A stretch of 64,000 nucleotides of DNA from Sinohyriopsis cumingii (Eukaryota > Mollusca > Bivalvia > Unionida > Unionidae). This document shows, in pieces, positions 1 through 64,000 of this stretch. The notes beneath the pieces were generated by a model. That model saw only the letters and a list, made by a program, of their open reading frames with translations, searched no databases and was not told the origin of the DNA. Position 1 is the stretch's first letter; each line of letters begins with the position of its first letter. The stretch covers positions 45,082,837 through 45,146,836 of the forward strand of contig CM068830.1 of the NCBI GenBank assembly GCA_028554795.2. The letters are read 5' to 3'. Position numbers and translations under genes: made by a program.

Positions 1-397
1 TGGAGTCAATCGTGGCTACATAGAATACTATGATGATTGTTCCAAATCGGGATTGTCATATTATTCTAGCAAACAGAAGATTGATGGGAAAGAACTTGTG
101 GACTTAGCTGCAAATAAATACAACCTCCAGAACCGGATAATCCACGACTATTTGCGGTGTCAGTTTGTACTGTTTTTTTAAAATGTTTTTCTGTTGTGCG
201 CCACCCATTTTGTTTATGTATAAATCGGACATTGCGTTTCGAAAAGGACGTGATTCCGAATCCAGACGTTGGGCCATATGCTCCTCACTATTGTATGTAA
301 TCAGGCTGGCGCTTACTCTTGCCTTTAATGCCATGGTATTTGCCTTGGTCGCTTTTTCGAAATATAAGAACTTTATTAGATCAGTTAATAGTATCTA
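1..397 (+). pseudogene. Broken CD225/dispanin-like gene fragment
   Basis: The C-terminal part of a fourth copy of the CD225 gene found intact near 18.5, 28.3 and 58.3 kb; its 5' part lies outside the window. The reading path runs through the conserved stretch before the first membrane segment and then meets a TAA at about 178-180, inside that segment. The second membrane segment continues in another frame (Met at 165, end 398) with the conserved GRDSE-RRWAICSSLLY block. Stop plus frame change mean it cannot make the full two-pass protein. It is more diverged from the other copies than they are from each other. Pseudogene status is read directly from the sequence; the family is inferred from the Cys-Cys membrane segment and the GRDSEARRWA loop. 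Confidence 0.8.
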
Positions 398-2787
398 GTA
401 ATGATAGTCCTTATATAATGATATACAAGTAATGTGCGCTGAAACTCTGAAATAACTATATCAATCTCCAGGTATGAAATGTCATACGTTTCACGATGCA
501 AACTTGAGCAAGATAGATCCGAAGAAAACTATTATCCTACAATGTAAGGAAATATATTTTATGTCCACTAATTTTGTTTTTATTTATATAAGCATTTTTG
601 CCACAACAGATTATATCTAAATAAAGAAATAAATGAACGAATTAATCAATCAATCAATAAATAAATATTAAAAAACAAACAATACAAGAGATTTTCATGG
701 TCAAAACCGTGCAAATTTAGTTGAAAATAATTTCTACATGGTTTTATTATGATCATTATTATTATCATTATTATTATTACATTATAGTGTAGGCTTAACG
801 ATTTTGAAATATAATCGTTGTAAAATCTGAACGAACTAATGTCATAAATATTCATACATGAATAGCTTTTATATTAATCTGCTTATTGATTTCACACATA
901 CATGGTGATAGGTTTAAGTAAACATTGATAAACCAGTTATTTCAAACATACATACTTATTTTAATAGTTTTAAGTAAATTCATATGGCTGATTTTTATCT
1001 ACAGTCTTTATGTAAGAAAGCTAAAATAATGTGTGCAATTATGAGAACTTGTATGACTTCCTAATTATTCACGTGGATGATACAAATATGTTGCAGTTAC
1101 CGAAGCTATTTCCTGCCGCTAATGTTAAAGAGAGAGAGGTCATTGATAGATAGATAGATTCGGAATGATAGGTAATACACACAACCTTGCAGGATATCAA
1201 TAAAAAGTGCTTAAAAAGCGCGATTTTTTCCTACTCATTTACCAAAGGTTTTCCTTCACAATCTTTCATTTTCTTTGGTTTCATTTTGCAATAACTGCAT
1301 GAAATTGGAACATGGCCATACGATCTTGTCTCGCTTTTGTCCTACCATACAAATACTACCGATATTGATGTGTTTATAAAATGAAGTTTGGATTGACTTG
1401 CGACTCGTTGCTGTTTCCGTTGTTAATTGATAAACGCCTTTGGTGGCCAATAAGTCATTTTCGTTATATAACACAAAGGCAGCCTTCGGATATCACCTTT
1501 TTATAACCAGTATGGCGTAAAAGACAAGGCTGAACTTAATGGATAATTAGTCTTAAGCGGACTGGTTTTTCGTACGTGTATTACACTTCCAGTGCGCGAA
1601 ATGTTTTAGAATATTAGACAAAAACGGATTCTAAATGTTCTAAATATGACAAAAGTTCGACTTAATAGCTTTAAATGTTGACATGAATAACATATCAAGT
1701 AGGTCATTGCTGTTCAGTTTTCGTATTTATGTTGGATTTCCCCTTAACTATAAATAATATTATCTATATAACGTAAGTGAGTACCTCCTCAACACAGAAT
1801 ATTCGTTTAATAAGACATTTTTATTTCAAAGACTGAAATCCTACTGGATATCTTTTGTATATCCTGTCACAATAAACAGTTTATTCTTACAAAATAAATC
1901 AGCACTGATGTTTCGATATGTTTTTTTTTTGTTTTTTTAAGAAATGTGCAAATAATGTAACTGATATGATGTACACAGTTTGTCACATTACACAGATATG
2001 CAGTAGGTGTGCAGCCTTATCACATACCAGGAGGTGGTTCTTAGATTACATAAATAGAGCTATAAATACAGTTTACACGTCCTGTATGAAACTGACTCAT
2101 GCAGCCAGCCATGCGACTATTGATGACGATTCCTAAAAGAAGTCGGTTTTATTATTTACAGAAGACACTCTCCTTCACAAATCTTCGTAGTTTTTTTATC
2201 ATATCTGTAATTATTTATAGAAAAGGGTATTAATATTGGCAACTTACCCTAAACTTAATAGGAAAAGGGCGAGGAGAGGATCTGGCTCGGGTAAAATGTA
2301 AAATGTACAAAACCATGATTAATTAACATTTCTTTTCTCTACTTGGCAAAATCTGCTAACACAGCAGAGCACCACATCGTACACACGAGATAGAATTAAT
2401 GGCTGTCTGAATGTCAATTCGCGGTGTCTAAAATGATAATTTTAATGTCCACCGGTACAAAGAAGGAATAACTCTTACGTGTAACGTATACAAGTTATAT
2501 GCCTTCCAAGTGGTTTTTACCGTCCCTTCCCAAGGTGAAAAAGTTTAAATAACTGTTATTTGCGTGTCGTAAAAATGAATGTCGGCTAATTATTTGCACA
2601 TAAATTTTGTCTAAAAGATATTTAGTGTACATTTCAAAAGGAGATATAAATTAAAAATGGGAGAATATATATAAGTATAATATAGCCACACTTTTGGAAC
2701 TGTGTTCCCGTTTAGGAAATATATATGTCCTTATCTACGTTATTCAAATCAGTATGTCCATAAGTAGACCATTTCACATTTCAATTA

Positions 2788-2835
<48 letters not shown>

Positions 2836-3150
2836 CAGGATCAACCGATCCTTGAATTTGTCAAGGCTGTAGACTCCATGGCATTAATTAAAATAATCCA
2901 TAAGGAGAAGTCATTAACAATGCATTAGAAAGATGTCCGAAAAGAAAATAGTTTGCTTCTGGTATTAACTGTTTTAAGTTTGTTTCCCGCATGAATCATG
3001 CGATTTAGTAGTGACTGAACTTGCAGGACTTGTTGCTTCTCGATATTGCCTGTCACCAATAGAGTACTCTACCCTTTACACTCTACGACAATCAGACACA
3101 TTTTCGTTTTAGGTATTATGTGTATTTGATTTAATTTATATTTGATTTAA
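398..3150. repeat. Diverged duplicate of 19.3-22.6 kb, no gene
   Basis: No convincing coding region. Several blocks match the region downstream of the dispanin copy at 18.5 kb. For example, about 1,860-2,130 (Cys-poor AT-rich segment with TATCACATACCAGGA) corresponds to 21,735-22,000, and 2,220-2,300 corresponds to 22,080-22,160. Order is conserved, so this is the 3' flank of the first, oldest array unit. It also holds a (CT)n tract at about 2,791-2,832. Confidence 0.6.
2791..2832. repeat. (CT)n microsatellite
   Basis: About 21 uninterrupted CT units, seen directly. Confidence 0.95.
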
Positions 3151-4252
3151 TTTAATTGTTTGTTTATTGGTTTTAAATGTTTTATATTCCATTACATGTT
3201 ATTGTAATATTACTTTATTTACTGACTTTTACATTTTCCAAAAATTAGTTTGACTTGAATGTTTTTTGTAAACACCTAATAATATAAACTTTGTATCAAA
3301 CGCTGACCTAATTCCTGACCTTGATTCAGAATCAGTGAGTAAAGCAAACCATTTTTTAATTTTTTTTTTAATTCTTTCTAAGTGTACATTCATAAAGTGA
3401 AATCGAGGCCATACTAGGAGCACATGATGTTAGGCATGTAAAAATTCTATCTTGTTCTAGAAACATGATCATATGACTCTCATACGGGAATCTTGTTTGC
3501 GTCTTAAATAAGTGTATACCTTTTTTCTATACAGATCTTATTCAGTTGGGCTGTAAACCATTGACACTTAAAGGTGTTTTGTTGTGACCAGTTTGAGTTG
3601 AAATTCTATTTTATGGAATTATTAATTCTTTTCTGGAAATATTTAAATGCTCATACAGATTTCATGGACAAAAATAGAAAAACTGGAATATTATTTTCTG
3701 TGGTTCAACAAGGAACTGTTGACATATCAGGACAACACTGACTATTGCATTCGTCTTCGTCCTCCAGCTTGGATTTTTTTTATCGGGACTCCAACTCAGA
3801 TTCATTTGGGACTTTTTATTACAAGGACTTCTATATATTTTATTCTTGGATTATTCTTGGATTTGATCCGTAGAACCGTAAGTTATTTTCCCTAATTTTA
3901 CCTTGTTTTACTAGGGAAATAAATTATTTGTTAAATTTTAAAACGTTTGTTTTCTTCACTTTTTATTGTTACTGTTTGTTAGCGCTTTTAATTTTGAACA
4001 CACTCATGAGTGTTAGTTGCGAGAAGAAAATTAAGTGATAATTGAAATTGCGGTGCTCAGTCAATTGCCAAAAGAAACTGCAAGCTTGATAAGGCCAACA
4101 AAAATTCACCATTAAATACAGAAATAAAGAATAAAAATCAATAGAAGAAAAATCAAAATCATGAAATATTTTGTTTAAAGATGTTACGCTCTGAAATATA
4201 TTGGATGCGACTACTCTGTGATGTATCTACAATACTCCAGCCCCAGTAATGT

Positions 4253-4378
4253 TCACTGTATCAATCCGTGCAATAAATCACTGTATCAATCCGCGCAAGA
4301 AATCACTGTATCAATCCGCATAGGAAATCACTGTATCAATCCGCGCAAGAAATTACTTTATCAAGCCGGGCAAGAAAT
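4253..4378. repeat. 25-bp minisatellite, five units
   Basis: Five tandem 25-bp units of the type CACTGTATCAATCCGCGCAA plus GAAAT, with drift in the last unit. The paralogous site at 34,255-34,354 has four units, so unit number has changed since the duplication. Confidence 0.85.
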
Positions 4379-7300
4379 GTACTAACAAATTCAGAGGTAT
4401 CGCCATCTTTGTTTGAAAACAACATTAGTTGTATTAATCCAGTCGTCAGTCACATTGGCACAAAATGGAGCAAAATATTGATGGAAATTGACGGATTTCG
4501 CCTTTGGAAAATTCTCATAAATATAAAATATGGTTGTTTCTTTGTTAGAAATAGGATATATTTGACTCTTCAAGTAGATACATATTGGATTGTCACTTGT
4601 GGCTTAACCAATATTGATAATATAATGATTTATACATCATTGGTGAAATATTGCCTTATATCTACTAACGAAACCTGTACGTCTATATTTTTTATGAATC
4701 TCATTGGTCATTGCACTAGCCAGGACTCAGCTCCTTGTTCACAGACTGTTTTCATAACGATATCCACTCGCGGGTCTCAACACACGCGAGTGTGTCTCTT
4801 ATGTCAAAACAGTCTCATTTCCATTGTGTACCATATGGTAGATTCGTCTGTATTTTACAAAACTTACTAAAACAAATACAGTTATTTCAGTTTTCTTATG
4901 TAATGTCTGTGTATAGACTGTTACAAAAATATATACAATAATGTTCATTAAGGTTTGTAAGTTAGTCAGTGTATTTGATGCAGGCGGAATACAATTTATT
5001 TAAAAGCCATGCCAAGAAGTATCTCGTTGTTCTTCTCACATGTTTGTACAGTTGGACGTTGTGCGTAAAAACAGATGATCTACAATCACCTCATTTGCAC
5101 ACCATGCAATGGGCATATTAAAAAAATTGTATAAAAAAAGCAGACCGACTCGCTAGCTTCGGGTATGGAAGATATGGAAGAAGAAGAAGAGAGCTTTCTC
5201 GAAATACTATCTCTTCCTTGCGAATGCGAAGTTGTTGATGTTAAACCACTTGCGAAAACCGAAAGACAATACAGTTGTTCTTGTTAGTTTTTCATTATTT
5301 AAACACGAGAAAGGAAATAATTCCTTGTTTCTACATCGTAACCAAGAAGCAAGAAATGAAATCCATATTTCGGTCTGATAAGGCAAAGGTACATATCCTA
5401 ATTTCTCATTCAGTTTGTACCGCTAAGAGCGAAATATTTTGTATTTCCGCGTTTGCTCTGAACACAAACTGAGAAAAGTAATTTCACATATCTCTCTTTC
5501 TTCAGAGCAAGGAACAACACAGCGTCTTTTTGTTTAGATCGAGTAAGGAAACTGCAGAGGGGGTGTCCGGGGACAATGTTATTTAGTGGCTCCCCTACAG
5601 GGACAATATTCTTTGCTCCAAAAATAAAGTTTTCATGTCAGGGGCCAACTTTCCTACACCCACCCAATCAGGTGCTAATAGATGTAAGTTTTGTGAAAAA
5701 TTGACCCTGTTAGACATACGTGAAGGTGAAATAATATAAAAATACAAGCTGTCCAAGTAATAAAAAAACGTCCCGGCGCACCTTTTGTGCGGTGCCTGGT
5801 GACAACTGACTCCTCCCTTGCCGCCACTTGGAGAACGTTCCTAATTCCTTGCTTGTTTTTAAATAGAAAAGTGCAAATATGTCCCCTAGTCTCTATTCGT
5901 TCCAACTAAGAAAAAAAAGAAATATTCCAAGTTCTTTGTCTCTGTACTGAAAATGGATCAAATATTGTATTTCGATATTTTATAAACGCTTTTAGCATAA
6001 ATCATTTCATTACATGGCTCCACAAAATATCAATGATCGCCAAATTCCAGTTTCAAATGTCCACTCACACGATCAAAACGACATTAAAGAAAAATACTTT
6101 CACATGTGCTGCGGCAACGTTATGGACTATCATTGCCAATGATATTAAACAAACACTAACACTTTTTTTGGGGTGGGGGGGGTATAGCAAATCTCAAACA
6201 AATTGAGCTAACCAACTTGGAAACCTCCAACAGCATTTTATCCCCCAAATTTACATGTATTTCTTACTTATGCTTTAATCAGGAACATGCATTTAAGTAT
6301 GTATAATTTTATGATTAAATGTTTGTGATTTCGTTTCATCATATGCCGCACGTGCGAAGTGCTTTCGATACTTCCAGCGCACAGACAATGTATGACGACT
6401 TCGTCTGTGTATAAATGCCTCACCGTAAGATTAAGTTGTGACATTACGGAACGTCTTGTCAGCGAGCGGTCTACTTTAAGGACTTTCACATCTTCAGCTG
6501 TAGCGCTGATCAGAATCGACGTAATACCAGCTGTACAGCTATCCATAGAAGTTGACCATAATAGCTCTAAAGCTGAACCCTAGCAGCCCTAGAGCTGAGT
6601 GAGCAGTGTTGCTGGTCGAGTAGAAGGTGATCGGGCGTTGCTGACAGACAGGTGGGCGCTGATTGCTTGATTGACCTAGGAATTGAATGGTGGTCGATGA
6701 CTACTGCTGGGATATTGACTGCTGAATTGATCAGTGTGACTGGTAGCAAATTGTAAAGGTGATAGACTGTGTAACTCCATGCAAGTAATCTTTAAGCCGT
6801 GAGCTAATTTTGGGGTTTTGTAATACCCAGTGGTTTGGGATCATAAAGATATTTTGTTTATATGTGCCTTTGTTTTCATTATTTTACTATTTGAGTAAAG
6901 TTACTAATTTTTCACTATTTGAGTGAAAATATTTTACTATATGAGTAAAGTACATTTTTATATTTGAGTAAAGCACATCATTCGTTTCCTCGTGTGAAAT
7001 TACTGTGAATCATTCACCCTTATCTTTGTACTATGTAATGTCATTTATTTTCATTTGTTTCATTATTAGGTTTGTACGGATTATTTTAATTTGTCCAATA
7101 TTTTGATCTTACACTCGCACGTATTAATCATAATTCTCTTCTCATTCAAGTCATGCATCATTACAGATTGTATTTGTATCACCATCACAAGTGTTCTGTT
7201 ATGAATCCGAAATCCAACCCGGTTATCTTGCTACAATGGCAGCGAACGAAGTCACAATCGGAACCAAATCGTAGTTTTATGTCACATCATTTGATGTACT

Positions 7301-7483
7301 ACGGTTGAGGTGAGTCATCAAACCCTTCAGAAGTATATGCACTCATCTAACTATATCCGAGATTATTTTCATACTTAACAGAAATGGCCTGGTGATGATC
7401 CCATGAGGTGTATTTGATAAACCTGTGTATTACGTTATTTTCCCTTCTGACCGTTGATTAAAGTGCTGACAAATCCATATTTG

Positions 7484-8148
7484 CTCCCGACCGGGGTTAA
7501 AACCCGCTACCTCCCGCATCCGACACGGACCCTCTAACCACTTAGGCTACCAGAGCAGTCTTCCACGTTTAAGTGTCGAAAATATTGTAATATACTTCAT
7601 CTCTTTGTCTGATCGTCCGTCTTTCGGTTCGATATTATATCTTTTTCTTAAACTTTATGGCGAAAAAGATAAGGCTGATCTTATCCCTTAAGCTGACTGG
7701 TTTTCAGCACATATATTTCCATTCCAGTACATGAAATCAGTTAGAACATCAGATACAAACTCATTCTAAATTTTCTAAATAGCTTTTAACGTGGACATAA
7801 ATAAGGTATCAACTAAGTCTTTGCTGTTTGTCTATGCTCATCCATAACTGGGTTATTTCCCTTGCTGTTGTGTTTGTGTTTATGGTGAAATAAATACGAC
7901 ATTTATAATTTTTCACTTCTCGCGCTTGTACTGTTTGTCCTAAGTGATATGTGAGAGTCATTAATGTCAGGTCCTAACAAGTAGCCAGCTGCTCGATTTA
8001 GTAAATGGGGTATCTACATACTGGCCATCAGAGTATTTTCCCTGTTATTGTACTTACCGAAAACTTTGTAGCATGCGCTAAAACCGTTGATCCAACTATA
8101 GATGAGCATCCCAAATTAAATTAGGGTGATAGCTAGAATGTTGAGCCG
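7484..8148 (-). repeat. Insertion with tRNA-derived SINE remnant
   Basis: Absent from the paralogous position near 37,345. On the minus strand, 7,491-7,560 resembles a tRNA-derived SINE head: a GGATGCGGGAGGT anticodon-arm block and a decayed B box, much as in the intact SINEs at 30,735 and 60,304. The remainder matches debris also seen near 21,310-21,420. Confidence 0.5.
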
Positions 8149-9335
8149 TGTCCAAAATCGAAAAGGAAAGGATAATGCTTAAAAGATGGGCTGAGGTTAT
8201 ACACAAAACTGTTGATTGCATACCAACTTCCAAGTGCCATGCTTGTCTTGTATATAGCAATTCGGAGGTTTACGAATCCTTTGTATGAAGTCAGTTTGAT
8301 CTATGCAGCTGTCTTGTATATTGTTATTCTGAGATGCCCGACAGTCGGGTAAATAATCCTCCAAAATGATTATATATATATATATAGTTACGTGTTTAGG
8401 ATCGAATAAATAGTAACACAGAAAGAGTGAAAACATCAAGCTTTTTAAAATTTAACAAATAATTTCGTTTCCTGGAAAAATTCTGCAAAAATGAAAAAAT
8501 AAGAACTTACAGTTTCAAGAATCAAATCCGAAAATAATCTAAGAATAATTAACGAATTATTTTGCAAATATTTAATAACAAATGTTCTAATAATTTCAAT
8601 TTCGAATCCTCATGGAAAATCCAAGATATATGACGATGACGCATGCTGTAGTCAGTACTGTGCTTGACTACTGTTCTTTGTAGAAATAAAAATAATGGCA
8701 CTCCGGTGATGGAAATCCAAATTAAATTTGTAAGCAATGTCTTTCCAAAATTTCTGTGTAAGCACTCCTCAAAATATTTCCAGACAATAAAGAATTAATC
8801 CTTTCGAAATGTAACTGATCTGAAGAAGATTATAGCTCAAAATCCGGCTACAACAAACTAATTTGACATCAGTGTAAAACGACCCAAACTGAGAGATCTC
8901 TCTCTAAAACAAAGGTTATATTGTGTTATAAGACTCAGTTTCGAAATTCACCCAAGTTGCGAAATGATGAGGGGGTCACGTGACGATGTTTATATCACGT
9001 AAACAGAATATGGTCTTGATTAGACCAACAATTTTCTCTAAGAAATAAAAAATAAAAAAGTTGTTTACATCTTAAACCCAAAGCCCCATCATGACATTGA
9101 CAACAACCAATCATTTAAAAAAATACAACTTTGGTTACTAATTTTGAATCAAGGTCAGCATCCAGGCTAACACCTGGCATTTATGAAAAGAATTATTCAG
9201 GTCAACCAATTTTCTGGATAAATATCATCTCCAGTAAATAAATTTACATTATAATAGAATATAATAGAATAAAAAATTTAAACTGACAAAAAATTAAATT
9301 AAAATAAGTATGAATTATATCAGATATACGTAACA

Positions 9336-9488
<153 letters not shown>

Positions 9489-10869
9489 ACAGAAAAATCG
9501 AGATAGAGAGATGGATAGATAGATGATATATTTAGAGATGAATAATAAACATTAAAATATCATAATCCACACAATAAACACGTATGTTTAATGTGAAAAA
9601 CACGATTTGAGAATTACATATTAGGTAATGCGTGATTGTTGCAGATTTGTTGTTACGACTCTATAGTCTTTAGCTAAGTAACAGAAAGAAGCAGAACCAA
9701 CAAGTTTAGTACAATCAACAAATACGTTGTATTTTCCTAAGTCAGAGTGTGAACATTGATGAAGAACTTACAGTATTGTTTCCCCAATGACGCTAAATAT
9801 TTTATTCCATGTCCAAAATGATAGACTGTTCCGATTGTACTCCAATAATCTTGAATGTTTTGATGTACTAATAGTCTTGAATGAGCTGATGTACCAATAG
9901 ACATGTTTCACACTGGTATAAACCAGAACGTCTTTTGAATCAATTCACAATAATTCGAATGATGCTTTTTGTGTTGTTGTCCAAAATGAAAATGTGCACA
10001 TTATGATTCCAATGGACAATTTATATATCAGGCATTCCTTTCAAAATATATCTGAACACAACTAAAACTCGTTATTACCAAAGACTGATATTTAAAAAAT
10101 ACAGGAATGAATAATCGTGTTAACTTCATTTTAAATAATTAGTTGTCTCCTGACGGAATAGTAGTTTAATGAAAACTTCACTCGTTTGTAAACATTATCA
10201 TGCTACCAGAACATCCAAAGTTCGTAAGACAATGAACTAAAAAATCCGTAAACTATTGATAACTTACAAGGATGACAAAACTCAGATGCACACAAAGCTA
10301 TATCATTAATCATGGGCAAAGGTCAAGAACACAATATACATAAAAAATAACATGGTACATTTCTTATCTGGTTTTGCGGGATCTACTTATGAGTTAAATA
10401 TTATATTAACCAATCTTTCTTTAAACCATTCAAGTCTGCAATCAACATATGGATGCATAGTTGCATTTAGGAATATGCTATTTTCATTTAGCCATTAACA
10501 TCGCTGTTTATTATTAATAATGATTACTGATGTTTCCATGAAAATAAAATGATGGTTGTCTAGATTTGTTTTCACATGATGTTTCTGGTTTCTGTTGGTA
10601 TCGAGGTTAGGATAGTAAAGAAATATATTGCAAATTTCACGTGAAAGTGTTCAATACATTTTTATGGATTTTATCAGTCTTAAATGGAAGTTGTACAGGG
10701 ATTCAAATAATTAAGTGCACAAGTTTTTGAAAATATGAATAAACTCAAGATTTCTATACACAGATAACGTTTGATTTGAATTGCTGTTTTACCACTCAGC
10801 AACGCAGTTATTTGGGTTATTTAATATCATGATACAGTTATTATTATTATTTTCATTATTATTAGTATC

Positions 10870-10873
10870 ATTA

Positions 10874-10935
<62 letters not shown>
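10870..10935. repeat. (TTA)n microsatellite
   Basis: About 21 TTA units. The shorter paralogous tracts near 38,945-38,997 and 39,115-39,133 are interrupted by SINE-tail-like sequence ending in GCGTTAAACCC. Confidence 0.9.
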
Positions 10936-10937
<2 letters not shown>

Positions 10938-11072
10938 GCAATTCATTCAGTGAGTTCTGTCCAAAGTTTGCATAGGTATGTACGAAATAAAATTATTTTT
11001 TATTATTCGTTTTTATGTTCATATTTGGTGCTGTTCTTCTTTTGTTCGACTTTATGTCATTTTATCACTATT

Positions 11073-11169
11073 GACGGCGTGCAAAATTGTATCAAGGCCC
11101 TGAGAGACCGCTTCCAGGACTTTATCAAGGCGGTGAGTGACAAGGATATCACAGATTATGTAGGCAAAG
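11073..11169 (+). other. 97-nt conserved exon-like block, copy 1
   Basis: An open 97-nt block (32 codons plus one base) followed directly by a donor-like GGTAAAT. It reads as a charged helix-like peptide with the motif IKALRDRF and then DFIKAVSDKDI. Copies of identical length and frame lie at 25,921-26,017 and 39,272-39,368. About half of the differences between copies are silent, which fits a coding exon. No acceptor or partner exon was found, so function is unknown. It may be a surviving exon of a gene duplicated with the array. Confidence 0.4.
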
Positions 11170-11267
11170 GTAAATATTATGGAACAATTACAAATATCTA
11201 CCCATCGCTGTATATTTTCTCTGAAAAACAATATCGCGAATAGAAAGTAGTCAGAGGCAATATTAGA

Positions 11268-12781
<1,514 letters not shown>

Positions 12782-13569
12782 CAGCAATACCATTATGGTA
12801 TATTTTAGTTGATCTTAGTACAAGTCCTCCAAAGTCAAGGTTTAAATAATTAATTTATCTCAACTCCAAAATTTCAAATTAAGCAATATTTTCCGTGGAC
12901 AGCAATAAAACTATACAAAATCAGTTTTATTAATTAGAAAATATCAGTCATTATTGTTGTCGATGGGTAGCTCGTAGTATAATGTATGGAAGCACTAACG
13001 TGTCAACGGACAGATATTAGAATATGTGTATACGATACATAGTTTGATTTTAGTTGTTCTTTTATACCTATATAGTGAGTATTCATTCCGAAGATTGTTC
13101 TTGTTCATACATAGTAAATAACTACAGGCTCAAACAACTCTGAATACACAGGGATTCGTGAACTTTTCGGATCTCCTTAATTCAGTGGGGTCGCTAAGTT
13201 ACAAATTCCATCAAGGGTCTGCATTTCGCATGGGTTGAAAGGAGCAAATGTAGGTATGAAAGTCGATAAAGCATTATTTTCTACTCCTCTCACATTTGTT
13301 GAGACGTAAATTATACAAACACCAGGAACAGGCGAATCAAACCAACATACTCTCATGGTTCGCTAATATATTTCGTTAAAAACATTCCTTGCTAAAATAA
13401 ATTTCCATCATTTGAATATCATTTTTACCTTGTTTAATCGTCATATAATTGTAGAATGTACTGTTAAGCGAACCTGGCAGAAGCAGCATTCGCCTTGCCT
13501 CGGTTCGCAAGTGACTTCGTTCACTTGTCCTGCAATGTCGGATGTTGATCCCACCTAAGAGGTATTAGG

Positions 13570-14038
13570 TGCAACGGTACCAATTGCGCAAGTCCAGGTG
13601 GGCGGAGCTAAAGGTGTAGGGAACATTGCATTCAGAATTAAAGAACAACATTAGCTGTGATTGGTGCATTATGTAAGAATTGTAATTTCTTTTTTGCTTT
13701 AAAAAAAAAGTTGAGCCTCTTCGCAACATGTGAGTTTATGTTAATTTCTATCTACATCATATTTTGCATTTTTTATGATTTTTTTAAAAATATGTTACAC
13801 ATGGTTGAAAATGTGTTTGTTGTGACTAGATAACTCTTACCCCTGTCTAGTTTTAGTAGAGTTATGTTTCTCTTAAATGCAATGGAGTACCTGGTTATGT
13901 CATTGTCAAATTGACAATATAGCATTGTTCTCTATGACAGTGTGTGACATGCATGCTGAAGTAGGATACAAAGTATATTTATATCACAAAACATTAGCAT
14001 TGAGGTATATGGAAAAACAATTAGTACCGTGATACCTA
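13570..14038. repeat. Left long terminal repeat
   Basis: Matches 16,446-16,907 with a few dozen differences, including short indels. Subterminal ACGGTAC and GTACCGT are inverted copies near the two ends. TATAAA was not seen. Confidence 0.8.
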
Positions 14039-16445
14039 AAAGGAAGAAGAGCCTCACAATATATCCATAGAAACGCATGCATGTGGGCGGCATTTATGAA
14101 CTTTACTAGTTTGATGTAGGAAAACAAATGGGTGCTGCACAGTATTGGTCAAATATTGAAAGTTCTTTAAGAATAAAATGTATGAAATCTTCACAAAATA
14201 CCACAAGTTGGCTTTGAATGGGGACTTTTGATAACTACAACTATGATAGATATAGACTTGTGTTGCCTGATGCCTCTATGTATGCGCTGTTACCTCCTAG
14301 ATTGGAATACATGCAACAAAATAAGTTATGTAAACATAATATACTATTTTACCTGCAAAAGATGAAAAATCATGTGTACAAAAACAGCTATCTTGTTCTT
14401 GTAAGGCATGCCATAAACAAGGATAGAGAATACTCTAAGTACTTGTAGATAGATCACTTGTACCATGTAGGATGTTTTGGCATGTGTAATTTTAGATAAT
14501 TTATTAAAGTTATGGTATTCTTTCCCACTTTGATTTTAATTGTCCAGCTCTAATTGTCCATTTTTTGTACACTTTCCTGCTATGAAATTGTTCATGCAAT
14601 TAGTTCAGTTCTCTTGCATCCCCTTTTGTTGAAGTAGCAGTGAATACCAACAAACAAGAACAGTTTCTTTAAGTCAGCATTTTCCATTGACACTTGTATA
14701 AGCCCAATTATAATCTACTATTGACTTTCAATTCCTTGTATTTCTTTCTGTCCAGCTGTTCTTGTGAAATTTCCATATTAGGTCCAACAGTACTGAATGA
14801 TAACCATTTTAGTCACCTAGTGCGCATTCATTCCATTCAAATCCGCACTGTTCTTGAAACTTTGCATCCCATCGCAAGAATCCAAATTGACATGAGATCG
14901 TATCTGCATGGTTATGGAAGGCTGCACTCTACATGCCGGCATTTTAGAAAATATAAACTATGTGATATGAAAGAGTCGCGTCATCTTAGAAATTAAAATT
15001 ACATGACTCTTGAGGTCTCCGCTAAATATAGAAGTCTAAATGTTAGGTTCTCACTTTATCAATAATGTATTTTGGGATAATTTAATTGTAATGAAGTTAA
15101 TACAGGTTCTTCATGAACTCATCTATATTACATGGATAATATATTAGAGGTCACCACACCTTATGTATATCATTCAGTTATCTCCCTTACACCAGTCATA
15201 ACATTTAAAGAAAATAAAATCTCACATTTTCAGTGACTGGTTATGAAAATAAAGAGAAGATTTGTGAAGTATTGTTTTAGCCCTCAATCTTGATGCAGAT
15301 GTAAATAGAAGCAATTTAATAATTTCTCACAGTAAAGTTTACAAGTATAAAAACTGATAAAGTGTGTTCTGTTTGGTTCTGACATAAGTTCCTGCCTAAC
15401 TTAAGCCAATTATTATTAATTTCTTATGTACATGAAATATATATATATATTATCTATATTATCTAAATTATTCACCCTTTTATATTAGATGGAAATGAAC
15501 ACAACTTCACCTGAAATTGGGGTACCTGTAAGGGATGTTATAGCACAGTTGCCTTTTGGCTGTTCTTGGACCTGTTGGGCCCTGCCCGATATATTTGTCC
15601 AACGTAGGGTCATCAAATTTTCACTTCTCATTTTTTGCATTGCTGATTTTGCCTCCTTTAATTCTTTTATCATACGCTACCTCTCCCTTTTAGATAAACA
15701 CTTTCCTCCTGTTTTTAATTCCATTTGATGAGCTATACTTAGTGTTTATATTTGGCATTTTTCTGTATTTTATTCCCCTAATTTCACCCCCCAATCCAAC
15801 ATAACCACTTAGAAGCTGTGATTTACTATATTTGGTGACTGATTGGCTTATTGAATCAATTTTATTCACATTACAAAGGAGGAAAGCTTACTATTTGTGT
15901 TACAAAGAGGATGAGTAGGTGGACCTTTGTGTGAGGACTGGTAGATAGTGACCTCATGTATCTGCAGACAGTGTAAAGTGTTCAAAGCTTATACTTTATA
16001 ATAAGATTGGGTCATGTCCACCTGTCTCTGATGTTAAGTTCTGCAACTACCAAACAAATATAAATTCCTTTCTTTTAGGTGAATTGTACATTTTGAAGTA
16101 GGACAGGTACATACTATTTGGTACATTGACCTTTGACCTAGTTATTACATAATATGACATAATGTGATTTATCCCATATCACCCATGTGAAGTTCAATTG
16201 ATATGAATAAGATACAACTCATAGTTAAAAGAATTCATTTTATTTCAAAAGATGAATTTGATAGTGAAGCAAAAGTATGAAAACAATAGTTCAAACAGCT
16301 CAATGACATTTCTATACACATTCATATAAGACATAGCTTAGTATCTCATAAAATTGTTTTTCACAAGTGAGACTAAGTATATTTCTTACTTATACAGTAC
16401 CGAACTATTTCACAGATTATTGGAAAAAATAAGGTTTTCTATAGG

Positions 16446-16907
16446 TATAACGGTACCAATTGCGCAAGTCCAGGTGAGCGGAGCTAAAGGTGTAGGGAAC
16501 ATTGCATTCAGAATTAAAGAACAACATTAGCTGTGATTGGTGCATTATGTAAGAGTTGTACTCTCTGTCTGGCTTTAAAAAAAAGTTGAGCCTCTTGGCA
16601 ACATGTGAGTTTATGTTAATTTCTATCTAGATCATATTTTGTATTCTTTATGATTTTTTTAAAATATGGTACATGGCTGAAAATGTGCTTGTTGTGACTA
16701 GATAACTCTTACCCCTGTCTAGTTCCAGTAGATTTATCTCTCTTAAATGCAATGGAGTACCTGTCTATGTCATTGTCAAATTGACAGTCTAACATTGTTC
16801 TCTATGACAGTGTGTGATATGCATGCTGAAGTAGGATACAAAGCATATTTATTTCACAAAATATTAGCATTGAGGTATATGGAAAAACAATTAGTACCGT
16901 GATACCA
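16446..16907. repeat. Right long terminal repeat
   Basis: Direct repeat of 13,570-14,038. Its start has drifted to TA, and it ends in ATACCA followed by the target duplication. Confidence 0.8.
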
Positions 16908-17273
16908 TTAGGAACGGTATTAATATTTAAGGATTAATCTAATGAACCACAGTATCAAATAATCCGATGAGCAATTTATTCATTTTTTTATTTATTTAGC
17001 TAATGTAAAGGTATACTATATAATGTTTTAGAGAAGAATAGATTGACAATTCAACCAGTAAGTTACTTAGTTTAAATAATCTGAACGAAGTTTGCTAAAC
17101 AGCTTAATTATGGCATGTGCCACATATTTGAGATTGTCCTTAACACATTTTCCTCAAATCCTGGTTAACAAAGGACCAAGTAGAGAAAGCTCAGTTCGGC
17201 AAACACTTGCGAATTTGAGGTTGAGGATGTCCTGAAACTTAAAATGATTACTGCTCTCACCTTGATAAATGCA

Positions 17274-17470
<197 letters not shown>

Positions 17471-18513
17471 TATATGTGTGCACTATTTATGTTATTCATA
17501 ACAAATATTATGCTTCAGAATTGGCATTAAGTTTGTACTGGAAGTGAATATCTTTCATGCAGACCGGGACTGATAAAATCCAGGAGAACTCTATCAAGAG
17601 ACCTATAATCAGAAATTACAAAATCAGAAATTTTAAAAAATCAAATGGATAATGTGGCATATTAAATTATCATACAATCCGGTCTAAGAATCAAATAATT
17701 AACTGAGTGCATTAACATGTATTTCTTTAGAAATATATGATGGTTAATTAAATAATAAGAATTGTATCAACAGTGAGTTTTACAGCTATGTTGCATTCCC
17801 TCCAATTTATCTCGGTTTTCATCTAAACACGTTTTACACCGTACTCTAACACCCTTACCCATCCTTAGCACCATAGATGAACCAGCAAGTCTCATAATTG
17901 GTATTATAAGCATAAAGACGCTATCTTAAATAATGGAAGAGGAATTATCTGTAATGGCACAGTCGTTTTAGAATAAATAGGAAAACTTCCACTTGCCCGC
18001 CCACTACCTCTCCAACCCCTCTCGCACACACATACATATCTCGCCTAATTGAAATATACTTTAAAATGTTTTAAGTTAACGTGAAATGTTGCTAAAAAAA
18101 ACGATAGTATGCAGGTAGACTTTGGCCTGTTTAACTAGTTGCTTTCTTTACAGTCGAAACCGAACTATTCAAGGTCAACACTGCATGAGATTGTATGGAT
18201 CTATAGACGGTGACTCAAGTATAACGTAACAGGTTTGTGTTCTCAATTGGACAGGTAAGCATAAAACGTGTGTTATACCCGGCTTCATCTGACAGTGAAA
18301 TATTTGTTTTCGGCGCTACCTAATCCATGTGAGAAGTTTTCGAGAGGAACTTCGTGGCAAACTTAAAGCGACTTCGTGTTGTTTACTTACTTTTGTTTAT
18401 TTTTTTCAATTGCTTAAAACAGCATTCGAAGATTCTTTAAGCAATGACCCGTATTGCTGCCTAACTAATGTTACAATAAAACCGAGAAACCCGCTGTGAA
18501 TACGAAAAGGAAT

Positions 18514-19287
18514 ATGTTTTTACACGACAGCGTTAAAGATTCTCGAGTTGAATATGACACTTGCATCAATGGACCTTTTATTGACAATAATAAACATGTC
18601 GCATTGGCCATCAACCCGTATAATTGCTACAACAATAGATTTTCTGAGGGTCAGAATGGTCAACATTGTGCCGTCCAAATGGGGAATCCTGTGCAAGAAT
18701 GGGCACAAAAAGCGAACTATATTCCACGTGATTCAGAAGTGTGCAGGAATTCTATTCCAGTCGGTCTTTTTCGTCCCAGTCTCGCTCACAATAACGATAC
18801 CGGCAAAAGCATCCGAAATGGATGTAAGCCAATATGTATTCCATTGAAGATGATTATCCCATTGGATCCATTAGAGAATGATGGTGTCAATCGATGGCAC
18901 ACAGAATTCAGCAAAGATATGTCCAAATCAGCTTTGACCATAAAAGGGCCTTTGGAAAACATTGCACGGTATAATGTGCCGGATTATTCTAGGAAACAGA
19001 AGATTGATGGCGAAGCAATCGTGGACTTAGCTGCAAATAAACACAACCGATGGAACCGGATAATCCACAATTATTTGTGGTGTCCGTTTGTGTTGCTTTT
19101 CGTGTTCTTCTGTTGTGCGCCAGCTATTTTGCTTATGCACAAATCGGATATTGCGTTTCGAAAAGGGCGTGATTCCGAAGCCAGACGTTGGGCCATATGC
19201 TCATCCCTATTGTATGGAATTGGGTTGGTGCTTACTCTTGCCTTTTATGCCATGCTATTTGCCTTGGTCTTTGTTTACACCAAATAA
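18514..19287 (+). CDS. CD225/dispanin (IFITM-like) membrane protein, copy A
   Basis: A 257-residue protein with a hydrophilic N-terminal region of about 185 residues, then two membrane segments typical of the CD225 domain. The first has a Cys-Cys pair in FVFFCCAPAILL; a cytosolic-type loop with GRDSEARRWA follows, then a second hydrophobic segment ending VYTK. In known members (IFITMs and relatives) this domain is membrane-embedded and several members block virus entry; function here is inferred. The start is the ATG at 18,514, because a stop lies in frame at 18,466 and the GTG at 18,496 is not a eukaryotic start. A donor-like CAG/GTAAGC at 18,254 and an acceptor AAACAG at 18,422 suggest a 168-bp intron in the 5' leader. 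The coding region itself is one exon. Confidence 0.85.
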   Translation: MFLHDSVKDSRVEYDTCINGPFIDNNKHVALAINPYNCYNNRFSEGQNGQHCAVQMGNPVQEWAQKANYIPRDSEVCRNSIPVGLFRPSLAHNNDTGKSIRNGCKPICIPLKMIIPLDPLENDGVNRWHTEFSKDMSKSALTIKGPLENIARYNVPDYSRKQKIDGEAIVDLAANKHNRWNRIIHNYLWCPFVLLFVFFCCAPAILLMHKSDIAFRKGRDSEARRWAICSSLLYGIGLVLTLAFYAMLFALVFVYTK

Positions 19288-20037
19288 GACCTTTTTCAGA
19301 TCAATTCATTATCTATATTAATTCTATCCATGTTATTATTTTATTTAAACATGTTTTTATGAATACTCATTTCAGCATAAGCACGACTAAGATGGGTTAA
19401 AATTCTTATTTAATTCAAGCAATTTTCTATGATTCAATGCGCTTTGTTGCACAATGCAAGTCTGAACAAGACGTTCACGTAGAGAAACATTATCATACAG
19501 TGCAAGATAATATATGTTTTTAGTTTACAACAAATTGTTATTTCTGTTATGCGACTACGGATTAACAAATGCCTTTTGTGACCAGTGGGTCATTTGCATT
19601 GTAAAACATAAGGTAGCTAACGACTGTGTGGCTCTTGAAACAACATATTTTTCTTCACATTATGTAATACATATTGTTGATATAACATACGTAATATTGT
19701 ATAAACATTATATGTCTTTATTTCCACCTCCACCCTACCGCACAACACACAATTACATATTTGACATGAGTGTGATGTTTCGTACGCTGACTTGTCTATA
19801 AACAGGTAGAATCTACTTTGCTTGGAGCGTTATGGAACTCAGGGTCTCACAATAAGCAGTCTATTGTTGAGCATGCGTTATAAGCGAGTAAATTCCGTGC
19901 CTCTTACGGCGAAATCTGATTTTCTTCTTATACACCTTCACTAATGGGGTTTAATTTCATTTTCGAGTAATTATTTCATGAATATTTTATAAAGCAAACT
20001 GACCTTTGTATAGAAAGTGTGATAGCGCCCGACAGCC

Positions 20038-20122
<85 letters not shown>

Positions 20123-22600
20123 CACAGCTTACAGTTAATCAGTAGATCTATACTCGGGAGCAAGGCGTTATTGTGTTAAGACGGCCAATAGCAGGATGTG
20201 ATAAACCGAGGTCAAGAAAAGAAAATCTTATTAATATACACAGCAAATAAGGTATATAGAATACTTCGCTAAAATAAACATTGATCAATACCAAGGATGT
20301 GGTAAGCTTTGATTTAAATTTGATACCAACATATCCTGGATCAGCATGCCAGAAGAACGGTGGGCCCTCCGTAATTTTCAAACCCTGTCATCAAGGATGA
20401 TTGGGACATATTCAGGATCTCAATCTTAATGCATGTAGTGTTCTATTTTGCAGTCAGTGGCAAATCATTTTAAGGTGACCAATTTTCCACTAAGTTTATG
20501 TTTTAATTTAGTAATTTTTAACATATGAATTAATTTTAAGCTTACACGTTTGTGTCCCTCGTCTTCCGATAGTCTTAATAACAAAATACTAATTCATATC
20601 AAAACTTTCAAATGTATACACTCTGTTATGTGTTACAAATGTACAGACGTTTTATTAAAATTGATGTATATTGTTCTTTAGTCGATTTATCTGCCGTTAC
20701 TGTTGAAGTTGCATTGCTCCTGATCTGTTTTTTTTTCCCAGTATATATGACCTATCTATGTACCTGCCTGTTGTAGTATGTGGTATTTGTTTATGTCGTT
20801 TAGGTAAAAGAATTCTTCCAGAACTAATGCAATTATGTTTTCTTTTATCCCTGACATGCCTGTATACCCAGGTGATAAAATATAAATTAATAGAATTATA
20901 CTCTCTCTCTCCCTCTCTCGGGGTGGGGTAAATAACTTATCAGTGAGAGCAAGTGGATGATTCGTATATGCATCTGCATAAAATACTCGAGACCGATGCT
21001 TCATAATTATCAGAATTATTGTTGTATAGTGATCAGAGTAATTGCTGCATAGTGATAAGAATTATTGCTGCATATTCATCCGGAGTATTGCTGCATAATG
21101 ATCAGAAGTAATGCGGCATAATGTTCAGAATTCATGCTGCAGGCTTTTAGAAAAATCCTACGTTTCAGGCATAACAGAAATAGCCTCTTTTTATACAATA
21201 TCATGCACATGCTATATGGCCATCTATTAAACCTAACGGATATGCAGTAAATATTGCATAATGGTTAGGTGAAAGCTATACAATGCCGATGATTGCTTAT
21301 CATCGATCTTCCCACATTTAAGTGTCAAATATTGTGATATCCTTCGTCTCTGTCTGGAAGTCCATCTTTCGGTTTTGAAATTAAATCTGTGTCTAAATCG
21401 CTGGGCGGAAAAGACAATGTCAAACGTAGGGCTAGGCAGATTTGTCTTGAACAAACATACTAAAGTTCTACCATAAGAATTCTTTGTTAATATTTGACAA
21501 AACCTTATTCTGAATTTTCTAAATACGACAAAAATAGCTGATAGCTTTTAATGCTAACATAATTAAAATGTATTAACTAAGTCATTTTGTTACATTTTCG
21601 TGTTTATAAGGGGTTTTCTCTTACTTAAAACTGATATTTTCCATAAAACGAAGATGAGTACATCCACATTACAGAAGAATCTTATAATATGGCATTTTTA
21701 TTTCAAACAGTCGAATCCTGATGAATGTTTCTTCAGCCTGTCACAATAAACATTTTATCCTTAGAAATATAAATAATCACTAATGTTTCGGTATGTTTTG
21801 TGTTGAATATCAAGAAACACGTTCAGATTGCTGATGCAGTGTACATTTTGTCTTATTGCATAGAGACAACATCTTTATGCAACCTTATCACATACCAGGA
21901 AGTGTTTCTTAGCCGACGTAATCAGAGTTATACAAACGTTATACACATCCTGTATAAATATCGCTCATGCAGCCAGTCATGAGAATATCGATGACGTTTC
22001 TTAATAAAAGCGGTTTCCTCCTTGACACTAGGCATTCTCCTTCATAAATCTTTGTTTTGTCTTTCTTATCCTTATTGTAACTATTTCTAGAACAGGGGAT
22101 TAATATTTGGCAACGTTCCCTAAACTCGTTTAGAAACGGGCGAGGCGAGGGGTAAAATGTTGATGTACAAAATTGTAAATCATTAAGATATATTTTCTCT
22201 ACTTGGCAATATTTGCTATTATATCAGAACATCACATCGTGCATATGTAACAGATTGAACGTTTGTTTGGATCACTATTCAATGAGTCTAAACTGGTACG
22301 TTTCCGAAATTAGGGAACATGTCATGAAAATCGTAAGCATTTGCGATGGCGGACCATGCAAGTTGCTCTAGTTCATGTTGACATCATTCAGCGGAGGTGT
22401 TCATTTTTACCATCAACCACTGCGTTCTCTTTACGACCTCGATCCCAAGTACTCCGACATATAGAACATTAGGATTTCGGATTGCGTAAGTAAGTAAATA
22501 TATTATATAACTCTTACATGCTCCTTATAAAAGGTATATGCCTACAAAGTTTTTAACTGTTAATTTCCATCGTGAAATCTCCAAACTGGAGATACAAAAG
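19288..22600. repeat. 3' flank of dispanin copy A, array-unit sequence
   Basis: No supported gene. Co-linear with 29,029-31,900 and 59,027-61,500 up to about 20,900, where those two units carry a SINE that is missing here. From about 21,290 on it resembles the left-edge unit (1,480-2,300). Holds an (AT)n tract at about 20,039-20,120. Confidence 0.65.
20039..20120. repeat. (AT)n microsatellite
   Basis: About 40 AT units, at the same relative position as 29,819-29,906 and 59,391-59,463. Confidence 0.95.
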
Positions 22601-22639
22601 AACCTTCCACAAATATTGTGTGTAGCACATTGAAATGAG

Positions 22640-23390
22640 CCTCTCTTAGAAAAACAAATTAAAATAATTAAAATTAATCACAAGTCTAGAACCACAACTC
22701 CATGCTTAAATAAAATGTTAAGTCTTCTAACTTTTACTCAAATTCATAACTTTTGTTTCATCAATATTTAAAAACAAATTCCGTCTTATGCAGTATGCAT
22801 GTACATTATCTATGGTTCTAGAGCAACTGTTGTCTCTGAAAATATCACCGTTATGTCAGCAAACAAAGAAATATATGAAGACATTCCTTGATTAATGAAA
22901 CCGGCCTACATCTTTTATTGTAATACAGTTTCCATATCACTAACATAAAGTGAAAGCATAAATATTGAGAAGTTTTCTCCTTGAAGAAGCCCAAGTTGAC
23001 AATCGAAATAATCTGGGCGTGCGTTAAGTGCTACAAATTATCTTATAGTTGCTTTAGCATTTTTCCAGTGACTCCGCATTTTACTACCTTATGCCATTGA
23101 CTTCTCTATCGACATAACCTTATGCTTATTAAAATCAATAAAGGCGCTTGAGTCAAAATATTCAATCTAAACGTGGAGTATACTGTGTTATTCTTCTTCG
23201 GACCAAATTGTGCATCAGAAATAATATCATGTGTAATGGCCCATGAGGAGGGCCTTTGGTTAAGTATGATCGTAACAAATATTCCTATACAGGTAAGTAA
23301 TGTTATCCGTCTGCAATTACTTGCATTGACTGGATCTCCTTTATTAAAAGCTAAGTACAATTCCACTCGCTCAAATTTCAATGATAGATG
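22640..23390 (-). pseudogene. LINE reverse-transcriptase fragment
   Basis: The minus-strand open segment 23,381-23,106 carries RT landmarks of non-LTR retrotransposons: a KGDP motif, an altered NYRGITLL-like motif (NCRRITLL) and a SDAQFG motif. Further downstream on the same strand, near 22,835-22,870, a decayed catalytic box reads FADI instead of FADD. Stops and frame changes lie between these parts. It is a dead, 5'- and 3'-truncated copy located between array units. Confidence 0.75.
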
Positions 23391-23689
23391 TTATTACTAT
23401 ATATCTTTACAAATATTGGTTCGCTTAAATGATCGTTACTCCTTCGTCTTGTATGTTCCTACTCTGCTCTAATTGACCGGTTTTATTTTATGGTAAAACT
23501 TTTCGTAGTTCCTGAAAATGTTTATAAAAATCACATCAATTATTCAAATAATACCAGAAACGTTTAGGACTTTTAAAAAGATTCCAAAAACTTATGTGGA
23601 TTTTCTTTACGAAATGTATGCAATTGTTGGCCTCTTGAACGTTTGTTGAGTAAATTACGCGTTCGGCAGAACATCTTGAATTCGTTTTA

Positions 23690-24360
23690 CTTCATTATGT
23701 AATTCCTTCTATTTTCATCGGATTTCAAGGAATTATAATTAAGTAAAGCACCTGCCTATAATTTATATACATTCGCCATTAAACCATAGGAAATTATCTT
23801 TACTACAAACATTAACATTTCCTTCCTGAAAATGGACTTGTTTTTGTTTTCCTTCAAAATATCCGTTTGCATTTTTGATGATAAACTGCGTCAGTAATTC
23901 AGCTTTTTCGTGCATTGTGTTTTTCATCTGCATGTCCAATAGTATTACAAGCATTATACTCTTCCGATATCAGAAAGAAACGCTGATTTAAGATCAGTAT
24001 CATAAATTTTAGTAAATCATGTAATGTGTGCTCTCTTGCTCTATCGTAATTCACGCTTTCAGCATATGTTTTATATTTGTTTTTCATTACGTAATTCCTA
24101 TTTTCATCGTATTTAAAGGAATTGTAATTAATCAAAGCAATTTTATGTAATTTCTCTATAGCTGCCATTAAACCATGGGCCATTATCTTTACAAGGAACA
24201 TTAAAATTTCCTTCCTAAAAATGCACCATTTTTTCTTCAAGTATCACTTTGCACTTTTAATGATAAACTGCTTCAATGCTTCAGCTTTTTCGTAGATTGC
24301 GTTTTTGGTCTACGATATCCAATAGTACTAAAATTAATGTACTCTTCCGATTCCGCAATG
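23690..24360 (-). repeat. Tandem duplication (about 380-bp unit) with open frames
   Basis: Two tandem copies (about 23,690-23,965 and 24,085-24,345), recognisable by CATTAAACCAT and TTTCCTTCCT landmarks. The minus strand has open frames at 24,240-23,899 (113 aa) and 23,954-23,763 (63 aa). The frames are not clearly the same in both copies. No family recognised. Confidence 0.45.
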
Positions 24361-25915
24361 TCTCGTTGTATATCAAAACGATACGCGGTTTTAAATCAGT
24401 ATTCTATATGTGTTGCAGCTTCGTAGAGTTCATATATTTCTGACGACTGATTTCGGTTTTGAACGAGATGGACGTATTTCCTTAACCGAACCCAATAGGA
24501 GTTGAAAAATGAAGCAAATAAATCCACTGAATCGACGGGAATTAGGACACCGTTCAATGTACAACTCTATTGGATTGTTGTATCTGTTGGTTTGGTTTGT
24601 AATTTAGTTAAATTTCGATTTCTTCTCGCCCAGAAAAATGCTTCATATGCACATAAGACCATTGTCATTCGACTTTGTTCCATTTCCTTTTTTATGGATG
24701 AAGGCATGACCGTTGTGGATGAGAGCGCTGGTTCATGCGAACTAGGTGATGAGTACAGTTACTTACCACGCGGGTTCGATTCTTGCTCGAACGAACTGTA
24801 ACTCTATAATATGTTTCACTTCGCTGCTGTCATTATACATCATTAATAATTTAAGCATCTGGAAATTATGTTTCACTTGAATGGTACATTCGATATAGCA
24901 AACATTCCCTTGCGGCGAGTGGATTGAAATCTGTGACGTTAGCAATTTTCAATATAAAATCATAATTTGACACCCAAAACAATACTTCAGCTATTTTGAT
25001 TCCTAAAAATATCTCAAATTTGTCATACCAGATCATCCTTACCCGTAAAACCTTCATTCAGAATGTATAACCCCAAACAAACAAGCCAGAAACATAACCA
25101 CTTTCGTTCATGTTTCAGTGCAGAATGCTCGATAATTATTGGATTGGAAACCCATCCTCCCCTCCGATGCTACAGCTATGGTAATGACCAGTTAAATATT
25201 AGGTAATATTCATGTTTGTTTACATTTAGTTAATTTATAGTGGCAAGGACAGGACTATGTCAATGGTGCTCGCTCCACACCTGCTCAAGAATTAAAAAAT
25301 TTATATAAATTATTACGTATTGTCCAAAGAATTAGAGAAGAAGCACCTTCAACTCATGAAAATTATACATGATAATACTGCCGGTATATCACGCAGAAAA
25401 TGGGTTATTTTAAGTTCTGATTAGTTTTAAAAGACTAAACGAATGGTGATAGCCACTAATCAAAACTGAATACAGCATGTTCTTTGTGTGACATACTGTG
25501 AATATATCTCCTAAACACTGGATCCAATGCAAATAGACAAGCAGCAAAGTAACGGAAAAACTTCGCGTAAAAGTGAATATCATTTTCTTTTGGTATGTCT
25601 AAAATATACTGACTTAAGCGTAAACGTAGTTAAAAGGCACGCCCGGGACAAACAATTCACAGATAGCAGTCGTTAACTTCCATTAATAACCTCCTCACCA
25701 TACAAAAAACAAACATAATGTACATTAGTTAATTTGTTTTTTTAAACGTTTCAAATAAGACATAGATTTTTGTTAGTAATACAGTAATTTGTCATAAGGG
25801 TTGTTAATATTTTCGATAATGTGGCATACGAAATTTATCATACACAATCAAATCCGTTCAAAGAATCATACAATTATCTGAATGCATTAACATTTAATTC
25901 TTTATAATTATATAA
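24360..25915. other. Unique spacer between array units
   Basis: No gene or strong repeat recognised. A possible tRNA-like B box (GCGGGTTCGATTC) lies near 24,768, with an A-box-like stretch about 50 bp before it, perhaps an old SINE head. Confidence 0.3.
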
Positions 25916-25920
25916 ATATT

Positions 25921-26017
25921 GACCGCGTGCAAAATCATATCAAGGCCCTGAGAGACCGCTTCTGTGACTTTATCAAGGCGGTGAGTGACAAGGATATCAT
26001 AGATTATGTAGGCAAAG
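25921..26017 (+). other. 97-nt conserved exon-like block, copy 2
   Basis: Same length and frame as 11,073-11,169, with a donor-like GGTAAATA at its end. Similarity to the other units begins within a few bases of the block's first codon, so upstream sequence is different here. Confidence 0.4.
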
Positions 26018-27068
26018 GTAAATAGTTATGAAAGAAATTACAAATATCTACTCTACGATGGATATTTTGTCCGAAATATAATATCGCGAATAGAAAGCAG
26101 CCAGAGGCAATACCATCATGGTATATTATTTTAGCACACAGTTAATTTTAGTACAAGTCCTCAAACGTTAGCTTTTAAATAATTAATTTATCTCAACTTC
26201 AAAAGTTCAAATTAAGCAATATTTTCCGTGGACAGCAGGAAAACTATACAAATGAATTTTATTAATTAGAAAATGTCCGTCATTATTGTTGTCGATGGTT
26301 ATCTCGTAGTATAATGCATGGAAGCACTAAAAATATCCATCCAGGGTCTGCATTTCACATGAGTTGAAAGGAGCAAATGTAGGTTTGAAAGTCGATAGCA
26401 TTTATTTTCTACTCCTCTCACATTTGTTGAAACTTAACTTATACAAACACAAGAAACATGCGAACCAAATCAACTTACTCTCATGGTTAACTTGTATATC
26501 TCGTTAAAAAAAAAAACATTCCTTGCTAAAATAAATTTCCATCCGTTGAATAGCATTTTTACTAGTTTAATCGTCATTTATTTGTAGAATGTACTGTTAA
26601 GCGAACCTGGCCGAAGCAGCATTCGCCTTGCCTCGGTTCGCAAGTCACTTCGTTCACTTGTCCTGCAATGTTGGATGTTGATCCCACCTAAGAGGTATTA
26701 GGAACGATGTTAATATTTAAGGATTAATCGAATGGACCACACTATGTATAAAATAATCCGATGAAAATGCGAGCATTTTATTCATTTATTTATCTTTTTA
26801 GCTAATGACACGGTATAATATATATTGTTTTATGGAGGAAAAGATTGATAATTCAACCAGTAAATTGCTTAGTTTAAATAATCTGACCCAAGTTAGCTAA
26901 ACAGCTTAATTATGTCATGTGCCTCATATTTGAGATTGTCCTCAGCACCTTCACATTTTTCTCAAATTCCGGTTAGCAAAGGTCCAAGGAGAGAAATCTC
27001 AGGTCTGCAAACACTCGATAATTTGAGCTTGAGAATGTCCTAAAACTTAAGATGATTACTGCTCTCAC

Positions 27069-27230
<162 letters not shown>

Positions 27231-28251
27231 ATGAGTGTGCACTATTTATGTTATTCATACCAAATGTTATGGTTCAGAATTGGCTTTTTGTTTCAACTGG
27301 AAGTGAAAATGCTTCATGCCGACCGTGCCTGATAGAATCCAAGAGAACTCTATCGAGAGACCTGTATTACAAAATCAGAAATTTAAAAAAATCAAATGAA
27401 TAATATGGAAATTTATCATGCAAAATCAAATCCGTTCTAAGAATCAAATAATTAACTGAGTGCATTAACATTTAATTCTTTAGAAATATAGGGTGGTTTA
27501 TTAAATAATAAGAAATGTATCAACAGTAAGTTTTGCAGCTATGTTGCGTTCCTTCCTATTTATCTCGGTTTTCGCTTTCAACACCGTCCTCTAACACCCT
27601 TACCCAACCTTGGCACCACAGATGGAACAACAAGCTTCATAATTGGTATTATAAGCATAAAGAAGCTATCTTAAATAATGGACGAGGAAATATCTGCAAT
27701 AGCACAGACGTTTTAAAATAGGAAGACTTCCACTTGCCAACCCACTACCCTCCAATCCCTTTCGAACACCCATGCACATCTCGCCTAATTGAAATATACT
27801 TTAATAACATTTTAAGCGAACGTGTAATGTTGCTTAAAGACGATAGTACGAAGAAAGATTTTATCCTGTTTACATAGTTGCTTTGTCTATATTCTAACAA
27901 CGTACTCTTCAAGGTCAACACTGCCTGAGCTCGTATGGATCTATGGACGGTGACTCAAGCATAACTTAAACACTCTTGTGTTGTCAATTGTGCGGGTAAG
28001 CATAACACATGTGTTATACCCGACTTCATCTGAGAGTGAAATATTCGTTCTTTGCGGTAACTAAAACATGCGAGTTTTTGAGAGGGACTTCGTGGCAAAC
28101 GTAATGCGACTTCTTGTTGTTTTCTTACTTTTGTTTATTTTTCTCAATTGCTTAAAACAACATTCGAAGATTCTTTCAGCAATAACCAGTATTGCTGCCT
28201 ACCTAATGTTACAATAAAACCGAGAAACCGGCGGTGAATACGAAAAGGAAT

Positions 28252-29028
28252 ATGTTTTTACACGACAGTGATAACGATTCTCGAGTTAACTATGACACTT
28301 GCATCAATGGGCCTTCTATTGACAATAATAAACATATCGCATTGGCCATAAACCTGTATGATTACTATAACAATAGCTTTTCTGAGGAAAAAAATGTTCA
28401 ACATTGTGACAACCAAACGGAGAATCTTGTACAAAAATGGGCACAAAAGGTATACTTTCTTCCAAGTGATGCAGAAGTGCGCAGGAATTCACTTCAAGTC
28501 AGCCTGTTTCACCCCAGTCTCGCTCAAAATAACGATACCGGCAAAAGCATCCGAAATGGATATCAGCCAAAATATATTCCATTGAAGATCATCATGCCAT
28601 TGGTTCCATTAGAGAATGATGGTGTCAATCGTGGACACACAGACTTCAACAAGGATATGTCCAAATCGGTTGTGACCATAGAAGGGCCTTTCGAAAACAT
28701 TACACAATATGATGTGCCGGATTATTCTTGGAAACAGAAGATTGATGGCGAAGCAATCGTGGACTTAGCTGCAAATATATACAACCGCTGGAACCGGATA
28801 ATCCACGACTATTTATGGTGTCCGTTTGTGCTGTTTTTCGTGTTTTTCTGTTGTGCGCCAGCTATTTTGCTTATGCACAAATCGGATATTGCGTTTCGAA
28901 AAGGACGTGATTCCGAAGCCAGACGTTGGGCCATATGCTCATCCCTATTGTATGGAATAGTCCATAAAGTGCTTACTCTTGCCTTTTATGCCATGCTATT
29001 TGCCCTGGTCTTTGTTTACACCAAATAA
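28252..29028 (+). CDS. CD225/dispanin (IFITM-like) membrane protein, copy M
   Basis: A 258-residue paralogue of the 18,514 gene, starting at the ATG 18 bases after the equivalent GTG. The CD225 domain is nearly identical to that of the other copies, except that a short stretch in the second membrane segment reads IVHKVL with one extra codon. The N-terminal extension differs at roughly a quarter of its positions from copy A but is close to the copy at 58,253. The donor near 27,996 is kept. The acceptor used in copy A has changed from AAACAG to AAACAA here, and the nearest alternative AG is about 14-28 bases downstream, still in the leader. Membrane location and antiviral-type role are inferred from the family. 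Confidence 0.85.
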   Translation: MFLHDSDNDSRVNYDTCINGPSIDNNKHIALAINLYDYYNNSFSEEKNVQHCDNQTENLVQKWAQKVYFLPSDAEVRRNSLQVSLFHPSLAQNNDTGKSIRNGYQPKYIPLKIIMPLVPLENDGVNRGHTDFNKDMSKSVVTIEGPFENITQYDVPDYSWKQKIDGEAIVDLAANIYNRWNRIIHDYLWCPFVLFFVFFCCAPAILLMHKSDIAFRKGRDSEARRWAICSSLLYGIVHKVLTLAFYAMLFALVFVYTK

Positions 29029-29815
29029 GACCTTTTTCCAATCAATTCATTACTTTTTTTAAAATACTATCCATGTTATTGTTGTATTGAAACATGTTTG
29101 TATGATACTCCTTTCAGCTTAAACACGACTAAGATGGTTGAAATTCTTAATTCATTCAAGCAATTTACTATGATTCAATGCGCTTTGTTGCACAATGCAA
29201 GTTTGAAAAAGATGGTTACGAAGAAAAACATTATCATACAGTACAAGATAATATATGTCTATTAATTTTGTTTTGATTCATACAAGTTTTTTAGTTTACA
29301 ACAAATTGTTATTTCTGTTATGCGACTACGAACTGACAAATGCATGTGGTGACCAGTGAGTCATTTGCATTGTAACATAAGGTAATTAAAGACTGTGTAG
29401 CTGTTGACACAACACTTTTTCTTCACATTATGTAACAAATATTATTGATATAACATACGTAATATTGTATAAACATTATTTGTCTTTATTTCCACCTCCA
29501 CCCAACCGCACAACACACAATTATACATTTAACAAGAGCGTGATGTTTGGTAAGCTGACATGTTTATAAACAGGTATAAACTACTTTGCTTGGAGCGTTA
29601 TGGAACTCAGGGTCTCACAATAAGCAATCAGTTGTTGAGCATGCGTTATAAGCGAGTAAATTCCATGCCTCTTACGGCGAAATCTGATTGTGTCTTCTTA
29701 TACAACTTGACTAATGGGGTTGAATTTCATCTTCGAGTAATTATCTTTACAACATTTCATGAATATTTTGTAAAGCAAACTGACCTTTGTATAGAAAGTG
29801 TGATAGCACTGGACA

Positions 29816-29818
<3 letters not shown>

Positions 29819-29906
<88 letters not shown>
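29819..29906. repeat. (AT)n microsatellite
   Basis: About 44 AT units, 3' of dispanin copy M. Confidence 0.95.
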
Positions 29907-29908
<2 letters not shown>

Positions 29909-30734
29909 TCAACGCTTACAGTTAATCAGTAGATCTATATTCAGGAGCAAGGCGTGATTGGTTAAGATGGCCAGTAGCAAGATGTGTTAACCCGAGGTAA
30001 AAAAAACGCAAATCTTATTAAGATACACATCAACTAAGGTATATAGAATACTTCGCAAAAATAAACATTGATCAATACCAAGGGTGCGGTAAGCTTTGAT
30101 TTAAATTTGAAACCAACATATCCTGGATCAGCATGCCACAAGAACGGTGAGCCCTCCGTACTTTTTAAAACCTGTCACCAAGTATGATTGGGACATAATC
30201 AGGATCTCCATCTTAATGCATGTGGTGTTGTATTTTGCAGTCCAGTGGCAAATCAGCTTTAAGGTGACCAATTTCCCCCTAAGTTTCTATGTTTTAAATA
30301 CCGTTCCCTTGTTTTAATTTAGTCTTTTTTACATATGAATTAAATTAAAGTTTACACGTTTGGGTCCCTCGTCTTCCGATAGTCTTAAATAACAAAGTAC
30401 TAATTCGTATCAAAACTTTCAAATGTATATATTATGTTAGGTGTTACATATGTACAGACGTTTTATTAAAATTGATGTATATTATTCTTTTGTCGATTTA
30501 TCTGCCGTTACTGTTGACGCTGCATTTCTCCTGATCTGTTTTTTTTCCATTAGATATGAGCTACCTATGTACCTGCCTGTTGTAGTATGTGGTATTTGTT
30601 TATGTCGTTTAGGTAAAATAATTCCTCCAGAATTAATGCAATTCTATTCTCTTTTATCCCTGTCATGTCCGTATACCCAGGTGATACAATATGAATTAAC
30701 AAAATTATGCTCACTCTCTCCCTCTCTCTTCAGA

Positions 30735-31030
30735 CCGCTCCCGTGGCCTAGTGGATAGAGCGTCCGCCTCGGATGCGGGAGGTCATAGGTTCGAACCCCG
30801 ACCGGGTCATACCAAAGACTTATGAAAATGGTACTAACAACTGCCTCGCTAGGTGTTCAGGTTTAGAATGATAGTGTTAGGACTGGTCGGCCTGGTGTCA
30901 GGATAATGTGAATGGGTGGGACATCATCTACATGTCTGCGGCATGATGACCGAGTCATAGGCATCACTTTAAACTGTTACACTGTAGACATCGTATGACT
31001 GAAAAAGTACTAAAGCTGCGTTGAAAATCC

Positions 31031-31077
<47 letters not shown>
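30735..31077 (+). mobile_element. tRNA-derived SINE with (CA)n tail
   Basis: The 5' head folds roughly as a tRNA: A box around TGGCCTAGTGGATA, anticodon loop CTCGGAT, B box GGTTCGAACCC. A conserved body of about 220 bp with GGTGGGACATCATCTACATG follows, then a (CA)n tail at 31,031-31,076. A near-identical copy at 60,304-60,636 occupies the same place in the third unit. The first full unit (near 20,900) lacks it. The body resembles SINE families widespread in molluscs (from memory, not searched). Confidence 0.8.
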
Positions 31078-31079
<2 letters not shown>

Positions 31080-32155
31080 AGTCATGTCAATAATTGTGAG
31101 CGCCAGCTGCTTACGTTAATAAAGAGAATTATTGCCTTAATAAATGTATAGTTTCTTGAGGGGTTTATTCCAGAGCCTATCCGACTCTAAGGACAAAGCT
31201 AAATGTTACCTGCACAAACACTGAGTAAATATACGTCTTACGCTAATAGTTTCCAACATTTTCTTGTTCCCAAATGGGCGAAAAAATGAAGACCCATTCG
31301 GACTGCCACGGCTATTTCTGCTAGAGAACAAAAAATGCATCGGATGTATGTAAGCTTAGTGGAAATGTTTCACAAACAAGAAACCCTATTAGATTGACCA
31401 AGACCTAACGAATGATAAAGTAGCTCGATGCCTTCGCACCTTCCCGGTTAATCCGTGTCTCGTAAAATGTCTAGTTGGTTCTAATTAGGTATCTGCATCA
31501 TTCAGAATATCACCGTCTCCTCCTATGCGAGTCGAATAAATTTTCTCTACGATTTGTTTGAAAAGGCCGAGGATATTCCGATTAATATCAGCATACATTC
31601 GAGGTATGATCCGTAGAACTTGAGTTCTATGCGATTAATCTTGTATATTGTGGATGTTGTACTAATACACAAATTGCAACCAAAGTATACATTTATAAAG
31701 TGTACTTTCTTGCTTATATTCAACACTCTCATATTACTACTGTATATATTGCGGGTATATACATTATCAAATGTGACTGACAAGTGAATTTATACGATGC
31801 TTGAAGTCATATAGACATAGTGATTAAAATAATATATACCGGTTTAAATACGTCTTCGTTGTCAGGTGCAACAAAAAGGGTCAAATTTTGTGCTCTCATG
31901 CTATTAAGTATTAGTTAAAAAATAACTTTGACATGATACACCGATCATTAAAGTGTATTTATAATATAGGATTGTTATTCTCGCGCTTTAGAGTGAGATT
32001 CTGATGACATATATCGTTCCGTTTATTTGTCCATCCTGATCCGTTCTCTATTGCTATATCTCTACTCAAGTCGCACTGTTTGAAATTGACCAAGTTGTAT
32101 AGTCTTCTTGTCCATATAGTTAACATGTTCAAATGGTTTTACTATTCTTGGCAGC

Positions 32156-32247
<92 letters not shown>

Positions 32248-33100
32248 ACGTAGCTTTAACAATGCTCCAGTCATATCGCTACCATGCCTGCAGTGAGGCA
32301 GTTTGCAGTGATGTCTAGCACTTTAGCATGATGGCCCAACTAGTTTCATTATCCTGACACCAGGCTCACCAGTTCCAATAAGAACCTCTTAATGTTGAAA
32401 TCCGGCATATATTAATATTATCGTACACAGTAACTTGTAACCATCAACACAAAATATTACCATTTGCCAGAAAATGAAACCAAACAAGAAATGGATCAGG
32501 TCACATTTTATGCAACTTGTGTTCTAAAACTTACTCAAAATGGAATCAAAACAACGTTTACCTGCCGTATAATGTAACCTAATACAAATTATGCTAGTTG
32601 AAAATTTGCATCATCTGAATTTACATCGTATGCAATTTAATGTGTCTTCTATCTTCACTTGCACTCTAATTCTTCAAAGTTCATAAATAATCATCATATG
32701 TTTCGACCTTTAATGCTCAAAAGAAGATCAAGTTTATCGTTCAAACTGAAAATTTTAATTTAAATCAACTAAACATGTTTGTTTTGCTTAATCTGTGTGA
32801 TAAATGATTGCTCAGTTTAGAAGTTAGTATCTTTATTCAGCTGTTTTCATTTGGCACCGTCAGGATCCTGTTTTTGCCCTTAGAAGAACTTTAGCAACGA
32901 GGAGACTTGCGCCACCATCCGGACAGTTAACTGAACATATTTCAAAATTTGCTTCACCTCTTGAATGGTATTCTGATTTTTGCAGCATGAAAAAAGTCGT
33001 TTTAATTAAGTACAGTTAATCACTAAATATTTTTTTTCCACAAGGGATTTTAAATTATGTACGGACAATAACGTACTTTCACACGTGAATACTAACCAGC
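31080..33100. other. Array-unit 3' flank and spacer
   Basis: Up to about 31,900 it is co-linear with 60,640-61,500. After that it is a unique spacer with an (AT)n tract at 32,157-32,244. No supported gene. Confidence 0.5.
32157..32244. repeat. (AT)n microsatellite
   Basis: About 44 AT units. Confidence 0.95.
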
Positions 33101-36100
33101 ATTTAATTGTATGTTTATTGGTTTTAAACGTTTTATATTCCATTACATATTATTGTAATGTAACTTTATTTACTGGCTTTCCCATTTTCCAGAAATTAGT
33201 TTGACTTGAATTTTTTTTTTTTTTGTAATCAACTAAATAATAGAAACTTTGTATCAAACACTGACCTAATTCCTGACATTGATTCAGAATCAGGGAGTTA
33301 AGTAAGCCATTTTTTAAAATGTGTTTTATTCTTTTTTAGTGTTCATTCATAATGTGAAATCGAGGCCATACTAGAAGTACGTGATGTTAGGCATGTAAAG
33401 ATTATATCTTTTTCTAGAAACATGATCATGTGACTCTCATACGGGAATCGTTTTTGCGTCTTAAATAAGTGTATACCTTTTTTCTATAGAGAACTTATTC
33501 AGTTGGGGTGTAAACCATTGACACTTAAAGGTGTTTTGTTGTGACCAGTTTGAGCTGAAATTCTATTTTATGGAATTATTAATTCTTTTCCTGGAAACAT
33601 TTAAGTACTCATACAAAATTCATGGGCAAAAGTAAAAACCTGGAATATTATTTTCTGTTGTTCAACAAGGAACTGTTGACACATCAGGACAACACTAACT
33701 ATTGCATACGTCTTCGTCCTCCATCTTGGATTTTTTATGGGGACTCCAACTCAGATTCATTGAGGACTTTTTATTACAAGGACTTCTATATATTTTGTTC
33801 TTGGATTTGATCCGTAGAACCGTAAGTTCTTTTTCCCATTTTTACTTTCTTTTACTAGGGAAATAAATTATTTGTTAAATTTTACAAAGCTTGTTTTCTT
33901 CACTCTTTCTTATTACTGTTTTAAAGAGCCTAAAATATAACATAGGAAAAACTCATGATTAAATGTAGTAATATAATTGTTAGCGCTTTTAATTTTGAAC
34001 ACACTCATGAGTGTTAGTTGTGAAAAGATAATTAACTAATAATCGAAATTGCGGTGCTGCATCAATTACCGAAGGAAACTGCAAGCTTGCTAAGGCCAAT
34101 AAAAATTCACGATTAAATACAGAAATAAAGAACTAAAATCAATAGAAGTAAAATCGAAATCATGAAATATTTTGTCTAAAGATGTTACGCTCTGTAATAT
34201 ATTGGATGCGACTGCTCTGTGATGTATGTACAATACGCCAGCCCCAATAATGTTCACTGTATCAATCCGCGCAATAAATCACTGTATCAATCCGCATAGG
34301 AAATAACTTTATCAATCCGCGCAAGAAATTACTTTATCAGTCCGGGCAAGAAATGTACTAACAAATTCAAACGTATCGCCATCTTTGTTTGAAAACAACA
34401 TTAGTTGAATTAATCCAGTCGTCAGTCACATTGGCACAAAATGGAGCAAAATATTGATGGAAAGTGACGGATTTTGCCCTTGAAAAATTCTCATAAATAT
34501 AAAATATGGTTGTTTCTTTGTTAGAAATAGGATATATTTGACTCTTCAAGTAGATACATATTATATTGTCACTTGTGGCTTGACCAATATTGATGATATA
34601 ATGATTTATACATCATTGGTGAAATATTGCCTTATATCTACTAACGAAACCTGGACATCTATATTTTTTATGAATCTCATTGGTCATTGCACTAGCCAGG
34701 ACTCAGCTCCTTGTTCACAGACTGTTTTCATAACGATATCCACTCGCGGGTCTCGACACACGCGAGTGTGTCTCTTATGTCAACACATTCTCATTTCCAT
34801 TGTGGACCATACGATAGATTCGTCTGTATTTTACAAAACTTACGCAACTAATACAGTTATTTCAGTTTTTTTGAAATGATTAAATGAAAAGTCTGTGTAT
34901 AGACTGTTACAAAAATATTTTCAATAATGTCCATTAAGGTTTGTAAGTTAGTCAGTGTATTTGATGCAGGCGGAATGCAGTTTATTTAAAAGCCATGCCA
35001 AGAAGTATCTCGTTGTTCTTCTCACATGTTTGTACAGTTGGACGTTGTGCGTGAAAATTAGATGATCTACAATCACCTCCTTTGCATACCTTACAATGGG
35101 CATCTTAAAAAAACAAATAAATTTAGTTTCGGGTATGGAAGATATGGAAGCAGAAGAGAGCTTTCTCGAAATACTATCTCTTCCTTGCGAATGAGAAGAT
35201 GTCGATGTTACCCCACATTCGAAAACAGTAAGACCATACAGTTGTTTCTTGTTAAATTTTCATTATTTAAACACGCGAAAGGAAACAATTCCTTATTCCT
35301 ACATCGTAACCAACAAGCAAGAAATGTAATCCATAGTTGGGTCTGATAAGAAAAAGAAATATATCCTTATTTCTCATTCAGTTTGAACCGTTAAGAGAGA
35401 AATATTTTGTATTTCCGTGTTTGCTCTGAACACAAATTGAGAAACATAATTTCAAATATATCTCTCTCTTCACAGCAATGAAAAACACAGCATCTTTTTA
35501 TTTAGATCCAGTAAGGAAACGGCAGTGGGTGTGTCCTGGGCCAATGTTTTTATACAAACACTAACACTCTAGTCTTTGTCGAGCACCCACAAGTTTCTTT
35601 TTTTTATAGGGTTTATAGCAAATCTCAAATAAATTGAGCTAACCAACTTGGAAACCCCCAAAGCATTGTATCTCCAAAATTTACATGTGTTTCGCACTTA
35701 TGTTTTAATCAGGAAGATGTATTTAAGCATGTATAATTTTAGGATTAAATATTAGTTTGTAAGACGCTGTAGTATATAGAGTTATGACTGTATTTTTAGT
35801 TTTAATATTCTATTATCGTGTACCAAATGTAAGACTGATTGATTAAGAACTAAATATATTTTCCTCAGAAAATATTATTATTATTATTATTATTATTCCC
35901 GAAATTACAAAAATAGTTCCAGTTCAGTATTGTGGAATCGGATCAGCCTGTTCCTATTCAGTCAAGTCGTGGATGAACCCTCGGATGCACTTCGCCGCCA
36001 GTTAGAATTATATTCAGAACTATATTTGTTTTATGGCACAATATGGCTGTCACGGAATTGTATAAATCCTTTTATTTATTAAATACATGTACTCGAGGTT

Positions 36101-37551
36101 TCGTTTTTTTGTGTACAACGATACCCGAGGGTGATTTAAGTATATTGAACAATATTTCGAAACAGTGCGTTCGTTTCGTCCTATGCCGCACGTGCGAAGT
36201 GCTTTCGATGGGAAGAACTCAATACTTCCAGCGCACAGACAATGTATGACGACTTCGTCTGTGTATAAATGCCTCACCGTAAGATTAAATTATCGACATT
36301 ACGGAGCGTCTGTCAGTGAGCGGTCTCCTTTAAGGACTTTCACATCTTCAGCTATAGAGCTGATCGGAGTCGATGTGATACCAGCTGTAGAGCTAACCAT
36401 AGAAGTTGACCATAGTAGCTGTAAAGCTGAACCCTAGCAGCCCTATAGCTGAGTGAGCAGTGTTGCTGGTCGAATAGAAGGTGATCATGAGTTACTGACC
36501 GACAGGTGGGCGCTGATTGCTTGATTGACTAAAGAATTGAATGGTGGTCGGTGACTACTGGAATATTGACTGCTGGACTGATCAGTGTGAATGGTAGCAA
36601 ATTGTAATGGTGACGGACTATGTAACTCCATACATGTAATCTTTTAGCCGTGAGCTAATGTTGTGGTTTTGTAATACCCATAGTTTTGGGATCATAAAGA
36701 TATTTTGTTTATCTGTGCCTTTGTTTTCATCATTTTAATATTTGAGTAAAATACCTCATTTTTCACTATTTGAGTGAATACATTTTACTATATGAGTAAA
36801 GTAAATTTTTTATATTTGAGTAAAACACATCATTCTTTTCGTGGTGTGAAATTACTGTAAATCATTCAACCTTGTCTTTGTACTATGTAATGCCATTTAT
36901 TTGTATTTTCATTTGTTACATTAATAGGTTTGTGCGGATTATTTTAATTTGTCCAATATTTGGATCTTATAAACGCTAGTATTAATCAAAATTCTCTTCT
37001 CATTCAAGCCATTCATCATTACACATTGTATTTGTGTCACCATCACAAGTGTTCTGTTGTGAATCCGAAATCCAACCCGTTATCTTGTTACAATGACAGC
37101 GAAAGAAGACAGAGTCACAATCGGAACCTGATCATAGTTTTCTGTCACATCATTTGATGTACTACGGTTGAAGTGAGTCACCAAACCCTTCAAAAGTATA
37201 TGCATTCCTCTAACTATATCCGAGATTATTTCCAAACTTAACGGAAATGCCTTGGCGATGATCCCATTAGGTATATTTGATAAACCTGTGTATTTCGTTA
37301 TTTTCACTTCTTACTGTTGATTAAAGTGCTGACAAAACCATATTTGTCCAAGATCGAAAAGAGAAGGAAAATGCTCCAAAGATGGGCTGAGGTTATATAC
37401 ACAACTGTTGGGTGCATAGCCACTTCCAGGTGCCATGTTTATGAGGTTTCCGAATGCTAGGTATGAAGTTGGTTTGATCTATGCAACTCTCTTGTATATT
37501 GTTATCCTGCGATGCCCGAGAGTGGATAGAGACAAACATACAGTCACAGAA

Positions 37552-37552
<1 letters not shown>

Positions 37553-37632
<80 letters not shown>

Positions 37633-37655
37633 TATATAGATAGATAGATAGATAA
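37553..37655. repeat. (AT)n/(GATA)n microsatellite
   Basis: About 75 bp of AT units then GATA units. Confidence 0.95.
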
Positions 37656-39271
37656 GATAACCAAGAGATGAATAATAAACATTAAAATATCACAATCCAC
37701 ACAATAAACACGTAAATTTAATGTGAAAAACACGATTTGAGAAATTACATATTAGGTAATGCGTGATTGTTGCAGATCTGTTGTTACGACTCTATGGTCT
37801 TAAGCTAAGTAACAAAAAGAAATGGAACCAACAAGTTTAGTAAATCAACAAATACATTGTATTTTCCTAAGTCAGAGTGTGAACATTGATGAGGAACTTA
37901 CAGTATTGTATCCCCAATGGCACTAAATGTTCTATTCCATGTCCAAAACTACAGAATGTTCCGATTGTACTCTAATAATCTTGAATGTTTTGATGTACTA
38001 AGAGTCTTGAATGAGCTGATGTACCAATAGACATGTTTCACACTTGTACAAACCAGAACGTCTTTGAATCAATTCACAATAAATCCAAAGATGATTTTTT
38101 GTCCAACATGAAAATGTACACATTGTAATTCCAATTGACATTTTATATATCAAGCATTCCTTTCAAAATATGCCTGAACACAACTAAAACTCGTTATTCC
38201 CAAAGACTGATATTAAGAAAAACAGGAATGAATAATCGTGTTAACTTCATTTTAAATAATTAGGTGTCACCTGACGGAATAGCAGTTTATTGAAAACTTC
38301 ACCTGTTTGTAAACAATGTCATGCTACAAGAACATTCTAAATAAGGCTAGACAATGAACTAAAAGATTCGTAAACTATTGATAACTGACAAGGATGACAG
38401 AACTCAGATGCACACAAAGCTATATCATTAATCATGGGGAAAGGTCAAGAACACAATAGACATAAAAAATAACACGGTACATTTCTTATCTGGTTTTGCG
38501 GGATTGACTTATGAGTTAAATGTTATATTAACCAATCTTTCTTTAAACCATTCAATTTTGCAATCAACATATGGATGTATAGTTGCATTTAGGAATATGC
38601 TATTTCATTTAGCCATTAATATCTCTGTTTATTATTAATAATAGCTCCATGAAAATAAATGATAGTTGTCAATAATTGTTTTTTCATCATGTTTCTGGTT
38701 TCTGGCATCAAGGTTAGAATGGTAACGAATTATATTGCAAATTTCACCTGAAAGTATTCAATACATTTTTATGGATTTTATCAGTCTTAAATGGGAGTTA
38801 AGCAGATATTATAATACTTAAGTGCACCAGTTTTTGAAAATATGAATAAACTCAAGATTTCTATACCCTGAAAACGTTTGATTTGAATTGTTGTTTTACC
38901 ACTCAGCAACGCAGTTATTTTTGTTATTCAATCTCATGATACAGGGATTATTATTATTATTGTCATTATTATTATTGTTATTATTATTATTATTATTCGG
39001 TGGTTCTTTCTGGGCATTTCTCGGGTTCTTCCTCCACCATTAATACTGGCTCGCCATGTATAGCCTATCGTGTGCTGAAAAATGGCGTTAAACCCTACAA
39101 CAACAACAACAACAATTATTATTATTATTATTATACCATATCATTGCGTGAGTTCTGTCCAACGTTTGCATAGGTATGTACGTAATAAAAAATATTATTA
39201 TTCATGTTTATGTTTATATTTTTTGACTGTTTTTCTTCATTTCTTCGACTTCATGCCATTGTATTACCATT

Positions 39272-39368
39272 GACCGCGTGCAAAATTATATCAAGGCCCT
39301 TAGAGACCGCTTCCATGACTTTATCAAGGCTGTGAGTGATAAGGATATCATAGATTATATAGGCAAGG
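39272..39368 (+). other. 97-nt conserved exon-like block, copy 3
   Basis: Third copy of the block at 11,073. It shows at least four third-position (silent) differences and keeps frame, length and the GGTAAAT donor-like end. Confidence 0.4.
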
Positions 39369-40390
39369 GTAAATAGTATGGAAAGAAATTACAAATATCT
39401 ACTCTACGCTGGATATTTTGTCCGAAAAATAATATCGCGAATAGAAAGCAGCCAGACAGTTGATTTTAGTACAAGTCCTCAAACGTTAGCTTTTAAATAA
39501 TTAATTTATCTCAACTTCAAAAGTTCAAATTAAGCAATATTTTCCGTGGACAGCAAGAAAACTATACAAACGAATTTTATTAATTAGAAAATGTCCGTCA
39601 TTATTGTTGTCGATGGTTATCTCGTAGTATACTGTATGGAAGCACTAAAAAAAAATCCATCCAGGGTCTGCATTTCACATGGGTTGAACGGAGCAAATGT
39701 AGGTCTGAAAGTCGACAGAATTTATTTTCTACTCCTCTCACATTTGTTCAAACGTAACTTATACAAACACAGGAAACAGGCGAACCAAGCCAACTTACTC
39801 TCATGGTTGACTTGTATATCTCGTTAAAAAAACATTCCTTGCTAAAATAAATTTCCATCCGTTGAATAGCATTTTTACTAGTTTAATCGTCATATATTTG
39901 TAGAATGTACTGTTAAGCGAACCTGGCCGAAGCAGCATTCGCCTTGCCTCGGTTCGCAAGTCACTACGTTCACTTGTCCGGCAATGTCGGATGTTGATCC
40001 CACCTAAGAGGTATTAGGAACGATGTTAATATTTAAGGATTAATCGAATGGACCACACTATGTATAAAACAATCCGATGAAAATGCGAGTATTTTATTCA
40101 TTTATTTATCTTTTTAGCTAATGACACGGTATAATATATATTTGTTTTATAGAGATTGATAATTCAACCAGTAAATTGATTAGTTTAAATAATCTGACCC
40201 AAGTTGGCTAAACAGCTTAATTATGTCATGTGCCTCATATTTGAGATTGTCCTCAACACCTTCAAATTTTTCTCAAATCCCGGTTAGCAAAGGACCAAGG
40301 AGAGAAATCTCAGGTCTGCAAACACTCGCGAATTTGAGGTTGAGGATGTCCTAAAATTTAAGATGATTACTGCTCTCACCTTGTTCAATC

Positions 40391-40536
<146 letters not shown>

Positions 40537-41007
40537 TCTGTGTGCGCACTATTTATGTTATTCATAACAAATATTATGGTTCAGAATTGGCATTTTGTTT
40601 CAACTGGAAGTGAAAATACTTCATGCCGACCGTGCCTGATAGAATCCAAGAGAACTCTATCGAGAGACCTATATTACAAAATCAGAAATTTAAAAAAAAT
40701 CAAATGGATAATATGGAAATTTATCATACAAAATCAAATCCGTTCTAAGAATCAAATAATTAACTGAGTACATTAACATTTAATTCTTTAGAAATATAGG
40801 CTGGTTGATTAAATAATAAGAAATGTATCAACAGTGAGTTTTGCAGCTATGTTGCCTTCCGTCCTATTTATCTCGGTTTTCGTCTCAACGCTTTCAACAT
40901 CGTCCTCTAACACCCTTACCCAACCTTAGCACCACAGATGGACCAACAAGCTTCATAATTGGTATTATAAGCATAAAGAAACTATCTTAAATAATGGACG
41001 AGGAAAT

Positions 41008-41012
41008 ACCTG
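41008..41012. repeat. Target site duplication, left copy (ACCTG)
   Basis: ACCTG precedes the element and recurs at 57,689-57,693. The uninterrupted paralogous sites (about 27,690-27,705 and 17,940-17,955) have the similar single sequence ATCTG. If the terminal T of the right repeat is counted as target, the duplication is 6 bp (TACCTG), the length usual for Polintons. Confidence 0.9.
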
Positions 41013-41160
41013 AGCAGCAGAGAGGGCGATCAGACCACTTAACGCGTCACGTACGCTTTTTTAGACAAAAAAAAATAGTGACCCTTCATAGAGTTCAATA
41101 CCACTTCTACGATTATTGTTTGTCCCAAACATAATTGTAGACAGGACCCTCTCTGCTGCT
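41013..41160 (+). repeat. Left terminal inverted repeat (148 bp)
   Basis: Reverse complement of 57,541-57,688 with four substitutions by eye. The repeat itself begins AGCAGCAGAGAGGG and ends with the exact inverse, CCCTCTCTGCTGCT, so each repeat is bracketed by 14-bp inverted arms. It contains T6 and A9 runs. Confidence 0.95.
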
Positions 41161-41190
41161 ATTAATTAAAAAATTGTTATATTAAAAATA

Positions 41191-42199
41191 ATGGTACATC
41201 CAGAATCTCATACTGCAAGAATAGCACGAGAACGATTAGAAGCAATTAAAAAATTTCTTCCGTGCGAGATTCATTTAGAAAAAATCTACAAGCGCAGCAA
41301 GAAGCACAAGTTGAGTACGAAGAAGAAACTAAAAAACTGTTTCAACCCGTCACTGCAGCTACTGAACAAGTTGCAACCGTCATCAAAGAAGATCTTCTTC
41401 CGGTATCAAAACAAACAGCAGAACCAACTGAAAAAATAGCAAGAAGAACTAAACAGACAAAGAAGATTTTACTAGATCTTCCAGCTGATATAGCTGCGGC
41501 TCAGCCTCCACCTGTTGGAGAGGAAATACTTGAAAGTATTGGAAAACTTCGTACTGAAGTCGCCGACGTCCAAAAAGAACATGCACCTAAACCCGAACTA
41601 GTACAAAAAAACGTAGAATTGATTGCAAAATTCAAAGAAATACTAAAGAAGAACAATTACCCGAAGTAATATTAAATAGTATATTTAATAAATCTAGTAT
41701 TTTAAAATCCCGTTATGAAAAAGTAAATGATGATAATCTTATTAAATATATAAATCGCGTATATTACACCAAAAAACAAGCCAAAGGTCAAGAAAATAAA
41801 AATCTTAATAAAGAAATAAAAACACTTCATAGAGAGAGACTGAAACAACTAGAAAAAGAACAACTCTCCCAGTATCAACTTCCTCCACCTCTGCAACAAA
41901 TAGAACAACAACAATCTTCTTCACCGCTGTCAAAATTTAAAAAGCTATTTAGAACAACACCATCTAAGAAATCAGAAGAAGGAGCAACGGGAAGTGGTCT
42001 GGGAGATGATTTTGTTTGTCCTGATAAAATCATTAATGATGTGTCACGGTTAGAAGTTCTCATAGGAGGAAAACGAGCTGGAAATAATTCACCAGAAATA
42101 ATTAATGAAGCATTTGATATTTGTCGGCGATTATTTCAAGGTGGTATCATGGATATCGGAGTTTACCGAGAACTTATCGATGAACTTGTTGATGACTAG
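41191..42199 (+). pseudogene. Core/coiled-coil virion-associated protein, frameshifted
   Basis: The first gene inside the left repeat. The reading path starts at ATG 41,191, moves to a second frame by about 41,262 (open to 41,669) and to a third frame for the rest, ending at TAG 42,197. At least two frameshifts are therefore needed. The middle is Glu/Lys/Gln-rich and coiled-coil-like, followed by a Gln-rich linker. The C-terminal domain has the motif GKRAGNNS and a helical tail ending ELVDD. I have the impression that a C-terminal AGNxS domain of this kind recurs in related invertebrate elements, but this is memory, not a search. The role is unknown; first place in the virion cluster suggests a structural or DNA-associated protein. 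Confidence 0.6.
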
Positions 42200-42227
42200 T
42201 TGTTAAATAAATGGTAAATTAAAAAAG

Positions 42228-42746
42228 ATGATCATACATAATAATCATCGTAAACCCGTACAGGTCAGAGCGGTAAACTCACGATTACCAATCTACAGAG
42301 CTACTTACGGAGATGGACTTGGTGATGTTATTCAGGGATTATTTACAAGGATAGCTCCAAAAGCAGTACCTGTTGCAAAACAATTATCGATGAAAGCTAT
42401 CGATACTGTTCGTGAAAAAGCTCCTGGAGCAATTGTCAATGTTGCTGGTAAGGCGTTCTCGGCGTTCAAAGATAGACTAGCACGATTACTGCGACGAAAA
42501 CAACAACCGGTAAAACTACCAAGTGCTGAGGTGATGCCCGCAGACGTAAGTAAAATAATAAATCAGGCTGCAAATAAAAAACTAGCGGAATTATCTAAAG
42601 AGGCAGAAAGAAATATAACATCAAATTTGATAGCAGATCAAGGACCCAATCAGGCTGCAAATAAAAATCTAGCAGAATTATCTGAAGAAGCAGAAAGAAA
42701 TATAACAGCAAATTTAATAGCAGGAAGCGGTCTTCGTCGACGATGA
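42228..42746 (+). CDS. Small basic minor virion protein (putative)
   Basis: 172 residues, intact. Features: a basic N-terminus, YGDGLGDVIQGLF at about 27-39, an amphipathic Ala/Lys/Val stretch (about 40-85) and a basic cluster RLLRRK (86-91). Two tandem copies of a roughly 27-residue helical repeat follow (about 112-139 and 141-165; motif QAANK-LAELS-EAERNIT), then the tail GSGLRRR. Small basic, amphipathic proteins between core and capsid genes often act as minor capsid or membrane-active proteins; that role is inferred from position and composition. Starts 28 bases after the previous stop with an A-rich leader. Confidence 0.6.
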   Translation: MIIHNNHRKPVQVRAVNSRLPIYRATYGDGLGDVIQGLFTRIAPKAVPVAKQLSMKAIDTVREKAPGAIVNVAGKAFSAFKDRLARLLRRKQQPVKLPSAEVMPADVSKIINQAANKKLAELSKEAERNITSNLIADQGPNQAANKNLAELSEEAERNITANLIAGSGLRRR

Positions 42747-42781
42747 TTTAGATCATATGGAAAAATGCTAATTATAATAAA

Positions 42782-44227
42782 ATGTTCAAGCGCGAATCAG
42801 ACACAGCATTTGATATGGAGGCACCTGTCCTTAAGTATGAATCTGTACGTGATTATCAATTTTATTCCTATGACGCAAGACAACCAAATCAGCGGGGAAG
42901 AATAGAATTACAGGTTCATGATACAAGTAGATATTTCTTGCCCGCTGAGGCGTTTATTGAAGTAGAAGGTAGACTTGTAACGAATGTTGTAGCTAATACG
43001 CCATATGCCGCTAATTTGCGAGTTGGTTTTGTCAACAACGGAATTATGGCATTGTCTGATAGCGCCACATACATGATTGATGGAAAAAATATCGAATTGA
43101 TTCAGAAGGATGTTGATGTTGCTACAACAATAATTGGTCTAGCGAGATATTCTGATGATTACACAAGATCAGCCGGTCCAACAATGATGTTTGCAAAGGA
43201 TATTACTAACCACGCTGATCATGTTCAATATACTAAGTTACTGGCACCACGAAATACTGCAGTTGATCCACAACCAGTTGATTTTGAACACGCAGACAGA
43301 CCAGGTGCTGATTTTGATATTATAAAAAGTGTTAATGCGACTTACAACTTAGGGTTTGCAACACGCCGAGCAGCGTTGTCAGGAAATGATAGAAATTTTT
43401 CATGTGCAATTCCATTATCTCACATCTTTGGATTTTGCAGAAATGTTAGAAAGGTCATCTTTGGAGCTAAGCACACAGTTGTGCTCGTAAGAAAAGGTGA
43501 TGATAATGATGCAATCTGGCGAGGTGCTGGTGTTCCTGATGGTAAAGTAAATATAACAAAGCTTTCACTGTGGATGCCAGTAATGACTCCATCTATTGCT
43601 GAAGAACAAAAATTTATTTCTTTTATGGATCAAGGCGGTAAATCATTACTATCATGGTTAACAATAACCACAGATGCTATTCAAACTTCTGTTAATGGTT
43701 TATTCACATGGCATATAGCATCACAACAATGTGTTTCTGCACCACGACATATTTTTATTGCGCTGCAAGATAATGCTCGGATGATTAATCAAGAACGTTC
43801 ACACATGATATTTGACAACATTGGAGTTAATGAAGTTTCCTTACGGATAAATGGACATCATGAACCAACTGAAGATTACTTGTTAAATTTTGATCAAAAT
43901 CACGTAGCGCGTGCATATCATCGTTTAATGTCATTCATGGGACGTGATCAAAATATAGATACTGGTTTGCAAATATAAGAACTAGATTTTACAAATCTAT
44001 ATCCGATTTATTATTTTTCACTGGAGCATCTTGATTTGTCCAAACAGTCTGTCGTTGATATACACTTTCGAGCTCGTGTTACTAACCCTACTCCTGATAT
44101 AGCTGGTCCACCTCTTATTCGCGGCACCTACAGAGCAATTGCGGTCATACTTAGCGATAAAGCCATGTTACTTGAAGGCGGTAGTGGACGAATGAGAGTC
44201 GTTGATGCACCAGTGGAAAATCTTTAA
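42782..44227 (+). pseudogene. Major capsid protein (double jelly-roll type), one in-frame stop
   Basis: Opens at ATG 42,782 and runs 398 codons to a TAA at 43,976. The same frame then stays open without an ATG to a second TAA at 44,225, and the extra 82 codons carry a conserved-looking beta-rich segment (DLSKQSVVDIHF, then AVILSDKAM). The likely original product was therefore about 481 residues, cut by a single nonsense codon. The main part has features of an invertebrate capsid family I recognise: EGRL near residue 63, HIFGFCRNVRKVIFG near 215, a beta-rich middle, and DYLLNFDQNHVARAY near 365. Placement between minor virion proteins and protease supports the capsid role. The double-jelly-roll fold is inferred and not demonstrable by eye. 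Confidence 0.7.
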
Positions 44228-44256
44228 TTATTCAGAAAAATATTATTTATATAAAA

Positions 44257-44652
44257 ATGTCGTATAGTCATGTTAATGTTACTGTGACTCCCGGTCAGGT
44301 CAAAAAGCATCAATCAAAAACCACCAGCAAATGTGGAACTAAAATATCGCTAAAACGAGATGAGATGGGTGGTGGTCCAAACAAATTATCGTTGACAAAT
44401 AATCAGATTAAACATTTCAATAAAGCCCTAGAATCAAAACCCGGAGTTCAATTACGTCTTTCTCCGAGCGCCATCAAAGACATGGCTAAAACGGGTGGTA
44501 TATTTCCACTTCTTGCGGCTATCCCAGCGTTAATAGCTGCTGCTGCTCCAGCTGTAGCAAAAGCAGCCGCGTTAGGTGCTGTTGGAACAGCTGCTGCAAT
44601 GGCTCTAAAGAAAGCAACTGGAAATGGATACAAAAGAAGGGACGCGGTCTAA
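44257..44652 (+). CDS. Ala-rich membrane-active-type virion protein
   Basis: 131 residues. The N-terminal half has LTNNQIKHFNKALES and a KPGVQLRLSPSAIKDM motif. A long Ala-rich hydrophobic region (about 88-118) could insert in a membrane, and the open frame ends basic (GYKRRDAV). In another frame, 44,637-44,699 encodes a Gly/Leu/Arg-rich tail (GRGLRLPG...), similar in flavour to the GSGLRRR tail of the 42,228 gene, so the true C-terminus may have been lost to a small indel near 44,636. The role (minor capsid or membrane interaction) is inferred from composition and position. Confidence 0.6.
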   Translation: MSYSHVNVTVTPGQVKKHQSKTTSKCGTKISLKRDEMGGGPNKLSLTNNQIKHFNKALESKPGVQLRLSPSAIKDMAKTGGIFPLLAAIPALIAAAAPAVAKAAALGAVGTAAAMALKKATGNGYKRRDAV

Positions 44653-45139
44653 GATTACCGGGATCTCGCTGGGGAAGAGGTCTGAGGCTTCCACGTTAGA
44701 TGCTCCAGCATCAAATTTTGATTTACTTGATGCTGCTGAACGATTAAAAATAAAAAACTTTAGAGGTGTTTTTATGCGAGATCAATTACCAAAACAACCG
44801 AATAAACTCGAAACAGGTATTATTAATCTAGACTCGAATTCAGGACCCGGTACTCATAGGGTATCATAAGCGGTTGATCCACGTGGAATCGTTTATTTTG
44901 ATTCGTACGGGTTAGCTCCACCTGTTGAATTTATCAAGTATGTCGCACCACTTCACGCAAGAACCTCTGGTTGTAAAGTTTGGTATTCAACGCTACCCAC
45001 ACGAACAATGACAGATCCTCCAATATGCGGCTTTGATGTAATTAATGTACTCGACGCTATATCAAAATCATCCAAACCGCCACATAAAGTCGTGCATGAT
45101 TATACAAGCAACCGCTTCGTTGCGCGTAAGGCGTTTTAA
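44624..45139 (+). pseudogene. Adenain-like cysteine protease, in-frame stop
   Basis: Same-frame reading from ATG 44,624 (or a later, lost start) to TAA 45,137, interrupted by TAA at 44,867-44,869. Landmarks of viral maturation proteases of the adenain/Ulp1 group are in order: FRGVFMRDQLP, a His in PGTH directly before the stop, an Asp in YFDSYG just after it, and a candidate Cys in PICGFDV. The residue after the His is Arg, where this family usually has an aromatic Trp, so the active-site region has decayed at two neighbouring codons. The family processes virion precursors. Overlaps the preceding gene by 29 bases in another frame. Confidence 0.75.
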
Positions 45140-45163
45140 ACAGATCTTGGATCTTAAAATATA

Positions 45164-46165
45164 ATGGTTGATATTTACGGAAGAAGATCCTCACGCGTTA
45201 AGAAAAAATCCGGCGATGTTGATCTGTCGAAGTATGCGACTAAAGATGAACTCGCTGATATCATGATCCTGGCTGGAGTTGACCCAGATGAGGTCGTTAT
45301 TTTTCAAGATCGATATGGTAAACTAAAAACGAGCAACATCAGATGGTATGATATAGTTCGACGAGTACTTGGTGCAGTTACAGATAATATTCCTGTGTTT
45401 ACTGACGGTGGTAGAATCAAAGATTCAAGTATATCGTTTACAACAATTAGAGATGAAATTGCAAGAAGCGTTGCTAATCGCGTGAAAAATACCGGTGACA
45501 CAATCACGGGTGAACTCAGCATGAACGGAAATAAAATAGTAGTTTTAAGAGATCCAACATCCGACGAAGATGCAGCAACAAAAAAATACGTCGACACCGT
45601 TGATGGTAAATTATCCACGCTGCGGGCCGAGTATGACGTTCACGTGGGCGCTTTTGCAAGATTTCGCAGAAACCATCAAAGAACCGCAGAAGAATTCTTC
45701 GGCACTCCGCACTCCGTTGACATAAATCTCGCTGATATCAATACGAACATCGACACGATCAAACGAACACAGCAAGACATCGTAGCGGGGATTCCTGAGA
45801 TCGTTAATAAAACCAATTTGATTAAAATTCCAGCCGGAATAACTCCCAGACATATCACAAACATCGTATACACAGTATCATCTGGATTCGCAACATGGTC
45901 GCAGCAAAATAAAACTATCAAATATACCGCAACAGTCACTGGCGTGTACAGGCTGTCTGTGTTCAGTGCTGCAAAATTTGAAATATTTACAACGTTTCCA
46001 TGGCGTCATTCAACTGATAGGTTTTCCGGGGTTGTATCTGTTATATTAAATAGCGGAACCGAAGAAATATTTATCCTGGAAGCAGATGATAAGAAATTAA
46101 CCGTAACATCTTACTGGTGGTGTTTGGAATTTGTAGCTGAAACACCTCAATTGGTTACTGCATAA
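45164..46165 (+). CDS. Fibre/spike-like virion protein
   Basis: 333 residues, intact. Residues 109-147 carry the repeat-type motif GDTITGELSMNGNKI followed by DAATKKYVD, a signature of trimeric phage and virus fibre shafts. A short coiled-coil linker comes next, then a beta-rich C-terminal domain of about 120 residues that could be a receptor-binding knob. The charged N-terminus (RRSSRVKKK) could anchor to the capsid. Starts 24 bases after the protease stop, with a TTAAAATATA leader directly before the ATG. Host-attachment role inferred from the shaft motif and position. Confidence 0.75.
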   Translation: MVDIYGRRSSRVKKKSGDVDLSKYATKDELADIMILAGVDPDEVVIFQDRYGKLKTSNIRWYDIVRRVLGAVTDNIPVFTDGGRIKDSSISFTTIRDEIARSVANRVKNTGDTITGELSMNGNKIVVLRDPTSDEDAATKKYVDTVDGKLSTLRAEYDVHVGAFARFRRNHQRTAEEFFGTPHSVDINLADINTNIDTIKRTQQDIVAGIPEIVNKTNLIKIPAGITPRHITNIVYTVSSGFATWSQQNKTIKYTATVTGVYRLSVFSAAKFEIFTTFPWRHSTDRFSGVVSVILNSGTEEIFILEADDKKLTVTSYWWCLEFVAETPQLVTA

Positions 46166-46171
46166 AAATAT

Positions 46172-46658
46172 ATGGACGGTGCACAATACAGATACAATCA
46201 AGCGCGTGAATGGCAGGCATCATTAAAAGATCGAGTCGAACAATATGCAGAAAAAGTACAAAAATATCGACGACGATTAGTTATCGTGGACGTGATTGTT
46301 TATTCAGTATCCGCTGTTGTTGCTGGAACTGGTGTTATATTATCAGCGGTGACAATGATGGCACCAGTAGCTGTAACTATTTGTATTTCAGCAGCAACAA
46401 CTATTGCAGGTGTGCTCAATATCATCACAAAAAAAAATATATACTTGCATGAATGAAAAATTATCCGATTACATGATAAGAAGGCATACAGCGACGGTCG
46501 CATACTCGAAGTTATCATCGTTGTTATCAGCGAGTCTCAGTGATGGAATTATATCTGATTTCGAGTTTTCAATGATGACTAAAATATATGACGAAGGTAT
46601 CGGTATTAAAGATACAAGTACTAATAATGACAGAATTACTGCAGCAGATCGTGACTAA
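46172..46658 (+). pseudogene. Two-transmembrane virion-associated protein, frameshifted
   Basis: Begins at ATG 46,172, six bases after the fibre stop. A charged helix (about 1-36) is followed by two hydrophobic Ala/Val/Ile-rich segments (about 37-60 and 65-84). The first frame ends at 46,456. A run of nine A at about 46,429-46,437 lies just where the reading must move to another frame, which stays open to 46,658 and encodes a helical domain with SSLLSASLSDGIISDFEF. The combination of two membrane segments and a C-terminal domain with an ISDxEF motif looks like one broken gene. The role is unknown; it is embedded in the virion cluster. Confidence 0.6.
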
Positions 46659-48015
46659 TACAACTCCGTCAAAGATAAAGATGATCTCGGTAAGTTCAAC
46701 TAATCCTGAATTTAGTATTAACTTTCCTACTGCAATTCCATTAAAGGAAATAGCATTAGCTCAATTACGGGTATATTACAGCTGGCCAAATATCAGATCA
46801 AAATCATTTAATGGTACACCAGCAAATAATTTACTTGTATTTGCTAACAAGAACAAACCAGATGGTACTCCTGACTGGAAAGATTTGGAATACCCACTGG
46901 TAGTTATGAGATCGAACAAATCAATGAAGAATTTCAACGTAGAATAAAATCAATAACAGAAAAGAAGCAAAAATATCGATTAACGTTCATGAACCGACGC
47001 TATCTTCGACGGTTGAGATACATTCTCCTGATTATGACGTTGATATTTATCAATCCACGATAAGATCCGTACTAGGTTGGCCGGATGTTCCCCCAGTGTA
47101 TGAAGGACCACCAGAACCAACTCGGGATGATTTTACATCATCGAAAAGTTTTCATCATAATATTAAAATGAATTATACAAGTTTCTGGTGGAACATAGAA
47201 AAACGGGTATGGGATAAACGGGATCAATTTCGTGTCGAGCGAACTGGTGAGTACTGCTGGCTCTTACACAACGTTGATGGTGGTAATTCATTTTACGATA
47301 TAAATATCAATAATGTCATTCATATCATAAATTCAGATCACGAAGAACAACTAAACAATTTACGTGATAGTTTTCGGGAATATTTGTCTGATTTGACATC
47401 TACGCGTGAAGAAATTATTAAACGAGTAGAAATTTTAAATCATATAGCTGATACCATTGAATATTTTCATAATAGGATCATAAACATGGTTTTTGAATTA
47501 TCGGGTTATAATAGAAGTTTTTTCGCAACCAAGTACAAAATATCCGAAGCTGACATTGTAACGTTTAAGTTCCCTGATTATAATCCAGATGGATTAAGAA
47601 AATCTGTCAATGATGTCATTGATGAATATTTTCCTAAAATACTCGATGCATGGAGAAAACTAGCACCACATCCAACCGTTATCAGACATGATAATGATCC
47701 ATACGTAGGCGGCAGACACGTATCTCCGGGAATCGTTAATATAACCAGCACAATCGTGGTCAATCTGGTTTGTGACGTAGTCGATGGCAGCTATCAAATA
47801 GATCTCGGAAAATCAAATCAGGCTCAACAAGGATATATTTTACACCACAAGTTTCCCCTGGAAGTTTAATCGTGCAAGAACCAACTAATCCTGTGTATCT
47901 GCGGTGTCACAATAATATGATAACAGGAATAAATTTTAAGCTCACAGATCACCTTAATCGCTTAATTGACATGCGTGGAGAAGAGCTTGCGATAAATCTG
48001 TATGTGAAATCTTAA
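46627..48015 (+). pseudogene. Second capsid protein (penton-like candidate), multiply frameshifted
   Basis: The probable start is ATG 46,627. Open segments follow in three frames: 46,627-46,947, a short one near 46,905-47,010, then about 46,975-47,869. A C-terminal segment in the first frame runs to TAA 48,013 with RGEELAINLYVKS at its end. The first and last parts are beta-rich and look like the N- and C-terminal parts of the small capsid partner found next to the major capsid in related elements (from memory). The middle (about 47,160-47,740) adds some 190 residues, partly coiled-coil, that I do not recognise. At least three frameshifts make it non-functional as one protein. Penton identity is inference. 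Confidence 0.5.
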
Positions 48016-48037
48016 TTAATCCAGTGAATATTACATA

Positions 48038-48310
48038 ATGTACCAGCACGTGATTGTTTTTATACATGACAAAGAAGCACTTGAAAACGCCATCAGAACA
48101 GCGTTTTCACAAAATACAGAGCAATTTAACGTTAATTTAGTTATTGATGAATACCGAAGCGAGGATTTCTTATTAACACAAGAAAAGTTAGATGAGCTCC
48201 GCCGAGAACATATTATCGAGATCATCTGTAACAGAGATCAGATTCTAAATTATACACACTCCTGTATTAAACTCGATCAACTTAAAAAAATAATATTTCA
48301 GAATAAATAA
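48038..48310 (+). CDS. Small hypothetical protein (90 aa)
   Basis: Intact 90-residue acidic, mostly helical protein with no Cys-rich or membrane motif; the last gene of the rightward virion cluster. The leader TATTACATAATG matches the AT-rich start context of its neighbours, which supports it being real. No family recognised. Confidence 0.5.
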   Translation: MYQHVIVFIHDKEALENAIRTAFSQNTEQFNVNLVIDEYRSEDFLLTQEKLDELRREHIIEIICNRDQILNYTHSCIKLDQLKKIIFQNK

Positions 48311-48870
48311 ATATAATGACTGATGGGATAAATTACACAAATTAATCAATTTTGTACAATCTGAAATAATTCTGAAATGAATCAATCTGATGGGGTAATT
48401 GGTACTGAAAATTATACAAATCAATCAGTTTGCTAATTCTGATGGGGTAATTGGTACTGAAAATTATACAAATTAATCAGTTTTCCAAAAAATACTAAAA
48501 AAAAATATTGTATTATTATTCTGAAATATTTTTATTATTATTCTGAAATATTTTATTTTTTTGTGAATCAATCTGATGGGGTAATTGGTACTGAAAATTA
48601 TACAAATCAATCAGTTTGCTAATTCTGATGGGGTGGTTGCTACTCAAAAGTATACAAATCAATCAGTTTATTAATTCTGATGGGGTATAATTGGTACTTA
48701 AAAGTATAGAAATCAATCAGTTTTCCAAAAAATACTACCAAAATATTTTTTATTATTATTCTGAAATATTATTATTATTATTCTGAAATATTTTATTTTT
48801 TTTTACGTAAATTAATTCTGATGTGATATACAGTGAGGGAAATTATACTACTACTCAGGGTTGCTTTGGT
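48311..48870. repeat. Intergenic direct repeats (52-bp unit)
   Basis: CTGATGGGGT followed by roughly 40 AT-rich bases recurs at 48,387, 48,439, 48,573, 48,625 and 48,677, with a degenerate copy at 48,317. Two larger blocks each end in CCAAAAAATACT and (ATT)n/TTCTGAAATATT tracts, so the region is a duplicated array. It lies between a rightward and a leftward gene, where transcripts would converge. Confidence 0.85.
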
Positions 48871-48872
48871 CG

Positions 48873-49232
48873 TTACCCGCTGACATAATTTTTCTTAAGT
48901 ATCTTATGCGGGTACTGATTGTTTGTTTTTTTTTTTGTTTCGTATTCGCTGGATAATCCCGACCTGATCTTTTCTACTGCAACATAAAGAGGAATAAATT
49001 CATTTACTTGATCATCGTTCACCATAGCCAGTGACTGAAACATAGATGCCTGAATCCGCTTTATGAACTTATATTGAGATGATAGAACATACTTATTTTC
49101 ATTTTTAAGTTCTTCTAACGTTTCAAAATCAGATATTATTTTTTCAGGATTTAGTTCATCAGATATATTAATTCCGTTTTTTTCTAGTTTTTTAATAGCA
49201 GAAATAATGTCTGTGATATTTTCATGGTTCAT
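48873..49232 (-). CDS. Hypothetical protein (119 aa)
   Basis: Intact 119-residue, largely helical and acidic protein (NITDIISAIKKLEKNG near the start, a Lys-rich C-terminus). Starts from an ATATTATATAATG context like other genes of the element. No family recognised. First leftward gene next to the repeat-rich central region. Confidence 0.5.
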   Translation of the reverse strand: MNHENITDIISAIKKLEKNGINISDELNPEKIISDFETLEELKNENKYVLSSQYKFIKRIQASMFQSLAMVNDDQVNEFIPLYVAVEKIRSGLSSEYETKKKTNNQYPHKILKKNYVSG

Positions 49233-49276
49233 TATATAATATATAAATCTTTAAAATAAAAAAAAAATTATCCCTA

Positions 49277-49465
49277 GAACCCCTATCGAGTCTTTAGCGA
49301 GTTCTTCGGGATGTTTTAATGAAGAGCCCCTATCGAGTCTTTGGCGAGCTCAGATTATGGATGACGAGCCCCTATTCGAGTGTCTTAGCGAGCTCAGATT
49401 ATGAATGAAGGACGGCACAAACATATATTATGAAATGAACTTCTATTCGAGTTTTTAGCAAGTTC
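49277..49465. repeat. Four short repeats with complementary ends
   Basis: Copies at 49,277-49,304, 49,324-49,351, 49,366-49,395 and 49,437-49,465 share the core CTAT(T)CGAGT...AGC(G/A)A. Ends are GAAC/GTTC in copies 1 and 4 and GAGC/GCTC in copies 2 and 3, so pairing is kept while sequence changes. This suggests short hairpins or a dyad binding site. Confidence 0.7.
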
Positions 49466-49526
49466 ATTAAGTATGAAATGAAATATATACAATGAATAAT
49501 TGAATAAAGGACGGCACAAACATATA

Positions 49527-49623
49527 CGCTCAGCAAAATCCCACCCACAATAATCAAGCCCGTGGGTGATACGAAAATATGTATCAACCACCGGTTGATA
49601 TGGTGGTTGAGTTTTGCTGAGCG
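49527..49623. other. Perfect four-way cloverleaf/cruciform
   Basis: A closing stem of 12 bp (49,527-49,538 with 49,612-49,623) encloses three consecutive hairpins: 7 bp (49,542-49,548/49,562-49,568), 4 bp (49,569-49,572/49,581-49,584) and 8 bp (49,585-49,592/49,602-49,609). Almost no bases are left unpaired at the junction. All stems are exact complements. It can fold as DNA cruciform or as RNA from either strand. Candidate replication origin, packaging signal or structured RNA; function unknown. Confidence 0.75.
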
Positions 49624-49654
49624 GAGGGGCTTTTTGCTGCCGCCCCCCAATTAT

Positions 49655-49765
49655 TATAAAAATCGCAACTATGCGCACACCACCGACATGTTGTCAGCCA
49701 TGGGGATTCGATCCTGGACCGCGAGCGTCACAGTCCAATACGATACCGATTGAGCTATCAAATCT
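49655..49765 (-). other. tRNA-like element with A/B boxes and T5 stop
   Basis: On the minus strand, TAGCTCAATCGG (A-box-like, one mismatch) and GGATCGAATCC (B-box-like, one mismatch) are correctly spaced. GATTTTTATA about 45 bases further could end polymerase III transcription. Acceptor, D and T stems do not pair well, so it is not a functional tRNA by eye. It may be a tRNA-derived promoter or a pseudogene. Confidence 0.4.
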
Positions 49766-49974
49766 TGTTACAAACATATGTTTCGAAAGTTAATATATAG
49801 CTAATAATCATTGAAAAGGAACTAATTTCGAATATATTTACTCAAAATACAATTCTGAATTCAAGAAATACGTTTATATAATATATTCTCACCAAACAAA
49901 GCTGAATTAAGGAATTTCCTATTTATCATACCACGCCATCTATGATAGAACATCCGGTCCAGATCATCTAATTG

Positions 49975-50095
49975 CTAGATTTTTCCATCCTTCCTATAAC
50001 ATAACTGCTAGATTTTTTCATCCTTCCTATGACTATTACGAGATTTTCCATCCTTCCTATGACTATTACGAGATTTTCCATCCTCTCTATAACTG
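49975..50095. repeat. About 30-bp minisatellite, four units
   Basis: Units of the form GAGATTTTCCATCCTTCCTA plus TGACTATTAC, the first two more degenerate. Lies in the gene-free central-right region of the element. Confidence 0.85.
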
Positions 50096-50700
50096 TTCAA
50101 TGGAGAAATATATATTACGAAATTTCCCACTCGTAAATCTGTGTCATAGTCAAGGGAGTATTTAGCTGTTAATATTACTCGATAAAAAAATAACCACACA
50201 TACGCATAAATACATAATCACATATACGTACACAATCTCGCATTATATTTCTGCACTGAACAAGGAAAATGCAACTGATTTTTAATTCCAAACACTATAT
50301 ACACGTATTTCTGTAATCGAGTAAATACATGCAGGATCCCTGTGCTGTACTGTAGATCTAAAATTAACCCGCCACGATCGATACAGACTAGACGCTGGAT
50401 TCTGCACTCAGTAAGCTGGAATATACATGTCGGTTTTCTGTAGTTTAGATGTAATGTCTATGTGTTGCGCTGTTCTAAATGTTTCACGAAAAGAACAGAA
50501 AAATACACGAACTGTATATTTTTGTAAGTTAGAAATCATAAACGGGTATGCTCCACCAGGCATCACAGACCTTGGATGTTGTATATGATTATGACCATAT
50601 ACCGAGGATCATAAAATTACCTCCCTTTCATGAGTCAAAAAATAAGTAGTATAATAATTATAATTTCTGACCCCCCAAAAAAATCTAATTCGAGGTGGTG
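50096..50700. other. Gene-free stretch inside the element
   Basis: No supported open frame or repeat. Together with 49,240-50,095 it forms the longest non-coding part of the element (about 1.4 kb). Confidence 0.5.
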
Positions 50701-50707
50701 ATGATAG

Positions 50708-51205
50708 TTAACAGTACTGAAAGGTGATTCTCTGTTTATATTTTTTTGAGAAAGTAGATCTGATTATATTTTCTGCTACTTTTTGTACTGAATATGAGTG
50801 AATATCAAAGTATTTCGCATCAGAACATATCGAACGAAACATAATTACTTCGCCAGTTTCTGTGTTTGTAGAATTTACCGCCCTCTTTCCGATTGTTTTA
50901 CATCTTCCAGTATTACCACATGCAGAGTTCACGCTTTGCGTGACAACACGAAGGTTGGATAAACTATTATTTTGAGGATCCCCGTCAACATGATCAATAA
51001 CAAGACCGTCATTGATCACTCCGAAGAAACATTCGTAGATGAAACGATGACAATGATAATGTTTCTTCCCAACAGTAAACATTAGATAACCAGTATTAGT
51101 AACAAAACCAACCGGTTTTTTTAACCTGCAGTGTCTGATGACACCATTACGATCTGATTCATAGTTTGTTATGACAGGATTTGGGACAAATATATTTTGC
51201 TCCAT
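50708..51205 (-). CDS. HNH endonuclease (HNH_3-type, homing-like)
   Basis: 165 residues, intact. An N-terminal beta-rich part leads into HRFIYECFFG (about 53-62), then DH at 71-72, GDPQNN (75-80) and NLRVVT (84-89). This is the H-N-H pattern of phage- and intron-type HNH nucleases. The C-terminal part (about 112-150) resembles the DNA-binding repeat often found after such domains. It would cleave DNA; whether it serves recombination, genome processing or its own spread is unknown. Leftward, downstream of the 51,517 gene. The start codon follows an AT-rich GCATAT. Confidence 0.8.
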   Translation of the reverse strand: MEQNIFVPNPVITNYESDRNGVIRHCRLKKPVGFVTNTGYLMFTVGKKHYHCHRFIYECFFGVINDGLVIDHVDGDPQNNSLSNLRVVTQSVNSACGNTGRCKTIGKRAVNSTNTETGEVIMFRSICSDAKYFDIHSYSVQKVAENIIRSTFSKKYKQRITFQYC

Positions 51206-51274
51206 ATATGCAATAATATTATTTGTTTAAATCATTGTTTGTCTGAAATCTTGATATATAATCCTCCACGGATT

Positions 51275-51517
51275 TTATAGCGTTTTCACCATTATTATTT
51301 TTTTGTCATAATATCTTTTAAGTTCTCTGAACCGTTTTCCACCGCACTTTCCACATAATTCTGTTTTTCCTCGCACTCCAATACCACATCGCAGACACGG
51401 TATTGGTCCTAGACTCCCCCGCCGTATGCCTTGTAAGTGCATCCAACAAAATTCACCTCTACAAGATTTGTTGCATCGATTTACTGAACCGATCATGAGC
51501 CATCTGCATTAAGACAT
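51275..51517 (-). pseudogene. Cys-rich zinc-binding protein, in-frame stop near start
   Basis: A paralogue of the 57,191 gene. Reading from ATG 51,517 gives two codons, then TAA (51,509-51,511), then an open frame with CRWL, CNKSCRGEFCWMH, a CLRCGIGVRG pair and LCGKCGG. The two zinc-finger-like clusters match the intact copy position by position. An inner Met at 51,496 could still give a 73-residue protein lacking only the first Cys. Role unknown; it may bind nucleic acid or protein. Confidence 0.65.
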
Positions 51518-51561
51518 TGTATATATATAATATTCTTTATTTAAATATTTGTTTTAATTAT

Positions 51562-54500
51562 ATGAACGAGTTTGAGATATTATCCTAAACTAGGCCTGTT
51601 AAATATAAATTTAATCTCGACAGATTATCTTCTGATTTACCAGTACGAGATTTGGTTGATCCGAAAAATAAAAGTTTGATCAATAAAATTCACGACGCCA
51701 AGAAAGAATTTTACACGGATGGTGCATCTCATACATGGTCAACGTTTAAGATTATACGCAATACTGTCAAGGACGCTACAATGAATGACAAGCGAGCGGC
51801 AACTATCATTAACTACATCGCTGAATACGAGGGCAATCAAAAATATTTCTTTAGAGTAAAATTTATTGTACTAACAGAAACAGGTAGTTGGATTATCCGT
51901 GACAAATCTGATCCTGTCCTTGGTAATAATAAAATCGCCATATTAAGTAAAAATTCCAGACAGGGGTTTGTTGACGGGTATTGACAAACCGTATTATGAG
52001 CGAGCGTATCCTGTAACAGCGGTTATTTATGGAATCTATGAGATAAATAAAAAAACCAACGTTGATAAACTGACACCCATGAAATTTTCAAGGTTAAATT
52101 GTGTAACCGAACGAGTAATAGAACACTTTACAAACGTGATGCGTGGAAACGGATTAACTGATTTAAGACGTGAAAAAATAAACTCGTGGGCTGATTCAGT
52201 TAAGGATACCGGTGCTACAATAAAAGATGGTGCTGAGTTAGGAAAACTATTAAAATTTCCAATAACCGTAGCGACAATAACGGGAGAAATACTGTATGAA
52301 TCCAAATATAAATCAAAAGGAAATTCAATAAATATTATTGATCATAACGCGCACGCATGGACCAGCGCAGTAACAATATTTCCACGTGATCGAACTATTA
52401 GATTTTACCCCCCAGATACGAGTATGCTTGATTTTATCAACGAAATAAGTAAAAACGATCCTGTATCGGTATGGTTATTTAAAAGTAATGAGGAAGGTGG
52501 ATTTGATCAGTTTGTTAGACCAAACGGTGAAATATATCAAACAGAATTTCTCCATGACGAGATGAAAAATATCGCGGAGAAGTTTTTAGAGTGCAAGCAC
52601 GCGGAAAATACTGACAAATTACTAACTAATTGCTTTACCGTTCCATCTGTTGCGGCTCATTTCGCTAGAGAAAGAAATTCATGGAAACCAACACGATTTG
52701 ATTTACCTGAAGATGTACGCGCAAGTTGCGTCGAATACGGACACGGCGGATTGTGGAATACCAAATATAATTACAATGATGTCATTTCGGTTGATATGGT
52801 TGCATGTTATCCAGGAAGTTTTCTAGGATACGGAGATTGTTCTGTATACTTTAAAAGATTTGGTCACCCTACAAACGAGATGACGCGAGTGGCAATTAAT
52901 GGACCATTACCTGATTTTGATCTGACTGGATTCGCTTGTGCTGAATCATTCGAGTTTAACGAAAATCTCCACCAAATTTGTTATGTTTGGTTTGGTAGAC
53001 ATTTTTGTGAAAAACGTTGGGCGCCTATAGTTTTATTACGATATATGCTAGATTGTGCGGTACTGACATCGTTGGTGGTTAGTGAGGCAATTATATCATA
53101 TCATGCACAGACCGAAGTTTGGTTGCCCATGTCAGATTCTATCAGTGCTGATGAAGTTATTAGCGAGTTTAAGGAAAAATGTCCTGGCGTTTCCGAAGAT
53201 GATATTATCAAAGAAGCTCCTAAAATTCTCGAGATTAAACTTAAAACCGCAAAAGATCTAGGTAGAAAAATTATAGGTAAATTTACTCAAGGTGGTGCAT
53301 ATGATCATAAAAGACATCACGCACGATTAATTCTAGATGATGCCGAGTACCATTTTATAATCGCTGATACAACAGCGAGAAATATATTTGTAAATCGAGA
53401 AAGTATTTATTTATCCGACGGAACAAAATTGGGTACGATCGTTAGTTATATAAATGATATCTCCCCACAGTATACTCATCTAAGATCTTCCATGTTGGCT
53501 TATGTTTCTATAAATTTATTATCGATGATCAATAGATTTCCTGAGACCGCGGTCAGAGTCGCAACAGATTCGTTTTATATTTCGAGTAAATATTTAGAAT
53601 CTGTTATGGAATTCACAAGTAATGATGAACGATGGAGTTCGTGGAGAATCAAAAAGGAAATATTACACAATTACACAGAAGCAGCAGATGTTCCAATGAG
53701 AGATTTTTATCGTAAGGGTAATAAAATATCAGAAATGTCGAAAGCGCCATCGTTGAGTGATCCAATAACTAGATATAAGACAGTATATCTCAATGGACCT
53801 GGTGGATGCGGCAAAACGACTCGAGCAATTAATGTTTTTAGAAATTCAGATATGATCGTGCTGACACCCACACATAGATTTGCACGGGAGATGAAACAAC
53901 GGCAAGTACAATCGTGCACGTATCATAGTTTCTTTCGGTGGCGCGGGGATACATGGACTCCTGAACGAATGGGAGAAAAATATATACCTAAAATAATTAT
54001 TTGGGACGAGATATGTACGGTGTCATTGGATACATTAAAAATGTTTCTTGATTGGTTGTTGACGAAAAATACCGCTATAATAATGTGTGGCGATCATGGT
54101 CAACGGCCGCCTTTTGTTGGACCATCTCCACATGATTGGTTAAAAAATTTCGTTGATTATTACGAAGAAATAGATGATGATCATAGAGCTTTCGATGCAA
54201 ATTTAAAGGAATTTAAAAAATTAATCAGATTACAATCAAACAAAATTCAGTGTGAAATAATACGTGGAGTGATCTCAGAGACCTCAATGAGTGATTTTTT
54301 AAATTTATGGAGACCCACCGATTTGATAGTAGCAAGCAGAAAAATAATCAGAGACGATTTACAACAGCAGTTATTTCAGCTGCATTAAGAAAAATATTCA
54401 GAATTGCCCGTACCGTTGTGTTATAGACCATCAGATACACGAAAACAGAATATTAATGTTGATATTCCAGGAGAGACTGAGAATCAAAATCTCGTATTAA

Positions 54501-55035
54501 ATGATATTGTCGCTGTTGATATCAGTGTAGTCGAAGATGCATTACGCGCTGACAAATCTCCATGGGTGTTGGGATGCGCTATGACGATCCACTCGTCTCA
54601 GGGATTAACTATTTCTGACACACGAGTCTGGATTGTAGACGATCGTATCGAGTGGTCAAATTTAGTCTATTTAGCGGTATCAAGGGTGAGAAAAATATCT
54701 CAATTACGTAGAATTATAATTCCTGAAATCGTTAATAAATTTAACGTCATTGATGATGATATAATAAAAAAATTAATCGGATACAAACAATCTGATAAAA
54801 AAATAAACGTGACTTTGATCTTGATGTTGAATTTATTATTGAGTTAAAACAGCAGCAGAATAATAATTGCGCAAATTGCAATTGTATAATGCTGTGTAAG
54901 TATTCGAGTAATGATTCAAGACAATTTACCGTAGACAGAAAAGATAATAGTCGCGGTCATACACGAGAAAATGTGATGTTGACCTGTCTTGAGTGTAATC
55001 GACGTCGGGATGCTGGCACCCTTGGCGCTAGTTAA
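51562..55035 (+). pseudogene. Family B DNA polymerase - SF1 helicase - HNH-like replication protein, broken
   Basis: One reading path of about 1,155 codons. ATG 51,562 is followed by TAA at 51,586. The N-terminal domain is open at 51,589-51,984, then a frameshift leads into 51,968-54,386. Counting from 51,968: polymerase motif A (DMVACYP) at about 276-282, a Lys-rich motif-B-like segment near 435, motif C (ATDS) at 532-535. The helicase then has Walker A at 610-617, DE at 680-681 and GDxxQ at 708-712. A same-frame TAA at 54,386 precedes the helicase C-terminal motifs (TIHSSQGLTI, YLAVSRVR) at 54,404-54,780. A further shift gives a Cys-rich HNH-like end (about 54,850-55,035; CxxC, DRKDNSRGH, CLECN). 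No 3'-5' exonuclease motifs are evident. It would copy the viral genome if intact. Confidence 0.8.
51968..54388 (+). CDS. Largest surviving ORF of the replication gene (PolB plus helicase N-half)
   Basis: 806 codons open. It holds the polymerase catalytic motifs and helicase motifs I-III but lacks helicase motifs V-VI, which follow after a TAA in the same frame. Polymerase and helicase are continuous in this single open frame, so their fusion does not depend on any assumption about frameshifts. Confidence 0.85.
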   Translation: MLTGIDKPYYERAYPVTAVIYGIYEINKKTNVDKLTPMKFSRLNCVTERVIEHFTNVMRGNGLTDLRREKINSWADSVKDTGATIKDGAELGKLLKFPITVATITGEILYESKYKSKGNSINIIDHNAHAWTSAVTIFPRDRTIRFYPPDTSMLDFINEISKNDPVSVWLFKSNEEGGFDQFVRPNGEIYQTEFLHDEMKNIAEKFLECKHAENTDKLLTNCFTVPSVAAHFARERNSWKPTRFDLPEDVRASCVEYGHGGLWNTKYNYNDVISVDMVACYPGSFLGYGDCSVYFKRFGHPTNEMTRVAINGPLPDFDLTGFACAESFEFNENLHQICYVWFGRHFCEKRWAPIVLLRYMLDCAVLTSLVVSEAIISYHAQTEVWLPMSDSISADEVISEFKEKCPGVSEDDIIKEAPKILEIKLKTAKDLGRKIIGKFTQGGAYDHKRHHARLILDDAEYHFIIADTTARNIFVNRESIYLSDGTKLGTIVSYINDISPQYTHLRSSMLAYVSINLLSMINRFPETAVRVATDSFYISSKYLESVMEFTSNDERWSSWRIKKEILHNYTEAADVPMRDFYRKGNKISEMSKAPSLSDPITRYKTVYLNGPGGCGKTTRAINVFRNSDMIVLTPTHRFAREMKQRQVQSCTYHSFFRWRGDTWTPERMGEKYIPKIIIWDEICTVSLDTLKMFLDWLLTKNTAIIMCGDHGQRPPFVGPSPHDWLKNFVDYYEEIDDDHRAFDANLKEFKKLIRLQSNKIQCEIIRGVISETSMSDFLNLWRPTDLIVASRKIIRDDLQQQLFQLH

Positions 55036-55979
55036 GTGATCGCGGTGGTAGTTGTGTATCCGTGGGGATTATTTGTAGTTGTTCACGTGTAAATCCACGT
55101 TGAGGAGCAGCCGAATCTAGTCTGTAGATTGCGGGTCTACCTGAGAATCTTGTCACGGTGGATATTTTGTGTGTGGTAACACTCCAAATAGGATCAGTCG
55201 CTCTCGCGCTACCACCTTCAAGTTCACCCGGTTCATATAAATATCTAACTGTAACATCACCCAATATTTTTTGTTTTTCAGTATCTTTTCGCTGTGTTGG
55301 TATATTTTTTGTGTAATTGCATTAATCGGTTTCATGTTGGTTGCTCGTGTAATCTCATTATTTAATGCAGCTATCACGCTTGCTAATCTTGCAACCCATT
55401 CGCGAGATCTTTTATCTTGAATAAATTCCTTAGCGTATTGATATCCAAATAACCGCTCAGCAAGTGTTCGATTAAATCGCTCAACAATTGCCTGATCACG
55501 GTGAATTGCAGTATGACCTCGTCGTATTTTGGTATTATGCCGTTTCATCAACGATGATACTGGACCAAGAAATCCTTACCAGGATCAACCTGTAGTAGCT
55601 GTGGCCAGCGCAGACCACCTCGTTGATAAATTCGTTCAAACGCATCGGCTACTTCAGATGATGTTTTCTTTGATAGCGGCTCTGCCTCTTTATATCTACT
55701 TGCAACACCAACTACAGTTAACGCGTACTTGTACGTTTTTCCACGCACAGTATCATGTGGTAAAAACAGAATATCAGCTTGATGAACTTCATTAGGAACA
55801 CTAAGATCGAAATACGCGTACTGAATTCGTTTCGGTGGTGGTAGATAAATTTGCCATATTGCCTGTTTGGATAACCACGCTTTAGCAGTAGAATGTTTAA
55901 CCGCTGCTGCATCAGCGAGTTTACCAATTGCTGCTTTGCCTCTCCAATATCCTCTTGGTGAATAATAAATTAATTCCAT
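55028..55979 (-). pseudogene. Retroviral-type (rve) integrase of Polinton class, frameshifted
   Basis: Starts at ATG 55,979. The first open part (143 codons) has the N-terminal GYWRGKAAIGKL and IWQIYLP motifs and two catalytic Asp (HQADILF, D69; LQVDPGKD, D132). A one-base shift near 55,560 moves to the frame with the catalytic Glu (AIVERFNRTLAER). A second shift near 55,270-55,310 gives the SH3/chromo-like C-terminal part (GDVTVRYLYEPGELEGG), ending at TAG 55,028. The enzyme joins the linear viral DNA to host DNA; the target duplication here fits that activity. Its end overlaps the convergent replication gene by 8 bases, and its ATG shares one base with the PLA2 stop. Confidence 0.88.
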
Positions 55980-56482
55980 TATACATTACCAGACCCAAAC
56001 GCTAATTTACCTTTCATCGCGGATCTTACTAACCAATTAGCTAATGATTCTCTGATATTTTTATTTTTTATAGAATTTAACGCGTGAATTAATTTCACAT
56101 CTGCAATATGCCTATCTTGTAGATTTTTACTTTTATAAGCTACATCATGAACATGACAAGCTTTATCAATAGCATTTACTGGTTCCTCGCCTGGTTTTGG
56201 TTGATCCTGATTATCGAGCCTGATATCGAGTCGAGTACCAGGACCGCAATAATTATATCCTGGTAGATGTTTTTCTCCTGGGTATTTAGCCCATGGAGCA
56301 CCTGGAAACTTTGACATCAAATTAGCAACATCACCACCGCGCTTATTAGGTAAAAATGAAAATGTCTTTCTACCGCACACAGAACATTTTCCACCATACG
56401 CTATTTTTTTATTTTTTGTTATAACTGTGGCTAAATCAGTAGTTGGAGTTTTAACTCTACAGCGTAAACAATATAAATTCAT
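55979..56482 (-). CDS. DUF5679-like zinc ribbon fused to phospholipase A2
   Basis: 167 residues, intact. The N-terminus has a Cys4 ribbon (C5, C8, C33, C36) like DUF5679. A parvovirus-VP1-like PLA2 domain follows, with calcium loop YNYCGPGT (76-83), catalytic His-Asp in CHVHDVAY (H112, D113) and a supporting Asp near 128. The tail is GSGNV. In parvoviruses and adintovirus-like elements such PLA2s help virions leave endosomes. All key residues are present, so the enzyme could be active. Divergent from the ATPase with only 12 bp between start codons. The TAA overlaps the integrase ATG by one base. Confidence 0.88.
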   Translation of the reverse strand: MNLYCLRCRVKTPTTDLATVITKNKKIAYGGKCSVCGRKTFSFLPNKRGGDVANLMSKFPGAPWAKYPGEKHLPGYNYCGPGTRLDIRLDNQDQPKPGEEPVNAIDKACHVHDVAYKSKNLQDRHIADVKLIHALNSIKNKNIRESLANWLVRSAMKGKLAFGSGNV

Positions 56483-56494
56483 GTTATAATATAT
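56483..56494. promoter_or_regulatory. 12-bp AT-rich divergent start region
   Basis: The only bases between the PLA2 and ATPase start codons are GTTATAATATAT. A TATA-like block this close to both ATGs implies promoter elements inside the opposite coding regions or nearly leaderless transcripts. Confidence 0.5.
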
Positions 56495-57154
56495 ATGGAT
56501 ATAATTGATTTCTCAGCGACAAAAAAACGAGAACCTGTTAAGCATCATCCTGCGCTACCGAATTCCATCAGAATGATTATCATGGAGCCATCTGGATCGG
56601 GTAAGACGCAGTTATTACTTAATCTGATAATGAGATGGTTGAAATGGGATAAATTATATTTAGTAGCACCATCCGTTGATGATCAACGATGTTATGATGT
56701 ACTTAAAGATTTTAACGAAAATGCAAGATTACTGGACGAAGATAATGATGTTATAGAGTTTATAACAGCTATTGAGGAAGCACCGTCCGTTAATGTTTTA
56801 GACGGATTTATTAATAATTTAGTTGTGTATGATGATGTGATGATAGATAAACAATCAAATCCAATATTTTCTCGCGGTAGACATAAAAATACAGATGTGA
56901 TCTATGTTACTCAACGATATACACAAATACCAAAAGTGATCAGGGACAATTGTAATATTTTAGTTGTGTTTAATGGCGTAGATACACACACACTTAGAAA
57001 TATTCATCAAACCTGGTGCAGCGGTGACATGGATATAATTAAATTCAGAAATTTCTTCTCACGAGCGCAAGCTACTCCGCATGGATTTATAACAATAAAT
57101 TTGCACGATCCTAGAACAAGATATCGTGTAGGTCTTGATAAAATATTTGGATAA
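56495..57154 (+). CDS. DNA-packaging ATPase (poxvirus A32-like/FtsK-HerA type)
   Basis: 219 residues, intact. Walker A EPSGSGKT at 31-38; Walker B LVVYDDV with acidic residues D113-D114; a sensor-like VIYVTQR near 134-140; an Arg-rich end (DPRTRYRVGL). Enzymes of this family pump genome DNA into preformed icosahedral capsids and are a hallmark of Polintons, virophages and large DNA viruses. Length is normal for the Polinton version. The only genome-handling motor gene of the element that is still open. Confidence 0.88.
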   Translation: MDIIDFSATKKREPVKHHPALPNSIRMIIMEPSGSGKTQLLLNLIMRWLKWDKLYLVAPSVDDQRCYDVLKDFNENARLLDEDNDVIEFITAIEEAPSVNVLDGFINNLVVYDDVMIDKQSNPIFSRGRHKNTDVIYVTQRYTQIPKVIRDNCNILVVFNGVDTHTLRNIHQTWCSGDMDIIKFRNFFSRAQATPHGFITINLHDPRTRYRVGLDKIFG

Positions 57155-57190
57155 ATTAATAAATTTAATTAAACAGATATCATTAATATA

Positions 57191-57541
57191 ATGAACAATT
57201 GTACGTGGTTAATTCACGGAACAACAAATAAATGTAACAAAAGGTGCCGTGGAGAATATTGCAGGAGACATAATTATATTTTAAAGAAAAGTCCTCATGC
57301 TGGTTCACGAGGTTGTGTTGGATGTAACAACGGCGTTAGAGGATTATATCAGATTTGTAAAAATTGCGGTGGAGATCGATACAGAAGTTTGATGATATAT
57401 TACGGAAAAAGAAAGAACATAAATCCAAAAATAGAAAAACCACCATCAGAACTTGAATATTACTTGAAGAACAAAACAAAAGATTCCCAGGATTCAGATG
57501 AAGATTCCCAAGATTCAGATGAAGATTCCCAGGATTATTGA
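57191..57541 (+). CDS. Cys-rich zinc-binding protein with acidic repeat tail
   Basis: 116 residues. N-terminal cluster with C4 in NCTWL, then CNKRCRGEYCRRH; second cluster CVGC and CKNCGG, suggesting two zinc sites. The C-terminus has a short tandem repeat SQDSDED (about 2.5 units), strongly acidic. The intact paralogue of the 51,275 gene. The last base of its TGA stop is the first base of the right terminal repeat, so coding extends exactly to the repeat boundary. Preceded by ATTAATATAATG. Role unknown. Confidence 0.7.
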   Translation: MNNCTWLIHGTTNKCNKRCRGEYCRRHNYILKKSPHAGSRGCVGCNNGVRGLYQICKNCGGDRYRSLMIYYGKRKNINPKIEKPPSELEYYLKNKTKDSQDSDEDSQDSDEDSQDY

Positions 57542-57688
57542 GCAGCAGAGAGGGTCCTGTCTACAATTCTGTTTGGGACAAACAATAATCGTAGACGTGG
57601 TATTGACCTCTATGAAGGGTCACTATTTTTTTTTGTCTAAAAAAGCGTACGTAACGCGTTAAGTGGTCTGATCGCCCTCTCTGCTGCT
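57541..57688 (-). repeat. Right terminal inverted repeat (148 bp)
   Basis: Inverse of 41,013-41,160; differs at four positions by eye, no gaps. Same 14-bp inverted arms at its two ends. Confidence 0.95.
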
Positions 57689-57693
57689 ACCTG
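57689..57693. repeat. Target site duplication, right copy (ACCTG)
   Basis: Matches 41,008-41,012. Host unit sequence resumes directly (CAATAGCACAGACG, as at 27,700). Confidence 0.9.
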
Positions 57694-58252
57694 CAATAGC
57701 ACAGACGTTTTAAAATAGGAAGACTTCCACTTGCCCGCCCACTACCTCTCCAACCCCTCTCGCACACACATACACATCTCGCCTAATTGAAATATACTTT
57801 AATAACCTTTTAAGCGAACATATAACGTTGCTAAAAGACGATAGTACGAAAGTAGATTTTTTCCTGTTTACATAGTTGCTTTGTCTATATTCTAACACCG
57901 TACTCTTCAATGTCAACACTGCCTGAGCTGGTATGGATCTGTGGACGGTGACTCAAGCATAACGTAAACAGTCTTGTGTTGTCAATTGGGCAGGTAAGCA
58001 TAACACATGTGTTATACCCGACTTCATCTGAGAGTGAAATATTCGTTCTTTGCGGTAACTAATACATGTGAGAAGTTTTTGTGAGGGGCTTCGTGGCAAA
58101 CGTAATGCGACTTCGTGTTGTTTTCTTACTTTTATTTATTTTTCTCAATGGCTTCAAAAAGCATTCGAAGATTCTGTAAGCAATAACCTGTATTGCTGCC
58201 GAACTAATGTTACAATAAAACCGATAAACCGGGTGTGAATACGAAAAGGAAT

Positions 58253-59026
58253 ATGTTTTTACACGACAGCGATAACAATTCTCGAGTTCAATATGACACT
58301 TGCATCAATGGACCTTCTATTGACAATAATAAACATATCAGATTGGCCATAAACCTGTATGATTACTATAACAATAGCTTTTCTGAGGTAGAAAATGTTC
58401 AACATTGTGACAACCAAACGGAGAATCCTGTACAAAAATGGGCACAAAAAACGAACTTTCTTCCAAGTGATGCAGAAGTGCGCAGGAATTCACTTCAAGT
58501 CGGTCTGTTTCACCCCAGTCTCGCTCAAAATAACGATACCGGCAAAAGCATCCGAAATGGATATCAACCAAAATATATTCCATTGAAAATGATCATGCCA
58601 TTGGTTCCATTTGAGAATGTTGGTGTCAGTCGTGGACACACAGACTTCAACAAGGATATGTCCAAATCGGTTGTGACCATAGAAGGGCCTTTGAAAAACA
58701 TTGCACAGTATGATGTGCCGGATTATTCTAGGAAACAGAAGATTGATGGAGAAGCAATCGTGGACTTAGCTGCAAATATACACAACCGCTGGAACCGGAT
58801 AATTCACGACTATTTGTGGTGTCCGTTTGTGCTGTTTTTCGTGTTTTTCTGTTGTGCGCCAGCTATTTTGCTTATGCACAAATCGGATATTGCGTTTCGA
58901 AAAGGACGTGATTCCGAAGCCAGACGTTGGGCCATATGCTCATCCCTATTGTATGGAATCGGGTTCGTGCTTGCTCTTGTCTTTTATGCCATGCTATTTG
59001 CCATGGTCTTTGTTTACACCAAATAA
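58253..59026 (+). CDS. CD225/dispanin (IFITM-like) membrane protein, copy B
   Basis: 257 residues, closest to the 28,252 copy. ATG chosen as for the others (the GTG at 58,235 is not used). Two-pass CD225 domain at about residues 190-257 with the Cys-Cys pair and GRDSEARRWA loop; the second membrane segment reads GFVLALVFYAM. A donor-like CAG/GTAAGC (exon end 57,993) and an acceptor AAAAAG (58,161) predict a 168-bp leader intron. The virus-like element ends 565 bp before the ATG, so it now provides the distal upstream sequence of this gene. Confidence 0.85.
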   Translation: MFLHDSDNNSRVQYDTCINGPSIDNNKHIRLAINLYDYYNNSFSEVENVQHCDNQTENPVQKWAQKTNFLPSDAEVRRNSLQVGLFHPSLAQNNDTGKSIRNGYQPKYIPLKMIMPLVPFENVGVSRGHTDFNKDMSKSVVTIEGPLKNIAQYDVPDYSRKQKIDGEAIVDLAANIHNRWNRIIHDYLWCPFVLFFVFFCCAPAILLMHKSDIAFRKGRDSEARRWAICSSLLYGIGFVLALVFYAMLFAMVFVYTK

Positions 59027-59388
59027 GACCTTTTTCCGATCAATTCATTACTTTTTTTAAAATACTATCCATGTTATTGTTGTATTGAAACATGTTTGTA
59101 TGATACTCCTTTCAGCTTAAACACGACTAAGATGGTTAAAATTCTTAATTCATTCAAGCAATTTACTATGATTCAATGCGCTTTGTTGCACAATGCAAGT
59201 TTGAACAAGATGGTTACGAAGAAAAACATTATCATACAGTGCAAGATAATATATGTCTACTAATTTTGTTCTGATTCATACAACTTTTTAGTTTACAACA
59301 AATTGTTATTTCTGTTATGCGACTACGGATTGACGAATGCATTTGGTGCAAAATGACCTTTGTATAGAAAGTGTGATAGCACTGGACC

Positions 59389-59390
<2 letters not shown>

Positions 59391-59463
<73 letters not shown>
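59391..59463. repeat. (AT)n microsatellite
   Basis: About 36 AT units at the same unit position as 20,039 and 29,819. Confidence 0.95.
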
Positions 59464-59466
<3 letters not shown>

Positions 59467-60257
59467 TCAACGCTTACAGTTAATCAGTAGGTCTATATTC
59501 AGGAGCAAGGCGTGATTGGGTTAAGATGGCCAGTAGCAAGACGTGTTATCCCCAGGTAAAAAACGCAAATCTTATTAAGATACACAGCAACTAAGGTATA
59601 TAGAATACTTCGCAAAAATAAACATTGATCAATACCAAGGGTGCGGTAAGCTTTGATTTAAATTTGAAACCAACATATCCTGGATCAGCATGCCACAAGA
59701 ACGGTGAGCCCTCCGTACTTTTTAAAACCTGTCACCAAGTATGATTGGGACATAATCATGATCTCCATCTTAATGCATGTGGTGTTGTATTTTGCAGTCA
59801 GTGGCAAATCAACTTTAAGGTGACCGATTTTCCCCTAAGTTTCTATGTTTCAAATACCGTATCCATGCTTCTTAATTTAGTCTTTTTTACATATGAATTA
59901 AATTAAAGTTTACACGTGTGGGTCCCTCGTCTTCCGATAGTCTTAATAACAAAGTACTAATTCATATCAAAACTTTCAAATGTATACACTATGTTAGGTG
60001 TTACATATGTACAGACGTTTTATTAAAATTGATGTATATTGTTCTTTTGTTGCCGTTACTGTTGACGCTACATTTCTCCTGATCTGTTTTTATCTCCAGT
60101 AGATATGAGCTACCCATGTACCTGCCTGTTGTAGTATGTGGTATTTGTTTATGTCGTTTAGGTAAAATAATTCGTCCAGAATTAATGCAGTTCTGTTCTC
60201 TTTTATCCCTGTCATGCCCGTATGCCCAAGTGATAAAATTTGAATTAACAAAATTAT

Positions 60258-60302
<45 letters not shown>

Positions 60303-60303
60303 A

Positions 60304-60601
60304 GACCGCTCCGGTGGCCTAGTGGATAGAGCGTCCGCCTCGGATGCGGGAGGTCATAGGTTCGAACCCCGACCGAGTCATACCAAAGACTTATAAAGAT
60401 GGTACTAACAGCTGCCTCGCTAGGCGCCCAGGTTTAGAATGATAGTGTTAGGACTGGTCGGCCTGGTGTCAGGATAATGTGAATGGGTGGGACATCATCT
60501 ACATGTCTGCGGCATGACGACCGAGTGATAGGCATCACTTTAAACTGATACACTGTAGACATCGTATGACTGAAAAAGTACTAAAGCTGCGTTGAAAATC
60601 C

Positions 60602-60636
<35 letters not shown>
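60304..60636 (+). mobile_element. tRNA-derived SINE with (CA)n tail, second copy
   Basis: Near-identical to 30,735-31,077 and at the same place in the unit, so it was duplicated with the unit and did not insert independently. A (CT)n tract directly precedes it. Confidence 0.8.
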
Positions 60637-60639
<3 letters not shown>

Positions 60640-61499
60640 CATGTCAATAATTGTGAGCGCCAGCTGCTTACGTTAATAAAGACAATTATTGTCCTAATAA
60701 ATGTATAGTTTCTTGAGGGGTTTATTCCAGAGCCTATCCGACTTAAGGACAAAGCTAAATGTTGCCTGCACAAACATTGAGTAAATATACTTCTTACGCT
60801 AATAGTTTCCAACATTTTTCTTGTTCAAAAATGAGCAAAAAAATGAAGACCCATTCGGACTACCACGGCTATTTCTGCGAGAGAACTAAAAATGCATCGG
60901 ATGTGTGTAAGCTTAGTGGAAATGTTTCACAAAAAAGAAACCGTATTAGACTGACCAAGACCTAACGAATAATAAAGTAGCTCGATGCATTCGCACCTTC
61001 CCGGTTAATCCGTTTCTCGTAAAATGTCTAGTTGGTTCTAATTAGGTATCTGCATCATTCAGAATATCACCGTCTCCTCCTATGCGAGTCGAATAAATTT
61101 TCTCTACGATTTGTTTGAAAAGGCCGAGGATATTCCGATTAATATCAGCATACATTCGAGGTATGATCCGTAGAACTTGAGTTCTATGCGATTAATCTTG
61201 TATATTGTGGATGTTGTACTAATACACAACTTGCGACCAAAGTATACATTTATAAAGTGTACTTTCTTTCTCAGTTTAACTAAAAATCAATTGCGTATAT
61301 TCAACACTCTCATATTACTATTGTATATATTGCGGGTATATACATTATCAAATGTGATTGACAAGTGAATTTATACGATGCATGAAGTCATATAGACATA
61401 ATGAATAAAATAATATATACCGGTTTAAATACGTCTTCGTTTTCAGGTGCAATAGAAAGGGTCAAGTTTGGTGCTCTCATGCTATTAAGTTTTAGTTAA

Positions 61500-64000
<2,501 letters not shown>

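Follow-up and report, generated by a model that had tools for sequence, protein, structure and literature searches.

Proteins in which a protein-primed family B DNA polymerase (pPolB) is joined to a superfamily 1 (SF1) helicase have been described from polinton-like viruses, Tlr1 and transpovirons as Tlr1-like helicases or pPolB-S1H, the name preferred by the authors of PMC11071308, who predict that these polymerases are active. In the excerpts available of this source, such proteins possess a vOTU protease and a protein-primed palm, have lost the first Asp of motif C, show no evident exonuclease, and carry a C-terminal SF1 helicase followed by an HNH or a GIY-YIG nuclease. According to the same excerpts, Polinton pPolBs have an exonuclease and no helicase, and the pPolB of mavirus, which also lacks the first Asp of motif C, is accompanied by a superfamily 3 helicase encoded in a gene of its own. 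An SF1 helicase and a pPolB likewise form one protein in OmPLV of Oxyrrhis marina; however, in the part available of PMC12721341, the helicase comes first, the exonuclease is full, and neither TP nor vOTU was found there. PLV-like elements have been reported with entomopoxviruses of insects, pPolBs have been exchanged among polintons of phyla including molluscs (PMC12220804, in excerpt), and Mavericks were listed in every mollusc genome analyzed (PMC10294476, in excerpt).

In the window (the whole stretch of 64,000 nucleotides analyzed), we identified a locus that shares the vOTU, palm, motif C, helicase and nuclease features of pPolB-S1H, with no evident exonuclease, and we read it, with a probability of about 90%, as a decayed pPolB-S1H (Tlr1-like) replication gene in an integrated Polinton-like element of 16.7 kb whose host is probably a mollusc. 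As presented in Table 1, the gene runs exactly from an ATG at 51562 to a final stop at 55033-55035, the bounds already given by an earlier note made from the sequence alone. The 806-codon ORF at 51968-54388 (813 codons from stop to stop, from 51947) contains, in order, the OTU-like region, the PolB palm and helicase motifs I-III, in agreement with the earlier note, which had placed polymerase motifs A and C and helicase motifs I-III in a single frame; helicase motifs V-VI and the HNH-like end that it described downstream were found at 54389-54844 and 54799-55032. A vOTU-type protease with catalytic Cys and His stands before the palm, which is of the protein-primed type and has motif A at D283 (Asp codon 52793-52795), motif B at K445 (Lys codon 53279-53281) and motif C as A539-T-D541 (Ala-Thr-Asp, codons 53561-53569). 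In the same protein, the SF1 helicase follows C-terminally with motifs I (K623), II (D687-E688) and III (Q719). Altogether, four of the seven features listed for pPolB-S1H were found in the fusion protein.

Table 1. Positions, strands and profile matches of the features of the element and of the fusion gene in the window
Feature	Position	Strand	Remarks
Left terminal inverted repeat (TIR)	41013..41160		5'-AGCAGCAGAGAGGG; 144/148 positions identical to right arm
Right TIR	57541..57688		
Target site duplication, left, ACCTG	41008..41012		6-bp reading TACCTG possible
Target site duplication, right, ACCTG	57689..57693		
Double jelly-roll (DJR) capsid gene	42752..44224	+	PF21738, 7e-18; in-frame stop 43976-43978
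Separate HNH_3 endonuclease gene adjoining the fusion gene	50708..51205	-	PF13392, 1.2e-14
Fusion gene: N-terminal piece, possible terminal-protein region	51562..51984	+	Stop at 51586-51588, frame change at end
Fusion gene: OTU-like cysteine protease domain	52076..52372	+	ORF residues 44-142; Cys52, His133
Fusion gene: protein-primed type PolB palm and fingers	52553..53695	+	ORF residues about 203-583
Fusion gene: SF1 (Pif1/RecD-like) helicase, motifs I-III and on	53762..54385	+	Then in-frame stop 54386-54388
Fusion gene: helicase motifs V and VI (TIHSSQG, YLAVSR)	54389..54844	+	phrog_325, E 2.1e-4; P0001 match
Fusion gene: C-terminal HNH endonuclease-like domain	54799..55035	+	Another frame; PF01844 18.8 bits, below cutoff 21.4
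Retrovirus-type integrase gene, broken, two overlapping frames	55153..55985	-	PF00665 28.1 bits, E 2.5e-6, cutoff 32.6 missed
Phospholipase A2-like protein (Phospholip_A2_4), open frame	55979..56482	-	PF08398 2.9e-13; PF18930 1.1e-9
A32-type packaging ATPase, open frame	56495..57154	+	PF04665, 3.2e-10

The profile searches bore out one half of the fusion directly: the Pif1/RecD-like helicase matched PF13245 (41.4 bits) and PF13604 (33.3 bits), both over cutoff, while the PolB palm was missed by Pfam and was recognized by its motifs and fold. The PDB gave three chance-level matches when searched by sequence with the ORF alone, and 16 sequences of Pif1, RecD2 and related helicases, with no polymerase, when searched with the alignment profile. 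In the predicted structures, residues 28-111 of the relative P0001 form an alpha/beta region near the N-terminus. The best fold match of both structure models was the viral entry H6WBE3, which we suspect to be a transpoviron protein, and the second match for the OTU-palm piece was the pPolB of the mavirus virophage. No exonuclease profile in Pfam, which also misses the palm, matched the fusion protein, in line with the earlier note's view that no exonuclease was evident; among five phi29 fold matches, two start between residues 185 and 188 of the chain and the other three between 52 and 121, which leaves room for an exonuclease remnant.

A search with the 813-codon ORF recovered at least 62 related proteins (E ≤ 0.001) among 7996 scored candidates, and a profile built from the polymerase alignment brought in just two further members of this family, 64 in all. 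By residue test, 30 of these 64 contain the OTU domain, the palm, both helicase halves and the HNH domain; at least one part is missing in the other 34, many of which are short. The 30 complete proteins rule out polymerase and helicase as separate genes in the relatives, the finding that would have told against the earlier note, and they have the domain order for which it had suggested looking in other mollusc genomes, named mollusc sources being among the relatives. We consider it very probable that the intact relatives represent a protein of about 1,170 residues made of an N-terminal region, the OTU domain, a PolB without evident exonuclease, a Pif1/RecD-like helicase and the HNH domain.

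Conservation bears on whether the palm still copies DNA or is a dead relic that binds DNA or primer, with only the helicase (and HNH) at work and another polymerase copying the element. All 61 relatives with a residue at the first position of motif C have Ala there (31/31 in alignment A1), as a dead palm might have it. A 2016 paper, cited in reference lists, reportedly was the first to describe a polymerase-helicase fusion, and its title names Polintons and calls the polymerase inactivated. However, the motif A Asp is kept in 55/56 relatives, the motif B Lys in 56/56 and the later Asp of motif C, D541 in the window ORF, in 61/61, none of which a dead site would need, and the excerpts available of PMC11071308 mention PolBs, including that of mavirus, that are active although they lack the first Asp of motif C. 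Within the element, the only polymerase found is the one fused to the helicase: no second one was seen by Pfam (which misses this palm too) on 32 of the 72 ORFs of at least 60 codons, and the largest ORF outside the fusion gene has at most 408 codons. We regard a dead palm as unlikely, though it is the best placed of the alternatives.

The decayed pPolB-S1H gene lies in an element of 16.7 kb bordered by 148-bp TIRs with 97% identity and, outside them, by the direct repeat ACCTG, for which a 6-bp duplication is also readable because of the terminal T on the right. We observed Polinton/Maverick features in the RVE integrase (PF00665, below its curated cutoff) together with TIRs and target duplication, and in the DJR capsid protein (PF21738) together with the A32-type ATPase (PF04665). 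The integrase profile matched only in the piece at 55548-55985, the other piece being assigned by position. Animal Polintons/Mavericks and adintoviruses share the retrovirus-type integrase, TIRs, DJR capsid gene and packaging ATPase of this element; PLA2 also occurs in them. In contrast to the Polinton pPolBs as described, the only polymerase found here is fused to a helicase.

The relatives come from Sinanodonta woodiana, Elysia crispata, Elysia marginata and Candidatus Thiodiazotropha MAGs among the named sources. An origin of the element from a protist or another passenger rather than from the animal genome would fit the three relatives in MAGs (P0058, P0063 and L001). Nevertheless, contigs of 143 and 165 Mb carry the Sinanodonta woodiana relatives and contigs of 340-494 kb those of Elysia crispata, and the copy in the window is decayed and duplication-flanked, like a resident insertion, so that we hold a passenger origin to be improbable. 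In a quick tree with SH-aLRT support only, containing only its own protein family, the window ORF groups with P0001-P0004, P0043, P0053 and both Sinanodonta proteins in a starred clade of nine rows. These nine rows belong to the set flagged for deviating residue composition, so the grouping may in part be a composition effect. Relatives of the capsid protein include Sinanodonta and Potamilus proteins, and the polymerase P0015 and the capsid protein P0092, both on a contig of size 37,906, suggest that the two genes share perhaps the same contig. No relative turned up in the viral contig collection, which was scanned with the polymerase ORF and with the alignments of the polymerase and of the capsid protein. 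One contig of the genome contig collection, in a Diapherotrites MAG, carries a relative and is taken by us for a contaminant, and in the phage collection two records matched over a small part of the query (6-7%), in the region of helicase motifs V-VI.

The window copy of the fusion gene is a pseudogene and cannot make the protein, because two in-frame stops (Table 1) and two frame changes, placed near 51965-51978 and 54799-54808 by the alignment to P0001, break it. The single reading path described in the earlier note thus holds for the joining of the domains and not for an uninterrupted frame. P0001 (1176 residues) aligns in three pieces: 51571-51978 (48%, P0001 residues 3-137), 51965-54808 (67% identity, 975 aligned positions, E = 0.0) and 54799-55020 (72%); at the sequence level, the polymerase-helicase match is not due to chance. 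That the breaks are sequencing errors or programmed recoding in a functional gene is very unlikely: the gene does keep a long, conserved frame for the most part, and with 144/148 identical positions in the TIR arms the insertion could be fairly young, but the four breaks come with a capsid gene stop and an integrase frame change, and relatives such as P0001 and P0004 read as a single protein.

For the intact form of the pPolB-S1H element, we propose that the N-terminal region would prime DNA synthesis at the ends of a linear genome and that the OTU domain would cut the primer region free by self-cleavage. The polymerase would then copy by strand displacement while the fused helicase opens the duplex; the ATPase would package the DNA into the DJR capsid, and the integrase would insert the copy, making the 5-bp (or 6-bp) duplication. 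The sequences and structure models establish the domain order, the conservation of the catalytic residues and the predicted folds, and from there priming, self-cleavage, polymerase activity and slide-back are inferred. Slide-back initiation needs a repeated end sequence, as in adenoviruses and phages, and the element ends carry the repeated triplet AGCAGCAG, which would suit it. Because this sequence recurs at the inner border of each TIR, it points only weakly to this mode. Each TIR has an inverted 14-bp sequence at its two borders, AGCAGCAGAGAGGG at the outer and CCCTCTCTGCTGCT at the inner one.

Overall, the joining of polymerase, helicase and nuclease is real, and its architecture is already known from related viruses; the fusion is not a new kind, because the described pPolB-S1H/Tlr1-like proteins share its features. 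The interpretation in the earlier note is partly supported; as to the distinct viral lineage that it proposed for a compact replisome, proteins of this build are on record from related viruses in the available part of PMC11071308. Compared by description only with the proteins in these excerpts, the window family occurs in mollusc assemblies and its element also has PLA2; the excerpts relate the nuclease part to intein invasions, whereas the HNH residues are kept here in 40/46 relatives reaching helicase motifs V-VI. No report of a pPolB-S1H fusion in molluscs was found in the literature searched, partly in excerpt, and the 2016 fusion paper could hold animal cases. Possible additions to the published record are the occurrence in mollusc assemblies, the combination with an integrase and PLA2 in a single element, and the steady HNH. 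The placement of pPolB-S1H in animal (mollusc) assemblies, in an element that also encodes a retrovirus-type integrase and PLA2, bears on the exchange of replication modules between Polintons and polinton-like viruses, and the intact relatives, with Ala fixed in motif C and HNH conserved, are material to settle whether such polymerases are active. A more speculative possibility is an integrating virus lineage that infects molluscs, with a replisome protein of four activities (self-cleaving primer, polymerase, helicase, HNH) and an HNH that is obligate rather than a passing homing endonuclease; it might resolve or nick the replicated ends.

Several other reading frames and repeats were observed in the window. 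The ORF at 45158-46162 (+) weakly resembles the N-terminal domain of phage T7 tail fibre (PF03906, 16.4 bits against a cutoff of 25.2) and is a possible fibre-like protein of the element. Pieces at 44609-45136 resemble a cysteine protease by eye, and small Cys-rich ORFs at 51278-51508 (-) and 57173-57538 (+) look like zinc-finger-like paralogues, in both cases without Pfam match. Inside the element, the stretch 48378-48802 holds local direct repeats, 106 and 115 nt long. Finally, three closely similar ORFs of 272-273 codons at 18469-19284, 28207-29025 and 58208-59023 (+) flank the element on both sides. They have hydrophobic stretches near the C-terminus, matched nothing in Pfam at E 0.01 and may represent a tandem gene family of the host.
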